64,000 nucleotides of DNA from Paramicrobacterium agarici (GTDB lineage Bacteria; Actinomycetota; Actinomycetes; Actinomycetales; Microbacteriaceae), in the NCBI RefSeq assembly GCF_002563955.1, contig NZ_PDJE01000001.1:2666001-2730000 (forward strand). Direction: 5' to 3'. The notes below the pieces were generated by a model. The model worked only from the letters and a program-made list of their open reading frames with translations. It was not told the origin of the DNA and made no database searches. A program made the translations under genes and the position numbers. This document shows, piece after piece, positions 1 to 64,000 of this stretch. Each line of letters starts with the position of its first letter. Position 1 is the stretch's first letter.

Positions 1-135
1 GGAGACACCGGTCATCCCATCGTGCTGAGCGATCCGCGCGACCCGTCGAGCATCGCCATCGAGCAGGCGGCCGATTCGCTGCAGCGCAGAGGCAGGGGCC
101 TCTCCGGACGCAAGCTCGATCTGTCCCCCCGCTGA
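1..135 (+). CDS. mrp: Mrp/ApbC-family Fe-S carrier ATPase, C-terminal end (partial)
   Basis: Open in frame 1 from the window edge to a TGA at 133-135, giving the last 44 residues only. The opening GDTGHPIVLSDPRDPSS matches the conserved Mrp/NBP35 C-terminal stretch (G-TG-PIVL--P-S). The P-loop and the CxxC that carries the cluster lie outside the window. Mrp proteins bind and transfer Fe-S clusters in the cytoplasm. The nearby O-methyltransferase, tatB and mrp also cluster in mycobacteria, which supports the call. It converges on the methyltransferase gene with a 9-bp gap. Confidence 0.72.
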   Translation, partial: GDTGHPIVLSDPRDPSSIAIEQAADSLQRRGRGLSGRKLDLSPR

Positions 136-144
136 GGCAGCCCC

Positions 145-735
145 TCAGGCTCGCGCTGTGTGCACAGCACACGGCACCGTCACACCGGGAAAGGCGTCCA
201 TGCGGTACCACTCCGCGGCCACGTCGGTGAAGCCCGCCGCGGAGATATCGGCGGTGATCTCACGGTTGTACCGGCAGCCCTTGTCGAGGCGGCGCGTGAT
301 CGGCGAGATCAGGTTCTGCAGTCGCCGCATAGCCGTTCCAGGACTCGCGGCCAGGTGGTCGACGAGCACAAGGCGTCCGCCGGGCACGAGCACCCGATAA
401 AACTCGGCAAGGGACGCGGCAACGTCGTCGACAGAGCACATCACAAACGTCGCCACGACGCTGTCGACGTGCGCGTCGTCGAGCGGAATGCGTTCGCAGC
501 GGGCATCGAGCACCTCGTGCGTGTGACCCCGCGCGCGTGCGGTGCGGGCGAGCGCGCTGCGCGATGCCGCATGCGGTTCGAGGCCGATCCACGTAATCCC
601 CGGTGCAAAGCTCCCGAAATTGTCGCCGCGACCCGCACCGGCCTCGAGAACGGTTCCGGATGCTGTCGCCACCGCTCGTCGCCGAATGGCGTCGAGCTCG
701 GGCCAGCGCACACGCGGCGCGTTCATCGTTGACAT
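145..735 (-). CDS. Class I SAM-dependent methyltransferase (Methyltransf_11 type)
   Basis: 196 residues. Motif I is VLEAGAGRGDNF (about 29-40), the acidic ribose-binding residue is Glu53 in IGLEPH, and a later VLVPGGRLVLVDH (about 115-127) is the usual post-motif strand. This is a UbiE/METTL7-like small-molecule or lipid methyltransferase fold; the substrate is unknown. It is the third gene of a minus-strand run tatB - MFS - this gene, 33 bp after the MFS stop. A TACGCT box 6 nt before the ATG suggests it can also be transcribed on its own as a leaderless mRNA. A second in-frame ATG lies 9 nt downstream. Confidence 0.82.
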   Translation of the reverse strand: MSTMNAPRVRWPELDAIRRRAVATASGTVLEAGAGRGDNFGSFAPGITWIGLEPHAASRSALARTARARGHTHEVLDARCERIPLDDAHVDSVVATFVMCSVDDVAASLAEFYRVLVPGGRLVLVDHLAASPGTAMRRLQNLISPITRRLDKGCRYNREITADISAAGFTDVAAEWYRMDAFPGVTVPCAVHTARA

Positions 736-741
736 GGCGTG

Positions 742-747
742 AGCGTA
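742..747 (-). promoter_or_regulatory. Candidate -10 box, leaderless methyltransferase transcript
   Basis: TACGCT on the minus strand, six bases before the ATG at 735. The spacing puts the transcription start on the start codon. No convincing -35 was seen. Confidence 0.35.
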
Positions 748-768
748 CCGAACCGGCGGTTCATGTCG

Positions 769-1977
769 CTAGTTCTCGCGCAGCATCCCTGCCGCCACGA
801 TCACGGCAACGGCAGCGAGCGCGATGACCATGATGGCCGTGCCCATCCATCCGCCGCCGGCGAGAAAGATGCCGCCGAGCCAGCCGAATACGCTCGACCC
901 CGCGTAGTACGAGAGGTTGTACAGCGATGATGCCTGCGCTCGCCCCACGGTTGCCACCGCGCCCGTCCAGCCGGACGCGATCGAGTGTGCGGCGAAGAAC
1001 CCGGCGGTCATCACGATGAGTCCGGCGAGTACGAGCACCAGCTGCTCGCTCATCGTGGCGGCGACGCCCGCGACCATGACGAGAACCCCGGCGACGAGCA
1101 CCGCACGGCGCCCGAAGCGAGCCGCAAGGGCACCCGCCCATGACGATGACCACGTGCCCCCGAGGTACGCGAGAAAGATGAGGCTGACGATCGTCGGCGG
1201 CAGCGAGAACGGTTCGGACATGAGGCGAAAGCCGAGAAAGTTGTACACCGCGACAAAGCCGCCCATGAGCAGAAACGCTTGCGCGTACAGGGCGAGAAGC
1301 CGCGGATCCGATATGGCAGCTCGAATTCTCACGCTCACGGAGGACGCTTTCTGCGTGCGGAGTCGCGGCGGAACGAACCCGCGGGGCTGTGGCGTGAGTA
1401 CGGCGAAGCCGACAGCGCAGAGCGCGCACAGAGCCGCCACCACGATGATCCCCGCCTGCCAGGTGAGCACCTCGGCGACGGGTCCGGAGATGATTCGTCC
1501 ACTCAATCCGCCGATCGTCGTACCGGCGATATACGTTCCCGCCGCGCGCGTGGCATGCTCGGGAACGATCTCCTCGGCAAGGTACGCGATCGCGACGGCG
1601 GGCACACCTCCGATCAGCAGTCCTTCGACAAATCGGCCGGCCAGCATTAGCTCGAGCGTCGGCGCGAACGGAACGGCGAACCCGACGAGCGTTGCTCCGC
1701 ACACGGCGGCGATCATGGCCCGAACCCGCCCCACACGGTCTGCGACAAGCGACCAGGGAAGCACGCCGATGGCCAGGCCGAGCGTCGCCGCCGAGATGAT
1801 GAGCGCGCTCGTCGCCTCACTCACACCGAGGTCGTGTGCGATGAGCGGAAGAACCGCTTGCGGCGCATACAGCTGGGCGAACGTTGCGACTCCGGCGAGA
1901 AACAGTCCGAACAGCACGCGACGGTAGGCGGGCGTCCCGCGCACGCGCCCGCGCCAGGCCTCCGGTTCGCTCATCAT
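769..1977 (-). CDS. MFS transporter (AraJ/YnfM-like exporter)
   Basis: 402 residues with about 12 hydrophobic segments. Motif A of the major facilitator superfamily is visible as LPWSLVADRVGRVRA after TM2 (about 74-88), and TM5 carries a Gly/Pro-rich stretch. Proton-driven drug or metabolite efflux is the usual role; the substrate cannot be read. It starts 34 bp after tatB and is followed 33 bp later by the methyltransferase, so the three may be co-transcribed. In mycobacteria tatB and mrp lie closer together, so the MFS/methyltransferase pair may be an insertion between them. Confidence 0.85.
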   Translation of the reverse strand: MMSEPEAWRGRVRGTPAYRRVLFGLFLAGVATFAQLYAPQAVLPLIAHDLGVSEATSALIISAATLGLAIGVLPWSLVADRVGRVRAMIAAVCGATLVGFAVPFAPTLELMLAGRFVEGLLIGGVPAVAIAYLAEEIVPEHATRAAGTYIAGTTIGGLSGRIISGPVAEVLTWQAGIIVVAALCALCAVGFAVLTPQPRGFVPPRLRTQKASSVSVRIRAAISDPRLLALYAQAFLLMGGFVAVYNFLGFRLMSEPFSLPPTIVSLIFLAYLGGTWSSSWAGALAARFGRRAVLVAGVLVMVAGVAATMSEQLVLVLAGLIVMTAGFFAAHSIASGWTGAVATVGRAQASSLYNLSYYAGSSVFGWLGGIFLAGGGWMGTAIMVIALAAVAVIVAAGMLREN

Positions 1978-2011
1978 GGCCGCCAGCCCTGCGACTCACG
2001 CCGCAGAGCGA

Positions 2012-2386
2012 TCAGGTGGCCTCCGCATCGAACGGCGGCGCCATCACCTCTTTGCCCGACTCGAGCATCTGCTGGCGCGACGCGGGCTTCGGCTCCTTCG
2101 CAGCGGGAGAAATCACGGGCTTGGCTGGCTCGTCGTCTTCGAGGAGCGCTTCGCGAATGATGCGTCGCGGATCGTACTGCCGCGGATCGAGCTTCTGCCA
2201 ATCGACGTCGTCGAAATCTTCGCCCATTTCGTCGCGCACGCGGGTCTTGGCGTCCCGTGCCATATTGCGCACGTTCTTGACCAGTTGCGCGAGTTTCGCT
2301 GCATACATGGGAACGCGCTCTGGCCCGAGCAGGAACACGGCAATGACAGCGATGATGATGATCTTGTCTGCCGTCAAACCGAACAC
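2012..2386 (-). CDS. tatB: Sec-independent (Tat) translocase subunit TatB
   Basis: 124 residues. A short N-terminal membrane helix (about 7-20) runs into the family hallmark LGPERVP (20-26), then an amphipathic helix rich in Lys/Arg and a charged C-terminal tail. The motif and length fit TatB better than TatA. With TatC it would recognise folded twin-arginine substrates. The start is a GTG with no Shine-Dalgarno, but TAGTCT lies exactly 6 nt upstream, so the message is probably leaderless. It diverges from the O-methyltransferase gene, as related genes do in mycobacteria. Confidence 0.88.
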   Translation of the reverse strand: MFGLTADKIIIIAVIAVFLLGPERVPMYAAKLAQLVKNVRNMARDAKTRVRDEMGEDFDDVDWQKLDPRQYDPRRIIREALLEDDEPAKPVISPAAKEPKPASRQQMLESGKEVMAPPFDAEAT

Positions 2387-2392
2387 GAATTC

Positions 2393-2398
2393 AGACTA
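2393..2398 (-). promoter_or_regulatory. Candidate -10 box, leaderless tatB transcript
   Basis: TAGTCT on the minus strand followed by six bases and the GTG of tatB at 2386. Confidence 0.42.
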
Positions 2399-2469
2399 CC
2401 GTGTCGCGCCTCAAGGCGTGCTTGGACCGGGCCGCATACACTTGCAATCGAGCAGATTCAGGAGCCGCC

Positions 2470-3099
2470 GTGTCTACACAAGAGTCGAACTGGAAGTACA
2501 CCGACGACGTCGTCGATGAATCCGAGGCCATTCGCTCGGCTCGCGCGCAGTCGCTCGAGCTCGGCGTCACGCCGGTCACTCCGGGCACGGGAGCGCAGCT
2601 GGCGCTCATCGCAGCGGCGAGCGCAGCGCGCAACATCATGGAGATCGGCACGGGTTGCGGCGTTTCCGGCCTGTGGATGCTGTCAGCGCAGCCTCGCAGC
2701 GTGCTCACGACGATCGACTCGGAGTCCGAGCATCTCGGCGCTGCACGCTCAGCATTCACCGATGCCGGCATCGGGTCGGCGCGTACGCGACTGATCACGG
2801 GCAGGACTCACGAGGTCCTCCCCCGCATGAACGAAGACTCCTACGATCTCGTGCTCGTCGATGCCGACCCCGGCGAAGTTATCGAGAACGTCGAGCACGC
2901 ACTGCGCCTAGCTCGCGTCGGCGGAACTGTTCTGATTCCACGCGCCCTGCACAAGGGAAAGGTCGCAGACCCGGTGCAGCGCGACGACGTGACGAGCGCC
3001 TTCCGCTCGGTCATCGAGGAGGTCGCCACCTCCGATGCCGTCGTGAGCGCCATTAGTCCCGTCGGAGACGGCCTGCTTCAGCTGACAAAGCTCGGCTGA
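2470..3099 (+). CDS. O-methyltransferase family protein (Rv1220c-like)
   Basis: 209 residues from a GTG preceded by AGGAG five bases upstream (2460-2464); an upstream in-frame extension to 2401 has no ribosome site and was dropped. The SAM site MEIGTGCGVSG (about 57-67) and the LVLVDADP stretch (about 127-134) match the Methyltransf_3/24 catechol-OMT-like family. The natural substrate of the mycobacterial homologue is not established. It diverges from tatB and converges on the DUF3117 gene across a strong hairpin. Confidence 0.82.
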   Translation: MSTQESNWKYTDDVVDESEAIRSARAQSLELGVTPVTPGTGAQLALIAAASAARNIMEIGTGCGVSGLWMLSAQPRSVLTTIDSESEHLGAARSAFTDAGIGSARTRLITGRTHEVLPRMNEDSYDLVLVDADPGEVIENVEHALRLARVGGTVLIPRALHKGKVADPVQRDDVTSAFRSVIEEVATSDAVVSAISPVGDGLLQLTKLG

Positions 3100-3122
3100 C
3101 GCTACCGGCGAGTTCGCGCACA

Positions 3123-3169
3123 AACGCTGTGGGCGCGCGATCCCCATCGAATCGCGCGCCCACAGCGTT
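3123..3169. terminator. Bidirectional terminator between convergent genes
   Basis: Perfect 19-bp inverted repeat (3123-3141 and 3151-3169) with a 9-nt loop, located between the O-methyltransferase stop and the DUF3117 stop. It is very GC-rich, with no long T run. Confidence 0.78.
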
Positions 3170-3181
3170 GCCTTGCCAGCT

Positions 3182-3352
3182 CTAGCTGGCGACGACACCC
3201 GCAAGGGCGTCGTGGAGCTCTTTGGCCTCGTCATCGTTCACCGAAACGACGAGTCGTCCGCCCCCTTCCAACGGCACACGGACAATGATCAGCCGACCTT
3301 CCTTTACAGCCTCCATAGGCCCATCTCCGGTCCTCGGCTTCATTGCTGCCAT
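3182..3352 (-). CDS. DUF3117 small conserved actinobacterial protein
   Basis: 56 residues, beginning MAAMKPRTGDGPMEAVKEGR and ending LHDALAGVVAS. This is the strongly conserved DUF3117 family found across Actinobacteria; its function is unknown. A GGGGAG site sits six bases before the ATG, and a second in-frame Met is residue 4. It has its own promoter (TTGGCA, 18 bp, GATAAT) about 30 nt upstream. In many genomes it lies close to the O-methyltransferase and tatB, as here. Confidence 0.9.
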   Translation of the reverse strand: MAAMKPRTGDGPMEAVKEGRLIIVRVPLEGGGRLVVSVNDDEAKELHDALAGVVAS

Positions 3353-3381
3353 TCGGCTCCCCTTTCGTGCAGTGTGTCCCC

Positions 3382-3411
3382 ATTATCCCGTGAATTCGGA
3401 ATCCGTGCCAA
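3382..3411 (-). promoter_or_regulatory. SigA-like promoter of the DUF3117 gene
   Basis: On the minus strand TTGGCA (3411-3406), an 18-bp spacer and GATAAT (3387-3382), about 30 nt before the start codon. One of the best consensus promoters in the window. Confidence 0.6.
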
Positions 3412-3434
3412 TCCCGACGTCATGCGAGCACATG

Positions 3435-4637
3435 TTACGGCGGCGTCCAGTCATAGCCGCTCACACTCCAGCACGCCCACAGCCACGCCCACTGCAGCGC
3501 GAGACTGACGGCGACGGCTGCCACGCGATATGCGCGTGACCGTGGAACCGCGAACGCCCCAGCGATCGGAAAGACGGGCGCCAGAAGCCGGAACGTGCTC
3601 GACTGCGGAAAGAAGACGGCGAGCAGGTACACGAGGTACGAGACGACCCACAGTCTCAGAGTGACCCCGATCCGTCTCGCGGGTCTGCTAACCAGGCCGA
3701 TGGCGACGATCGCCAGAATCGGCACGAGCGCGACAGCCCCGAAGTCGACGCCGAACCAGCGCTGCGCCCACCAGTTCGCGCCGTCGATCCACGGCTCGAA
3801 TGGTACGAGGGGCCCGTAGCCGACGTACGACGACCGCCACGCCAGCTCGGTGTCGGTGTATGCCGTCATCGACCCCGTCACAGCCCAGGCTATGAGAAGC
3901 CAGGCGACTCCCATGACGGCGCTGACGATTCCCGCCACGCTGAGGCACACGAATTCAGAGAGGGAGAATGGATGCCGCGAGCGCGTCCACACGCGATGCA
4001 CGAGGTGCAGCAGCAGAAAGAGCGCGAACGCCAGCCCGCTCGGGCGCGTCAGTGCCATGACCGCGATCACCGGGATCGCCGTGAGATATCGGCGTCTCAT
4101 CACCAGCAGCAGCGCAAAGCCCAGCAGAAGCAGATACAGCGACTCTGCGTAGGCGACCTGCAGGATCGGCGATACGGGTGCCACAGAGAAGAGCACGACG
4201 GCGAAAAGCGCCGTCCGCCGGTCGAGCACCTCGCGCATGAGCGTGAAGAACACGACGGCGGCGCCGAAGCCGCAGGGCACCGACACGACGAGCGCTGCAA
4301 CATCCCACGGCAGCTGAGTAAGGCCCATCACGATCCGCACGACGCCCGGGTACACCGGCATGAATGCCCACGCGTTCTCAGCGATGTGGCCGTCGTCGGT
4401 CACCGGAAGGTCGCTCGGGTAACCCGAGAACGCGACGATCTGATACCAGCGTCCGTCCCAGATCGACGCGAACGCCGCGTAGTCGGGCGATGGCCCTGTC
4501 CATGCGTTCGCCCGCTGGTTGGCGGCGAACCACAGCATCATGAGCGTCGTGACGAGGCGAGCGGCGCCGTAGATGAGAAGCACTCGCCCCCAGTCGGGCG
4601 TTCGCGCCCAGCGGGCGACGAGGCGCGGCACCGTCAC
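3435..4637 (-). CDS. Polytopic membrane protein, GT-C/PIG-V-like glycosyltransferase
   Basis: 400 residues with roughly 9-11 hydrophobic segments. The region between the first two segments contains WDGRWYQ and, further on, NAWAFMPVYP, a layout typical of the first extracytoplasmic loop of GT-C/PIG-V-like polyprenyl-phosphate-sugar mannosyltransferases. It begins 7 bp after the dapE stop on the same strand, so it is probably co-transcribed with dapE. The sugar donor and acceptor are not evident. It could instead be an unrelated polytopic protein. Confidence 0.55.
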   Translation of the reverse strand: MTVPRLVARWARTPDWGRVLLIYGAARLVTTLMMLWFAANQRANAWTGPSPDYAAFASIWDGRWYQIVAFSGYPSDLPVTDDGHIAENAWAFMPVYPGVVRIVMGLTQLPWDVAALVVSVPCGFGAAVVFFTLMREVLDRRTALFAVVLFSVAPVSPILQVAYAESLYLLLLGFALLLVMRRRYLTAIPVIAVMALTRPSGLAFALFLLLHLVHRVWTRSRHPFSLSEFVCLSVAGIVSAVMGVAWLLIAWAVTGSMTAYTDTELAWRSSYVGYGPLVPFEPWIDGANWWAQRWFGVDFGAVALVPILAIVAIGLVSRPARRIGVTLRLWVVSYLVYLLAVFFPQSSTFRLLAPVFPIAGAFAVPRSRAYRVAAVAVSLALQWAWLWACWSVSGYDWTPP

Positions 4638-4644
4638 CGGATGA

Positions 4645-5727
4645 TCACTCTCCGAGGAGCCAGTGCCTCAGACCCGTCTCGCAGGCGCGGATCTCATCTG
4701 TCGCGCAGCGCTCATCATCGGTGTGAGCTTTCAACGGGTCGCCTGGCCCATAGTTCACGGCCGGTACGCCGAGCGCCGAGAAGCGCGCCACATCCGTCCA
4801 ACCGTATTTCGGCTTTGCCTGCCCGCCGACCGCGGCGAGAAACTGCTGAGCAAGTGGAGCGTCGAGCCCCGGTCTGGCGGACTCTGCGCGGTCGACGACA
4901 GTGATCTCCATGTCCGGGAACAGGTCGCGCACGTGCTCAAGCGCCTCATCCACGGTCTTGTCTGGCGCGAAGCGATAGTTGACGTGGATCATTCCCTCGT
5001 CGGGAATCACGTTTCCCGCGATGCCTCCCGTGATGCCGACGGCGTTGAGGCCTTCCCTGTAGGCAAGACCGTCGACGTCGATCGTCTTCGGCTGGTAGTC
5101 GGCGAGCACGGCGAGCGCGGGCGCCAGCTTGTGGATGGCGTTCTCCCCGACCCATGCCCGGCCCGAATGCGCTCGGGTTCCGAAAGCGCGCAGCTCGACC
5201 CTGAGACTTCCGTTGCATCCTCCCTCCACCTGGGCGCTTGTCGGCTCCCCGAGAATCGCGAAATCTCCCGCAAGCAGTTCAGGGCGCGTGCGCGCGATTC
5301 GACCGAGACTGTTGAGTTCGGCGGCCACTTCTTCGTGGTCGTACCAGATCCAGGTCACGTCGACGAGCGGAGCAGACAGCTCGACAGCGAGCTTGAGTTG
5401 CACGGCGACCCCCGCCTTCATGTCAACGGAGCCACGTCCCCACAGGTACTCGCGGTCATCGATCGTCTCGACGTGCGAGGGCACATTTCCGGCGATCGGA
5501 ACGGTGTCGAGATGCCCGGCGAGCACGACGCGCTGGTCGCGGCCGAGATGCGTGCGCGCGATCACGGTATCGCCATCGCGAATGACCTCGAGGTGCTCCG
5601 CCTGGCGAACCGCCGCCTCGACAGCATCCGCTATCTGCCCCTCATGTCCCGACTCCGAGGGAATGTCACAGAGCGCGCGAGTGATATCGATCGACGAGGC
5701 CGTGAGGTCGAGAACCGGTTGAGGCAT
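4645..5727 (-). CDS. dapE: Succinyl-diaminopimelate desuccinylase
   Basis: 360 residues of the M20/dinuclear zinc hydrolase family. Metal and catalytic motifs are visible: LAGHLDTVP (His72, Asp74), GSVDMKAG (Asp102), and YDHEEV with the Glu pair at 132-133. It hydrolyses N-succinyl-LL-diaminopimelate to LL-diaminopimelate in lysine and peptidoglycan synthesis. It diverges from dapD, the enzyme that adds the succinyl group. The ATG has TAGACT six bases upstream and no ribosome site, so a leaderless message is likely. Confidence 0.92.
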
Positions 5728-5733
5728 GCACTC

Positions 5734-5739
5734 AGTCTA
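5734..5739 (-). promoter_or_regulatory. Candidate -10 box, leaderless dapE transcript
   Basis: TAGACT on the minus strand, six bases before the dapE ATG at 5727. Confidence 0.42.
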
Positions 5740-5789
5740 TGGGCGCGCACTGCGTCAGCGACGAATGCGGGAGGGGCCGCCGTGTTCGG

Positions 5790-5795
5790 TAATCT
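5790..5795 (+). promoter_or_regulatory. Candidate -10 box, leaderless dapD transcript
   Basis: TAATCT seven bases before the ATG at 5803. With the dapE box it forms a compact divergent promoter region of about 75 bp. Confidence 0.42.
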
Positions 5796-5802
5796 GGTGG
5801 TC

Positions 5803-6765
5803 ATGACCAGCGCTTCACAGGGAAATCCGACAACCGCATGGGGGTACGGCCTCGCCACCATCGCTTCTGACGGGACGGTGCTCGACACCTGGTTTCCCTC
5901 GCCGCAGCTGGGTTCCATTCCCGAGAACCGCGAGAAGTGGATCGCACCGGCCGAACTCGAGCAGCTCGCCGTTCCCGACCCTCGCCGCGCTGTGTCCGTG
6001 GACATCGTCACGATCGAGTCAGATCTGGAGCAGCCGATCTCGAGCACATCAGACGCGTACCTGCGGCTCCATCTGCTGTCGCACCTGCTCGTGCGACCCA
6101 ACACGATATCGCTCGACGGCATCTTCGGGCACTTGCCCGTTGTCGCGTGGACGAACGCTGGTCCTATGCTTCCCGGCGATTTCGAGCGCATGCGGCCGGC
6201 GCTTCTGCGGCAGGGCATCCACGCGGTGAGCCTCGACAAGTTTCCGCGCCTCACCGACTATGTCCTGCCCGAGCGCGTGCGCATCGGAGACGCGTCTCGT
6301 GTCCGACTCGGCGCGCACCTCGCGCCGGGTACGACGGTCATGCACGAGGGCTTCGTGAACTACAACGCGGGAACACTCGGATCCTCCATGGTCGAGGGGC
6401 GCATCTCGCAGGGCGTCGTCGTCGGCGACGGAAGTGACATCGGCGGTGGAGCATCCATCATGGGAACGCTGTCTGGCGGAGGTTCTCAGCGGATCACCAT
6501 CGGCGAGCGCGCGCTTCTGGGAGCGAACTCGGGCATCGGCATCTCACTCGGAGACGACTCGGTCGTCGAGGCGGGTCTCTACATCACCGCGGGCACGAAG
6601 ATCACGGTGATCGACCCCGGCTCGACGGAGACGCGCTCCGTCAAGGCCGTCGAGCTGAGCGGAATGCCTGCCCTGCTGTTCCGGCGCAATTCGGTGTCGG
6701 GCGGGGTCGAGGTTCTGCCTCGCTCCGGTTCTGGCGTCACCCTCAACGACGCACTTCACGTCTGA
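5803..6765 (+). CDS. dapD: Tetrahydrodipicolinate N-succinyltransferase
   Basis: 320 residues, close to the length of the mycobacterial enzyme. The N-terminus reads [20 protein letters not shown]. The C-terminal half shows the left-handed beta-helix hexapeptide pattern ([20 protein letters not shown], then [19 protein letters not shown]). It transfers succinyl from succinyl-CoA to tetrahydrodipicolinate, the first step of the succinylase branch. The ATG at 5803 was chosen because homology begins there. A long upstream in-frame extension lies antisense to dapE and is not real. Confidence 0.92.
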
Positions 6766-6814
6766 CCTGTCCCCCTCGCGCTCTCGCGAATCCTCGTCCC
6801 CGCTAAGGAGCACC

Positions 6815-9373
6815 GTGGCTCATTCCCTGTCCCGCCGCATCGGGCGCGTCGTCCTCTGGATCATCGTTGCCCTGCTGGTGCTCGGCCTGATCGGCGCCGG
6901 TTTGGCGTTCTGGACCGTCCAGCGCTCGTTCCCGAAGACTGAGGGCACCATCGACATCCCCGGTCTCGAGCACGAGGTCACGGTCACGCGCGACGCGTAC
7001 GGCATTCCGCAGATCACCGCCGAGTCGGCACATGATCTGTTTTTGGCGCAGGGCTTCGTGCAGGCGCAGGACCGCTTCTGGGAGATGGACTTTCGCCGGC
7101 ACGTGACGTCGGGCAGGCTGAGCGAGATGTTCGGTGAGAGCCAGGTCAGCACCGACACGTTCATCCGCACGCTCGGCTGGCGCAAGGTAGCCGAGAAAGA
7201 GGTTGACGCGCTCGACGACACGTCGCGCGCCTACTACGAGGCCTACGCCGACGGCGTCAACGCGTACCTCGACACGCACTCGGGCGCCGACATCTCGCTT
7301 GAGTACGCCGTGCTCGGCTTTCAGAACCCCGAGTACTCCCCCGAACCGTGGACTCCTGCCGACAGCGTGGCGTGGCTCAAGGCGATGGCGTGGGACCTGC
7401 GGTCGAACCTCGAGCAGGAGATCGACAGGGCGATTCTCTCAACGTCGATGAGCTCGAGCCAGATCGCGACGCTCTACCCGGAGTACCCGTACGACATACA
7501 CCCCACGATCGTCAGCGAGCCGAGCGTGCAGAGTGCCGCGCCGCATGACACGCAGGGAACGGATGCTGTCGCCGACAACGCCGCGACAGACGCCATTGCG
7601 CCTCAACTCGCACAGCTCTCGGAGCTGCTGCGCGGAATGCCGACCCTGCTGGGCGACGCGGGAAGCGACATCGGGTCGAACTCGTGGGTCGTGTCCGGTG
7701 ATCACACGGCCACGGGAAAGCCTCTGCTCGCCAACGACCCTCACCTCGGCCCCGTCATGCCCTCCGTCTGGTACCAGATGGGACTGCACTGCAAATCGGT
7801 CTCTGAGCAATGCCCGTTCGACGTCTCGGGCTACACCTTCTCTGGTCTGCCCGGCGTGATCATCGGTCACAACGACTCCATCGCGTGGGGCTTCACGAAC
7901 CTCGGGCCCGACGTCGCGGACCTCTACATCGAGAAGATCGATACGCAAGAGGGAACGTATCGGCTCGACGGCGAAGACGTTCCGCTCGATGTGCGCACCG
8001 AGACCATCTCGGTGGCGGGAGGCGACGACGTCGAGATCACTGTGCGCTCAACAGAGCGCGGTCCGCTCGTGAGCGGTCTCACGGGTGACTACACGACGAT
8101 CGCCAATGACGCTGCCAACACAATCGATCTGTCCGAGGGTGAGAGCCTCGGCGTCTCGCTGCAATGGACGGCGCTCACGCCGGGAAACACCGCCAGCGCC
8201 GTCTTCGCCATGAACGAAGCACGCGACTGGGACTCCTTCCGCGACGCCGCGAAGCTCTTCGACGTCCCCAGCCAGAACTTGATCTTCGCCGACACCGAGG
8301 GCAACATCGGGTACCAGGCGCCAGGGCTCGTTCCCGTGCGCAAAACGGGCGACGGCACGACGCCGCTGCCCGGCTGGACGAGCGAGAACGGCTGGAGCGG
8401 CTACGTCGACTTCGAGAAGCTGCCGAGCACCTACAACCCGCCGCAGGGCTACATCGTCACGGCCAACAACGCGGCCGTCGGGCCGGACTACCCCGTCTTC
8501 ATTACGAGGGACTGGGATGCCGGCTACCGTGCCGAGCGCATCACCGAGCGCCTGACAGACCTCATCGACTCGGGCGACCCGCTAACGGCGCAGGACATGT
8601 CTGACATTCAGGCGGACAACCACAACGCTATCGCCGAGGTGCTCGTCCCCTACCTGCTCGAGGCGACGCCGAGCGAGCACACCCTTCAGGCGCGTGCGCT
8701 GCTCGCGGAGTGGGACTATTCCGACGACGTCGACAGCGCAGCATCCGCCTATTTCAATATCGTGTGGAAGAACCTTCTCGAGCAGGTCTTCGCCCCGAAG
8801 CTGCCCGAGACGCAGGCTCCCGAGGGCAGCGCCCGCTGGTTCCAGATCGTCACGAACCTTCTGCCGTTGAGCCAGTCGGCGTGGTGGGCCGACGACGATG
8901 TGTCGACGCGTGATGAGGCGCTCGCGCGGGCGATGGACGCCGCGTGGGACGAAGCCGTCGACCTCATGGGCGATGATCCGAGCGCGTGGACCTGGGGCGA
9001 CCTGCACACCCTCACGGTGCGCAACGCGAGTCTCGGCGAGTCGGGAATCGGACTCATCGAGCAGCTCTTCAACCGCGGGCCGTACGCGGTCGGCGGCGGT
9101 TCGAGCGTCGTCAACGCGAACGGCTGGAGCGCCTCGCAGGGGTACGAGGTCAACTGGGTGCCGTCGATGCGGCAGGTGATCGATCTGTCAGACTTCGATG
9201 CCTCGACCTGGATCAACCTCACGGGTGCGTCAGGGCACGCGTATCATCCGCATTACGTCGATCAGGCACCGCTCTGGGCCGACCACAAGACCCTCCCGTG
9301 GGCGTTTACGTCCGATGCGAGGGCGGATGCTGCCGAGCACACTCTCACGCTGGCCCCGGCCTCCGAAAAATGA
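6815..9373 (+). CDS. Penicillin acylase family (Ntn-hydrolase) protein
   Basis: 852 residues from a GTG with AAGGAG four bases upstream. A membrane anchor or uncleaved signal lies at about 11-34, followed by the alpha-chain region with KTEGTIDIPGLEHEV and ITRDAYGIP-like sequence. The junction GSNSWVVSG places the putative autocatalytic nucleophile at Ser288, with HTATGKPLLANDPHLG after it, typical of penicillin-G-acylase-type N-terminal nucleophile hydrolases. Actual substrates may be acyl-homoserine lactones, beta-lactams or other N-acyl amides; sequence alone cannot decide. The stop codon sits inside the 5' arm of a long hairpin. Confidence 0.87.
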   Translation: MAHSLSRRIGRVVLWIIVALLVLGLIGAGLAFWTVQRSFPKTEGTIDIPGLEHEVTVTRDAYGIPQITAESAHDLFLAQGFVQAQDRFWEMDFRRHVTSGRLSEMFGESQVSTDTFIRTLGWRKVAEKEVDALDDTSRAYYEAYADGVNAYLDTHSGADISLEYAVLGFQNPEYSPEPWTPADSVAWLKAMAWDLRSNLEQEIDRAILSTSMSSSQIATLYPEYPYDIHPTIVSEPSVQSAAPHDTQGTDAVADNAATDAIAPQLAQLSELLRGMPTLLGDAGSDIGSNSWVVSGDHTATGKPLLANDPHLGPVMPSVWYQMGLHCKSVSEQCPFDVSGYTFSGLPGVIIGHNDSIAWGFTNLGPDVADLYIEKIDTQEGTYRLDGEDVPLDVRTETISVAGGDDVEITVRSTERGPLVSGLTGDYTTIANDAANTIDLSEGESLGVSLQWTALTPGNTASAVFAMNEARDWDSFRDAAKLFDVPSQNLIFADTEGNIGYQAPGLVPVRKTGDGTTPLPGWTSENGWSGYVDFEKLPSTYNPPQGYIVTANNAAVGPDYPVFITRDWDAGYRAERITERLTDLIDSGDPLTAQDMSDIQADNHNAIAEVLVPYLLEATPSEHTLQARALLAEWDYSDDVDSAASAYFNIVWKNLLEQVFAPKLPETQAPEGSARWFQIVTNLLPLSQSAWWADDDVSTRDEALARAMDAAWDEAVDLMGDDPSAWTWGDLHTLTVRNASLGESGIGLIEQLFNRGPYAVGGGSSVVNANGWSASQGYEVNWVPSMRQVIDLSDFDASTWINLTGASGHAYHPHYVDQAPLWADHKTLPWAFTSDARADAAEHTLTLAPASEK

Positions 9374-9429
9374 GTTGCAGAAAATGGCTGCCGGCTCGCA
9401 TCGAGACGACAGCCATTTCCTGCAACTCA
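9371..9429. terminator. Long inverted repeat between convergent genes, probable bidirectional terminator
   Basis: Two 20-base arms (9371-9390 and 9410-9429) with one mismatch and a 19-nt loop. The 5' arm contains the acylase TGA (9371-9373). Runs of A and T within the stem, rather than a GC stem with a T tail, make it look less like a standard terminator and more like a palindromic unit that may recur elsewhere in the genome. Confidence 0.6.
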
Positions 9430-9464
9430 CGTCACACCCCGCCGACGCGGGATAAGACTGGCGC

Positions 9465-10772
9465 TCAGCGCTGCGGGTACTGCCGTTCGCCCTCACCGAT
9501 GTACAGCTGCTGAGGGCGACCGATCTTGGTCTGCGGGTCGAGGCTCATCTCGCGCCAGTGGGCGATCCATCCGGGGAGGCGCCCGATCGCGAACAGCACG
9601 GTGAACATGCGCGTGGGAAAGCCCATGGCCTTGTAGATCACGCCCGTGTAGAAGTCCACGTTCGGGTAGAGGCGGCGCTCCTTGAAGTAGTCGTCCTCAA
9701 GCGCGATCTGCTCAAGCTCCTGCGCGACGTCGAGCAGCGGGTCGCTGATGCCGAGCGAATCGAGCACGGCGTTCGCAGATTCCTTGACGATGCGCGCGCG
9801 GGGATCGTAGTTCTTGTAGACGCGGTGCCCGAAACCCATGAGCTTGACGCCGTCTTCTTTGTTCTTCACGCGCTCGACGAAGCGGCGAACACCCTCGCCC
9901 GACTCCTGAATCTGACCGAGCATCTCGAGAACAGCCTCGTTCGCTCCCCCGTGCAGCGGACCGGAGAGCGCGTTGATGCCGGCCGAGATCGACGCGTAGA
10001 GGTTCGCTCCCGTCGACCCGACGAGGCGCACTGTCGAGGTCGACGCGTTCTGCTCGTGGTCCTCGTGCAGAATGAGCAGCCGCTCAAGCGCCTTCGAGAG
10101 AACCGGGTTCACCTCGTAGTCTTCGGCCATGTTTCCGAAGTTGAGGCGCAGGAAGTTGTCGACGAAGCTCAGATTGTTGTCGGGGTACAGGAACGCCTGC
10201 CCCTGGGACTTCTTGTGCGCGTACGCGGCGATCACGGGCAGCTTCGCGAGAAGCCGGATGGTCGTCATCTCGACGTGCTCAGGGTCCTTGGGGTCGAGGC
10301 CGTTCTCGTAGTAGGTCGACAGCGCGCTCAGGGCGCTCGACAGCACGGACATCGGGTGCGCGGTGTGCGGCAGCGCCGAGAAGAAGTGCTTCAGGTCTTC
10401 GTGCAACAGCGTGTGACGGCGCACGCGCTCGTCGAAGTCGGCAAGCTCATCGGCCGTCGGAAGCTCGCCGTGAATCAGCAGCCACGCGACCTCAAGGTAT
10501 GTCGAGTTGGAGGCGAGCTGGTCGATGGGGTACCCGCGGTAGCGCAGAATCCCCTGGTCACCATCAATGTACGTGATGCGCGACTTCGTCGCCGCGGTGT
10601 TCACGAAGCCGTAGTCGAGGGCGGTCAGGCCGGTCTGTTTTGTCAGCGTCGAGACGTCGAGGCTCGAGGCCCCGCTCGTCGCGTCGACCATCGGCAGTTC
10701 TGCCGTGCCGCCCGGAAACGTCAGCGTCGCCTTGTGTGCCTCGTCACCCGTCTGCTGTCCGACGTCGCCCAC
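9465..10772 (-). CDS. gltA: Citrate synthase (type II)
   Basis: 435 residues. Active-site residues are in LHGGANE (His274), GFGHRVYKNYDPRA (His316) and VDFYTGV (Asp373). The N-terminal domain typical of the hexameric bacterial enzyme is present. It condenses acetyl-CoA and oxaloacetate to enter the TCA cycle. The start is the GTG at 10772 behind AGAGGAGG; a longer in-frame extension to 10826 lacks a ribosome site. It converges on the acylase and lies downstream of dapC and fdxA on the same strand, separated by 136 bp. Confidence 0.94.
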   Translation of the reverse strand: MGDVGQQTGDEAHKATLTFPGGTAELPMVDATSGASSLDVSTLTKQTGLTALDYGFVNTAATKSRITYIDGDQGILRYRGYPIDQLASNSTYLEVAWLLIHGELPTADELADFDERVRRHTLLHEDLKHFFSALPHTAHPMSVLSSALSALSTYYENGLDPKDPEHVEMTTIRLLAKLPVIAAYAHKKSQGQAFLYPDNNLSFVDNFLRLNFGNMAEDYEVNPVLSKALERLLILHEDHEQNASTSTVRLVGSTGANLYASISAGINALSGPLHGGANEAVLEMLGQIQESGEGVRRFVERVKNKEDGVKLMGFGHRVYKNYDPRARIVKESANAVLDSLGISDPLLDVAQELEQIALEDDYFKERRLYPNVDFYTGVIYKAMGFPTRMFTVLFAIGRLPGWIAHWREMSLDPQTKIGRPQQLYIGEGERQYPQR

Positions 10773-10908
10773 GGCGCCTCCTCTTACCTGTCCGTCACGT
10801 GTTGAGTGATGTATCGCGGCGCGCACATGGTGACGGCGCGCTGCTCCTCTTACAGCCTAATCGTGCACAAGGGCTTCTGTCACAACCGACAACTGTTCAC
10901 AGCATCGC

Positions 10909-12030
10909 TTAGAGGGTTTCTCCACCGGATGCTGCTCGCAGCCGTGCCGCACCGGCATCGACGCGCTCGTCCGACGCCGTCAGCGAGAGGCGCACGAAGG
11001 TCGGATAGTGGTCGCCGTAGAAGTGACCGGGGCCGCCGATGATGCCGAGTCCCGCAAGTCGGTCAATGCTCTCCCACGCGTCGCGGCCCTCTGTGACCCA
11101 CAGATACAGGCCGGCCTCGCTTCGCTCGATCCGAAACCCGGCTGCCGTGAGCGCAGGAACGAGAACGTCGCGCCGTCGCCGGTACAGCGCCTTCTGCTGC
11201 GCGACGTGCTCATCGTCGCGCAGGGCGACCGCCATCGCGTGCTGCAGCGGTGCGGGCACCATGAGTCCCGCGTGCTTGCGCACGTTCGTGAGCGAGGCGA
11301 TCACCCGAGCGCACCCGGCCGCGAAGGCCGCACGGTATCCGGCCATGTTCGACTGCTTGCTCAGCGAATAGATCGAGAGGATGCCGCGACGGTCGCCGTC
11401 CGTCACGCGCGGATCGAGAATGCACGGCGTCGGCTCACTCACCCACGGCCCCTCCCACCCCAGCTCGGCATAGCATTCGTCGTTCACGATCACGGCGTCG
11501 AGCTCTCGAGCGCGGGCGACAGCCAGGCGAAGACTCTCGATGTCGTGCACGCGCCCGTCGGGGTTCCCCGGCGAATTCAGCCAGATGAGGCGCGTTTCGA
11601 CGGGCCATTCCGCAGGGTCGTCCGACGCGAGAGCCTCCGCACCGCAGAGCGCAGCACCCATCGCGTAGCTCGGGTACGCGGCCGTCGGGTGAACGACGAC
11701 GTCGCCCTCCCCCAGGCCGAGCAGAAACGGCAGTAGGGCAACGAGCTCTTTCGAGCCGATCGTCGGCAGCACATTGCGGAGCTCGAGGTCGGGCACGTTT
11801 CGCCGGCGCGCGTACCAGTCGACGATGGCCTGGCGCAGCTCGGGAGTGCCGACCGTTGTCGGATAGCCGTGAGCATCCGTCGCCGCCTTCAGCGCATCAC
11901 GCACGATCGCCGGCGTGGGATCGACGGGTGAGCCGATCGACAGGTCGACGACTCCGCCCTGGTGCTCCGCCGCTTTCTCACGGTAGGGAACGAGAGTGTC
12001 CCAGGGGTACTCCGGAAGCTCTCGGGTCAC
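10909..12030 (-). CDS. dapC: Succinyldiaminopimelate transaminase
   Basis: 373 residues of the class I/II fold-type I PLP aminotransferases. Motifs seen are the substrate loop VVDLSIGSPVDPTP, NSPGNPDG (about 152-159), VNDECYAELGW, and the PLP lysine in YSLSKQSNMAGYR (Lys225). The actinobacterial DapC subfamily characteristically neighbours a ferredoxin gene, as here: fdxA ends 7 bp upstream on the same strand. Together with dapD and dapE in this window it completes three consecutive lysine-pathway steps. Confidence 0.9.
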   Translation of the reverse strand: MTRELPEYPWDTLVPYREKAAEHQGGVVDLSIGSPVDPTPAIVRDALKAATDAHGYPTTVGTPELRQAIVDWYARRRNVPDLELRNVLPTIGSKELVALLPFLLGLGEGDVVVHPTAAYPSYAMGAALCGAEALASDDPAEWPVETRLIWLNSPGNPDGRVHDIESLRLAVARARELDAVIVNDECYAELGWEGPWVSEPTPCILDPRVTDGDRRGILSIYSLSKQSNMAGYRAAFAAGCARVIASLTNVRKHAGLMVPAPLQHAMAVALRDDEHVAQQKALYRRRRDVLVPALTAAGFRIERSEAGLYLWVTEGRDAWESIDRLAGLGIIGGPGHFYGDHYPTFVRLSLTASDERVDAGAARLRAASGGETL

Positions 12031-12037
12031 CTCGCGC

Positions 12038-12361
12038 TCACTCGGCGTTCTGGGGCGGCAGTGCGGCGATGACGGGGTGGTCGTGGTGGATCACACCGAC
12101 CTTCGCAGCGCCTCCGGGCGAGCCGATCTCGTCGAAGAACTCGACGTTCGCCTTATAGTAGTCGGACCATTCGTCGGGAAGGTCGTCTTCGTAGTAGATC
12201 GCCTCGACGGGGCATACGGGCTCGCATGCACCGCAGTCCACGCACTCGTCCGGGTGGATGTAGAGGCTGCGTTCACCCTCGTAGATGCAATCGACCGGGC
12301 ATTCGTCGATGCAGGCGCGATCTTTCACGTCAACGCACGGAAGAGCGATCACATAGGTCAC
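12038..12361 (-). CDS. fdxA: 7Fe ferredoxin
   Basis: 107 residues from a GTG with AAGGAGT nine bases upstream. Cysteines fall at 9, 17, 21, 25, 40, 43, 46 and 50. This is the Azotobacter-type pattern in which Cys9, 17 and 50 hold a 3Fe-4S cluster and Cys21, 40, 43 and 46 hold a 4Fe-4S cluster. It is a small acidic cytoplasmic electron carrier. Its place directly before dapC is a widespread actinobacterial arrangement without a known functional reason. An in-frame upstream extension was rejected because it lacks a ribosome site. Confidence 0.93.
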
Positions 12362-12396
12362 TGTGCTGAAACTCCTTCTCGCCGGGTCTGCCCAGT

Positions 12397-12855
12397 CTAC
12401 GCCGGAGTGCCCGTGCGAAGGTTCCGCTCGGGCAGCCGCGGCCACGCGAGCACGATCGCGGCGACAAGCGGCACGCCGAACAGCCAGACCAGTCCGAGAA
12501 CGCTCTGCGTGATCAGCACAGACCCCCCGGGACTCGGCAGCGAGAAGAGCGCGACGATGCCGACGATTCCGATGCCCGCCGCGATCGAGGGAAGCCTCTC
12601 GGCGATCACGAGACGCAGACCGAGCAGCAGGGCGAGCACGCCGATCAGGCCGAGCACGAGACCGTAGGGAATCGTGATGCCCAACGGTGTGAGCGTGAGT
12701 GTGTGTCCGACAGTTCCGACGATTCCATACACGACCCCGAGCACGAGTGTGATCAGGGCGGTGACGATGCGCGAGAGCGTGCTGGGCTCTCCGCCGACTG
12801 GTGCGTCTGCATCATCGTGGGCGTCTGGATGCTGCCATTCCGGTGCTGTGCTCAC
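12397..12855 (-). CDS. Small polytopic membrane protein, function unknown
   Basis: 152 residues. A hydrophilic N-terminus rich in His and Asp (about 1-28) is followed by four hydrophobic segments: [15 protein letters not shown], then a Leu/Gly-rich pair, then [19 protein letters not shown] near the end. No catalytic motif was recognised. The GTG has TACGAT exactly six bases upstream and no ribosome site, so a leaderless message is likely. It ends 35 bp before fdxA and could share readthrough with fdxA-dapC-gltA. A longer in-frame ORF upstream runs antisense-like through azlD and is not convincing. Confidence 0.68.
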
Positions 12856-12861
12856 GAGAGA

Positions 12862-12867
12862 ATCGTA
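12862..12867 (-). promoter_or_regulatory. Candidate -10 box, leaderless membrane-protein transcript
   Basis: TACGAT on the minus strand, six bases before the GTG at 12855. Confidence 0.4.
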
Positions 12868-12914
12868 TCGGTGCGTGCTGTGTGCGCCGTCCGCGCGGCG
12901 GCTGGGCTCTGCCG

Positions 12915-13226
12915 TCACGGCATGCCAGCCATGCGCAGCAACGCGGCCACGACCGCGGCGGCGATGACGACGACGAGAAAGGGGGCACGCATGGCGAGCA
13001 GGCCCGCCGCGACCACGAGAGCCGGAAGCCGGGCATCGACGACGATCGCCTGGCCATCGCCGAGCGCCTGCACCACGATGAGCGCCGCGAGCATCGCCAC
13101 GGTCATGAGGTCGGCGACGCGCGAGACCACGGGTTTCTCGAGAACGCGCGGCGGAATCGAGTACCCCGCGAGCTTGAGGGCGACACACGCGATGGATGCT
13201 GCGAGCACAATGTGCCACAGGGTCAC
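12915..13226 (-). CDS. azlD: AzlD-family branched-chain amino acid exporter subunit
   Basis: 103 residues with about four hydrophobic segments, and GYSIPPRVLEKPVVSR between the first two, which is typical of AzlD (LIV-E small subunit). It starts at a GTG that overlaps the azlC stop by four bases, so translation is probably coupled. AzlCD complexes export branched-chain amino acids or azaleucine, and related complexes export other amino acids. Length matches the family. Confidence 0.83.
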   Translation of the reverse strand: MTLWHIVLAASIACVALKLAGYSIPPRVLEKPVVSRVADLMTVAMLAALIVVQALGDGQAIVVDARLPALVVAAGLLAMRAPFLVVVIAAAVVAALLRMAGMP

Positions 13227-13927
13227 GACTCCGCCCTCCTCGCGTGCGAAAACCAGTTGAACACCCCGACGACCACCGCCACAACGGCGGCGAGAATGAC
13301 GGGAAGCCCCGGTGCGAGCACCGGAGTGAAAGCAGCCGCGACAATCGCTGCGCCGCACGCAACGGCAACGGGCTGAAGCCGCGTGAGGCGAGGCCACAGC
13401 AGCGCGAGAAACGCCGCAGCTGCCGCTGCGTCGAGCCCGTACGCGCGCGTGTCGCCGAGCACATCGCCGATGAGCGCTCCGATGAGCGTCGTGAGGTTCC
13501 AGCCGACGAACACCGCGAGTCCGGTCACCCAGAAGCCCACGCGGCGCGCCTTCGGGTCGGATTGCGCGAGCGACACGGCCGTCGACTCATCAATCGTCAC
13601 CCACGCCGCGGCCACGTTCCTGAACACGCCCGCGCCCACGATCGGCTTCATGCGGATGCCGTAGGCGGTGTTGCGCACGCCGAGAAGCGCGGCACTCGCG
13701 ATCGCCGAGCCGCCTGCTGCGGCACCGCCCGAGGCGAGCACTCCGACGAGGGCGAACTGCGATCCGCCCGTGAACATCAGAAGGCTGAGAACGCAGGTCT
13801 GCCAGATGTCGAGGCCCGAGGCGACGGCGAGGGCGCCGAACGAGACTCCGTATGCGGCAGTTGCAGCGCCGACGGCAAGACCCTGCTTGAGAGCAGTCTG
13901 CTCCGCCGCGCTTCTGCTGCCGCCCAC
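13223..13927 (-). CDS. azlC: AzlC-family amino acid export permease
   Basis: 234 residues. The AzlC signature region is present: GVSFGALAVASGLDIWQTC, then LLMFTGGSQFALVG and GVRNTAYGIRMKP. About seven to eight hydrophobic segments. It partners AzlD downstream (4-bp overlap). Its own GTG begins one base before the lipoprotein stop, so lipoprotein-azlC-azlD look like one transcript. Confidence 0.85.
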   Translation of the reverse strand: MGGSRSAAEQTALKQGLAVGAATAAYGVSFGALAVASGLDIWQTCVLSLLMFTGGSQFALVGVLASGGAAAGGSAIASAALLGVRNTAYGIRMKPIVGAGVFRNVAAAWVTIDESTAVSLAQSDPKARRVGFWVTGLAVFVGWNLTTLIGALIGDVLGDTRAYGLDAAAAAAFLALLWPRLTRLQPVAVACGAAIVAAAFTPVLAPGLPVILAAVVAVVVGVFNWFSHARRAES

Positions 13928-13928
13928 G

Positions 13929-14369
13929 TCATCCTCGAGGCGTGACGGTGTAGAGCAGGCTGTCCGACGCCGCCACGACAGTCACGTCGTACTCGTCGCT
14001 CGAGAGGTTGACGACGCTGCCGAGCTCTGCCGTCGAAACTTCGTCGTCGACGGCGAAACCAGCATCGGACAAGCGCTGTTCGGCGTCATCCGCCGACACG
14101 TCTCCGCTCACGAGCACGACCCAGTGCGTTGTCGATCCCTGCGTCTGCGTCGCACCGCGGATCGAGCCGTCGACGAGAGGAACGGCGTCGGTCGGAAACC
14201 CTTGCGGAACGCCCTCGCTGAGTTCGACGTCACCGCCCGTGGCTTCGCGCACAGCATCCTGAACCGTCTGACTCATCGTCTGCTCAACGAGGCTGCACCC
14301 CGAAAGCGCAGGCGCGGCCACGACGGCTAGTGCGATCAGAGCGGTGCTGGTGCGACGACGAAGACTCAC
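13929..14369 (-). CDS. Putative lipoprotein, function unknown
   Basis: 146 residues. A lipoprotein signal (MSLRRRTSTALIALAVVAAP) ends in lipobox ALSGC with the modified residue at Cys25. The mature part is acidic, with a GFPTDAVPLVDG stretch and a C-terminal beta-rich region; no enzyme motif was found. The start is a GTG with TACCCT six bases upstream. It is first in an apparent operon with azlCD, so it may assist export, but that is inference from position only. Confidence 0.75.
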   Translation of the reverse strand: MSLRRRTSTALIALAVVAAPALSGCSLVEQTMSQTVQDAVREATGGDVELSEGVPQGFPTDAVPLVDGSIRGATQTQGSTTHWVVLVSGDVSADDAEQRLSDAGFAVDDEVSTAELGSVVNLSSDEYDVTVVAASDSLLYTVTPRG

Positions 14370-14375
14370 GGTTCA

Positions 14376-14381
14376 AGGGTA
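14376..14381 (-). promoter_or_regulatory. Candidate -10 box, leaderless lipoprotein-azlCD transcript
   Basis: TACCCT on the minus strand, six bases before the GTG at 14369. Confidence 0.38.
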
Positions 14382-14423
14382 ACCAGCGGATGCTGAGCCA
14401 CACCCGAATGCCCACGGCGAACC

Positions 14424-16331
14424 TCAGGCGTCTTGACGCTTCTGCCGAGCAGCGGCGCGGCCGCGCTCGTGTGCATCGAGAATGACCTTGCGAATGCGCA
14501 CGGCGTCGGGCGTGACTTCAACGCACTCGTCTTCGCGCGCGAACTCAAGGCACTCCTCGAGAGAGAGCTGGCGCGACGGCGTCATCGACTCGAAGGAGTC
14601 GGCCGTCGACGAACGCATGTTCGTGAGTTTCTTCTCCTTTGTGATGTTCACGTCCATGTCGTCTGCACGCGAGTTCTCACCGATGACCATGCCCTCGTAC
14701 ACCTCTTCTGTGGGGTTCACGAAGAATGTCATGCGCTCTTGCAGGTTGATGATCGCGAAGGGCGTCACGACTCCCATGCGGTCGGCGACGATCGAACCGT
14801 TGTTTCGCGTCGCAATCGAACCCGCCCACTCGTCGTAGCCGTGAGAGAGCGTGTTGGCAATGCCCGTGCCGCGCGTCGTCGTCATGAACTCCGAGCGGAA
14901 GCCGATGAGTCCGCGGCTCGGGACAATGAACTCCATGCGGATCCAGCCGGTGCCGTGGTTCGTCATGCCCTCCATGCGGCCCTTTCGGGCGGCGAGCAGC
15001 TGGGTGATCGCACCGAGATACTCCTCGGGAGCGTCGATCGTCAGCTCTTCGAACGGCTCGTGAATCTTGCCGTCGACTGTCTTCGTGACGACCTGAGGCT
15101 TGCCCACCGTGAGTTCGTAGCCTTCTCGCCGCATCTGCTCAACGAGAATGGCGAGTGCGAGCTCTCCTCGACCCTGCACCTCCCACGCGTCTGGCCTGCC
15201 GATGTCGAGAACCTTGAGCGAGACGTTTCCGATGAGCTCGCGATCGAGGCGGTCCTTGACCATGCGGGCCGTGAGCTTGTGCCCCTTGACCTTGCCCATG
15301 AGCGGCGACGTATTTGTTCCGATCGTCATGGAGATCGCGGGATCATCGATGTGGATCGTAGGTCGCGGCCGCACATCATCGGGATCACACAGGGTCTCGC
15401 CGATCATGATGTCGGGGAATCCGGCGACGGCGACGATGTCTCCGGGTCCAGCGCTCTCGGCGGGGAATCGGTCGAGAGCCTTGGTCATGAGCAGCTCAGT
15501 GATGCGCACGTTCGATACCGTGCCATCGCGCTTCGCCCAGGCGACGGTCTGTCCCTTGGTGATGGTGCCCTGGAAGATGCGCAGCAGTGCGAGGCGGCCG
15601 AGGAAGGGCGACGCGTCGAGGTTCGTCACGTGCGCCTGCAGGGGGTGCTCGTCATCGTACGTCGGCGCCGGGATGTGCTCGAGGATGGCCTCGAAGAGGG
15701 GCTCGAGGTTCTCATTGTCGGGAAGCGAGCCGTCTGCGGGCTTCGTGAGAGACGCGCGGCCGGCCTTGCCCGACGCATACACGACGGGCACATCGAGAAT
15801 GGCGTCGATGTCGAGGTCGGGAACGTCGTCGGCGATGTCACTCGCGAGACCGAGAAGGAGGTCCTGGCTCTCGGCGACGACATCGTCGATGCGGGCGTCG
15901 CCGCGGTCGGTCTTGTTCACGAGAAGGATCACGGGAAGCTGGGCTTCGAGCGCCTTGCGAAGCACGAACCGGGTCTGCGGAAGGGGTCCTTCGCTCGCGT
16001 CGACGAGCAGGACGACACCGTCGACCATGGAGAGACCGCGCTCGACCTCTCCCCCGAAGTCGGCGTGCCCCGGCGTGTCGATGACGTTGATCGTCACGGG
16101 GCCGTGGGCGGCGTGGGCGCCGTTGTACGAGATCGCCGTGTTCTTCGCGAGAATGGTGATGCCCTTTTCCCGCTCGAGCTCGTTCGAGTCCATTGCTCGT
16201 TCTTCGACGTGCTCGTGGTCAGAGAACGATCCGGTCTGACGAAGCATGGCATCGACGAGTGTCGTCTTGCCGTGGTCGACGTGCGCAACGATAGCGACGT
16301 TTCGGAGGGTTTCACGCGTGGCGATCGCCAT
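14424..16331 (-). CDS. typA: Ribosome-associated GTPase BipA/TypA
   Basis: 635 residues from MAIATRETLRNVAIVAHVDH. G motifs: P-loop AHVDHGKTT (16-24), switch II DTPGHADF, and NKTDR. Domain II and III regions follow, and then the BipA-specific C-terminal domain, with NNGSIVADRMGVVTPFAI recognisable. A translational GTPase involved in 50S assembly and stress adaptation. The in-frame extension upstream of the ATG has no ribosome site. A TAGAAT box at 16471-16476 would give a 5' leader of roughly 130 nt. Confidence 0.94.
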   Translation of the reverse strand: MAIATRETLRNVAIVAHVDHGKTTLVDAMLRQTGSFSDHEHVEERAMDSNELEREKGITILAKNTAISYNGAHAAHGPVTINVIDTPGHADFGGEVERGLSMVDGVVLLVDASEGPLPQTRFVLRKALEAQLPVILLVNKTDRGDARIDDVVAESQDLLLGLASDIADDVPDLDIDAILDVPVVYASGKAGRASLTKPADGSLPDNENLEPLFEAILEHIPAPTYDDEHPLQAHVTNLDASPFLGRLALLRIFQGTITKGQTVAWAKRDGTVSNVRITELLMTKALDRFPAESAGPGDIVAVAGFPDIMIGETLCDPDDVRPRPTIHIDDPAISMTIGTNTSPLMGKVKGHKLTARMVKDRLDRELIGNVSLKVLDIGRPDAWEVQGRGELALAILVEQMRREGYELTVGKPQVVTKTVDGKIHEPFEELTIDAPEEYLGAITQLLAARKGRMEGMTNHGTGWIRMEFIVPSRGLIGFRSEFMTTTRGTGIANTLSHGYDEWAGSIATRNNGSIVADRMGVVTPFAIINLQERMTFFVNPTEEVYEGMVIGENSRADDMDVNITKEKKLTNMRSSTADSFESMTPSRQLSLEECLEFAREDECVEVTPDAVRIRKVILDAHERGRAAARQKRQDA

Positions 16332-16790
16332 GGCTGTGTCCTGTCCTGCAGAGTGTGCGGTTGGTGCGCCGAGCGACGCAGCTGGCGTCGATATGAGCTC
16401 GGTGGGCTGAAGCCGGCACCGGCGGGCGCTGATGGGAAATTCACGCAGGCTTGAGAAAGCCCGACGTTTCATTCTACTCCCTCAGCTTCGCGGCTGCTGA
16501 ATACGCGCTCGCTCACCGCGGTTCCACCGTGCATCGAGGGCATCCACACCCCGTGCACAGGCACGCGGCGGTTGCGCTTTCCAATGCGGGACTGCGGCGA
16601 TTCAGTGATAATGTGTCGACGTCGAAGCGGCACCCTCCGCACTCGACTCGGGTGCGTTGTGTGCCTCGCCATACACGACAGGGATCTCGGTTTGCTCATT
16701 CACGAGCCTTCCGGGAAAGTGAATAACAGTTCGACCCAGCGTTGTGTCGGTCGCCGAATCAGGCGCCTGTTAAAAAGAAAGAACACCAAC
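16332..16790. other. Intergenic region between divergent typA and ABC importer 1
   Basis: 459 bp without a convincing gene. It holds a TAGAAT hexamer on the minus strand (16471-16476) that may serve typA, and TGATAATGT on the plus strand (16606-16614) that may serve the importer operon as an extended -10. No good -35 accompanies either. Short ORFs here have no ribosome sites. Confidence 0.5.
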
Positions 16791-17774
16791 TTGATCAAGT
16801 ACCTGACCCGCCGCTTACTGGGCTGGTTGCTGATGATCGTGGTAGCGACGAATGTCACGTACTTCCTTGCGTGGGGCTTCCTCGATCCCCGAAGCAATTA
16901 CGTCGGCCGGCGACCGCCTCTCAGTCCAGAGGAAGTCACGCAGCTTCTCGAGCCGCGCAATCTGAGCGACACCGTTCCGCTTGTGGAGCGCTGGTGGAAC
17001 TGGTTCAGCGGCATTCTGTTCCGCTGGGACTGGGGTGTGAGCGCGGTCGGCGAGTCGGTGAACGAGCAGGTCGCGTACCGCATGTGGATCAGCGCCGAGC
17101 TGGTTCTGGGAGCGACGATCATCACGGCCGTGCTCGGAATCGCGCTCGGCGTATACACGGCATCCCGCCAGTACAAGCTCGCTGACCGCGTCGGACAGGC
17201 GACCTCGGTCGTCACCATGAACATCAACATCGTCGTGGCGGCGCTCGGCATCGTGCTTCTCGCCATCGGGTTCAACGATCTCGTCGGCGCTCGCGTGTTC
17301 TACGTCACGGGGTCGCACAGCCGAGACGTCAGCGGCTTCTTCCCCGTCGTTCTCGACGCGCTTCAGCACCTCACTCTTCCGACGCTCGCCCTCGTGCTCG
17401 TGGGCTACGCGCAGTATCACCTGCTGCAGCGCACGCTCCTGCTCGACAACATCAATGCTGATTACGTGCGCACGGCGCGCGCAAAGGGACTCACAAAGCA
17501 GAAGGCGATTCGCAAGCATGCGCTGCGCACATCGCTCATTCCCGTCGCCACACAGGTCGCCTTCACGATCCCCGCGATCTTCACGGGCGCGATCCTCACC
17601 GAGCGCATCTTCGGCTGGAATGGAATGGGCCGGTACTTTCTCGACACGATCGGCGACAATGATATCCACGGCGTCGTCGCCATCGCGGCGTTCGGCGCCG
17701 TGCTGACCGCGGCGGGCGCGATTCTTTCAGATATCGCAATCGTCGTTCTCGACCCGAGAGTGAGGGTGAGCTGA
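16791..17774 (+). CDS. ABC peptide-type importer 1, permease DppB-like
   Basis: 327 residues from TTG in LIKYLTRRLLGWLLMIVVAT, where family homology begins. The start is uncertain: an AAGAAAG stretch is the only ribosome-site candidate, and an in-frame GTG lies further upstream. About six membrane segments. The EAA loop is seen as DYVRTARAKGLTKQKAIRKH. The N-terminal DppB feature (an extended periplasmic loop with PPLSPEEV) is present. Heads the operon permease - permease - fused ATPase - binding protein. Confidence 0.83.
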   Translation: MIKYLTRRLLGWLLMIVVATNVTYFLAWGFLDPRSNYVGRRPPLSPEEVTQLLEPRNLSDTVPLVERWWNWFSGILFRWDWGVSAVGESVNEQVAYRMWISAELVLGATIITAVLGIALGVYTASRQYKLADRVGQATSVVTMNINIVVAALGIVLLAIGFNDLVGARVFYVTGSHSRDVSGFFPVVLDALQHLTLPTLALVLVGYAQYHLLQRTLLLDNINADYVRTARAKGLTKQKAIRKHALRTSLIPVATQVAFTIPAIFTGAILTERIFGWNGMGRYFLDTIGDNDIHGVVAIAAFGAVLTAAGAILSDIAIVVLDPRVRVS

Positions 17775-17775
17775 C

Positions 17776-18696
17776 ATGTCACTAGACCAGGTCCAACCGC
17801 CCGTCGGTCCCGCGACCACGGCCACGCGGATTCCCCGCAAGCGCATGTCGCTCTGGAGCTTGTACACCCGGCGGTTCGTGCGCAACAAGCCTGCGGTCGC
17901 CGGAATCGTCATCTTCATCCTGCTCGTGCTGTTCTCGGTGGTTGCACCACTCATCGCGAAGTACGACCACGTGGAGCTGGACTTCCTCAACCTGAGCTCG
18001 CCGCCGTCGGCCGAGCACTGGTTCGGCACGACGAGCGCGGGAAACGACACATTCGCGCAAGTGGCGATCGGGCTTCAGCGCTCGCTCATGATCGCGGTTT
18101 CCGTCTCGGTCGGAACAACCATCCTCTCGGCGATCGTGGGGACGGCAGCCGCATACTTCGGCGGCATGATCGAACGCGGCATCCTTCTGGTCATTCACTT
18201 CCTCATGGTGATTCCGACCTTCCTGATCCTCGCGCTCATCTCGAATGACGCGGGCGGAGACTGGCGGGTGATCTCGCTCATTCTGATCCTGACGGGCTGG
18301 TTCTTCCCGGCTCGCGTGATCTGGACGATGGCGCTGCCGCTTCGCGAGAGCGAGTACGTGAACGCGGCGCGCTACATGGGCGTTCCCGGCATGAAGATCG
18401 TGATGCGGCACCTGATTCCCAACATCGGTTCACTGCTCGTCATCAACTTCGCACTCGGAGTCGTGACGGCGGTCATGGCCGAGACAGGCCTGTCGTTCCT
18501 CGGCTTCGGCGTGAAGATTCCCGACGTGTCACTCGGTTCGCTCATCGGCTACGGTGCGAACACCATCACGAGCGCGCCGTGGCTGTTCTACTTCCCTGCA
18601 GGTGCACTCACCCTGCTCACGGTCTCGATGGCACTCGTCGCCGACGGTCTCCGTGACGCTCTCGATCCCACGTCGGCGGCAGGAGGACAAGCATGA
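17776..18696 (+). CDS. ABC peptide-type importer 1, permease DppC-like
   Basis: 306 residues. A cytoplasmic N-terminal tail is followed by the OppC_N segment ([18 protein letters not shown]), the [19 protein letters not shown] motif typical of DppC/OppC, and an EAA loop ([20 protein letters not shown]). About six membrane helices. It begins 1 bp after the first permease and overlaps the ATPase gene by 4 bp, so the three are surely co-expressed. Confidence 0.88.
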
Positions 18697-20753
18697 CCGC
18701 CCCGCTTCTCTCTGTCCGCGATCTTCAGGTCAGCTTCGCCTCTGAGGCCGGTACCGTCAACGCCGTGCGCGGCGTCAACTTCGACCTCGAACCCGGTCGC
18801 ACGCTCGGCATTGTCGGGGAATCCGGCTCGGGCAAGTCGGTCACGTCGATGGCGATCATGGGCCTTCTCGATGAGAACGCCAAGATCACCGGATCCATCG
18901 AGTTCGACGGGCAGGAGCTCCTGGGCAAGACCGACAAGCAGATGTCGACCATTCGCGGCAACGACATTGCCATGATCTTCCAGGATCCGCTCGCGGCTCT
19001 CACTCCCGTCTTCACGATCGGCGATCAGATCGTCGAGGCGCTCGTCACGCATCAGAAAATGTCTCAGGGCGACGCGTGGAAGCGCGGGATCGAGTTGCTG
19101 GGACTCGTCGGCATTCCGACGCCCGAGCGGCGCATGAAGTCGTTCCCCCACGAGTTCTCGGGCGGCATGCGGCAACGCGTCGTGATTGCCATGGCGATGG
19201 CGAATAATCCCAAGCTGATCATCGCCGACGAGCCGACGACAGCCCTCGACGTTACGATCCAGGCGCAGATCCTCGATCTCATCGCGACGGCGCAGCGTGA
19301 AACGGGTGCCGCTGTCGTCATGATCACGCACGACATGGGTGTTGTCGCGAAGACGGCAGACGACGTGCTCGTAATGTACGCGGGCAAGCCCGTGGAGCAG
19401 GCGCCCGTCGACGAGCTGTTCCATCGCACGCGTATGCCGTATTCCATCGGCCTTCTGGGCGCGATCCCCCGCGTCGATAAGAAAGACAAAGAGCCTCTCA
19501 TTCCGATCAAGGGAAATCCTCCCTTGCTCGTGAACCTTCCCGACGCGTGCCCCTTCGCGCCTCGCTGCCCGATCGCCGTCGAGGCCTGCGTCAAGGGCGA
19601 GCCGCAGCTTCTGCCCGCCAATACCGACGCCGGCGATCGGCACAAGGTCGCGTGCATCCGAGCGGATGAGATCGACAACGACGGGCTCATCGACGGCGAA
19701 CCGGTGTACCCGCCGCCGCCGGTGCTCGAGAGCAGCCTCGATCGCATTCCGCGTGAAGAGCGCGACATCACCCTCGATGTCGACAATCTGTCGAAGACGT
19801 TCCCCCTGCTCAAGGGCGCCTTCCTCAAGCGGCGCGTGGGCGACGTGCACGCCGTGCGCGGCATCTCGTTCGACATCCGCAAGGGCGAGACGATGGCAAT
19901 CGTCGGTGAGTCAGGATGCGGTAAGACGACGACGCTGCTGCAGATCATGGACCTCGTCAAACAGTCGAACGGCGAGATCACGATCGGCGGCACCAAGGTG
20001 TCTGAGCTGCGCGGAGCGCGCCAGGAGCGCGCGCTTCGACGCGACATCCAGATTGTGTTCCAAGACCCGATGGGCGCGCTTGATCCGCGCATGACGGTCT
20101 CTGATGTGATCGCTGAGCCGCTGCGCGCGATCGGACGGTCTCGAGAAGAAACCGACGCGCGCGTCGACGAGTTGATGGATCTTGTCGGGCTCGACCCCGC
20201 GCACAGCGCGCGGTTCCCCTCGGCGTTCTCGGGCGGTCAGCGCCAGCGCATCGGCATCGCCCGAGCACTGGCCACGAATCCGCAGGTCGTCGTGCTCGAC
20301 GAGCCGGTCTCAGCCCTCGACGTGTCGATCCAGGCTGGCGTCATCAACCTGCTCGACGAACTCAAGGCGAAGCTGGGGCTGTCGTACCTGTTCGTTGCAC
20401 ACGATCTGTCTGTCGTGCGCCACATCGCCGACCGCGTCGCCGTCATGTATCTCGGTGCGTTTGTCGAGCACGGCGACGTCGACAAGGTATTCGACGACCC
20501 GCAGCATCCGTATACCCGAGCGCTTCTCTCGGCGATTCCGGTGCCGGACCCCGAGATCGAGCGCACGCGAGAGCGCATCGTACTCGAGGGCGACCTTCCC
20601 AGCCCGACAGAGTGGCGCGAGGGATGCGCGTTTGTCTCGCGATGCCCGCTCTATAAGACGCTGAGTCCCGAGAAGCAACGACGCTGCGAGGGCGAGGTAC
20701 CTCTGCTCACGGGAGAAGAGGGCGTGCACGTCAACGCCTGCCACTGGCGATAA
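18693..20753 (+). CDS. ABC peptide-type importer 1, fused DppD-DppF ATPase
   Basis: 686 residues containing two full nucleotide-binding domains. Domain 1 has Walker A GESGSGKS (42-49), signature SGGMRQR and Walker [10 protein letters not shown] Cys-rich oligopeptide-type tail follows (CPFAPRCP). Domain 2 has Walker A GESGCGKT (405-412), signature SGGQRQR, Walker B VVVLDEPV, and a second Cys tail near the C-terminus. In Escherichia coli these are two proteins (DppD, DppF); fusion is common in Actinobacteria. It energises the two upstream permeases at the inner face of the membrane. Confidence 0.9.
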
Positions 20754-20812
20754 CGGTTCCGAAACAGTTTGCTGATTCCGGGAGGGTCCGTAGTTTATGA
20801 CCCCTAACTGGA

Positions 20813-20818
20813 TATAGT
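20813..20818 (+). promoter_or_regulatory. Candidate internal -10 box before binding protein 1
   Basis: TATAGT, 44 bp before the ATG at 20863, in the 109-bp gap after the fused ATPase. It would allow extra transcription of the binding protein, which importers usually need in excess. The -35 is weak. Confidence 0.38.
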
Positions 20819-20862
20819 CTGCAATCAACCCTGAACAAGCCGAAAGGCATAGAAGGAGCACC

Positions 20863-22575
20863 ATGAAAAGGCACCAGAAGCTGATGAGCATTGCCGCCGT
20901 CAGCGGGGCCCTCGCACTCGTCATGAGCGGTTGTGCGTCGGGCGATACCGGTGACAGCACCGGAGGTAATGACAAGAAGACTGAGGTCTCGCAGGCGGAC
21001 TACAACCCGCAGCCGCGAGAGAATCTCAAGCAGGGCGGAGACGTCGCCTTCGCGATCAACGAGATCACCCCTCAGATGAACCCCTTCCACGGAGATGCGA
21101 GCGCCGACACCACGCGCCTTGCTTCCTGGTATACCCCTCAGGTCTTCCTGATGGACCCGGACGGCACTCCGAAGCCGAACCCCGCCTACCTTGAGTCGTG
21201 GGAGATCGGCGAAGAGGGCGGCAACACCGTCATCAACGGCACGGTCAACGCAGACGCCGTGTGGAACGACGGGTCGCCCATCGACTGGACCGCGTTCGAG
21301 CAGACGTGGATCGCCAACCGCTCCTACGACGAGGGCTACACGCCGAACGCGACGGACGGCTACAAGGAGATCGCCTCGGTTGAGCAGGGCGAAACGGCAA
21401 AGGACGTCGTCGTGACGTTCGACGGTCAATTCGCGTGGCCGCAGATGGTATTTCTGACCGGCATCATCAACCCCCACGTGAACACCCCGGAGATCTTCAA
21501 CGAGGGATTCATCGAGGAGCCGCACGCCGAATGGGGTGCCGGGCCGTACAAGGTGGAGGAGTACGACTCCAAGGGCCAGGTCATGACGTTCGTTCCGAAC
21601 GAGAACTGGTGGGGCAACGAGCCTCTTCTCGACGAGGTGACGTTCCGCGGTCTTGATGACTCCGCGTCGATCAACGCGTTCAAGAACGGCGAGATCGACA
21701 TGGTCGGCGTCGGCACCAAGGACCGCCTTGAGCAGGTTTCGGACATGGAAGGCATCGAGATCTACCGTGCCATGCAGACGGCGAACACCCTTCTCGAGGT
21801 CGACTCCGAGAAGCCGCAGTTCAAGGACCTCGAGGTTCGCAAGGCGTTCTACATGGGCCTCAACGTCGAACAACAGATGAAGATCGCCTGGAATGGACTC
21901 GACTACACCGAGGAGCCGGGCGGATCGTTCGTGCTCTACTCTTTCCAGCCGCACTTCAAGAACTCTGTTGTGGAAGCCGGATGGGAGTACAACCCCGACA
22001 AGGCGAACGAGATCCTCGACGAGGCCGGCTGGACCCTGAATGACGACGGCGTCCGTGAGAAGGACGGCGTCAAGCTCGAGGTCACGTACCCGATCTTCGG
22101 TGACGACCCGACGCTCAAGGCTGGAGCGCAGTCGCTGCAGCAGATGATGAAGGAGATCGGTTTCAAGGTCAACATCGATGTCCGCTCTCCCCAGGACTTC
22201 TCGACGGACTACACGTCGAAGAACTGGGACATCATGTCGCTGCGCTTCACGGCGTCCGACCCCTTCGGTGCTGCCTGGTTCTGCCAGCTGTACTGCTCGA
22301 ACAGTGGTCTGAACCTGTCGGCGACGGGAACGGAAGAGATCGACAAGCGCATTCACGAGGAGCTCGAGTCGATCACCGATTCCGAGGAGCAGACGGTCAA
22401 GGCCATGGAGATGGAAGCAGAGATCATGTCGGAGACATGGGGCATCTTCCCGCTCTACAACGGCCCGTCGATCTCGGCCGTCAAGGAGGGCCTTGCCAAC
22501 CTGACCCCCGAGCCCTACGTGGGTCTCGACCTCTTCGGCGTCACGCCCGTTGAGAACGTGGGCTGGGAGAAGTAA
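20863..22575 (+). CDS. ABC peptide-type importer 1, substrate-binding lipoprotein
   Basis: 570 residues of the SBP_bac_5 family. Signal and lipobox: MKRHQKLMSIAAVSGALALV followed by MSGC with Cys24. The mature part has DDGVREKDGVKLEVTYP and the PFGAAWFCQLYCSN region near the ligand-site hinge. The ATG has AGAAGGAG four bases upstream. It would capture peptides or related ligands outside the membrane and deliver them to the upstream permeases. A strong terminator follows 19 bp after the stop. Confidence 0.89.
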   Translation: MKRHQKLMSIAAVSGALALVMSGCASGDTGDSTGGNDKKTEVSQADYNPQPRENLKQGGDVAFAINEITPQMNPFHGDASADTTRLASWYTPQVFLMDPDGTPKPNPAYLESWEIGEEGGNTVINGTVNADAVWNDGSPIDWTAFEQTWIANRSYDEGYTPNATDGYKEIASVEQGETAKDVVVTFDGQFAWPQMVFLTGIINPHVNTPEIFNEGFIEEPHAEWGAGPYKVEEYDSKGQVMTFVPNENWWGNEPLLDEVTFRGLDDSASINAFKNGEIDMVGVGTKDRLEQVSDMEGIEIYRAMQTANTLLEVDSEKPQFKDLEVRKAFYMGLNVEQQMKIAWNGLDYTEEPGGSFVLYSFQPHFKNSVVEAGWEYNPDKANEILDEAGWTLNDDGVREKDGVKLEVTYPIFGDDPTLKAGAQSLQQMMKEIGFKVNIDVRSPQDFSTDYTSKNWDIMSLRFTASDPFGAAWFCQLYCSNSGLNLSATGTEEIDKRIHEELESITDSEEQTVKAMEMEAEIMSETWGIFPLYNGPSISAVKEGLANLTPEPYVGLDLFGVTPVENVGWEK

Positions 22576-22593
22576 GCACCTCTCATTCAGCAC

Positions 22594-22627
22594 AGCGGGG
22601 CCGGTGGTTCAAACCACCGGCCCCGCT
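22594..22627 (+). terminator. Rho-independent terminator of importer 1 operon
   Basis: Perfect 15-bp GC-rich stem (22595-22609 with 22612-22626), a minimal loop, then TTT. One of the clearest intrinsic terminators in the window. Confidence 0.88.
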
Positions 22628-22665
22628 TTCGTGTGCCAATACAACGTCGGGCTCAGTGCAGCCGA

Positions 22666-22671
22666 TACTCT
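22666..22671 (+). promoter_or_regulatory. Candidate -10 box, leaderless transcript
   Basis: TACTCT six bases before the ATG at 22678. The AAGG directly abutting the ATG is too close to be a ribosome site. Confidence 0.42.
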
Positions 22672-22677
22672 AGAAGG

Positions 22678-23196
22678 ATGCCGCAGCGCTCCGTCACGTA
22701 CCGCTCATCGTTCAGCATCGGCCTCGTCATCATCGTGGCCGTCCTCGCCGCGTTTCTCACCGTCGATGCCGCTGTCAGAGGCTTCTGGAACATCGCGCTG
22801 CTCACGGCACTGTGGTCGATCGCGGTTGTCGCTCCCCTGACGCTGTTCCTCGCACTGCCGCGCCTCACGGCCGACGAGGCCGGGCTGACGTGCGTCGGAC
22901 CCTTCACGACCTGGGTGATCCCGTGGAGCAAGGTCGACACGATTCGCACGCGCCGCCTGCTTCTCGTCGAGACGACGGAAGGCACAGTCGTCACGCTCTT
23001 CTCCGTGCCCGGACGACCGACGGGAGCTCGCGCAGCACAGTCGACGGACCTCGGCGACGAGGTCGAGGCGATTCGTCGCGATTGGGAGGGACGCAGCAGC
23101 CCCGACGCGGTGATCACGCGACGTCTTCACGTGCGCGGACTCACCATCGTCGGGGCTGCGGTGCTCGCCGCGGTTGCGGCGTCGATTGTGCTCTGA
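22678..23196 (+). CDS. PH-domain-like membrane protein, function unknown
   Basis: 172 residues. Two hydrophobic segments near the N-terminus (about 12-32 and 38-62) precede LTADEAGLTCVGPFTTWVIP and WSKVDTIRTR, the pattern of bacterial PH-like (bPH) domains. A third hydrophobic segment ends the protein. These proteins are common in Actinobacteria and mostly uncharacterised. It stands alone between the two ABC importers and converges on the second one with only 1 bp between stop codons. Confidence 0.7.
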   Translation: MPQRSVTYRSSFSIGLVIIVAVLAAFLTVDAAVRGFWNIALLTALWSIAVVAPLTLFLALPRLTADEAGLTCVGPFTTWVIPWSKVDTIRTRRLLLVETTEGTVVTLFSVPGRPTGARAAQSTDLGDEVEAIRRDWEGRSSPDAVITRRLHVRGLTIVGAAVLAAVAASIVL

Positions 23197-23197
23197 G

Positions 23198-24910
23198 TCA
23201 GGCTCCGAGCGGAATGTTGGCTCCGGGAATCGCGTCGAGCAGGTTGCGGGTGTAGCTCTCGCGCGGATTGCCGAATACCTCGTCAGTGGATCCGGTCTCG
23301 ACGATCTCCCCCTTCTGCATCACCACGACGTTGTCAGCGATGACGCGGACGACAGCGAGGTCATGAGTGATGAACAGGTACGTCAGGCCCAGCTCCGACT
23401 GTAGCTCGGCCAGCAGCTGCAGAATCTGCGCCTGCACGAGCACGTCGAGCGCAGAAACAGCCTCATCGAGCACGACGATGTCGGGTTTGAGCGCGAGAGC
23501 ACGTGCGATCGCGATGCGCTGGCGCTGCCCGCCGGAAAGCTCATTCGGGTAGCGGTTGATGAGCTGCTGCGGCAGAGCAACCTGGTCAAGCAGCTCACGC
23601 ACACGCTTGCCGCGGTCTGCTGCCGAGCCAACCTTGTGAATGCGCAACGGCTCCCCGATGATGTCGGCAATGTTGCGCATTGGGTCGAGCGACCCATACG
23701 GGTCCTGGAAGACCGGCTGCATTCGCCGCCGCAGAGTCATGAGACCCGAACGCGACATCGCCGCCAGGTTGTCCCCGTCGATCGCGATGCTGCCGCTCGT
23801 GATGGTCTCGAGCCCGAGTGCCATTTTCGCGATCGTCGATTTACCGGAACCCGACTCCCCCACGAGCGCTGTCGTGGTGCCCTTCGCGACGGAGAAGCTC
23901 ACGTCGTTGACGGCCGTGAAGTTCTCAGACCGGAAATTTCCCCGTCTGATCTTGAACACCTTCGTGAGGTTCGACACTTCGATGACCGGCGTCGTCGTGT
24001 CGGCGATGTCTTCGATCTCTTCGGCCCGCTCTTCTGCAGCCTGAGCGAGGTCGAACTCCCCGCCGAGGTCTTCGACCGGCTTGTGCTCGACGGCCGCCTG
24101 AATGCGCTGCGAGGCAAGACTCGGAGCGGCGGCGACGAGACGCTGGGTGTACGGATGCTGCGGGTTCTGCAGAATCTCCCTGCTGTCGCCCGCTTCGACG
24201 ATGTTTCCCTTGTACATCACGATGAGCTTCTCGGCGCGCTCCGCCGCAAGCCCGAGATCGTGAGTGATGAAGAGAACAGCGGTGTTGTTGAGCATCGTGA
24301 GCTCAGCGAGGTTGTCGAGGATCACGCGCTGCACGGTCACGTCGAGGGCCGATGTCGGCTCGTCGGCGATCAGGAGCTTCGGGCTGGCCGAGAGGCCGAT
24401 CCCGATGAGCACACGCTGACGCATTCCCCCCGAGAACTGGTGAGGAAACTGCTTGAGGCGCCGCTCGGCGTCGTCAAGACCGGCCTGTTTCAGCACATCG
24501 ACCGCGTGCTTCTCAACGTCGCGCTTCGATGTCGCGACGCCGTTTGCACGGATCGCCTCCTTTACCTGGAAGCCGACCGACCACACGGGGTTGAGGTTTG
24601 ACATCGGGTCTTGCGGAACAAAGCCGATCTCGCGCCCTCGAACGGACTCGATCTCTCGCGACGAGAGCTTCGCGAGATCACGCCCCTCGAACATCACCTC
24701 GCCGCCCGTGATTTTTCCGTTCTCGGGCAACAGGTTGATGATTCCGTGAGCGGTCGTGGACTTGCCCGAGCCCGACTCGCCGACGATGGCGACGGTCTCG
24801 CCGGGCATCACGTCGAAGGAGACGCCGTGCAGCGCTTCGGCGAAGCCGTTCTGCGTCGAGAACCCGATGGTGAGGTCTCTGATGCTCAGCAGTGGTTCTG
24901 AGGCGTTCAT
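23198..24910 (-). CDS. ABC peptide-type importer 2, fused DppD-DppF ATPase
   Basis: 570 residues with two nucleotide-binding domains. Walker A GESGSGKS at 44-51 and a second [11 protein letters not shown] in the C-terminal half; signatures SGGMRQR and SGGQRQR; Walker B LLIADEPTSALD and IVVLDEAVSALD. In the second Walker B the usual Pro after the catalytic Glu is Ala. It lacks the Cys-rich insertions of the importer 1 ATPase, which accounts for its shorter length. The ATG overlaps the upstream permease stop (ATGA). Confidence 0.9.
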   Translation of the reverse strand: MNASEPLLSIRDLTIGFSTQNGFAEALHGVSFDVMPGETVAIVGESGSGKSTTAHGIINLLPENGKITGGEVMFEGRDLAKLSSREIESVRGREIGFVPQDPMSNLNPVWSVGFQVKEAIRANGVATSKRDVEKHAVDVLKQAGLDDAERRLKQFPHQFSGGMRQRVLIGIGLSASPKLLIADEPTSALDVTVQRVILDNLAELTMLNNTAVLFITHDLGLAAERAEKLIVMYKGNIVEAGDSREILQNPQHPYTQRLVAAAPSLASQRIQAAVEHKPVEDLGGEFDLAQAAEERAEEIEDIADTTTPVIEVSNLTKVFKIRRGNFRSENFTAVNDVSFSVAKGTTTALVGESGSGKSTIAKMALGLETITSGSIAIDGDNLAAMSRSGLMTLRRRMQPVFQDPYGSLDPMRNIADIIGEPLRIHKVGSAADRGKRVRELLDQVALPQQLINRYPNELSGGQRQRIAIARALALKPDIVVLDEAVSALDVLVQAQILQLLAELQSELGLTYLFITHDLAVVRVIADNVVVMQKGEIVETGSTDEVFGNPRESYTRNLLDAIPGANIPLGA

Positions 24911-25845
24911 CGCGTCCTCGCTTTCGGGTCGAGGGCGTCGCGCAGCACTTCGCCGAGCATGATGAATGCCAGTACGGCGACCGTCAGTGCGATCGAGGGA
25001 TAGATGAGTGCCATGGGCGCCGTTCGCAGCGTGGTTTGGGCATCGCTGATGTCGTTGCCCCACGACATGACAGAGGAGTCCATTCCGACACCGAGGAACG
25101 ACAGCGTCGCTTCACCCACCATGGCAAGCCCGAGGTTCAACGTCGTGACCACGATGACGGGCATGAGCGAGTTGGGCAGAACGTGCGACATCATGGTCGT
25201 GAAGCGCGAGCGCCCGAGAGCGATCGCTGCCATGACGTAGTCCTGGTTCTTCACGCGGAGCACCTCGGACCGCAGAATGCGGGCGACGGAGGCCCAGGCG
25301 AATCCACCGATTGCCAGGGAGATCGTCCACACGTTGCGGTAGTCGGAGAAGACCGACATCACAACGACAGCGGCAAGGATGTACGGGATTGAGAAGAAGA
25401 TGTCGCCGATGCGCGAGAGCACCGAGTCGGTCCAGCCTCCGTAGAATCCCGCGAAGATGCCGAAGAGCACGCCGAGAAAGCTTCCGAGCAGCGTCGAGAT
25501 GATTCCGACGGCGAGCGATGTCTGAGCCCCCCAGACGATGCGTGCCCAGATGTCGCAGCCCTGGCGGGTGAACCCGAGGATGTGATCGCCCTGCGGTCCC
25601 GCGTTGCTGTTGGCAAGGGTGCAGCCCTGGGTCGGCGACACGTGCGTGAACCAGGTCGGGAAGAGCGCCATCGCGATGAAGACGAGAGCGATAACAGCGG
25701 AGATGTAGAACAGCGGGCGCCGACGAATGGACCGCCAGGCGTCGCGCCACATGCTGCCCGGCTTCTCTCCGAGCTTGACGGAGTCGACCTCGACGACGGG
25801 GGTCTTGTCGACGGGTGCGACATAGTGAGGTATCTGCTTAGACAT
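24907..25845 (-). CDS. ABC peptide-type importer 2, permease DppC-like
   Basis: 312 residues. The OppC_N segment (RRRPLFYISAVIALVFIAMA) is followed by a Cys-bearing periplasmic stretch (QGCTLANSNAGPQGDH, then GCDIWARIVWGAQTSL) and about five more membrane helices. The EAA loop is NQDYVMAAIALGRSRFTTMM. It overlaps the DppB-like gene by 8 bp and the ATPase gene by 4 bp. Confidence 0.88.
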   Translation of the reverse strand: MSKQIPHYVAPVDKTPVVEVDSVKLGEKPGSMWRDAWRSIRRRPLFYISAVIALVFIAMALFPTWFTHVSPTQGCTLANSNAGPQGDHILGFTRQGCDIWARIVWGAQTSLAVGIISTLLGSFLGVLFGIFAGFYGGWTDSVLSRIGDIFFSIPYILAAVVVMSVFSDYRNVWTISLAIGGFAWASVARILRSEVLRVKNQDYVMAAIALGRSRFTTMMSHVLPNSLMPVIVVTTLNLGLAMVGEATLSFLGVGMDSSVMSWGNDISDAQTTLRTAPMALIYPSIALTVAVLAFIMLGEVLRDALDPKARTR

Positions 25846-26764
25846 AGCGAATCCTGGGGTCGAGCACGGCGTAGAGCAGGTCTACGAGAATGTTGAGGAA
25901 GACGTAGAAGATCACCAGAACGGTGACGAACGACACGACGGTCGGGCGCTCCCCTCGAACAATCGCCTGGAAGAGGGTATTTCCGACGCCGGGAACGTTG
26001 AAGATTCCCTCGGTGACGGTCGCACCCACAATGAGGATTCCGAAGTTCGTCGCAGAGTTGGTGACGACGGGAATCAGGGAGTTGCGCAGCACGTGCACGG
26101 GAATGACGCGTCTGCGACTCAGGCCTTTGGAGTACGCGGTGCGCACGAAGTCGTTGCCGAGCGTCTCGACTGTCGATCCGCGCATGAGACGCATACTCGT
26201 GGCATAGAGACTCAGCGCAAGCACGATCGCGGGAAGAAGCATGTTCCACCACGCGGTGTTGCCGCCAACGGTCGGACTCGCCAAGCCCCACTGGATCGCG
26301 ACGAAGAACTGCGCGAGAAACGCAATGACGAAGATCGGGAGCGACATGAGCACGAGGCTGACGACGAGCATCGCGTTGTCGAAGAATTTGCCCTTGCGGA
26401 TGCCGCTGAACAGTCCGATCGTGATCGACAGAATCAGCTCGAGCGCGACCGCCATGACGGCGAGCTTGAGAGTGACGGGGAACGTCTTGACGAGAATCGC
26501 CGAGACCTCTCGACCCGAGTAGCTGATGCCGAGGTTGCCCTGGAAGATATCGCCGATGTACAGCAGATACTGCACGATGAAGGGCTTGTCGAGGTTGTAC
26601 TGGGCTCTCAGCGCTTCAAGAACCGCCGGGTTGGGGGTCTTCTCGCCGAACAGGGCCAGGAGTGGATCTCCCGGCATGGCGAAGACCATGAAGTAGATGA
26701 GGAAGGTCGTGCCGAAGAAGACGGGAACGGCCTGCAGAAGTCGAAGCAGGATGTATCTGAGCAT
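25838..26764 (-). CDS. ABC peptide-type importer 2, permease DppB-like
   Basis: 308 residues. The start MLRYILLRLLQAVPVFFGTT is a textbook DppB/OppB N-terminus, with PGDPLLALFGEKTPNPAVLE in the first loop. EAA loop: NDFVRTAYSKGLSRRRVIPV. About six membrane helices. It lies 124 bp after binding protein 2 on the same strand, across a hairpin that may thin out the downstream message. Confidence 0.89.
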   Translation of the reverse strand: MLRYILLRLLQAVPVFFGTTFLIYFMVFAMPGDPLLALFGEKTPNPAVLEALRAQYNLDKPFIVQYLLYIGDIFQGNLGISYSGREVSAILVKTFPVTLKLAVMAVALELILSITIGLFSGIRKGKFFDNAMLVVSLVLMSLPIFVIAFLAQFFVAIQWGLASPTVGGNTAWWNMLLPAIVLALSLYATSMRLMRGSTVETLGNDFVRTAYSKGLSRRRVIPVHVLRNSLIPVVTNSATNFGILIVGATVTEGIFNVPGVGNTLFQAIVRGERPTVVSFVTVLVIFYVFLNILVDLLYAVLDPRIRYV

Positions 26765-26840
26765 GTGGCGCTCACCCTGCCGTTCGTCGTGGGCTCATAG
26801 GTGTACTGCCGTTTCGAGGGGGTTGTCGGGCGGCTCGCAG

Positions 26841-26873
26841 GTGGGGTGGTGCAGCAGAACTGCACCACCCCAC
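26841..26873 (-). terminator. Intra-operon hairpin after binding protein 2
   Basis: Perfect 14-bp stem (26841-26854 with 26860-26873) and a 5-nt loop, without a T tail, between the binding-protein stop and the permease start. In binding-protein operons such hairpins usually stabilise the upstream message or attenuate downstream expression. Confidence 0.7.
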
Positions 26874-26888
26874 GCTACGCCAGGCTCG

Positions 26889-28520
26889 TTATGCCTGCTT
26901 GGTGATCTGGTAGTAAAGCGGAACGGAGTTCCAGCCGAACTCGACGTTGTCGACAAGTGTCGAGTACCCGCCGACCACGTTCTGGTACCAGAGCGGGATC
27001 GCCGGAAGGTCCTTCAGAAGCACTTCCTGTGCCTCCTGGAACTTCTGGTTGGCGACCTCGGGATCGGTCGTGCTGATGCCCTCCTGGATCAGCGAGTCGA
27101 ATTCCTCGCTGGAGTAGTCACCGTCGTTCGAGCCTGCGCCCGTGGCGTACAGCGGCCCCAGGAAGTTGTACAGACCCGGGTAGTCAGCCTGCCAGCCGCT
27201 GCGTGCGGCGCCGTCGATCGTGCGCTCCGTCACGTCAGTGCGCAGCTCAGCGAACGTGGGGTACGCCTTGCCCTCGGCCTTGATGCCCAGAACGTTCGAG
27301 ATGCTGTTGCACACAGCGTCAACCCACGCCTGGTGGCCTCCATCGGAGTTGTATGCGATGGAGAAGGTACCCTCCCACGGGCTGATCTCGTCGGCCTGTG
27401 CCCAGAGATCCTTGGCCTTCTCTTCGTTGAACTCGAGAACCTCAGAGCCCTCAAGGTCATCGCTCCAGCCGTCGATGACCGGCGACGTGAAGTCGCTGGC
27501 CGGCGTGCGGGTTCCCTGGAAGATCACGTCGGTGATCTCGTCACGGTTGATGGCCATCGACAGCGCCTGTCGACGCAGCTGGCCCTCTTCGCCGTCGAAG
27601 TGCTCGAGGAACTGCCCGATCGTGAACGACTGGAACAGCGCTGACGGCTGGTTGACGGCGCGGTCGCCCAGGTCGCTCTCGTACGAGGCGAACGCCGAGT
27701 CGGGGATCTGGTCGAGCACGTCGAGCTGATCCGAGAGCAGGTCTGCGTAGGCAGCATCCTGGTTGGCGTAGAACTTGATCGTCAGACCACCGTTCTGTGC
27801 CTCACGCTCGCCCTTGTAGTCCTCGTTCTTGACGAGGTCGATCTTGACGTCGTGCTCCCACGCGTTCTCACCCGCGAGCTTGTACATACCATTGCCGATC
27901 GGGTTCTCACCGAACGCGTCCATGTCTTCGAAGGCGACCGAGGGAAGCGGGTAGAACGCCGAGTAGCCGAGGCGCTGACCGAAGTCAGAAGCCGCGTGCT
28001 TGAGCGTCACCGTGAAGTGGTAGTCGTCGATGATCTCGAGACCGGTCAGCTCGCTGTCTTCGTCCCAACTGAAGCCCTCGATGTCTTCGAAGAAGTACGA
28101 CGACAGCTGCTCGTTGCTGAGAAGCGCGCCGTAGTTCCATGCGTCGACGAAGGACTTGGCCGTGACCTCTTCACCGTTGGTGAACTTCCAGCCCTCGTTG
28201 AGCTTGATGTCCCACACGATGCTGTCTTCGGTCTCGATCGACTTGGCGACCTCGTTGTGCACGGCGCCTTCGGCGTCGTAGTAGATCAGCCCGGCGAAGA
28301 TGGCGTCAAGAATCTTGCCACCACCGACCTCGTTGGTGTTTGTAGGGATGAGCGGATTCTGGGGCTCGTTTCCGTTCGTGGTGATGATCGCAGCGTCGTC
28401 GCTCGATCCACCACCTTCGCTGCCGCCGCCATTTGAGCAGCCAGCAAGCGCGAGAGCCGCAACGCTGGCCACCGCTGTAGCGGTGAGCAGGCGCCGCATC
28501 CGCGACGTCGTATTTCTCAC
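26889..28520 (-). CDS. ABC peptide-type importer 2, substrate-binding lipoprotein A
   Basis: 543 residues of the SBP_bac_5 family (OppA-like). The GTG is preceded by AGGAGG with five-base spacing, which fixes the start; an ATG eight codons in is an alternative. Lipobox ALALAGC with Cys28, then a Gly/Ser linker. The mature part shows NGNEPQNPLIPTNTNEVGG and the C-terminal domain pattern GWQADYPGLYNFL. It is probably the main receptor of importer 2. Confidence 0.89.
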   Translation of the reverse strand: MRNTTSRMRRLLTATAVASVAALALAGCSNGGGSEGGGSSDDAAIITTNGNEPQNPLIPTNTNEVGGGKILDAIFAGLIYYDAEGAVHNEVAKSIETEDSIVWDIKLNEGWKFTNGEEVTAKSFVDAWNYGALLSNEQLSSYFFEDIEGFSWDEDSELTGLEIIDDYHFTVTLKHAASDFGQRLGYSAFYPLPSVAFEDMDAFGENPIGNGMYKLAGENAWEHDVKIDLVKNEDYKGEREAQNGGLTIKFYANQDAAYADLLSDQLDVLDQIPDSAFASYESDLGDRAVNQPSALFQSFTIGQFLEHFDGEEGQLRRQALSMAINRDEITDVIFQGTRTPASDFTSPVIDGWSDDLEGSEVLEFNEEKAKDLWAQADEISPWEGTFSIAYNSDGGHQAWVDAVCNSISNVLGIKAEGKAYPTFAELRTDVTERTIDGAARSGWQADYPGLYNFLGPLYATGAGSNDGDYSSEEFDSLIQEGISTTDPEVANQKFQEAQEVLLKDLPAIPLWYQNVVGGYSTLVDNVEFGWNSVPLYYQITKQA

Positions 28521-28797
28521 TGTTCCTCCTGTGCAAGGTGAATGCTGCAGCGCAAAGGGCCGCACTGCCGCAAAGTAATAGCACGACACTAGGCGCAACA
28601 GACACGTGCGCACAACGCGCACCGACGGGAATGTTACCCCCCATCCACGTATTTGAAAGAATTTTGTTTGAAATGCACGAATAGTGCGGGCTGAGGCGTC
28701 GCCGTGAAGATGCTTCGATCAGTCCCGCTTCGTTCGGGATTTCCGCCATTGATTCACGACTGCTGCTCAGCAAGCGACCAGTTACGGGTGGCGTTCG
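28521..28797. other. Gap between the two binding-protein genes of importer 2
   Basis: 277 bp. It contains an unusually A/T-rich patch for this genome (about 28645-28685), a weak 5-bp hairpin (about 28723-28739) and a 6-bp inverted repeat around 28604-28620. A promoter for binding protein A is likely here, but no box pair stands out. No gene was seen. Confidence 0.45.
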
Positions 28798-30585
28798 TCA
28801 TGGCGCGTGCCATTTCCAGACGTTCCAGTACAGAGTCGGCGCGAGCACGATCGGGTCGACGCCCGTGACAGCATCCGGGTTGAAAGCCGTGATCGACGGA
28901 AACTGATACAGCGGCATTCCGTAGAAATCGGACCAGAGCGTCTCGTCGACGCGCGTGAGAAGTTCGGTCTTCTTCTCGGCATCCTCAAGTGTCGCGAGTT
29001 GCCGGTACGCATCGTCGATCGCGCTGCTCGCGTACCCGTTGAGGTTGTTGCGACCGTCGGTGACGTACCGGCTCGCTGAATCCGCGATGCTCGTGCTCGT
29101 CGACTCCCACGCGAACAGCGCTGCATCGTACTTGCCCGGCACGCCGAGAAGCTCGCGCCAGTTCTGCGTTCCGCAATCGGTCACCGCGAACCCGGCCTTC
29201 TTCGCCGACTCGGCGATGAGAGAGAACTCCGTCACCCGGCGAGGGTTGTTCGCAGCATAGAGAATGCAGACCTCTGGCGACTCGGTCTTTGCCTGATCGA
29301 GCAGCCGCTTTGCTCCCTCAATATCAACGTCAGCGAAGGCGGATGCTGCGTCATCTGCGTTGTCGTAGCCGGCCATGCCCGGTGTGAAGACGAACGAATT
29401 GCGAACCTGCGCGTCTGCCCCGGCGATCGGTGTGACGAGTTCGTCGACGATCTTCTGCCGCGGAATGGTCTTGAGAAACGCCTCACGCACACGGGGATCG
29501 TCGAAGACAGCGCTCGATGAGCCGTCGAATTGCAGATCGATGTGCTCAAAGCTCGCGACGAAACCCGTCAGCACGCTCGCGCCTTCGACGCTCGAGAGCG
29601 CCTCGGTCACCTCTGGCGTCGCCTGTGGCGAGATCACGTCGACATCGCCGGCCGCGAGTGCATCGACGGCTTGGGACGGCGACTCGTGATAGTCGAGCTG
29701 CACGCGCCGGATCGCGGGCGAATGGTCTCCGCGGTACTCGGGGTTCGCCGTGAGCGTGATGCCGGAGTCGGGGTCGATGTCATCGACCATGTAGGGACCG
29801 CTTGAGAGCATGACCGCACTCGGGTCGTCGACGTTCTTGAGTGAGAACCCCGTGTTCCAGAACGAAGCGATGCTGCTGAGGGCTTTGTCGTCTCCCGACG
29901 TGATCGCCTGAACAACCGCCTCTTTCGCGGACTCGGCATCGTCTTCGCCCAGCGCCTTCTTCGCAACGACGTGCGCCGGCAGCGGCGGGGGCAGCGCGAT
30001 CTTCCAGCCGGTGATCGGCTGCGAATACGTGACCGTCATCGAACGGCCGTCGTCGCCCAGTTGCGGAACATCACGTGCGAGGCCCAGTCCCATGTCGGGC
30101 CGCGCCCCGGAGTCGAAGAAGACCGTGCCATCGGGAAGCGCGGCAGCGGGGTCGTCGTCGAGCGCACTTCGGTACTCCTGAACGTCGACGCCTTCTGAAT
30201 CGAGAGCTCGCGAGTTCGCGGCCCAGTCGAGAAGCAGATCAGCGGCATCGACGGGCGTGCCGTCAGACCACGTTGCGTCGTCGCTGATCGTGTACCGCAC
30301 GACGAGAGGCTCGTCTGAGATCTTCTCGACAGTGCCGAACGAGGTGTCCTCGACGACGTCGAGGTTCGCGTCGTATGACGTGAAATTCGACAGAGTCATT
30401 GCCGTGACGTTGCCGTTTCCGCTCGCGGCACCGGTCGGCGTCATGGTGTTATATGAACTGAATCGCTCGGCGGTCCCGATCGTGACGTCGGACTCCGGGT
30501 CCGGCTGCGGCGACGTGCACCCCGCCAGGGTGGAAACCGCGATGAGCGCGGCTGCCGCCACGGCGAATATTCGCCTGACTCGCAT
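28798..30585 (-). CDS. ABC peptide-type importer 2, substrate-binding lipoprotein B
   Basis: 595 residues of the SBP_bac_5 family. MRVRRIFAVAAAALIAVSTL runs into lipobox AGC with Cys23. The mature domain begins with SDVTIGTAERFSSYNTMTPT and contains GWKIALPPPLPAHVVAKK and FEHIDLQFDG. It is a paralogue of the other binding proteins but clearly diverged, so it probably recognises a different ligand for the same permease. It is first in the minus-strand run and diverges from the CPBP gene. Confidence 0.86.
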   Translation of the reverse strand: MRVRRIFAVAAAALIAVSTLAGCTSPQPDPESDVTIGTAERFSSYNTMTPTGAASGNGNVTAMTLSNFTSYDANLDVVEDTSFGTVEKISDEPLVVRYTISDDATWSDGTPVDAADLLLDWAANSRALDSEGVDVQEYRSALDDDPAAALPDGTVFFDSGARPDMGLGLARDVPQLGDDGRSMTVTYSQPITGWKIALPPPLPAHVVAKKALGEDDAESAKEAVVQAITSGDDKALSSIASFWNTGFSLKNVDDPSAVMLSSGPYMVDDIDPDSGITLTANPEYRGDHSPAIRRVQLDYHESPSQAVDALAAGDVDVISPQATPEVTEALSSVEGASVLTGFVASFEHIDLQFDGSSSAVFDDPRVREAFLKTIPRQKIVDELVTPIAGADAQVRNSFVFTPGMAGYDNADDAASAFADVDIEGAKRLLDQAKTESPEVCILYAANNPRRVTEFSLIAESAKKAGFAVTDCGTQNWRELLGVPGKYDAALFAWESTSTSIADSASRYVTDGRNNLNGYASSAIDDAYRQLATLEDAEKKTELLTRVDETLWSDFYGMPLYQFPSITAFNPDAVTGVDPIVLAPTLYWNVWKWHAP

Positions 30586-30607
30586 TCGACCTCCCCTGAC
30601 GAAACGC

Positions 30608-30613
30608 TACACT
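30608..30613 (+). promoter_or_regulatory. Candidate -10 box of the CPBP-family gene
   Basis: TACACT 35 bp before the ATG at 30649, in the 63-bp region divergent from binding protein B. No clear -35. Confidence 0.3.
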
Positions 30614-30648
30614 GGCGCCATCCCTCGACCCTGGACGGAATCTCCAGA

Positions 30649-31434
30649 ATGACATCTGCCGGCATCGAACGCTCTCGCCCCGAACGCGCTCGGCTGTGGT
30701 GGGAGATCGGGATCGTCCTCGCGCTTTCTGTCGGAGCATCCGCCGTCTACTCGATCCTCACAATCATTCGTCGCGTGGCAGCGGAAGCGGCACTCGCAGA
30801 CCAGTCAGCGGCGCTCAATACGTCGCAGAGCACCGATGAGTGGGTTGACCTCACATACCAGCTCGTCGGCATCGCTCTCGGCCTCGCCCCGGTCGCGCTC
30901 GCGCTCTACCTGCTGTGGCGCCCCGGAGTTTCGGCGTTCTCTCGCGTCGGTCTCGATCTGAGCCGTCCGGCACGGGATCTCGGCTGGGGTTTCGCCCTGT
31001 TCGCCATCATCGGCGTTCCCGGAATCGCGCTATATGCCGTCGGGCGCATGCTGGGAATCACGGTGGCTGTTCAAGCATCGGGGCTCGGCGATTACTGGTG
31101 GAGCATTCCCGTACTCGTGCTCTCGGCTTTGCGCGCGGCACTCGTCGAGGAGATCATCGTCGTCGGGTATCTGTTCACGCGTTTGCGCGAACTCGCGTGG
31201 AATCGCTGGGTGATCATCGGAGCTGCGGCCGTGCTGCGGGGCAGCTACCACCTCTACCAGGGCTTCGGTCCGTTTATCGGAAACGTCGCCATGGGCGTCG
31301 TTTTCGGCTGGATGTACACACGCTTCGGACGAGTTGCGCCGCTTGTTGTCGCGCATCTTCTGCTCGACATCGTCTCGTTCGTCGGGTACCCGATCGCGGT
31401 TGCGCTCCTCCCGGGCATCTTCGGCACCGCGTAG
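30649..31434 (+). CDS. CPBP (Abi/Rce1-like) family intramembrane protein
   Basis: 261 residues with about seven membrane segments. Family motifs: ALVEEIIVVGYL (Glu167, Glu168), SYHLYQG (His201) and VAHLLLDIV (His236, Asp240). In classic CPBP proteases the first motif is EExxxR; here the Arg position is Val172. The metal-binding Glu and His residues are kept. Roles of bacterial members range from prenyl-CAAX-like proteolysis to bacteriocin immunity; none can be assigned here. The ATG lacks a strong ribosome site. Confidence 0.8.
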   Translation: MTSAGIERSRPERARLWWEIGIVLALSVGASAVYSILTIIRRVAAEAALADQSAALNTSQSTDEWVDLTYQLVGIALGLAPVALALYLLWRPGVSAFSRVGLDLSRPARDLGWGFALFAIIGVPGIALYAVGRMLGITVAVQASGLGDYWWSIPVLVLSALRAALVEEIIVVGYLFTRLRELAWNRWVIIGAAAVLRGSYHLYQGFGPFIGNVAMGVVFGWMYTRFGRVAPLVVAHLLLDIVSFVGYPIAVALLPGIFGTA

Positions 31435-31537
31435 TTTCGAAAACGCTCTTTCGCCTCACTGCTGGGGTTCGGTAGTCTCCCCACACGACACATCGTTGTG
31501 CCGCCCGATAGCCGGGTGCACATGATCAAGGAGGATC

Positions 31538-31909
31538 GTGGTTCCAGCAACCGACCCGCCCCGCGACACGCAGACTGCGATCGATTACCCGGCCGTTCAG
31601 GCGTCGGAGGAATTCGGCGAACTGCGCAAAAGGCATCGCAGCTTCGCCTTTCCGCTCGCCGTCGCGTTTCTCGTCTGGTATTTCGCCTACGTACTGCTCG
31701 CTGACTACGCGCACGACTTCATGTCGACGCCCGTGATCGGCAACATCAACGTCGGCGTCATCCTCGGACTCGCGCAGTTCGTCACCACGTTCGGCATCAC
31801 CATGTGGTACGTCAGCTACGCGAATCGAAAGCTCGACCCATTGGCAACGAGCATCAGGAGCGACCTCGAGAATCAGGATCCGCAGGCGCGAGAGGAGGCG
31901 CGTTCATGA
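31538..31909 (+). CDS. DUF485 (YjcH-like) small membrane protein
   Basis: 123 residues from a GTG with AAGGAGG five bases upstream. Sequence FGELRKRHRSFAFPLAVAFL followed by VWYFAYVLLADY gives the DUF485 signature, with two membrane helices. This family is almost always encoded just before an acetate-type symporter and is thought to act with it. The stop overlaps the next start (ATGA). Confidence 0.9.
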   Translation: MVPATDPPRDTQTAIDYPAVQASEEFGELRKRHRSFAFPLAVAFLVWYFAYVLLADYAHDFMSTPVIGNINVGVILGLAQFVTTFGITMWYVSYANRKLDPLATSIRSDLENQDPQAREEARS

Positions 31910-33519
31910 GCGACCATGTCGTCGCGGCCGCCGCAACGGAAACCATCGGCGAACCGCTGCTGAACATCGGCATCTTCGCCGCGTTCGTCGCCATCACGCT
32001 CATTGTCGTGCTGCGTGCGAGCCGCAACAACAAAACGGCGGCCGACTACTACGCCGGCGGACGATCATTCTCCGGGGGCCAGAACGGAACGGCAATCGCG
32101 GGTGACTACCTGTCGGCCGCGTCGTTCCTCGGAATCTGCGGCGCCATTGCCGTGAACGGATACGACGGGTTCCTGTACTCCATCGGGTTTCTCGTCGCGT
32201 GGCTCGTCGCTCTGCTGCTCGTCGCCGAGCTGCTGCGCAACACCGGCAAGTTCACAATGGCGGATGTCCTGAGCTTCCGCCTCAAGCAGCGTCCCGTTCG
32301 CATGGCCGCAGCGCTGTCGACTCTCGCGGTGTGCCTGTTCTACCTGCTCGCGCAGATGGCGGGAGCCGGAGGGCTCGTCTCGCTTTTGCTCGGTATCCAC
32401 GAAGAGATCGGGCAGTCGATCGTCATCGCCGTAGTCGGGACGCTCATGATCCTCTACGTGCTCATCGGAGGCATGAAGGGAACCACGTGGGTGCAGATCA
32501 TCAAGGGCGCACTTCTGATCACGGGAGCCGCGGTCATGACCGTCTGGGTTCTTGCGCTCAACGGCTTCAACCTCTCGGAGCTGCTCGGAAACGCCGCAGC
32601 TGTTGCCGGGCCGGAGATTCTCGAACCGGGCATGAAGTACGGCGCCAGCGAAACGTCGAAGCTCGATTTCGTCTCGCTCGCCCTCGCCCTCGTGCTGGGA
32701 ACGGCGGGACTCCCCCACGTGCTCATGCGCTTCTACACCGTTCCGACCGCAAAGGAGGCTCGTCGAAGCGTTGTCTGGGCGATCTGGCTCATCGGGCTCT
32801 TCTACCTGTTCACGCTGGTGCTCGGGTACGGCGCCGTCACGCTCGTGGGCGCTGACCGCATCCTTGCCGCCCCCGGTGGAGTCAACTCGGCCGCGCCGAT
32901 GCTGGCCTTCGAGCTCGGCGGTGCGTGGCTGCTCGGCATCATCGCCGCTGTCGCGTTTGCGACGATCCTCGCGGTCGTCGCCGGCCTCACGATTACGGCG
33001 GCGACGTCGTTCGCGCACGACATCTACACGAATGTCGTCAAGCGCGGGCAGGCGTCGCAGGGAAAGGAGGTGCGCGTCGCCCGCATCACGGTCATCGTGA
33101 TCGGCATCCTCTCGATCATCGGTGGCATCGGCGTGCAGGGGCAGAACATTGCGTTCCTGGTCGCACTTGCCTTCGCCATCGCGGCGAGCGCGAACCTGCC
33201 GACGATTCTCTACTCGCTGTTCTGGAAGAGGTTCAACACGCGAGGGGCGCTCTGGAGCATGTACGGCGGACTCGGCGCAGCCCTGCTGCTGATCGTGCTC
33301 TCACCGGTGTTCTCCGGCACCGACACCTCGGTGTTCTCTGACGTCAACTTCGCCATCTTCCCGTTGCAGAACCCCGGAATCATCTCGATTCCGCTCGGGT
33401 TCGCGCTGGGCTGGCTGGGCACGATCACGTCGAAGACCCCGGAAGACCCGCGTATCGCGGCCGAGATGGAGGTGCGTTCACTCACGGGTCACGGTGCAGA
33501 AAAGGCCGTGGAGCACTAG
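31906..33519 (+). CDS. actP: Cation/acetate symporter (SSS family)
   Basis: 537 residues and about 13 membrane segments. The SSS signature is visible in ADYYAGGRSFSGGQNGTAIA, DYLSAASFLGICG, and in the stretch GTAGLPHVLMRFYTVP typical of the ActP branch. It would import acetate or a similar short monocarboxylate with a cation. The DUF485 partner lies immediately upstream with a 4-bp overlap and GAGGAGG before the start. Two hairpins follow the stop. Confidence 0.91.
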   Translation: MSDHVVAAAATETIGEPLLNIGIFAAFVAITLIVVLRASRNNKTAADYYAGGRSFSGGQNGTAIAGDYLSAASFLGICGAIAVNGYDGFLYSIGFLVAWLVALLLVAELLRNTGKFTMADVLSFRLKQRPVRMAAALSTLAVCLFYLLAQMAGAGGLVSLLLGIHEEIGQSIVIAVVGTLMILYVLIGGMKGTTWVQIIKGALLITGAAVMTVWVLALNGFNLSELLGNAAAVAGPEILEPGMKYGASETSKLDFVSLALALVLGTAGLPHVLMRFYTVPTAKEARRSVVWAIWLIGLFYLFTLVLGYGAVTLVGADRILAAPGGVNSAAPMLAFELGGAWLLGIIAAVAFATILAVVAGLTITAATSFAHDIYTNVVKRGQASQGKEVRVARITVIVIGILSIIGGIGVQGQNIAFLVALAFAIAASANLPTILYSLFWKRFNTRGALWSMYGGLGAALLLIVLSPVFSGTDTSVFSDVNFAIFPLQNPGIISIPLGFALGWLGTITSKTPEDPRIAAEMEVRSLTGHGAEKAVEH

Positions 33520-33528
33520 GAGCACCAG

Positions 33529-33550
33529 CGCCCTGAGGCGGCTCAGGGCG
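33529..33550 (+). terminator. Terminator hairpin after actP
   Basis: 9-bp stem (33529-33537 with 33542-33550) with a 4-nt loop, ten bases after the actP stop, followed by AAA rather than a T run. Confidence 0.55.
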
Positions 33551-33552
33551 AA

Positions 33553-33601
33553 ACAGAGGATGCTGGTGTCGAAGCACTGCTTCGACACCAGCATCCTCTG
33601 T
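33553..33601. repeat. 49-bp perfect palindrome
   Basis: Two perfectly complementary 24-base arms (33553-33576 and 33578-33601) around a single C. It directly abuts the actP terminator hairpin. The arms contain GGATGCTG and its complement. It could be a second bidirectional terminator, but the perfect symmetry and near-absent spacer are unusual. Confidence 0.8.
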
Positions 33602-33652
33602 CATAACGCTCCCACAGCGCACAACGAAGTACCACTAGCTGTGTCGCGATGG

Positions 33653-33658
33653 TATTCT
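33653..33658 (+). promoter_or_regulatory. Candidate -10 box, leaderless vapBC transcript
   Basis: TATTCT followed by six bases and the vapB ATG at 33665. Confidence 0.45.
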
Positions 33659-33664
33659 TATTCA

Positions 33665-33910
33665 ATGGATGCCACATTCACGACGTCAATGGGGGATCGA
33701 GGTCGCCTCGTTATGCCCGCAGAGTTGCGCCGCAGGCAACGGTGGGATCAAGGCACGCCGCTCCTCGTGATCGAAGCCGATGACGGCGTCATCCTCGCCA
33801 CGCGCGAGCAGGCAACCAAGATGATCCGCGAGCAGCTTGCCGGCACGAGCCTCGTCGACGAGCTGCTGACGGAGCGGCGTGCGACATCGCGCGACGAAGA
33901 CGAGTCATGA
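33665..33910 (+). CDS. vapB: VapB-type antitoxin (AbrB/SpoVT-like)
   Basis: 81 residues. The N-terminal swapped-hairpin DNA-binding domain reads TTSMGDRGRLVMPAELRRRQ. The C-terminal helix (MIREQLAGTSLVDELLTERR) would wrap the toxin. The ATG has no ribosome site and a TATTCT box six bases upstream. The stop overlaps the toxin start (ATGA), the standard coupling for these modules. Confidence 0.87.
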   Translation: MDATFTTSMGDRGRLVMPAELRRRQRWDQGTPLLVIEADDGVILATREQATKMIREQLAGTSLVDELLTERRATSRDEDES

Positions 33911-34269
33911 CCGTTCTCGATTCGTCCGCCGTCTTGGCCTTCCTCCAGGGTGAGACCGGCGCCGACCAGGCACTCGCGGCATTCGATGGTGGCGTCGTCG
34001 GTGCGGCGAACTGGTCTGAAGTGGCTCAGAAGGTGCGTTCGCGCGGCGCCGACTGGGCGCTCGCTCGGAGCCTGCTGATGAGCTACGGGCTTCGCGTCGA
34101 ATCCGTGAGCATGTCAGACGCAGAGATCGCTGCCCAGCACTGGATACGCGGCTCGGGCCTTTCGCTCGCGGACCGGCTGTGCCTTGCTCTCGCCGAAAGA
34201 CTGCACGAGAGCGTGCTCACCGCTGACCGCGCCTGGGGAGAATCAGAGCAAATCAAGCAGTTGCGGTGA
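33907..34269 (+). CDS. vapC: VapC-type PIN-domain ribonuclease toxin
   Basis: 120 residues. The four acidic residues of the PIN active site are in place: Asp5 (TVLDSSA), Glu38 (NWSEV), Asp89 (SLADR) and Asp107 (TADRAW). VapC toxins cleave tRNA or rRNA and are neutralised by VapB. The gene ends 8 bp from the convergent gcvP stop with no hairpin between them. Confidence 0.9.
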   Translation: MTVLDSSAVLAFLQGETGADQALAAFDGGVVGAANWSEVAQKVRSRGADWALARSLLMSYGLRVESVSMSDAEIAAQHWIRGSGLSLADRLCLALAERLHESVLTADRAWGESEQIKQLR

Positions 34270-34277
34270 CTGCTCGC

Positions 34278-37199
34278 CTACTCGAATGCCTCGATCGGCG
34301 GGCACGCACACACGAGGTTGCGGTCGCCGTACGCTTGATCGATGCGACGCACCGGCGGCCAGTACTTGCCACGCACAAGCGAGTGCACGGGGTACACAGC
34401 CTGCTCACGCGAGTACGGATGCTGCCAGTCGGCCGTCGCGATGGATTCGGCCGTGTGCGGGGCGCCGACAAGCACGTTGTCGTCGGCTGGAAACTCACCT
34501 GCCCCGACAGCATCCGCCTCTGCCTTGATGCCGATCATGGCCTCGATGAACCGGTCGAGCTCTGCGAGGTCTTCGCTCTCGGTCGGTTCAACCATGAGTG
34601 TTCCCGGCACAGGGAATGACATCGTCGGAGCGTGGAAGCCGTAGTCGATGAGCCGTTTAGCGACGTCGTCAACGGTGATGCCGGTCTGCTTGGTAAGCGG
34701 GCGCAGATCGAGAATGCACTCGTGCGCGATGAGGCCGTTGTCGCCGGTGTACAGCACCGGGAAATGGTCACGGAGGCGACGCGCGATGTAGTTGGCGCTC
34801 AGCACCGCGGCGCGCGTGGCTCGCGCGAGCCCCTCGGCGCCCATCATGCGAATGTACGCCCACGTGATCGGAAGGATGCTGGGGCTGCCGTACGGCGCCG
34901 CAGACACCGGTCCGCCATCGTGCGTGTAGCCCGAGTGGTCGTTCGTCTGCGCCATCGGGTGCCCCGGCAGGTACGGTGCCAGGTGTGCCTTCGCCGCGAC
35001 CGGACCGACGCCGGGGCCGCCTCCTCCGTGCGGAATGCAGAACGTCTTGTGCAGGTTGAGGTGCGAGACGTCTCCGCCGAAATCGCCGAACCGGGCGTAC
35101 CCGAGCAGCGCATTGAGGTTGGCGCCGTCGATGTACACCTGGCCGCCCGCGTCATGCACGGCCTCGGTGATGCGTACGACGTCGTGCTCGTACACGCCGT
35201 GCGTCGACGGATACGTGATCATGAGCGCGGCAAGCTGATACGCATGCGTCTCGATCTTGGCGCGCAGATCGGTGAGATCGACGTTGCCGTTGTCATCGCA
35301 CGCGACGACGACGACCTTCATGCCCGCGAGTACGGCGGATGCTGCATTGGTACCGTGTGCGCTCGATGGAATGAGGCACACCGTGCGCTGATCATCACCG
35401 TTCGCACGGTGGTATCCCGCGATCGCGAGCAGACCGGCGAGCTCGCCCTGGCTGCCGGCGTTCGGCTGCAGCGACACCGTGTCGTAGCCGGTGACGTCGG
35501 CGAGCCAGGCCTCGAGCTGCCCGATGAGCTCGAGCGAGCCCGCGGCATCCGCGGCCGGAGCGAACGGATGCAGACCGGCGAACTCGGGCCACGTGATGGC
35601 CTCCATCTCGGTCGCCGCGTTGAGCTTCATCGTGCAGCTTCCGAGTGGAATCATGCCGCGGTCGAGTGCGTAGTCCCGGTCGGCGAGGCGCTTGAGGTAG
35701 CGCATCATCGCGGTCTCGGAGTGGTGGATGTTGAAGACCGGATGGGTGAGGAATGCGCTGCGGCGACGCAGTTCGCGAGGGATGCGCACCGGGCTTCCGG
35801 CGCTCACCGTCTGGCCGTCGCTGCTCGTGCCGAGCATATGCCGTCCGTCATCGAGACGCGGGAGCGGTTCACCCTGTTCGGCAGAAAACACCTCGACCAG
35901 GCGCGCAACGATGTCATCGTGCTGTGCAGTCACTTCGTCGAGGCTAAGGCGCACCGTCTCGTCGTTGACCGTGTGAAGCAGAAGTCCCTGCTCTGCAGCG
36001 CGCGCTCGTACGGCATCCGCGTTCTGCACGGCGACAGTGAGCGTGTCGAAGAAGTGCTCGTTCGCCACGCGCACACCGTGTTCCCGAAGCGCTCCCAGCA
36101 CCAGCGCTGTTTTCTCGTGCACGGCGTGAGCGATGCCGAGAATCCCGTTTGGGCCGTGGTAGACGGCGTACATCGACGCCATCACGGCGAGCAGCACCTG
36201 AGCAGTGCAGATGTTCGACGTCGCCTTCTCACGACGAATGTGCTGCTCGCGCGTCTGCAGGCTCAAGCGGTATGCCGGCTGACCGTCGGCGTCTTTGCTC
36301 ACGCCGACGAGACGGCCGGGAAGCTGCCGCTCGAGACCACTGCGCACTGCCATGTAGCCCGCGTGCGGACCGCCGAATCCCGTAGGCACGCCGAAACGCT
36401 GCGTGGTGCCGACCGCGACGTCAGCACCGAATTCTCCGGGCGATGTGATGAGCGCAAGCGCGAGAAGGTCTGCGGCAACGACGGCGATGCCCTTCTGCGC
36501 GTGCGTCGCCTCGATCGTGGCCGCCGGGTTCCAGATCTCACCGGACGCGCCCGGGTACTGCACGAAGACGCCGAAGTGCTCCGGCAGCTCTACTCCCCCG
36601 CGCAGATCGGCGACGACAAGTTCGATGCCGACAGCCGTGGCACGCGCTTTGAGCAGCGCGAGTGTCTGCGGAAATGCGTCGGCGTCCGCGACGAAGACGT
36701 TCGACGTCGATTTCGACGCGCGTCGCGCCAGCAGCATCCCTTCGACCACTGCCGTGCCCTCGTCGAGCATCGAGGCATTTGCCGTGTCGAGACCGGTGAG
36801 GTCGGTGACCATGGTCTGAAAGTTGATGAGTGCTTCGAGCCGGCCCTGCGAGATCTCGGGCTGATACGGCGTATACGCGGTGTACCACGACGGGTTCTCG
36901 AGCACGTTGCGCGTGATGACGGCTGGCGTAACAGTGTCGTAGTATCCCTGGCCGATGAGGCTCGTGCGCACCGTGTTCTTGTTTGCGAGGGCGCGCAGCT
37001 CCGCGAGAGCCTCGCGTTCTGACGCAGCATCCGGAATCAGGCTTTCGAGGCTCTCGTCGACACGGATGCCCGGGGGTATCGCCGAGCTGACGAGATCGTC
37101 CATGCTCTCGAACCCGAGCGTCGACAGCATCTGCTGCCGCGCAGACTCGTCGATGCCGATGTGGCGGTCGGCGAAGACGTCGCCGACGGGGCCGGTCAC
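34278..37199 (-). CDS. gcvP: Glycine decarboxylase (P protein)
   Basis: 973 residues, the long single-chain form of the PLP-dependent P protein. The PLP lysine is Lys718 in [16 protein letters not shown], preceded by a conserved GANLNALLG stretch. It decarboxylates glycine and passes the aminomethyl group to the lipoyl arm of GcvH. The GTG at 37199 overlaps the gcvH stop by four bases; a longer in-frame start at 37277 would overlap gcvH heavily and was rejected. Last gene of gcvT-gcvH-gcvP. Confidence 0.94.
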
Positions 37200-37570
37200 T
37201 CGCTCACCAGCTTCGCGTATGCGTCGGCGTCGAGCAGGCCCTCGGGCAGTTCGGGAACGTCGATCGTCAGCATCCATCCCTGATCGAACGGGCTGGAGTT
37301 GACGAGCGACGGGTCGTCAACCACGGCATCGTTGATGGCGGTGACGGTTCCGGTCGCGGGTGCGAAGAGCTCGCCGACGGACTTCGTCGACTCGATTTCG
37401 CCCACGACCGTGCCTGCCTCGACCTCGTCGCCGACGTCGGGCAGCTCAACGAACACGACGTCGCCGAGCTGCTCCGCGGCATAGTCGGTGATGCCGACGG
37501 TGACAGAGGATCCCTCGATGCGGAGCCACTCGTGATCTTCGGTATAGGACAGTGCGCTGGTGTCGGTCAT
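37196..37570 (-). CDS. gcvH: Glycine cleavage H protein
   Basis: 124 residues from the ATG at 37570, which sits nine bases after GGAAGAAG; a GTG three codons upstream, overlapping the gcvT stop, is the alternative. The lipoylation site is Lys63 in [10 protein letters not shown]. It shuttles the aminomethyl intermediate between GcvP and GcvT. The C-terminal [15 protein letters not shown] is typical of the family. Confidence 0.94.
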
Positions 37571-37575
37571 GACGT

Positions 37576-38709
37576 TCACTTCTTCCGTGAGTAGAAAGGC
37601 AGGGTGGTTACGGTGGCGGGAATGCGCTTGCCGCGCACTTCGATGTCGAGTGCTGTGCCCGGCTCGGCCTGTGCCCGGTCGACAAAGGCCATGGCAATCG
37701 GGTGTCCGAGGGTGGGCGAAAGGATGCCGCTGGTCACAGCGCCGACTTCGGAGTCGCCGGCAAGCACGGTGTATCCCGCGCGGCCTGCACGACGCCCTTC
37801 TGAGACCAGGCCGACCAGCACGCGCGCGTCGTCGTCAGGCGTGACGGCGTCTTTGCCGACGAATGCGTCTTTCGCCGTCACCACGACGCGACCGAGACCC
37901 GCCTGCGCCGGCTTGGTGTCGCGCGACAGTTCGTGACCGTACAGGGGCATGCCTGCTTCGAGGCGCAGCGAATCGCGGGCCGCGAGTCCTGCTGGGACGA
38001 GACCGTGCGACTCGCCGGCTTCGGAAACGGCGTTCCACAGGTCGGCGGCCGCGTCTGCGGCAACGAGCAGCTCAAACCCGTCTTCGCCGGTGTAACCGGT
38101 GCGCGCGAGCAGCAGCGGCGACCCCCGGAACGACGCGTTGGCCCAGGCGAAATACTTCTGTTCGTGCCACGGCACGCCGAGGTCTGTGATGTCTGCGGTC
38201 GCGGCGAGGATCTCTTCGGCACGCGGGCCTTGCACGGCGATGAGAGCGTAGTTGTCGCTCACGTCGGCGACGGCGGCATCGAAGCCGGAGGTACGCGTTG
38301 AGAGCGTTGTGCTGACAGCATCCCTGTTGCCTGCATTTGAAATGATCAGGTACTCGGCATCATTGAGCCGGTAAACGATGACGTCATCGATGACGCCGCC
38401 GTGCTCAGTGAGAAGCAACGAATACTTTGCGCGGCCCACTTTCAGGGCAGAGAGCCGCCCGGCCAGTGCGTAATCGAGAAAGTCGCCGGCCTCAGCGCCG
38501 GTGACCGTGAATTCGGCCATGTGCGAGATGTCGAAGATTCCAGCCGCCTCGCGTACGGCTTTGTGCTCGGCCAGATCACTCGAGTAGCGCACCGGCATCT
38601 GCCAGCCGGCGAAGTCGGTGAACGTGGCGCCGAGAGCCGAATGCACGTCGTACAAGGGGCTGTGACGCGGGGCATCCGCGAGTGTGGGTGACTGATCGTT
38701 GTCGGGCAC
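37576..38709 (-). CDS. gcvT: Glycine cleavage T protein (aminomethyltransferase)
   Basis: 377 residues. Conserved stretches are [18 protein letters not shown] near the N-terminus, FDISHMAEF, and [12 protein letters not shown] for folate binding. It transfers the methylene unit to tetrahydrofolate and releases ammonia. GTG start with GGAG upstream. First gene of the operon, directly behind a tandem glycine riboswitch, so expression should rise with glycine. Confidence 0.94.
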
Positions 38710-38750
38710 GAGTTCTCCAATGTCGCTGTCTGCACAGCGTGCGAAGGTAT

Positions 38751-38930
38751 GGGAACTCCCCCTCTGTCATGAGCCTGAGAGCTTCGCCGCTGCTGAGCGA
38801 CTTTCACCGTGGGCGGGAGCAGTCGCTCCGCTTTTCAGAGTGGCCAGATCGATGCGGTATGAGACCTGAGAGATTGGCGGGGAGGCTTGCTCCTTCGGTG
38901 CTCGACGTATCGAGCTCTCCCGCATCGTGC
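38751..38930 (-). promoter_or_regulatory. Tandem glycine riboswitch upstream of gcvT-gcvH-gcvP
   Basis: Read on the minus strand, aptamer 1 begins near 38930 with GCGGGAGAGC, has AAGGAGCAA (38895-38887) and CTCTCAGG (38872-38865). Aptamer 2 follows with GGTGAAAG (38808-38801), CTCTCAGG (38781-38774) and the closing CAGAGGGGGAG near 38756. These are the Rfam gcvT element core motifs twice over, the cooperative two-aptamer form. It ends about 40 nt before the gcvT start. No clear intrinsic terminator is visible in that short spacer, so control of ribosome access is possible. Confidence 0.9.
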
Positions 38931-39141
38931 GTGCGGCCCAGTATTCGGTTGCACGCACAGCTTATCTTGCTGCGCGACGAAACTCGATGGAGACTCTGTC
39001 GGGGTCTCTGCCCGGTTATCGCGGGCACCCCTTCGCTCGTCACTTCTCCACAGGATCGAAGAGAACACACGTTCGAGCCAAGTTATCCACATTCATAGTC
39101 TTTCTCGAATAAATGTCGGTGGTTCGTGGTGGAATTGGTGC
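38931..39141. other. Intergenic region between the glycine riboswitch and the HNH gene
   Basis: 211 bp holding both outward promoters. It contains a perfect DnaA-box consensus TTATCCACA (39083-39091), a one-mismatch copy TTCTCCACA (39044-39052), and TAGTCT (39096-39101) as a possible -10 for the HNH gene. No gene was seen. Confidence 0.5.
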
Positions 39142-40701
39142 ATGGATGAGTTCAGAGATTCCCCTCCGGACCCGGGCAATTGGGGTCCGGCGGATGGGAG
39201 AGATGAGTTATATCGACCGCCGCCGACAGATTCGAACGAGCAGCCATGGGGCGATCCTCGATTCGAAGAATCCGAGCCTGACGAGTCGGCACATGCGGAA
39301 TCCGAACCAGAGACGACCGGCTCGGATCAGTCGCCGCAGCCCTCTGGAGCGGATGCTGTAGCGAGCGCGTTGCGTGAGCAGTTGGATGGTGTTGTTGCTG
39401 ATTCTCGTGCGATCTCGGCGGCGGAAGCGTCGCGCATGCGCGGCATCTACGGGATGCTGCAGGACGCTTTGGCACACCCGGGCGTGTTCATTCCGATGCG
39501 GGATGGGGCAACGCAGGCGGATCTTGACGCGGAGGCTGAGGGGTGGGTGCGGTCTTCTTTGGCGCAGGAGATCGGTGCGGCGATCGGTGTCACGAAGGGT
39601 CACGCGCAAGGCCTGCTCAACGATGCCGAGTTGCTGTGCGAGAAGCTCTCGTCAACATTCGGCGCTTTAGAGGCTGGTGAGATTACGCGGCAGCATGTCG
39701 ACGCGATGCTGCGTCAAGCCGTCAGTCTCGATGCTGGTGAGGCGGCCGCGTTCGAAGCGGAAGCACTGCCGAAAGCAATGGTGCAGTCGGCGACGCAGTT
39801 TGCTCGTGCTGCGGTCAAGATTCGGGAGGGTTTGTTTCCGGAGACGATCACGGAACGTCGCACGGAGGCGGTGAAGCAGCGTCGGGTGGAGTGTTACGGC
39901 ACCCAAGACGGCATGGCAGTCCTGTCTTTGTATGGTCCGGTCGAGGTGGTGCAGAGCCTTGTGAATGCGGCCACGCGGACGGCGCGGGCATTGAAAACCG
40001 CCGGCGACGACCGCACACTGGCGCAGATCGAAGCAGATGCTGTCACTGATGCCCTGATGAAAGGCTTCACCACCGACGGGCCTAAACCCGGTGTTGGTGC
40101 GTCCGGGGTGGGCGCTGACCGTCTGGGTGGGATTCGTCCGACCGTGCATGTCACCGTCCCCGTCATGACGTTGCTCGGACACTCCAACGAGCCGGGGCAG
40201 TTGGACGGATACGGCCCCATCGCCCCCGACATCGCACGCGAGTTGGCGGCACGGGCACCGAGTTTCACCCGGTTGTTGACGCACCCGGAGACCGGGGCGG
40301 TGCTGTCGGTGGGGCGTGACAGTTATGCGGTGCCGGCGGATCTGAAACGAACCGTGCGACTGCGCGATGAAACGTGCACCGGCATCGGCTGCGACAGGCC
40401 TGCCACGATCTGTGACCTGGATCACATCGAACAATGGCAACACGGAGGCGAAACAAAGTTGTCGAATCTGCAGCCCGGATGCGAACAGCACCACATGCTC
40501 CGACACCACACCATGTGGCAGGTCCACACCGACGGCGACCGGATCGAATGGGTCTCACCACTCGGCATCACCTACCAGGTGCCACGCACCTCCAACGTCC
40601 AATTCCTGAAGACGGGCGCCGAGGACAAGGCGACGGTGAGCGGCGAGGCCGCAGCAGATGATGATCAGCGGGAGGCGCTACCCGAAGAACCCCTGTTCTG
40701 A
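39142..40701 (+). CDS. DUF222 and HNH endonuclease domain protein (13E12 family)
   Basis: 519 residues. An acidic, disordered N-terminus (about 1-75) precedes the helical DUF222 domain (about 75-380). A C-terminal HNH domain follows (DETCTGIGCDRP, then CDLDHIEQWQHGG with Asp427-His428, then the CEQHHMLRHH stretch). This family occurs in many copies in actinobacterial genomes (13E12 repeats in mycobacteria); its biological role is not settled. Codon use (more TTG, GTT, GGT) is less GC-biased than in the neighbours, which suggests a mobile or recently acquired history. No ribosome site precedes the ATG. Confidence 0.87.
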   Translation: MDEFRDSPPDPGNWGPADGRDELYRPPPTDSNEQPWGDPRFEESEPDESAHAESEPETTGSDQSPQPSGADAVASALREQLDGVVADSRAISAAEASRMRGIYGMLQDALAHPGVFIPMRDGATQADLDAEAEGWVRSSLAQEIGAAIGVTKGHAQGLLNDAELLCEKLSSTFGALEAGEITRQHVDAMLRQAVSLDAGEAAAFEAEALPKAMVQSATQFARAAVKIREGLFPETITERRTEAVKQRRVECYGTQDGMAVLSLYGPVEVVQSLVNAATRTARALKTAGDDRTLAQIEADAVTDALMKGFTTDGPKPGVGASGVGADRLGGIRPTVHVTVPVMTLLGHSNEPGQLDGYGPIAPDIARELAARAPSFTRLLTHPETGAVLSVGRDSYAVPADLKRTVRLRDETCTGIGCDRPATICDLDHIEQWQHGGETKLSNLQPGCEQHHMLRHHTMWQVHTDGDRIEWVSPLGITYQVPRTSNVQFLKTGAEDKATVSGEAAADDDQREALPEEPLF

Positions 40702-40978
40702 CGAGCCATCCCCGGCCGACCATGGGCTGGCCGACGATGTCGTCGGCGGCACTGCCTGCCAGTTTTGCAGGACCGCACCGGGGAGGCGCTAAGGGAAGTT
40801 CCTGGGCCTGAACCTGAGCAGAGCCACTGCTCGGGCGGTCAACGCTATCCCAAACCTGAGCGACGAAAGCCGCCAGAGCGATCAGCGCTGCCCGGGCAAT
40901 GGGCATTGCCGGAGCGATCAGCGCTGCCCGGGCAATGGGCATTGCCGGAGCGATTAGCGCTGCCATCGCAGTCGGCAC
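40702..40978. other. Repeat-bearing intergenic region after the HNH gene
   Basis: 277 bp. It contains a compact hairpin (40730-40747: an 8-bp stem) that could end the HNH transcript, and a 36-bp tandem repeat. Open frames cross it on both strands and translate the repeat as 12-residue units, but they have no ribosome site or known family, so no gene is called. Confidence 0.5.
40876..40964. repeat. 36-bp tandem repeat, about 2.5 copies
   Basis: Unit begins GAGCGATCAGCGCTGCCCGG; copies at 40876-40911, 40912-40947 and a partial, slightly changed copy from 40948. Each full unit holds the inverted repeat GGCAATG-GG-CATTGCC. The length is a multiple of three, so both strands stay open. Confidence 0.88.
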
Positions 40979-41536
40979 TCACGCATGAACTCGAAGAGTA
41001 CCGATCACAAGGTCAAGCATCCGTGAACGTTGAGGCGCATCATCGTCCGTCGGCGTTGCCAAACACACACCGAGCAGAAGTGCCGTCACGTCGTCTGCAG
41101 CAACATCGCCTCGAAGGGTGCCCTCTCGTACTCCAGCACTCAGAATGGTGTCAATAGCCGCAGTAATACGCTGCCGCGTCGATGGCGTCGCAATGCGCCC
41201 AGCCGCCCAGCCCGACCGAAGCGTCTCAATGATCCCACGCTTCGCCATCACGAATTCGGCATAGCGCCTCACCCAAGCTTCAAGCGCCTTTTCCGCTGGA
41301 AACCGCTGAAGGAGGTCGTCTGCACTCGCCGTGACTTCGTCGAGTTCCGCTGCATACACCGACTCCACGAGAGCTTCACGCGTCGCAAAGTGCCGATAGA
41401 GGGTGCCGATTCCCACACCAGCCTCGCGAGCAATGCCTTCGAGCGAGGCATTGCCATCCGTCGCAAACGCTCGACGAGCGACTGCGACGAGGTTATCTCG
41501 GTTGCGCTTCGCATCTGCCCGCAACGGCTTCGCCAC
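40979..41536 (-). CDS. TetR/AcrR-family regulator (aldo-keto reductase neighbour)
   Basis: 185 residues from a GTG behind AGGGGG; an upstream in-frame GTG at 41566 is possible. The N-terminal HTH reads ASLEGIAREAGVGIGTLYRH (about 31-50). The C-terminal ligand domain matches the SBP/TetR_C_33-like type with VREGTLRGDVAADDV. It diverges from the aldo-keto reductase gene over two near-identical palindromes, the expected self- and target-operators. Confidence 0.88.
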   Translation of the reverse strand: MAKPLRADAKRNRDNLVAVARRAFATDGNASLEGIAREAGVGIGTLYRHFATREALVESVYAAELDEVTASADDLLQRFPAEKALEAWVRRYAEFVMAKRGIIETLRSGWAAGRIATPSTRQRITAAIDTILSAGVREGTLRGDVAADDVTALLLGVCLATPTDDDAPQRSRMLDLVIGTLRVHA

Positions 41537-41581
41537 GTCTCCCCCTATCTGTGCACCAGAACGCACGTCTGGAAAATCTCT

Positions 41582-41639
41582 TTAAGTGGAGGCGCCTCCG
41601 TTAATGCTACCGTTCGATTAAGCGGAGCCGCCTCCGCTT
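41582..41639. promoter_or_regulatory. Twin operators for the TetR regulator
   Basis: Site 1 is centred on 41593/41594 with a perfect GGAGGCGCCTCC core. Site 2 (41620-41639) is AAGCGGAGCCGCCTCCGCTT, a 20-bp palindrome with one mismatched pair. Both share GGAG and CCTCCG half-sites and their centres are 36 bp apart. They fill the divergent promoter region of the TetR and aldo-keto reductase genes. Confidence 0.75.
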
Positions 41640-41669
41640 CTCATCATGACATATCGAAAGAAGCCACGC

Positions 41670-42581
41670 ATGCACACGGACTCACTCTCCTCACGCCACA
41701 CCACGTCGCTCCACGCCGGCGGCACCGGCAGGTTAGCGAATCACACGGTCTCACGAATCGGCTACGGCGCTATGCAACTCGAACGTTTGGCAGACGATCA
41801 CCGCGCGGCCGTCGCGCTCCTTCGCCGCATCATCGAACTCGGTGTGACCCACATCGATACGGCACAGTTCTACGGTGATGGCGTGGTCAACGACATGATC
41901 CGCGATGCCCTCACACCTGACGACAACGTTGTGGTTGTGACGAAAGTCGGAGCAGACCCCAGCCACAACAGCGAGCACCCGATTCGCACGGCCCAACGCC
42001 CAGACCAGCTGCGATCGAGCGTCGAAGACAATCTGCGAAGCCTCGGGCTCGATCAGATTCCCGTCGTGAACCTGCGCCGGTTCGACGTGGGCCCCGGACT
42101 TACCGTCGAAGGCGATCAGATTGTGGATATCGACGATCAGATCGAGGTCATGACGAACCTGCGCGACGAAGGAAAGATCGGCGCCATTGGCCTGAGTTGC
42201 GTTTCCCTCGACAGTCTGCAGCGCGCACTCCCCGTGGGAATCGCGTGCGTTCAGAACTGGTACAGCCTCATAGCCCGAGACCACGAAGACATGCTCGAGC
42301 TCTGCAGCGCCGAAAATGTCGCGTGGGTACCGTTCTTCCCGCTCGGAAGCGCGTTCCCGCAGCACGCCAAGGTGACAGATGAACCACGGGTGCGCGCCGT
42401 CGCCGACAAGCTCGGCACGTCACCGGCACTTGTCGGCCTCGCCTGGCTGCTTCGCCACTCCCCCAACACGCTCCTCATTCCCGGAAGCGCGAACCTCTCA
42501 CATATGGAGACGAACCTCACTGCGGGCGATGTGCCGCTCACCGACTCCATGATGAGCGCACTCGGCGCAATACCGTCGTGA
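41670..42581 (+). CDS. Aldo/keto reductase
   Basis: 303 residues from the ATG at 41670, which has AAAGAAG six bases upstream; an ATG at 41646 is possible. The TIM-barrel motifs are VTHIDTAQFYGDG (catalytic Asp and Tyr), VVTKVG (catalytic Lys) and a C-terminal NADP site around LLIPGSANLSHMETNL. The usual catalytic His position reads VVNLRR, so His appears replaced, as in the YdbC-like branch. Probably a target of the divergent TetR. Substrate unknown. Confidence 0.87.
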   Translation: MHTDSLSSRHTTSLHAGGTGRLANHTVSRIGYGAMQLERLADDHRAAVALLRRIIELGVTHIDTAQFYGDGVVNDMIRDALTPDDNVVVVTKVGADPSHNSEHPIRTAQRPDQLRSSVEDNLRSLGLDQIPVVNLRRFDVGPGLTVEGDQIVDIDDQIEVMTNLRDEGKIGAIGLSCVSLDSLQRALPVGIACVQNWYSLIARDHEDMLELCSAENVAWVPFFPLGSAFPQHAKVTDEPRVRAVADKLGTSPALVGLAWLLRHSPNTLLIPGSANLSHMETNLTAGDVPLTDSMMSALGAIPS

Positions 42582-42634
42582 TAGCAGCGACACCGATTGT
42601 TACGGGATGCTGACCGGCTCCATTTTTCGTTCTG

Positions 42635-42682
42635 GTCAGAATGACAGTAAGATGGTTCCCGAGTAAAAGTCAGATTGACTTT
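42635..42682 (+). promoter_or_regulatory. Twin operator upstream of the NrtR-like gene and NAD operon
   Basis: Site 1 (42635-42645) is GTCAGAATGAC; site 2 (42666-42682) is AAAGTCAGATTGACTTT, a perfect 17-bp palindrome containing GTCAGATTGAC. Centres are 34 bp apart. Site 1 lies just before TAAGAT (42648-42653, a likely -10) and site 2 just after the expected transcription start, a repressor layout. Confidence 0.65.
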
Positions 42683-42696
42683 AACAGGAGGTGACC

Positions 42697-43374
42697 ATGG
42701 CGGAGTCCATCAATCTCGCCGTATCCACGGTCATCTTCGCCCTGCGTCCGCACCCGGACACACAGCATCCGGTTCTCTGGCTTCCGCTCGTACGACGCGT
42801 ACGCTCGCCCCACAAGGGCCTCTGGGCGCTGCCGGGTGGACCCCTCGGCAGCACAGAGGATCTCGCAGCATCCGCTCGCCGCAACCTGCACGAGACGACG
42901 CAGCTGACCCCCCGCTACCTTGAGCAGCTCTACGCGTTCGGGCGTCCCGACCGCTCCGATGACCGGACCGTATCGATCGTGTACTGGGCCCTCGTGCACG
43001 CCGATGTGGCAAGCGCGGGCGTCGAAAGCGACAACGTGCGCTGGTTTCTCGCCGATGAGCTGCCCAAACTCGCTTTCGACCACTCACAGATCGTCGAGTA
43101 CGCGCTGTGGCGCCTGCGCAACAAGATGGAGTACTCGCGCATCGCCGCCGCGCTGCTCGGTGAGACGTTCACGCTCTCAGAGCTGCGTGAGGTTCATGAG
43201 GTCGTGCTCGAACGAACGCTTGACCCCGCGAACTTCCGTCGGCAGATCGAATCGACGGGCCAAGTAGTGGCGACCGAGCAGTTCCGCACAGGCGGAAGAC
43301 ATCGTCCCGCGCGGCTCTATCGCCACGATCACTCGATCGAACTCGCAGACAACGGACCCCTCACCGGCCGATGA
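42697..43374 (+). CDS. nrtR: NrtR-like transcription regulator (Nudix plus winged helix)
   Basis: 225 residues. The N-terminal Nudix fold keeps the box outline (Gly48, Glu54, Arg62, Glu66) but two metal-binding Glu positions are Asn63 and Thr67, so hydrolysis is probably lost. The C-terminal 80 residues (FTLSELREVHEVVLERTLDP, then NFRRQIESTG) are the NrtR winged helix. NrtR regulators sense ADP-ribose and repress NAD synthesis genes. It sits 25 bp before nadA and behind twin palindromes. The ATG has AGGAGG four bases upstream. Confidence 0.84.
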   Translation: MAESINLAVSTVIFALRPHPDTQHPVLWLPLVRRVRSPHKGLWALPGGPLGSTEDLAASARRNLHETTQLTPRYLEQLYAFGRPDRSDDRTVSIVYWALVHADVASAGVESDNVRWFLADELPKLAFDHSQIVEYALWRLRNKMEYSRIAAALLGETFTLSELREVHEVVLERTLDPANFRRQIESTGQVVATEQFRTGGRHRPARLYRHDHSIELADNGPLTGR

Positions 43375-43399
43375 CGGCCACCTCCCAAAGGACACAGCC

Positions 43400-44680
43400 A
43401 TGAACACGACGGCATCTGTCGACCTGACCATCCGAGACATCTCAGCAGCATCGCCGGACGGTGTCTGCACGACAGACCTCCTGACTGCGCCGTGGGACGT
43501 CGACGTCTCCCCCGGCTACGGTCCGGGCGCATCGATGGACGACGCCATTCCCGCCGCCGCACCGCGTCAGGGTGAGCTGCCCGACGAGTACCGCCGGGCA
43601 TCTGACGATGAGCTGGATCTGAGAATCCGCGCAGCCAAACAGACGCTCGGCGACCGCGTCGTCGTGCTCGGCCACTTCTACCAGCGCGACGAGGTCGTGC
43701 AGTACGCGGACTACGTCGGCGACTCGTTCCAGCTTGCCAACGCAGCTAAGGCTCGAACGGATGCTGAAGCCATCGTGTTCTGCGGCGTGCACTTCATGGC
43801 AGAGACCGCCGACCTGCTCTCGGGTGCCAACCAACGCGTGATCCTGCCGAACCTTGCCGCCGGCTGCTCGATGGCCGACATGGCCAACATCGATCAAGTC
43901 GAAGAGTGCTGGGAGCAGCTCGCCGAGGTCTACGGCACGGAGCCCGACGCCGACGGGCGCGTGCCCGTGATTCCCGTGACGTACATGAATTCTTCTGCGG
44001 CGATCAAGGGCTTCTGCGGGCGCAACGGCGGAATCGTGTGCACATCATCGAACGCCGAGACCGTGCTCGAGTGGGCGTTCGAGCGAGGACAGCGCGTACT
44101 GTTCTTTCCCGACCAGCACCTCGGCCGCAACACGGCAAAGCACATGGGCATTCCACTCGAGCAGATGCCGCTGTGGAACCCTGCACGCCCCCTCGGAGGC
44201 AACACGACCGAGGCACTCAACGACGCGCGAGTGCTGCTGTGGCAGGGGTTCTGCTCCGTGCACAAGCGCTTCACGGTGAGTCAGATCGAGAAGGCCCGCC
44301 AGGACGATCCGAACGTGCGAGTGATCGTGCACCCGGAATGCCCCATGGAGGTCGTCGACGCAGCAGACGAGTACGGGTCAACCGACTACATCACCAAGGC
44401 AATCGCCGCGGCGACGGAACCCACGACATTCGCGATCGGAACCGAGATCAATCTCGTGCAGCGTCTCGCTGCCGAGTACCCGCAGCACACGATCTACTGC
44501 CTCGACCCGATCGTGTGCCCGTGCTCCACGATGTACCGCATCCACCCGGGCTACCTCGCCTGGGTGCTGGAAAGCCTTGTCGGCGGCGTCGTCGAGAACC
44601 GCATCGAGGTCTCGGACGATGTCGCTGAACCGGCGCGAATCGCGCTCGAACGGATGCTCGCGGCAAAGCCGAAGGCCTGA
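43400..44680 (+). CDS. nadA: Quinolinate synthase
   Basis: 426 residues. Conserved stretches are VVLGHFYQRDEVVQYADYVG near residue 90, IVFCGVHFMAETA, and the C-terminal CPCSTMYRIHP, with cysteines available for the 4Fe-4S cluster. It condenses iminoaspartate with dihydroxyacetone phosphate to quinolinate. It has an N-terminal extension of about 65 residues relative to the shortest homologues, as other actinobacterial NadA proteins do. AAAGGA precedes the ATG. First enzyme gene of the NAD operon. Confidence 0.94.
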   Translation: MNTTASVDLTIRDISAASPDGVCTTDLLTAPWDVDVSPGYGPGASMDDAIPAAAPRQGELPDEYRRASDDELDLRIRAAKQTLGDRVVVLGHFYQRDEVVQYADYVGDSFQLANAAKARTDAEAIVFCGVHFMAETADLLSGANQRVILPNLAAGCSMADMANIDQVEECWEQLAEVYGTEPDADGRVPVIPVTYMNSSAAIKGFCGRNGGIVCTSSNAETVLEWAFERGQRVLFFPDQHLGRNTAKHMGIPLEQMPLWNPARPLGGNTTEALNDARVLLWQGFCSVHKRFTVSQIEKARQDDPNVRVIVHPECPMEVVDAADEYGSTDYITKAIAAATEPTTFAIGTEINLVQRLAAEYPQHTIYCLDPIVCPCSTMYRIHPGYLAWVLESLVGGVVENRIEVSDDVAEPARIALERMLAAKPKA

Positions 44681-44682
44681 CC

Positions 44683-46191
44683 GTGTCACACGTGATCGTC
44701 GTGGGTTCCGGCATCGCCGGACTTACGGTAGCGCTGCGCGCCTCAGCCGAGCACGACGTGACGATCGTCACGAAAGATGCTCTCGGAGACGGCAACACTG
44801 CACGGGCGCAAGGCGGCATCGCCGGGGTGCTGTGCGATGATGACTCGGTCGACGCACACATCAACGACACCGTGCGCGCCGGGGCAGGGCTCTGCGACGA
44901 AGACGCCGTTCGCGTGCTGTGCAGCGAGGGCCCCGAGCGCATTCGCGGCCTCGCGGCAGCTGGCGTGGACTTCGATACCGACGGCACCGGTTTTGCCCAA
45001 GGCCTTGAAGCCGCACACTCGTATCCGCGCGTCGTGCACGCGGGAGGCGATGCCACAGGGCGAGCAATCGCACGCACGCTGGCACAGCGCGTGCGGGAAC
45101 GCCGGATACCCGTGCTCGAGAACTCCCTTCTGATCGACCTCGTCGTGCGGGACGACGCTGTCGTCGGAACGGATGTTCTCACGCCCACCGGCCCCATCCG
45201 GATGCTGGCCGAGACCACGGTCATCGCCACGGGTGGCAGTGGACAGCTGTATGAACGAACGACGAACCCGCGCGGCGCTACCGGGGACGGTGTGGCCGCC
45301 GCCCTGCGCGCGGGCGCCCGCATCGCCGACGCCGAGTTCTATCAGTTTCACCCGACCGCCCTCGCCGGCAGCGGATTTCTCATCTCGGAGGCCGTACGAG
45401 GCGCCGGAGCTGTTCTGCGCGACAACACCGGCCGACGATTCATGCTCGACGTCGACCCACGCGCCGAACTCGCCCCGCGAAGCACCGTCGCGCTTGCTCT
45501 CGCACGCACGATGGCCGCGCAGGACGGCGCGCCGGTGCTGCTCGACGCCACGGGCGTGCCGCGGCTTGCCGAGCGCTTTCCCACGCTCACCGCGGCTGTT
45601 GCGCAGGCCGGTCTTGACTGGACGAGTGAGCCCGTGCCGGTCACTCCTGCGGCGCACTACTGGATGGGCGGCATCGAGGTGGACCTCGAGGGACGGACGA
45701 CCGTTGAGGGGCTCGTCGCCGTTGGAGAAGCCGCGCACACGGGTGTGCATGGCGCAAACAGGCTCGCATCGAATTCTCTGCTCGAAGGAGCGGTCTTCGC
45801 CGAGCGCGCGGCCGCCGCTGTGCCGCGCGGCAACAAGCGACAGCATCCGCCCCTGTCACCTGCCGTGACCGAGATCGTGGCGCCTGCGCTCGACCGCAGC
45901 GATCTTCAGCGCCTCGCCTGGAGCGCGCTCGGCCTCGAGCGATGCGAATCGTCACTCAACGACGCCATCTGTCGGCTCAATGCGTGGGATGCAGAGGCAT
46001 CGCTCACGCCGATCACGCGTGAGGGCCTTGAGAACCGCAACCTTCTGCTCGTCGCGCGCGTCATTGCGCGACAGGCACTCGCCCGGCGTGAGACCCGCGG
46101 GGCGCACGCGCGCCTCGACTACCCCGACGCCGACCCCGAACAGGCGCGATCCGTCACCACCGCACTAGCCCAGGAGGCTCTCGCATGCTGA
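44683..46191 (+). CDS. nadB: L-aspartate oxidase
   Basis: 502 residues of the succinate dehydrogenase/fumarate reductase flavoprotein family. FAD motif VVGSGIAGLTVAL at the N-terminus, ARAQGGIAGVL, and FHPTALAGSGFLISEAVRG. It oxidises L-aspartate to iminoaspartate, the NadA substrate. It starts at a GTG 2 bp after nadA and overlaps nadC by 7 bp. Confidence 0.93.
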   Translation: MSHVIVVGSGIAGLTVALRASAEHDVTIVTKDALGDGNTARAQGGIAGVLCDDDSVDAHINDTVRAGAGLCDEDAVRVLCSEGPERIRGLAAAGVDFDTDGTGFAQGLEAAHSYPRVVHAGGDATGRAIARTLAQRVRERRIPVLENSLLIDLVVRDDAVVGTDVLTPTGPIRMLAETTVIATGGSGQLYERTTNPRGATGDGVAAALRAGARIADAEFYQFHPTALAGSGFLISEAVRGAGAVLRDNTGRRFMLDVDPRAELAPRSTVALALARTMAAQDGAPVLLDATGVPRLAERFPTLTAAVAQAGLDWTSEPVPVTPAAHYWMGGIEVDLEGRTTVEGLVAVGEAAHTGVHGANRLASNSLLEGAVFAERAAAAVPRGNKRQHPPLSPAVTEIVAPALDRSDLQRLAWSALGLERCESSLNDAICRLNAWDAEASLTPITREGLENRNLLLVARVIARQALARRETRGAHARLDYPDADPEQARSVTTALAQEALAC

Positions 46192-47042
46192 CCGCATCCC
46201 ACATCGACCGTGTCGTTCAGCTGGCGCTCGACGAAGACGCGCCGTGGGGAGACATCACGAGCGAGACGTTCATTCCCGCAGGGACCCGAGCCACAGCCGT
46301 GCTGAGCGCTCGTGAGCCCGGCGTGCTCGCGGGCGGCGACGTCTTCGCTGCGGCTTTTCGCCTGACGAGCACTGACACCGGGGTCACGGTGCACGTCGCC
46401 GACGGCGAGCGCTTCAGCGCGGGCGAGACGCTCGCAACCGTGTCCGGCCCCGCGAGAGGACTGCTTCGAGCCGAACGCATCGGACTCAACTTCTGTCAGC
46501 GCCTCTCGGGCATTGCGACCGTGACAAGCGCTTTCGTTGCCGCCGTCGACGGAACGGGCGTGCGCATCGCCGACACGCGCAAGACGACGCCTGGGCTTCG
46601 CGCACTAGAACGTCACGCCGTGCGATGCGGCGGCGGCCACAATCACCGGTTCAGCCTCTCGGACGCCGTGATGGCGAAAGACAATCATCTCGCCGTGCTG
46701 ACCTCGCGCGGCATGTCGGTGACCGAGGCGATCCGAGCCGCTCGCGCACGCCTCGGCCACACGACGACAATCGAGGTCGAGGTCGATCGCATTGACCAGA
46801 TCGAACCCGTGATCGCTGGAGGGGCCGACATCATCATGCTCGACAACTTCACACTCGACGAGCTGCGCGAGGGCGTCACTATCGTCGACGGGCGCGCCGT
46901 CGTCGAGGCGAGCGGGAATGTAACGCTCGAGACGGTGCGCGGCATTGCGGAGACAGGCGTCAACGTGATCTCGTCAGGGGCGCTGACCCACAGCATCCGG
47001 TCGCTCGATCTGGGCCTCGACATGATCGTCGACGGAGTGTGA
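46185..47042 (+). CDS. nadC: Nicotinate-nucleotide pyrophosphorylase (carboxylating)
   Basis: 285 residues. Motifs: DEDAPWGDITSE, the phosphoribosyl-binding RIADTRKTTPGLRALERHAV, GGGHNHRFSLSDAVMAKDNH, and a C-terminal ASGNVTLETVRGIAETGVN. Converts quinolinate and PRPP to nicotinate mononucleotide. It completes the de novo NAD route with nadA and nadB and ends 1 bp before the desulfurase gene. Confidence 0.94.
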   Translation: MLTASHIDRVVQLALDEDAPWGDITSETFIPAGTRATAVLSAREPGVLAGGDVFAAAFRLTSTDTGVTVHVADGERFSAGETLATVSGPARGLLRAERIGLNFCQRLSGIATVTSAFVAAVDGTGVRIADTRKTTPGLRALERHAVRCGGGHNHRFSLSDAVMAKDNHLAVLTSRGMSVTEAIRAARARLGHTTTIEVEVDRIDQIEPVIAGGADIIMLDNFTLDELREGVTIVDGRAVVEASGNVTLETVRGIAETGVNVISSGALTHSIRSLDLGLDMIVDGV

Positions 47043-47043
47043 C

Positions 47044-48177
47044 GTGTATCTCGACACCGCCGCGACATCGCCTGTGCGCCGAGAGGCACTCGAGGCGGCT
47101 TGGCCCTTTCTCACGGGCGAGTTCGGAAATCCGTCGAGTCATCATCGACTCGGCGAGCGTGCTGCCGAGGCCCTCGACGACGCCCGCGCCCGCGTCGCCC
47201 GCGTGCTGGGTATGCGTGCCGGTGACGTGTCGTTCACGAGCAGCGGCACCGAGGCCGACAATCTCGCGGTGATCGGCATCGCCCTCGCCTCAACGCGGGG
47301 CCGGCATCTGGTGACCTCCCCCATCGAGCACGAGGCCGTCTTGGAGTCGGCTGACTACCTCAGACGGCATCACGGCTTCGAGGTCACGCTCGTCGAGGTG
47401 CTTCCGGACGGAACCGTGACTCCTCAGGCGCTGCGCGCAGCTGTGCGCTCCGACACCGCCGTCGTGTCGCTCTCTTACGCGAACAACGAGATCGGCACGG
47501 TCGCCGACGTCGGCGGGCTCGCGACCGTCGCCCGCGAACACGGAATCCCGTTTCACACGGATGCTGTTCAGGCGGCCGGCTGGCTGCCTCTCGCCGATCT
47601 CGGCGCCGATGCCGTAACACTGGCGGGGCACAAGGTGGGCGCTCCGAAGGGCATCGGGGTCGCCGGTATCAGGGGCAGAGTGCCTGTCGAGCCGCTCATT
47701 CACGGCGGAGGGCAAGAGCGCGGCCGGCGGTCGGGCACCGAAAACGTGGCGTTCGCCGTCGCCCTCGCAACCGCGCTCGAGCTGGCGGAGTCTGAACGAA
47801 CGGATGCTGCCGCGCGCGCTGCGCGCGTGCGCGACGCGTTCATCGCCCGCGTTCTCGCCGACGCTCCCGGAGCATTCCTCACGGGAAGCTCAACGTCGCG
47901 GCTGCCGAACCACGCGTCGTTCTGCTTTCGGCAGACGAGCGGCGAAGCCGTTCTGCTCGAACTCGAACGACGGGGCGTCACAGCGTCGTCTGGATCGGCG
48001 TGCGCGGCGGGAAGCGACGAACCGTCGCACGTGCTCACGGCGCTCGGCATCGAGCCTGACCTCGCGCAGACGAGTGTGCGTTTTACATTCCCCGCGACCG
48101 CGGAGCCGCAGCACGCCGAGGCTGCGGCGGCTGCTGTCGCAGCATCCGTCACCTCGTTGGCGTCAACGTTCCGCTGA
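47044..48177 (+). CDS. Cysteine desulfurase (NifS/IscS family) in the NAD operon
   Basis: 377 residues. PLP lysine Lys197 in LAGHKVGAPKG; catalytic Cys320 in SSGSACAAGSDEPSH, a long mobile loop of the class I (IscS/NifS) type. It supplies persulfide sulfur. Its position at the end of nadABC, as with nifS beside nad genes in Bacillus, suggests it assembles the NadA Fe-S cluster. tRNA thiolation is the main alternative. Confidence 0.9.
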   Translation: MYLDTAATSPVRREALEAAWPFLTGEFGNPSSHHRLGERAAEALDDARARVARVLGMRAGDVSFTSSGTEADNLAVIGIALASTRGRHLVTSPIEHEAVLESADYLRRHHGFEVTLVEVLPDGTVTPQALRAAVRSDTAVVSLSYANNEIGTVADVGGLATVAREHGIPFHTDAVQAAGWLPLADLGADAVTLAGHKVGAPKGIGVAGIRGRVPVEPLIHGGGQERGRRSGTENVAFAVALATALELAESERTDAAARAARVRDAFIARVLADAPGAFLTGSSTSRLPNHASFCFRQTSGEAVLLELERRGVTASSGSACAAGSDEPSHVLTALGIEPDLAQTSVRFTFPATAEPQHAEAAAAAVAASVTSLASTFR

Positions 48178-48209
48178 CCATCGCAAAACCGACACTCGCT
48201 CACGAAATC

Positions 48210-48238
48210 TTGTCGGTGACGGTGGTCGGGAGTACCGT
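48210..48238 (+). promoter_or_regulatory. Promoter of the 80-residue protein gene, leaderless type
   Basis: TTGTCG (48210-48215), a 17-bp spacer and TACCGT (48233-48238), then seven bases to the ATG at 48246. Confidence 0.5.
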
Positions 48239-48245
48239 GAGAAAT

Positions 48246-48488
48246 ATGAGCACGGCACATGAGCCGGTTCGCCGGCATGACGCAACAGCCCAGGGCGCCG
48301 GACTGCACGACCAGCAGGCCCGGCCGTCAGAGTTCGACGCCTTTCGGCAGTGGGTTCCCATTCCGACTCCTACCGAGGGACAGCCGTATCGGGCAATGAA
48401 AGAGCTCAAGGAGCATCCGCCGAGCGAGACCGATCATCCGCACATTGTGCACCCGCGAGGCATCGACGCGCACGGGTCTCTCTTCTGA
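48246..48488 (+). CDS. Small hydrophilic protein, function unknown
   Basis: 80 residues, rich in His, Pro and charged residues, with no membrane segment: FRQWVPIPTPTEGQPYRAMK is the most ordered-looking part. A good promoter positioned for a leaderless message, and normal codon use, support expression. I do not recognise a family. It lies alone between the NAD operon and the minus-strand TetR gene. Confidence 0.6.
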   Translation: MSTAHEPVRRHDATAQGAGLHDQQARPSEFDAFRQWVPIPTPTEGQPYRAMKELKEHPPSETDHPHIVHPRGIDAHGSLF

Positions 48489-48538
48489 CCCGCGGGACTC
48501 AGCCGAGACGCCCTGCGCGCCGGTGAGAGCCGCGCCTC

Positions 48539-49138
48539 CTACGGGGCGAAGAGCCGCCGCAGGGCCGCGAGCTGCGCGTCGACGAGCGCCGGCAGGTCGT
48601 CTGGGGGAAGGGTATCGAGATTGCGCACGCTCCATTCGTCGAAGGTGCGCAGCATGGTGAACGCGAGCTCCCCCTGCAGCGAGACGGGGAGGTCAGCGCG
48701 CACAGCGCCGCAGTCGCGCCCCACGTGCACCAGCTCGCGGATCCAGGCACTCGCCGCGTCGAGAACGCGGTCTGCCTCGTTGGGCTCGTCGGGCGCCTGG
48801 GTGTCGTAGAGCATTTGGGCAAGGTCGGTGTAGACGTCGTCGCTCGTGAGCACCTGCGTGAGTCGCACGATGACGTCGACGACCGTCTGCCAGTACGCGG
48901 AGTCGCCGAACGACGTGGGAGCGGGCAGGTCGAGATCGCGCACGAGCCGTTGCGAGATATCGCGCACGACGAGGTCGTACAGCGCCAGTTTGGAGTCGAG
49001 GATGTTGTAGAAGGAGCTCTTGCTCAGGCCACAGTCCCGAATGATCGCGTTGAGCGACGCGCGCTCGAACCCCGCTCGCGCAAATTCGCGCGCGGCCGTT
49101 CTCACCAGCTGATCTCTGCGCTCGTCGGACATTGCCAC
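48539..49138 (-). CDS. TetR-family regulator (monooxygenase neighbour)
   Basis: 199 residues from the GTG at 49138, chosen because TATCAT lies exactly six bases upstream; an ATG two codons later is the alternative. HTH: ASLNAIIRDCGLSKSSFYNI. The C-terminal part contains YDTQAPDEPNEADRVLDAAS. It diverges from the flavin monooxygenase gene. A 16-bp palindrome overlaps its own -35 region, so autoregulation is likely. Confidence 0.86.
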   Translation of the reverse strand: MAMSDERRDQLVRTAAREFARAGFERASLNAIIRDCGLSKSSFYNILDSKLALYDLVVRDISQRLVRDLDLPAPTSFGDSAYWQTVVDVIVRLTQVLTSDDVYTDLAQMLYDTQAPDEPNEADRVLDAASAWIRELVHVGRDCGAVRADLPVSLQGELAFTMLRTFDEWSVRNLDTLPPDDLPALVDAQLAALRRLFAP

Positions 49139-49144
49139 ACGACG

Positions 49145-49150
49145 ATGATA
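49145..49150 (-). promoter_or_regulatory. Candidate -10 box, leaderless tetR transcript
   Basis: TATCAT on the minus strand, six bases before the GTG at 49138. The TGGACC end of operator 1 lies 17 bp upstream in the -35 position. Confidence 0.45.
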
Positions 49151-49157
49151 TCCACTC

Positions 49158-49203
49158 TGGACCGCGCGGTCCAGCACGATGTACACTTGGACCAGGCAGT
49201 CCA
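49158..49203. promoter_or_regulatory. Twin operators between tetR and monooxygenase
   Basis: Site 1 (49158-49173) is the perfect palindrome TGGACCGCGCGGTCCA. Site 2 (49188-49203) is TGGACCAGGCAGTCCA, with the same TGGAC and GTCCA half-sites. Centres are 30 bp apart. A TACACT box (49182-49187) between them is a likely -10 for the monooxygenase. Confidence 0.8.
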
Positions 49204-49215
49204 CGAGGAGGCGAC

Positions 49216-50439
49216 ATGTTCATACCAACCCCGTTGTCGGAACAGCTGCGTGCCAGTGCTGACGACCCGCTGCGGGTTCTCATCGTCGGAGCAGGCATCG
49301 CCGGCACGACGGCCGCACAGCTCCATCGCGCGCGCGGGCTTGAGCCCGTGCTCGTCGACCGGGTTTCGTCGTTCGACAACGCGGGATACATGCTCGCCCT
49401 CATGCCGATGGTGGATGCCGCCATCGATGACCTCGGAGTGCGCGACGCCTACGTGCAGGCGAGCACGCACATCGACCGCTACCGCGTGCTCGACCACCAC
49501 GGGTCCACGCTGCGTGAAGACTCGCTCGGCGCGATCCTGAGCGACTTCGGGGACTACCGCGGCATCAGCCGCGCCGCTCTGCTCGATGTGCTCACGACTT
49601 CGGGGGCGCCGGTCTCGCTCGAAACCACCGTGCGTTCCCTGAGCGACGGCACCGAGTCAGCGCATGTGCGCTTCGACTCCCCCGACGGTCCGAATGAAGC
49701 GACGTTCGACGCCGTCATCATCGCTGACGGCATCCACTCGCACACGCGCCGCTTCGTGCCCGGAGGCGCCAAGCCCTCCGAAACGATCACCGGGTGGGGC
49801 GGCTGGGTCGTGTGGACGGATGCTGACGCCGACACCGATCTCGGTGAGGAGATGTGGGGGAACGGGTTCTTCGTCGGCAGCTACCCGGTCGCCGGGGCCG
49901 TCGGCGCGTTCATCGGAGGACCGCGAGACGACACGGCGGTCGGTCCCGTGGCGTTCGTCGACAGCATCCGTTCCCGCCTGACCTCGCACACACCACGCCT
50001 TGAGCGCGTTCTGGACGCCGTGACTGCTGCAGAGGACCCGTTCTACTGGGTGCTCGACGACGTCCGCGCACGTCCGTGGGCCAGCGGCCGAACCGTTCTG
50101 CTCGGCGACGCAGCAGCGGGGTTCCTTCCCACGGCAGGAATCGGCGCAGGAATGGCCATGGAATCGGCATGGGTGCTGACCGGCGTGCTGGCAGACGCAG
50201 TGAGCACAGACGTCGGTGCAGCACTGACCGCCTACGAAGCCGAGCAGAGACCGCGCGTCGAATCTGCTCAATCCAACTCGCGACAACTCGCCCGACTGAT
50301 GTTCCGGCGCAGCACTCTGCTGGCTCACGTGCGCAACATCGCGATGAGGCTCATGACCATCGAGGCCGCACTCGGTCCGATCAAGAAGCTCCTGCAGAAG
50401 CCAGCGCGAATACCAGAGGTGACCGCAGTGGTCGATTGA
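49216..50439 (+). CDS. FAD-dependent monooxygenase (PHBH/UbiH-like)
   Basis: 407 residues. Rossmann motif VLIVGAGIAGTTAA (about 21-34), then the second FAD motif LLGDAAAGFLPTAGIGAGMA with the GD pair. The middle section is a typical substrate-binding sheet. ATG with GAGGAGG four bases upstream. It probably hydroxylates an aromatic or polyketide-like compound and is repressed by the divergent TetR, a pattern common for detoxification or antibiotic-modifying enzymes. It ends 17 bp before the Trp leader peptide. Confidence 0.87.
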   Translation: MFIPTPLSEQLRASADDPLRVLIVGAGIAGTTAAQLHRARGLEPVLVDRVSSFDNAGYMLALMPMVDAAIDDLGVRDAYVQASTHIDRYRVLDHHGSTLREDSLGAILSDFGDYRGISRAALLDVLTTSGAPVSLETTVRSLSDGTESAHVRFDSPDGPNEATFDAVIIADGIHSHTRRFVPGGAKPSETITGWGGWVVWTDADADTDLGEEMWGNGFFVGSYPVAGAVGAFIGGPRDDTAVGPVAFVDSIRSRLTSHTPRLERVLDAVTAAEDPFYWVLDDVRARPWASGRTVLLGDAAAGFLPTAGIGAGMAMESAWVLTGVLADAVSTDVGAALTAYEAEQRPRVESAQSNSRQLARLMFRRSTLLAHVRNIAMRLMTIEAALGPIKKLLQKPARIPEVTAVVD

Positions 50440-50444
50440 TGCGC

Positions 50445-50450
50445 TACGAT
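50445..50450 (+). promoter_or_regulatory. Candidate -10 box of the Trp attenuator transcript
   Basis: TACGAT six bases before the leader-peptide ATG at 50457, so the leader message itself would be leaderless. Confidence 0.45.
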
Positions 50451-50456
50451 CAGCAC

Positions 50457-50495
50457 ATGCACGTCGAAACGACTTTTCAGTGGTGGACCGCCTGA
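50457..50495 (+). CDS. trpL: Tryptophan operon leader peptide
   Basis: Twelve residues, MHVETTFQWWTA, with tandem Trp codons at 50481-50486. The stop at 50493-50495 lies in the first attenuator stem. Ribosome stalling at the Trp pair when charged tRNA-Trp is scarce would free the next segment to form the antiterminator. The peptide resembles actinobacterial Trp leaders. Confidence 0.88.
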   Translation: MHVETTFQWWTA

Positions 50496-50553
50496 CAGGC
50501 GGTTCGCTCATCGTATTCGACGCACGACGACCGCCCCTCGAGGCGGTCGTTTT
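50487..50553 (+). terminator. Trp attenuator with mutually exclusive stems
   Basis: Segment 1 (50487-50493, ACCGCCT) pairs with segment 2 (50497-50503, AGGCGGT). Segment 3-4 is a 9-bp terminator stem (50527-50535 with 50542-50550) with a 6-nt loop and TTTT. Segment 2 can also pair with ACCGCC at 50530-50535 in segment 3, forming the antiterminator. This is the complete 1:2, 2:3, 3:4 logic of transcription attenuation. Confidence 0.88.
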
Positions 50554-50599
50554 GCGTGTATCGACGGCAGCCGGCAGGGGCCAGACCAGAAAGTGACCC

Positions 50600-52447
50600 A
50601 TGCCTTCGCCCTCGCTCCTCCCCCGGCTCCTCGCCGATGACGTTCCGTTCGCGATCATCCGCCGCGAGAACGACCCGACCATCGATGTCCTCGCGGGATC
50701 GGTCATCGATGTGCCAACCCTCGCCGACATTCCGCTGACGGGCGCTGAGGTGCTCGCGCTCGTGCCGTTCCGGCAGGTCGCGGAGCGCGGCTACGACGCA
50801 CACGACGACGGCACGCCGCTTCGGTGTCTCGTCGTCGCACAGCGCGAGACGCTGCACATCGACGACGTGCTCGCTGCTCTTCCACAGCATCCTGCTGACG
50901 TGTCTGACGTGACCACAACGATCGACGACGAGACCTACGCGCAGATCGTGCAGACCGTGATCGACGATGAGATCGGCCGCGGCGAGGGCGCGAACTTCGT
51001 GATTCGCCGTGACGTCACCGCTCGTACGGCCGAGACCGGCGTCGTCGCCCTCCTCAGCTGGCTGCGTGAGCTCCTCGTCAGTTAGCGCGGAGCGTACTGG
51101 ACGTTCGCCGTTCGCACGCCGGGCATCTCGCTCGTCGGAGCCACGCCTGAACGGCATGTCAGCGTCAGCGACGGCGTCGTCGGCATGAATCCCATCAGCG
51201 GAACCTATCGTCACCCCGCAGGCGGCGCGAGTACCGACGGCATGCTGCGATTTCTTGAGGATGTGAAAGAGAGCGAAGAACTCGTCATGGTCGTTGACGA
51301 GGAGCTCAAGATGATGAGCACCGTATGTCCCGACGGCGGACGAATGCGTGGACCGTTCCTCAAACGCATGTCGCGGCTGACGCACACCGAGTACCTTCTC
51401 GAGGGGCACACGCCGCTCGACGTGCGAGACGTGCTGCGGGAGACGATGTTCGCTCCCACCGTCACCGGCTCCCCTATGCAGAACGCATGCCGCGTCATCA
51501 CACGGCACGAAACGACGGGGCGTCGCTATTACTCGGGAGTGCTCGCGCGCTTCGCGCCGACAGCGTCGGGCTACGACCTCGACGCCCCGATTCTGATTCG
51601 CACGGCTCACCTCGACGACGATGGGACGGTCACGGTCTCCTCGGGGGCAACGCTCGTGCGGCACTCGACGCCTGAGAATGAGGTCGCCGAGACACGGGTG
51701 AAAGCGGCCGGAGTGCTCAGCGCCCTCGGCGTGCTCCCGCGCGGCACCGCCGGGGCACCCCTGCCGAATGACGCTCGATTCGACGATCTCCTCAACGCGC
51801 GCAACAGCGACATCGCACCGTTCTGGAGGCAGCCGCAGCAGCAGAGACCTTCGCGGGGGCAGACCGCGCTCGTGATCGATGCCGGCGACGACTTCACTCG
51901 GATGCTGGTGCATCAGCTCACGCACCTGGGCTTCGACGCGCGAGTCGTCGGCTGGGAGCGCGCAAATCCGACGGCGAACGACGATCTCGTGGTCTTCGGA
52001 CCGGGCCCCGGCGATCCACGTTCGACAGAGCAGCGAATCGGCAGGCTGCGTCGGCTCATGAGCGACCGTATATCGAGTGGGCTGCCAATGCTGGCCGTGT
52101 GCCTGAGCCATCAGATCCTGTCGCTCATGGTCGGTCTCGATGTCGTGCCGCTGGCCGCCCCGCGCCAGGGCGTGCAGCACACCGTTGATCTGTTCGGCAA
52201 AGATGCGCGCATTGGCTTCTACAACACGTTCGCCGCCGTGTCGGAACAGGGCGATCTCACACCTCGCATGTCCCTGGAGATCTCCCGCGACACCGAGACC
52301 GGAATCGTGCACGCGCTTCGCGGTCCCCGCATCGCTTCGGTGCAGGGTCACCTCGAGTCCGTGCTGTCTCCCGACGGTCTCGACGTGCTCGATCGACTTG
52401 TTTCCGAGCTGCAGGTTCCCCAAGTCGCCACAACCCAGACACAATAG
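50600..52447 (+). pseudogene. Fused TrpE-TrpG-type anthranilate/ADIC synthase with internal TAG
   Basis: One continuous frame of 616 codons, broken only by TAG at codon 162 (51083-51085). The N-terminal part has VPFAIIRREN and LADIPLTGAEVLALVPFRQ. Directly after the TAG the frame resumes with RGAYWTF, VGATPERHVSV, MNPISGTYRHP, a conserved MVVDEELKMM, and NACRVITRHETTGRRYYSG (chorismate site). A C-terminal class I glutamine amidotransferase follows: FGPGPGDPR, nucleophile Cys in LAVCLSHQIL, and QGHLES. This is the PhzE/actinobacterial TrpEG fusion type. An intact Trp attenuator precedes it, favouring anthranilate synthesis. The ATG at 51185 could restart translation but has no ribosome site and would lack essential N-terminal sequence. 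Confidence 0.85.
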
Positions 52448-52451
52448 AGGT

Positions 52452-53051
52452 GTGTCGTTCTTCTCTCGTCTCCGGCGCCGCAAGCGCACCCGCGATGTGG
52501 GCCGCTATGTGCCGCCCGCGTCGACGACGCTCGCGCCCATCGAGCGTGTCGTCGAGGAAGGCGTTCTGATTGCGATGTCTTCGGTGCGCATGGCGGTCAA
52601 GAACACGCTCATCGTCAACGCCATTCGCAACGACGAGCGATTCGACATCGACAAGCTCGCCGGCTCCGCCAGGCAGCGTGTGCTTTCACTCGCCGCAGAG
52701 AACGATCAGACGGCGTCGCGGCTCGAGCGCGCACGCGGGTTCCGCAAGCCAGGGCCAGACGACGACGAAGCACATCGGAGGCGGCCGCAAGTGCATCGGA
52801 TGGTCGCCGAGCGACTTCGCGAGCGGGCAGACGACGACTCTGAGATGACCGAGATCATTGAGCGCGCTCGCACGGACGCGTGGGAAGACATCGGCCGCGA
52901 AGTGCGCAAACGCGTCGGGCCCCCTGGTTTCGTTCCCGACCAGGGCGACGTCTACGACCGCATGCGCAAGAGCCGCATGAAGCGCCTCGTCGACGTCGAC
53001 CTCGCGGCTCTCGCGCGCGATCAGAAGCGCGCCGCGAGGGAGAAGAGCTGA
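52452..53051 (+). CDS. Charged helical protein, function unknown
   Basis: 199 residues from a GTG 4 bp after the TrpEG stop. A basic start (VSFFSRLRRRKRTRD) precedes an alternating-charge, mostly helical protein with VEEGVLIAMSSVRMAVKNTL, a middle acidic-basic linker (KPGPDDDEAHRRRPQ) and a C-terminal MRKSRMKRLVDVDLAALARD. No membrane helix and no enzyme motif were seen. I do not recognise the family. Position suggests co-transcription with the upstream gene. Confidence 0.66.
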   Translation: MSFFSRLRRRKRTRDVGRYVPPASTTLAPIERVVEEGVLIAMSSVRMAVKNTLIVNAIRNDERFDIDKLAGSARQRVLSLAAENDQTASRLERARGFRKPGPDDDEAHRRRPQVHRMVAERLRERADDDSEMTEIIERARTDAWEDIGREVRKRVGPPGFVPDQGDVYDRMRKSRMKRLVDVDLAALARDQKRAAREKS

Positions 53052-53170
53052 CGCCGACTCTTCGTCCACACGCGGCCATCGGCACGGGCTTTCCACTCTC
53101 ACACGCATCGCCCCGCTCACAGGACGGTTGAAAACGCAATACTTGCGAGACACCGTTGAGAGGAGACACG

Positions 53171-53815
53171 ATGACCTTGCCATTTCCGCAGGTGAAGATG
53201 CCGCAGCAGCCAGCGCGCTCTGGGAAGCCATGGACCGATTCCGATTACGAGCGGCTGATCGCTGCGGTACGCAGCGGACTCGATGCTGTGCAGATCGCTG
53301 AATCCATAGACCGTCCCCAGAGCACCATCGCGTCCCGCGTACGGATGCTCTTGCCCGTGGACGTGCGACAATGCCCGAGCGACCGGGTCCTCCCTGCCGC
53401 ACGTGAGGCCTTCGAGAGCGACGACTACGACTGGCGCGTCACAATTCTTCAATCACCGCCACCGCGACCGATTGTCACGCCACCTCCTGTCGTGCGGCGT
53501 GGCGTTGCCGGGCTTCAGGCCGACGACCTCGGCACCATTGCGTTCTCGCTCGCGCAGACAGGCGGAACTCGATGCGCTGAGCTGCTCGCACGCGTGTGCG
53601 CGGAAATGCCGAGCGCGCCGGGAGCGCAGGGCGTGGCAGAAGATCTCGCCATCCGATGGTTACGACGTTCAGGTGCCCTCGTTGGCCGGCATGACAGCGC
53701 CGAGTGTGCAGCACACGAATGGCTCGCGTCGGCTGACGGATGGACGCCTTCTGCGACGCTGCCACCGACAACATGGGAGTACGACTCCCACATCGGCGCT
53801 GAGTCTCCCTACTGA
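53171..53815 (+). CDS. HTH-like protein, function unknown
   Basis: 214 residues with AGGAGA before the ATG. Residues about 18-55 (GKPWTDSDYERLIAAVRSGL, then AVQIAESIDRPQSTIASRVRML) look like a SANT/Myb- or sigma-type helix-turn-helix that opens with Trp and ends in RVRML. The middle is Pro-rich (PPPRPIVTPPPVV) and the C-terminal half is helical. DNA binding is plausible but inferred only from this pattern. It is followed by a small run of CTGAGTTT-like direct repeats at 53812-53846. Confidence 0.6.
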   Translation: MTLPFPQVKMPQQPARSGKPWTDSDYERLIAAVRSGLDAVQIAESIDRPQSTIASRVRMLLPVDVRQCPSDRVLPAAREAFESDDYDWRVTILQSPPPRPIVTPPPVVRRGVAGLQADDLGTIAFSLAQTGGTRCAELLARVCAEMPSAPGAQGVAEDLAIRWLRRSGALVGRHDSAECAAHEWLASADGWTPSATLPPTTWEYDSHIGAESPY

Positions 53816-53908
53816 GTTTTGCCGCTGAGTTTGCCCGCTGAGCTTCCATTACTCGCAATCTCGCTACCGCTTGGACGGCGGGAATCGCATCGTTAGTGCT
53901 TGGCTTCG

Positions 53909-54289
53909 CTACGCCAGCGGAGCTTTGAGACCGACGAGGTTGCCATCGGGGTCGGCGACGACGGCATACCGGCATGCGAAGAACGTGTCGTTCGGCGGCT
54001 GCCGCACCGTCGCTCCCGCCTCGACGAGTGACGTGAAGGTGGCATCGACATCGTCCGGCGAATCGCAGTCGACGTCGATGACCGTGCTGCCCCCGCATCC
54101 GCCCGAGTACGCGCGATCCCACGCCTGAACGAACTCGGGAAGATGAAATGCGACAACGAGATCGTCGCCGGAGAACCGGGCCGCACGGTCGCCCATCGCC
54201 AGGAGCTCCCACCCCAGGTGCCTGTAAAATTCGCGCGTTCGCGTGAGGTCCGACACGATGAGATTGACCTGGACGACGCTGTGGGACAT
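53909..54289 (-). CDS. VOC/glyoxalase-fold protein
   Basis: 126 residues. MSHSVVQVNLIVSDLTRTRE opens the first beta-alpha-beta-beta-beta unit with FYRHLGWELL; the second ends with YAVVADPDGNLVGLKAPL, the common C-terminal metal-site strand. Similar proteins include fosfomycin/bleomycin resistance and glyoxalase relatives; substrate unknown. An upstream in-frame extension over the Nudix gene was rejected. Third in a GNAT-Nudix-VOC run on the minus strand. Confidence 0.83.
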   Translation of the reverse strand: MSHSVVQVNLIVSDLTRTREFYRHLGWELLAMGDRAARFSGDDLVVAFHLPEFVQAWDRAYSGGCGGSTVIDVDCDSPDDVDATFTSLVEAGATVRQPPNDTFFACRYAVVADPDGNLVGLKAPLA

Positions 54290-54321
54290 GCGCTCTATGC
54301 TTGTCGCCGAGAGCCATTCCG

Positions 54322-54789
54322 TCAAGCTGACGGAGGGTGCGATCCGGATGCTCGAAATCGCTCGACGATGTCGACGATGTTCGTCGGGTAAATCGTTTCG
54401 TCTGTCGCGCGCATCTCGTGAACGCTCCACCACGCCGCCTCGCTCAGCGTCCGCTTTTCCAACGGCGTCCAGCCGGCGTTCGACGATACGAAGGCGGGCA
54501 CCGTCGCCGTGAAGAACAGCTCGTGCTGCACCAGATCGCGCCCGGCGAACCGAAACGACTGCACCTGCTCGAAGACGGGGCCGTCTACGTGCTCAAGAAC
54601 GAGTCCCGTCTCTTCGCGAACCTCCCTCATGGCCGCCTGCACATGCGTTTCGCCCGCTTCGCATCCCCCTCCCGGGGTGAACCACCACGTGGGCGAGCCG
54701 GGAGGCTCGGGATCGGAGCCGCGCAGCAGCAGAATGCGCTGCTGCTCGTCGCTCACGATCACGCGGCCTGCCTCTCGGGGCGTCGTCAC
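54322..54789 (-). CDS. Nudix hydrolase
   Basis: 155 residues from a GTG overlapping the GNAT stop (GTGA). The Nudix box is complete: GGGCEAGETHVQAAMREV followed by REETGL, with all metal-binding Glu residues present, unlike the NrtR-like protein in this window. Flanking WWFTPGG and a late SEAAWWSVHEM are typical of the ADP-ribose/NADH-type or general NTP-type Nudix proteins; substrate unassigned. Confidence 0.88.
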   Translation of the reverse strand: MTTPREAGRVIVSDEQQRILLLRGSDPEPPGSPTWWFTPGGGCEAGETHVQAAMREVREETGLVLEHVDGPVFEQVQSFRFAGRDLVQHELFFTATVPAFVSSNAGWTPLEKRTLSEAAWWSVHEMRATDETIYPTNIVDIVERFRASGSHPPSA

Positions 54790-55319
54790 AGCACCGCAGG
54801 CACGAAGAAGCGCAGCTTGGCCTCGCCGTCGCGTACGGCTCGCGGACGTCGCGCATCGCGAACGCCGCCCGCGCGCGCGATGACGCCTTTCGAGGCAACG
54901 TTGTCGTCGTCGCACGTGATGAGCGCGCGTTCCGTGCCCCGAGCGGCAAGCTCGTGCAGTCCGCGGCGCAACAGCGCTGAGGCCACCCCGCGCCGGCGGA
55001 ATCGGGGTACAACGCCGTACCCGATGTGACCGCCGACGTCGGCAAGGTAGTCATTCAGCTCGAAGCGCACCGACACGCGTCCGGCGATGCGCCCGTCGAC
55101 TTCGGCGACGAGGAACGCAGCGGGCACGCGCCCCGGCGCCAGTCGCTCGCCGCGTTCGATCTCGGCAAGACGCTGCACGTAATCGTGCCACGACTGCCCC
55201 TCGACCTGCTCGAGAAGAAACGAGAAGCCGTCTGCGGCCAGCGCTTTGTGCGCCGCCTGCGCCTCTGCTTCGTCGTCGACGGCGAGGGGGCGGATCGTGA
55301 CATCTGATGCTGCGAGCAT
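54786..55319 (-). CDS. GNAT-family N-acetyltransferase
   Basis: 177 residues. The acetyl-CoA site is GYGVVPRFRRRGVASALLRR (about 100-119), the RxxGxG/A motif of GNAT enzymes, after a central strand AAFLVAEVDGRIAGRVSVRF. The C-terminus ITCDDDNVASKGVIARAGG is typical. Acceptor unknown. First gene of the GNAT-Nudix-VOC run. Confidence 0.88.
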   Translation of the reverse strand: MLAASDVTIRPLAVDDEAEAQAAHKALAADGFSFLLEQVEGQSWHDYVQRLAEIERGERLAPGRVPAAFLVAEVDGRIAGRVSVRFELNDYLADVGGHIGYGVVPRFRRRGVASALLRRGLHELAARGTERALITCDDDNVASKGVIARAGGVRDARRPRAVRDGEAKLRFFVPAVL

Positions 55320-55331
55320 GCTCTTATCTTT

Positions 55332-55868
55332 TCACGCGCCCTCGGGAGGATGCCGCAGAAGCTCTATTCGCTCGGTGAGATAGGCGTCAATCGGCATCGC
55401 CGCGTCGTCCCCGACGTGCGCAGACCATCGCACCCGAATGACGCCCTCGCGAAGGAACACCGGGCCGGCAGCATCCGTCAGTCCTTCTTCGGTCACGTCG
55501 ATCGGCGTCGCTGTGATGTTGATCGTCGTTCCTGTCGCGAAGCCACCGCGTAGCGCGGCGCCGCGATACTCTCGGCGAATCTCCATGGACGTGGCCTGAT
55601 GCTGCGGCCATCCCGGTTCGACGGCTCGCGTCGTCTCACCGGCGGCGTAGAGCCCAGCGCCGGTATCGATGAGAAGCACTCCGAGCCGCCACACGCGGGC
55701 GGTCTCGACGAGTCGTGAGTCACGGCGGAACACGAGGGCGACCCTGCGCGGGGGCACATAATCGGCGAGCGGCTCTGTGGGAACCTGGGCGTCCGACAGT
55801 TCTCGGGCAATGTCTGTCAGCTGGTTCCGCAGCGAAGCCACCGCGCTGACAGCATCCGCTTCACCCAT
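55332..55868 (-). CDS. Conserved-looking protein of unknown function
   Basis: 178 residues, soluble. An N-terminal helix (VASLRNQLTDIARELSDAQV) precedes a beta-rich region with VALVFRRDSRLVETARVWRL, and a C-terminal RVRWSAHVGDDAAMPIDAYL. No motif was recognised. TATCGT lies six bases before the ATG, so its message is probably leaderless. It ends 12 bp before the GNAT gene, so readthrough into that run is possible. Confidence 0.68.
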   Translation of the reverse strand: MGEADAVSAVASLRNQLTDIARELSDAQVPTEPLADYVPPRRVALVFRRDSRLVETARVWRLGVLLIDTGAGLYAAGETTRAVEPGWPQHQATSMEIRREYRGAALRGGFATGTTINITATPIDVTEEGLTDAAGPVFLREGVIRVRWSAHVGDDAAMPIDAYLTERIELLRHPPEGA

Positions 55869-55874
55869 GCACCA

Positions 55875-55880
55875 ACGATA
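55875..55880 (-). promoter_or_regulatory. Candidate -10 box, leaderless transcript
   Basis: TATCGT on the minus strand, six bases before the ATG at 55868. Confidence 0.42.
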
Positions 55881-55901
55881 TCGGTGCCCGTGTGCGAGAA
55901 A

Positions 55902-56492
55902 TCAGTCCCCGTCGCGCATGTCGAGCGACGTCAGAAACGAATCGATGCGACTCATCGCGAGCTCGGCGGCCTCGTCGTCGTAGTCGCTGTGACTGCGTTC
56001 AAGAAAGAGATGGCCGTCACCGGGATACAGAAACAGACTCACTTTCTCGTGCGCGGCGTCGAGAGCCTTCGCCGCCGCTTCGTCGTCACCCACGAAGAAC
56101 GGGTCGGACTCCATCGCGTGGATGTGCACCGGAACGTTGTCTGGCCACGGCCCGAAGGCGTCGGGATCGACGCAGCCGTACACGAGAACTCCGCCGCGCG
56201 CTCCAGGTCGAGTCTGCACGAGGTTCTGCGCGAAAGCGCTGCCCATCGAGAACCCGATGTACACGATATCTTCGGGAAGGCTCTGCACCTCGGCCCGGGC
56301 ACGGGCCAGAAGCTCGTCGGAACCGACGGATTGAGCGAAAGCGATTCCGTCGTCGATCGAGTCGAACGTGCGGCCGTCGAAGAGGTCGGGCACATGAATG
56401 ACGTGCCCCGAGTTTCTGAGAGTCTCGGCGATCGACTCGATCGCGTCTGTACGGCCGAGCACGTGGTGGAACATCACAACTTCGGTCATCAC
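55902..56492 (-). CDS. Dienelactone hydrolase-family alpha/beta hydrolase
   Basis: 196 residues. The nucleophile elbow is IGFSMGS, which puts Ser where dienelactone hydrolases carry Cys. A late Asp-bearing MESDPFF and His in PGDGHLFLE complete a plausible triad. GGAGAAG precedes the ATG. Small actinobacterial members of this family are uncharacterised; the reaction is not assignable. Confidence 0.83.
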   Translation of the reverse strand: MMTEVVMFHHVLGRTDAIESIAETLRNSGHVIHVPDLFDGRTFDSIDDGIAFAQSVGSDELLARARAEVQSLPEDIVYIGFSMGSAFAQNLVQTRPGARGGVLVYGCVDPDAFGPWPDNVPVHIHAMESDPFFVGDDEAAAKALDAAHEKVSLFLYPGDGHLFLERSHSDYDDEAAELAMSRIDSFLTSLDMRDGD

Positions 56493-56665
56493 CGCTTCTC
56501 CTTCACGTTGTCGGTGTCAGCTCCGCCGCCGTCGCTCTTGGCGCGCTGAACCCTCTTCACGCTATGGCACTGGGCCGACAGTGTCGAGACGTGCAGGGTC
56601 GAGCTGTGCAGTGTCGGCTGTGCAGTGTCGAGATGCGCGACATGCATGGGTGACGTCCGGCGACG
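56493..56665. other. Gap with short imperfect repeats
   Basis: 173 bp between the thiF-like stop and the hydrolase start. GCAGTGTCG or GCAGGGTCG recurs four times at about 56580-56632, an imperfect tandem array with variable spacing. No gene, promoter pair or terminator was recognised. Confidence 0.5.
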
Positions 56666-59010
<2,345 letters not shown>

Positions 59011-59014
<4 letters not shown>

Positions 59015-60138
59015 ACTCGTTCTTCCTTTCGCGTGGCTGGAGCAAATCGATCCGAGGCGACAATGCTCAGAGTCTCGGCATCCCCGGCCTCGCCCGCCGC
59101 GAGGTCAGCCGTCAGCCGGGCTCCGAGAGGCGCGAGCAGGATGCCGTGCCGGAAGTACCCCGTCGAGACGACGCATCCGTCGTCGACGCGTCCGATCAGC
59201 GGCAGGTCGTCGGGCGATCCCGGCCGCGCGCGAGCGGTGACGTCGGTGATCTCACACTCGAGTACGCCAGGCACGACCTGCTCGATGTCGCGCAGCAGCT
59301 GGTGCACTCCCCCGGCGCTGATTCCGGCGAGTTCGTCTTCTCGCGTCGTTGCTCCGAGCACGAGGCTCCCGTCGGTTCGCGGCACAAGGTAGACGGCGCG
59401 TCCTCGAACAAGAGCGCGAATGGTGCGCGTCACGAGCGGCTGAAGTCGCTGCGGGGCGCTGAGGCGCACGACATCGCCCCACACGCGGCGCACGGGCACG
59501 TCAGGCATCCCCTCGATGGAGCCGGTGTCAGCGCCCGCGCAGATGACCACCTGGTCCGCCTGAATGTTCTGCCCGTTGTCGAGCGCGACCCCTCTGGTGC
59601 GACGTCCGTCCGAGACGAGCGCCACGGCATGGCGACGCACGATGGAGCCGCTCATGAGCGCGATGAGAGCCGCTGTCACTCGGCGAGGGTCTATCGAATG
59701 ATCGCCACCGATGCGCACGGCAGCGGACACTCCGGGGCCAAGCGCCGGCTCGAGTGTGCGCGCGCTCGTGCCGCTGATGAGTTCAACGGTCTCACCGAGC
59801 GAGCGCTGCAGCGCACTGAGCTCACGCAGGCTCGCCATGTCAGCGACATCGGCGGCGCACACGAGCGTCTCCGTCTGCGTGTACCCGAGATCGTGACCGG
59901 ATGCCGCCGCGAGACGTTCCGCGAACACGGGGTACTGGTCGGCCGACGCCCGCATCAGCGGGTGCAGCGGTGATTGTCCCCAGACCACCTCCGAGGCCGG
60001 GGCGAGCATTCCGGCCGCCGCGTAGCTTGCGCCCTCCCCCGGGCGTGGATCGACGATCGTGACCGCCCAGCCGCGGTCCGCGAGTGTCCACGCGGTCGCG
60101 AGACCGATGATTCCCGCGCCGACGACGACAGCATGCAT
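59011..60138 (-). CDS. thiO: Glycine oxidase ThiO
   Basis: 375 residues. FAD motif [20 protein letters not shown] at the N-terminus, then [13 protein letters not shown] and a C-terminal [13 protein letters not shown] typical of ThiO/DadA oxidases. It oxidises glycine to dehydroglycine for ThiG. The ATG at 60138 follows the riboswitch, whose last conserved segment (GGAGGGAG) doubles as the ribosome site. Confidence 0.92.
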
Positions 60139-60146
60139 GTGCGTTT

Positions 60147-60224
60147 CTCCCTCCGGCGGCATGATCCGCATCAGGTCTGGCGGTCGGCACGTGGCCCTCT
60201 CAGCCTCAACGAGGCTCCCGCGAA
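60147..60224 (-). promoter_or_regulatory. TPP (THI-element) riboswitch before thiO-thiS-thiG-thiF
   Basis: Minus strand, 5' to 3': GGGAGCC, then CTGAGAGG (60203-60196), ACCTGATGCGGATCATGCC (60176-60158) and GCCGGAGGGAG ending near 60147. These are the THI-box core motifs in order. The final GGAGGGAG is also the thiO ribosome site, nine bases before the ATG, so TPP binding should hide it: translational control is the likely mechanism. Confidence 0.92.
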
Positions 60225-60231
60225 CTTCCTC

Positions 60232-60238
60232 TACTCTA
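60232..60238. promoter_or_regulatory. Shared, overlapping -10 boxes for thiE and the TPP riboswitch
   Basis: Plus strand TACTCT (60232-60237) lies six bases before the thiE ATG. Minus strand TAGAGT (60238-60233) lies about eight bases before the riboswitch 5' end. Both reads come from the same seven base pairs, so the two polymerases would compete. Confidence 0.5.
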
Positions 60239-60243
60239 GGCAC

Positions 60244-60927
60244 ATGCCCACGAATCTGCGACCCGTGACCCTGCACGACGACGCGGTCCGAGCTGCACGG
60301 CAGCGTGCTCTCGAGAAGGCGCGGCTGTACGTGTGCACCGACGCTCGTCGCGATCGCGGCGATCTCGCCCGGTTTCTCGACTCCGCCTACGCCAACGGGG
60401 TCGACGTCATTCAGCTGCGCGACAAATCACTTGAGGCGCGCGATGAGATCGAAGCACTCGAGGTGCTCTCGGCGGCTGCCAGACGGCATGGAAAGCTCTT
60501 CGCCGTCAATGATCGAGCCGACGTTGCAGCTCTCGTCGGCGCCGACGTCTTTCACGTGGGGCAGGGTGATCTCTCGAGCGAGCAAGCCCGTGCGCTACTC
60601 GGGCCCGATGTGATTCTCGGCCGTTCAACCCACTCCGTCGGGCAGGCTGAGGCGGCAGACGACGACGCCGACATTGACTACTTCTGCGTCGGCCCGGTCT
60701 GGGAAACCCCCACAAAGCCGGGCAGGGATGCTGTCGGCCTCGATCCCGTGCGGCGAGCTGCCGAGTCCGCCCAGAAGCCGTGGTTCGCTATCGGAGGCAT
60801 CACCGGCGGCGCGCGCCTTGACCGCGTCGTCGGAGCTGGAGCGCAGCGCATTGTCGTCGTTCGCGCCGTCACCGACGCCGACAATGTCGGCCGGGCAGCC
60901 CGGGCGCTTCGCGACCGGCTGGAGTAA
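60244..60927 (+). CDS. thiE: Thiamine-phosphate synthase
   Basis: 227 residues. [16 protein letters not shown] (pyrophosphate/HMP site), [29 protein letters not shown] and [10 protein letters not shown] follow the ThiE pattern. It joins HMP-PP with thiazole phosphate to make thiamine phosphate. The ATG at 60244 was chosen because TACTCT lies six bases upstream; longer in-frame starts run through the riboswitch. It diverges from the riboswitch-controlled operon and is not itself under the aptamer. Confidence 0.92.
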
Positions 60928-60946
60928 CAGCTCCGCGGTGCCCCGA

Positions 60947-61486
60947 TCAGACCGGCGTGAGCGGATAGTGCGGCTCGGGCGGCAGCGTCACGGTGATCTC
61001 GTCGCCGGAACGAACGACTCCTCCGCGAGAGACGATGCCCATGACGCCCGACAACCGCACGGTCTCGCCGTCGTCGTTCGTGAACAGCACTTTCTTGAGC
61101 AGCCCCGGCTGAAAGTCATTGATCTGAAAGCACGGATTGCGCAATCCGGTCACGGTGATCACCGCGTCGGCGATCATCAGCCGAGTTCCGACCGGAAGCG
61201 CGAGCACGTCGACACCGCTCGTGGTGATGTTCTCGCCGAGGTCACCGGGCACGACGCTGTATCCGTCGCGCGCGAGCTGTTCGAAGAGTTCGCGATGCAT
61301 CAGATGCACTTGACGCATGTTCGGCGTCGACGCGTTCTTCTTCACTCGCGAAAGGTGCTGCACTGTCGTGCCAGAGTGCGCATCGCCTGCCACGCCGATT
61401 CCCTCGACGAGCGTGATCTCGCCGACCGTCGGCTTGCTGAATGAGTGTGTCTCGCTCTGGTGAACTCCGACGACCGATGCCTTCAC
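60947..61486 (-). CDS. MOSC-domain protein
   Basis: 179 residues. The conserved Cys119 in LRNPCFQIN and the surrounding GDLGENITTSGVDV define the MOSC beta-barrel domain, shared with the Moco sulfurase C-terminus and YiiM-like molybdoenzymes. Substrate unknown; N-hydroxylated-base reduction or Moco handling are the usual options. GTG start with GGAGG about ten bases upstream. It converges on thiE. Confidence 0.88.
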   Translation of the reverse strand: MKASVVGVHQSETHSFSKPTVGEITLVEGIGVAGDAHSGTTVQHLSRVKKNASTPNMRQVHLMHRELFEQLARDGYSVVPGDLGENITTSGVDVLALPVGTRLMIADAVITVTGLRNPCFQINDFQPGLLKKVLFTNDDGETVRLSGVMGIVSRGGVVRSGDEITVTLPPEPHYPLTPV

Positions 61487-61532
61487 GATGTCCGCCTCCT
61501 ACGCTCTTCTATCGCACGCCACGCGGCCTGCG

Positions 61533-61559
61533 CCGTGGAGCGCCGAGGCGCGTCCACGG
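61533..61559 (-). terminator. Hairpin after the BCCT gene
   Basis: Outer stem of seven base pairs (61533-61539 with 61553-61559) and an inner GCGC/GCGC stem, with one bulge and a 4-nt loop; GC-rich, no T run. It lies between the BCCT stop and the MOSC start on the same strand. Confidence 0.6.
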
Positions 61560-61569
61560 GCGCGGGCAG

Positions 61570-63435
61570 TCATTGCTCTCGCGCGTCGCTGCCAGGCTGT
61601 TCGTCGTCGCGCTTCGCGGCCGCGGCATCGTCGTGCCCTCTGCTGTCGTCGATCTTCGCGGCCTCCCGGCGCGCTGCTTCGTCGAGGTCCGCTTCGATCT
61701 CCTCGGCCTCTGAGGTCGTGAGCTCGAACGCCCCCTCGTGCTTTTCGACGGCGCTCGAGACGCTCTCGACGAGAACGTGTCGCGCAAGCTGTCCACGCAG
61801 CACAAGCGGGTCTTTCGAGAGGTCTCTCCACAGGGCGATGCACAGCAGAAGCATGACGATCACGAACGGCACGGCGGACACGATCGTAATGTTCTTCAGG
61901 CCGTTGAGCGCTTCGGCGGGATTATCTCCGCCGGCGAGCAGCATGACGGCCGCGACTGCACCGGTCGCGACGCCCCAGAACAGCGTGAGCTTCTTCGTCG
62001 GCTCCTCAGCTCCGTTCTCTGACAGTCCTGCCATGACGATTGAGGCCGAGTCAGCTCCCGTGACGAAGAAGATCGCGACGAGGATGACCGCGATCACCAT
62101 CAGCACGACAGTGATCCAGTCGGGAACAGGCATCTGGCCGAGGAAGTCGAACAGAACAGTGTCGAAGTCGATGTTCGGCGCGCCGTCGACGATCTGCGCG
62201 AGCATCTGAGATTTGTCATTCGCGGCTTCAGCACGTTCCTGCAGCCCGATTGCTCCGCCGCCGAAGATCGCGAACCAGATGATCGAGATCGCCGAAGGCA
62301 CGAGCAGAACACCCGTGACGAACTGGCGCACGGTGCGACCGCGGGAGATGCGCGCGATGAAGAGCCCCACGAAGGGCGTCCATGACACCCACCAAGCCCA
62401 GTAGAAGATCGTCCACGTCGACATCCACTCGGCGACGGCAGGCGCATCGCTGGCCGGCGTCCGCGACGCCATCTGCGGAAGATCGCCGATGAACGCGCCG
62501 ATCGTGTCGGGAATGACGTTGAGAATGAACAGCGTCGGGCCGCCGATGAAGACGATGACCGCGAGCAGAATCGCGAGCACCATGTTGATGTTCGACAGCC
62601 ACTGAATGCCGCGCTCGATGCCCGAAACGGCAGAAGCGACGAACAGCGCCGTGAGCACGGCGATGATGATCACGAGCAGGCCCGTGCCCACGTTCTGCAT
62701 GATGCCGGTCGATTCGAGGCCGCCGCCGATCTGGAGCGCTCCGAGACCGAGGGAGCACGCGGAACCGAAGAGAGTAGCGATGATGGCGAGGATGTTGATG
62801 ACCCTGCCGCCCCAGCCATTCACGACCTTGTGGCCGAACAACGAGGTGAACATCGACGAGAACAGCTGGCTGCGGCCGAGCCGGTATGTTCCGTAGGCCA
62901 TGCCGAGGCCGACGATCGCGTACATTCCCCATGGATAGAGCGTCCAGTGGAACATTGTCGTGCCCATGGCGGTGCTGACTGCCTGCGGAATCTGCCCGTC
63001 GACGGTTCCGGGAGGCGGCGACATGTAGAAGAATAGCGGTTCGCCCACGCCATAGAAGATGAGCCCGATGCCCATTCCCGTGGCGAACATCATGGCGATC
63101 CATGACGAGGTCTTGAATTGCGGCCCCTCGCCGTCTTTACCGAGCGGAATGGCGCCGAAACGGCTCGCGGCCACCACGATCACGAAGACGGTGAACACCG
63201 TCGCCGCGATCACGAACAGCCAGCCGAAGTTCTTCATCGTGCCGTTGAGGGCCGCATCGGCCACGGTGCCGAGGCCTGCGGGTGTGACGAAACCCCAGAC
63301 GACGAAGGCAACCGCGAGAACGGCGGCAACGCTGAATACGATCCAGTCCGTGCCGTGCTTTTTCTCGTGCTTGCGCCGCTTGGCGCTCTTCTTCAGCTGC
63401 CGGATCAGGTCTTCGGTGGAATCGAGGGTGCTCAT
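61570..63435 (-). CDS. BCCT-family betaine/carnitine/choline transporter
   Basis: 621 residues with about 12 membrane segments. The conserved tryptophan-rich segment reads FYWAWWVSWTPFVGLFIARI, and TM3 has MMFATGMGIGLIFYGVGEPL. Both long charged tails are present (KKSAKRRKHEKKH at the N-terminus, an acidic C-terminus after ELTTSEAEEIEADLDEAARR), as in osmosensing BetP-like carriers. The Gly-rich GMGIG matches sodium-coupled members. It would import a compatible solute such as glycine betaine. Confidence 0.92.
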   Translation of the reverse strand: MSTLDSTEDLIRQLKKSAKRRKHEKKHGTDWIVFSVAAVLAVAFVVWGFVTPAGLGTVADAALNGTMKNFGWLFVIAATVFTVFVIVVAASRFGAIPLGKDGEGPQFKTSSWIAMMFATGMGIGLIFYGVGEPLFFYMSPPPGTVDGQIPQAVSTAMGTTMFHWTLYPWGMYAIVGLGMAYGTYRLGRSQLFSSMFTSLFGHKVVNGWGGRVINILAIIATLFGSACSLGLGALQIGGGLESTGIMQNVGTGLLVIIIAVLTALFVASAVSGIERGIQWLSNINMVLAILLAVIVFIGGPTLFILNVIPDTIGAFIGDLPQMASRTPASDAPAVAEWMSTWTIFYWAWWVSWTPFVGLFIARISRGRTVRQFVTGVLLVPSAISIIWFAIFGGGAIGLQERAEAANDKSQMLAQIVDGAPNIDFDTVLFDFLGQMPVPDWITVVLMVIAVILVAIFFVTGADSASIVMAGLSENGAEEPTKKLTLFWGVATGAVAAVMLLAGGDNPAEALNGLKNITIVSAVPFVIVMLLLCIALWRDLSKDPLVLRGQLARHVLVESVSSAVEKHEGAFELTTSEAEEIEADLDEAARREAAKIDDSRGHDDAAAAKRDDEQPGSDAREQ

Positions 63436-63617
63436 GTTCGTCCGCCGGGCCGGGAACGGACCGCGGCTCCTCGTCCTTCCGTGATGTCACAGTGACTGCT
63501 TTGGACAGTTGACCACACTATCGCCACTGGCAGCCGTGCGTGGAATCGGGAGGCGTACTCGGCGAAATCGGTGGCGAGATGCAGGATGCTGGGCTCACGC
63601 ACCCGAGTCCCGGATGG

Positions 63618-64000
63618 TCAGAACGTGGCGCCGTGCGACCGAGCACGATAACGCAGGTCGGCAATCGCGACGATGAGCGCGGCGATCACGACAACGCCGA
63701 TGAGCGCGAAGCCGATGGCCATGGCGACTGGCCATTCCGTAAAGGCAAGTGAGGCGAAGACCGCCGCGGTGATCACCGCGATGCCCACCGAGGTTCCGAT
63801 CCTCTGACCGGTCTGCATGATGGCCCCGGAGCTTCCGGCATAGTTCAACGGCACGTCGGCGAGTGTCAGCGTTTGGTTAGGGCTGATCACGACGCCTTGA
63901 GCCGTTCCGATGAACGACAGCGACAGCAGCATCCACCACTCGCTTGCGGCCCCGATCTGGTTCAAGAGCACCACGGCGACCGTCGATGCCAGGCCGAGCA
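63618..64000 (-). CDS. MFS exporter (DHA2/EmrB-QacA type), C-terminal part (partial)
   Basis: The frame is open from the window end (64000) to the stop at 63618, giving about 127 residues: the last three to four membrane segments of an MFS protein. GTAQGVVISPNQTLTLADVP followed by GSSGAIMQTGQRIGTSVG is typical of the 14-helix DHA2 drug-efflux family, between TM10 and TM12. The gene starts beyond the window on the minus strand. Confidence 0.82.
   Translation of the reverse strand, partial: LGLASTVAVVLLNQIGAASEWWMLLSLSFIGTAQGVVISPNQTLTLADVPLNYAGSSGAIMQTGQRIGTSVGIAVITAAVFASLAFTEWPVAMAIGFALIGVVVIAALIVAIADLRYRARSHGATF

Follow-up and report, generated by a model that had tools for sequence, protein, structure and literature searches.

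Does a single stop codon inside an otherwise perfect reading frame mark a gene that has just died, an error in the assembly, or a codon that the cell still reads? The question is raised by the locus at 50600-52447 of the window, by which we mean the whole 64,000-nucleotide stretch of Paramicrobacterium agarici DNA that was analysed. Translation of the forward strand gives a 616-codon frame of the PhzE/TrpEG type with one inner stop, a TAG at codon 162, which we confirmed as a real feature of the analysed sequence; the terminal stop of the frame is also TAG, as it is in 4/4 congeners. From the lack of other damage and the intact attenuator, the initial annotation had derived three options, namely a very recent change, a sequencing error, or a decoded TAG, and this framing held. 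In our analysis the locus is probably a dispensable TrpEG paralog under Trp attenuation in which a nonsense mutation arose very recently, a reading in which the case for the death of the gene depends wholly on one base in one assembly. Coordinates are collected in Table 1.

Table 1. Features of the interrupted frame, its leader region and its downstream neighbour (positions in the window).
Feature	Position	Strand	Remarks
Trp leader peptide MHVETTFQWWTA	50457..50495	+	ATG 50457, stop TGA 50493-50495
First attenuator stem (strands 1:2)	50480..50511	+	RNA fold; overlaps both the Trp codons and the stop of the leader
Terminator stem (strands 3:4), then TTTT	50526..50551	+	RNA fold
TrpEG/PhzE-type frame, open part before the inner stop	50600..51085	+	161 aa, stops at the premature TAG
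Premature TAG	51083..51085	+	Column is Glu in 22/22 aligned relatives
Downstream part of the TrpEG/PhzE-type frame	51086..52447	+	Chorismate_bind and GATase, 453 codons plus terminal TAG
Downstream neighbour, no Pfam match	52452..53051	+	Begins 5 bases past the terminal stop

The two sides of the stop had been assigned to the same family and frame, and the searches bore this out. In Pfam, the downstream part matched Chorismate_bind (PF00425; 115.7 bits, cut-off 27) followed by class-I GATase (PF00117; 89.1 bits, cut-off 22.8), both in one frame that is continuous save for the TAG. Its codons scored 415.5 bits against the PhzE structure 3r74, with the next best match at 80 bits and the separate TrpE 1i7q at 53.4 bits, which places it nearer to PhzE than to separate TrpE. 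The N-terminal 161 residues matched the N-terminus of the same 3r74 chain (86.3 bits, E 1.9e-23), and the two halves are therefore parts of one gene. The locus is predicted to encode an enzyme of the PhzE or actinobacterial TrpEG kind, in which chorismate-binding and glutamine-amidotransferase domains are fused and whose product would be either anthranilate or ADIC; the part of PMC5958127 available to us notes that the reason PhzE halts at ADIC is not evident from sequence. When the downstream part only was scored, the NCBIfam equivalogs for anthranilate synthase were not reached (TIGR01815, 122 versus 739.15 bits; NF010081, 136 versus 645 bits). A search of the genome for PHZA_PHZB (PF03284) gave no match and is uninformative, since none was found in 14 controls either.

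The residue replaced by the stop is highly conserved. We aligned 22 relatives (L006-L014 and L036-L048), leaving out L035, which is the same record as L008, and the distant L049 and L050. The Glu expected before RGAYWTF was present throughout, encoded by GAG in 17 relatives and GAA in 5, and the outcome that would have recast the stop as a family trait, its presence in all relatives, was absent, as 0/22 have an inner stop. The protein-database searches for homologs of the downstream part and for nadC scored 8000 candidates each and listed 120; among the 120 homologs listed 119 have Glu at this column, while P0114 does not include the region. Origin of the TAG from GAG by one base, as first proposed, is possible, given that one of four congeners has GAG, and is unproven, given that the other three have GAA, two steps from TAG. 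Intact orthologs of 616, 615, 616 and 616 aa occur in P. fandaimingii, P. humi, sp. CJ85 and Microbacterium sp. MPKO10, respectively, and are 65.7-79.8% identical to the read frame. Across 59 genomes, strong matches of this type (identity at least 53%, at least 276 bits) were found in just 10, comprising 5/5 in the genus and 5/54 outside it; the gene is therefore best read as a dispensable accessory paralog.

The claim that the frame has no other damage was borne out by the measures of decay applied. Apart from the TAG, the frame is open and 0/136 family-invariant positions, defined from 21 relatives (the partial L014 left out), are changed in the window gene; among intact controls, each scored on an invariant set of its own, the count ranged from 0 to 6. 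With zero changes over 293-309 nonsynonymous target sites, the interval since constraint was lifted is no longer than about 0.01 neutral substitutions per site (95%), and if the gene is dead, its death must therefore fall within that interval. For comparison, the three nearest congeners differ from the window gene by a dS of 1.11-1.21 in the downstream part. The dN/dS values of the window gene, 0.102-0.108 downstream and 0.123-0.227 upstream of the stop, compare with 0.061-0.105 and 0.106-0.229 between congeners. From the same set of comparisons, the figures for 53909 (third congener) and 59011 (second congener) are disregarded, since the stretch matched extended past the start into non-coding upstream sequence. 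Relative-rate tests gave chi-square values of at most 2.67, and residues unseen in other sequences numbered 29/585 in the window gene, against a range for seven relatives of 10 to 57 per 586. With no further damage, no invariant position changed and dN/dS not raised, the locus does not look like an old pseudogene.

The regulatory region is likewise undamaged, with leader, first stem and terminator stem all in place as the initial annotation had described. The region 50472-50556 folds at -45.7 kcal/mol, compared with -27.75 +/- 3.29 kcal/mol for 200 shuffles (z = -5.46). Strand 2 (GGCGGT) is complementary by eye to strand 3 (ACCGCC), and this 2:3 pairing is the expected antiterminator. The gene thus has upstream a tandem-Trp leader, a terminator and, by eye, an alternative pairing, which together define a classical Trp attenuator; an Rfam scan returned two matches, both below the gathering score, and assigned no family. 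A leader with adjacent Trp codons precedes the gene at 18/23 loci, the window counted in, and was not found at the other five (L011, L012, L013, L039 and L043).

We searched the genome, a single contig of 3,233,920 bases with completeness 100, for genes that could stand in for the interrupted one. It has four chorismate-binding genes, the TrpEG/PhzE-type gene counted in. The check for separate genes suggested at the outset found a trpE above its curated cut-off (716.4 versus 693 bits) and a trpG-type gene just below (303.5 versus 308 bits), together with trpD (342.7 bits, cut-off 199.05). Because these are present, the loss of tryptophan raised by the initial annotation is not expected. Another chorismate-binding gene is pabB-like (297.5 bits, below the cut-off of 328.4); the remaining one has no NCBIfam match at E 1e-80 and is presumably menF, lying between frames that we take to be menD- and menG-like. 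The separate trpE (L001), downstream of what we take to be hisF- and hisI-like frames, has no WW leader upstream. The attenuated copy is therefore the accessory fused gene, and the copy that responds to tryptophan is probably the broken one.

If the gene is indeed a fresh nonsense allele, low levels of charged tRNA-Trp would still allow its message to be transcribed, and ribosomes would halt at codon 162 to yield a useless 161-aa fragment. The un-attenuated trpE together with trpG would keep up the anthranilate supply, and loss of the fused gene would therefore be tolerated. The fragment itself is present in the protein database (P0121), as an entry representing two member sequences.

The foremost alternative, which we judge unlikely, is a sequencing or assembly error that hides a sense codon in the chromosome and an intact gene. 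An error would account for a sole defect of one codon and for the absence of changed invariant positions, as in the intact control L042 (0/137), and the downstream dN/dS to congeners resembles that between congeners. Against it, the assembly is of one contig and complete, and 0/12 neighbouring genes compared are split in the window, so that the assembly is not generally faulty, though a single-base error would still be compatible with this. An error in one assembly would also not account for the fact that the matches listed include no intact copy from a second strain.

That strain came to light through a nadC protein (P0225) in the protein database, encoded on a 3,353,670-base contig and identical at 281/285 residues to the nadC of the window (46185-47042). 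Judged by this protein, its source is a second strain, of the same species or nearly so; PMC10757982, in the portion available to us, reports two strains of P. agarici. Among the 120 homologs listed, none is more than 83% identical to the downstream part, and the 420-aa open reading frame of the window itself is likewise absent. The second strain thus seems to be without an intact copy too, and it may share the stop, be without the gene, or have a copy annotated as a pseudogene. A hand estimate from nadC puts the dS between the strains at about 0.04-0.055. If the stop were common to both strains, the loss would be older than their split, and 6 to 8 changes (a hand estimate) would be expected at the 136 invariant positions; the zero observed would then count against the preferred reading and favour a tolerated TAG or a recent exchange between the strains.

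A tolerated TAG would mean that a near-cognate tRNA reads through it, or that both halves are made, with the frame staying under selection. We regard this as very unlikely. The same small likelihood attaches to its fuller form, in which an amber codon old enough to be shared by the strains is read by ordinary tRNAs to give low-level enzyme that keeps the frame under selection, with readthrough perhaps higher under the tryptophan starvation sensed by the attenuator. That neither part of the frame has decayed, and that the second strain possibly, though this is unproven, has the same stop, would both agree with tolerance. The decoding machinery speaks against it. The suppressor tRNA invoked initially was not found: none of 45 tRNA genes (Rfam tRNA matches, every anticodon read by ARAGORN) has a CUA anticodon, and a pattern search, weak in that it assumed fixed spacing, found no such tRNA either. 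We accordingly reject recoding of the suppressor or pyrrolysine type; with TAG at codon 162 and no tRNA for it among the 45, the gene as read does not specify a full-length polypeptide. Both RF1 (477.4 bits, cut-off 423.25) and RF2 (491.4 bits, cut-off 370) are present, which removes missing RF1 as a cause of TAG decoding, and TAG terminates 3/20 genes in the stretch checked. No relative has a stop at the column, and we know of no conserved readthrough signal. Translation of the second half by itself would have to begin at the earliest in-frame start downstream of the TAG, ATG 51185, whose 420-aa product has neither the GATPERHV stretch nor the N-terminal part of the protein; with that stretch missing, an active synthase from this restart is thought unlikely.

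Least credible of all is tryptophan auxotrophy caused by the loss, for although the Trp attenuator on this gene and the trpE without a WW leader suggest that it may have been the Trp-responsive source of anthranilate, separate trpE and trpD exceed their cut-offs, a trpG-type gene is present, and 49/59 genomes searched have no strong match of this type.

The surroundings of the locus, which we take to consist of nad, nifS-like and thi-like genes, gave three further observations. The gene immediately downstream adjoins the TrpEG/PhzE-type gene in four congeners as well, and polarity from the premature TAG could lower its expression. A 670-aa open reading frame on the minus strand (50477-52489) spans the whole gene; in congeners the corresponding antisense frame is interrupted by stops, and we reject it as a real gene and take it as a codon-bias by-product. 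Separately, the match of the nadB ortholog of one congener (L109, genome G003) to the window nadB spans 417/502 residues, and the frame may be broken there.

If the very recent nonsense allele is real, it would offer a clean example of how gene loss begins: a single stop has appeared while regulation is still in place, decay has not yet set in, and a working backup exists elsewhere. A lone in-frame TAG should not be taken as evidence of recoding when the frame around it is perfect, and the locus would gain in importance only if several strains had the TAG with the downstream part still conserved.

Precedents for attenuated anthranilate synthase genes reportedly include one described for S. venezuelae by Lin in 1998, as cited in PMC4833913. 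The available portions of two further sources describe a leader with three Trp residues (TrpL1) upstream of the monocistronic trpE of S. lividans (PMC8079986) and classical attenuators predicted 5' of trp operons in Streptomyces and Corynebacterium (PMC1262725). Like these, the gene studied here has a short tandem-Trp leader and a terminator at its 5' side, a likeness of description; unlike them, it is a broken gene that the attenuator controls. PhzE, the ADIC synthase of Burkholderia (PDB 3r74), is the best solved relative of both parts and has the same fused domain order, and it differs from the window gene, which is broken by the TAG and has a Trp attenuator upstream. The intact Paramicrobacterium orthologs share the gene order of the window in four congeners and, unlike the window gene, encode Glu at this column without any inner stop.
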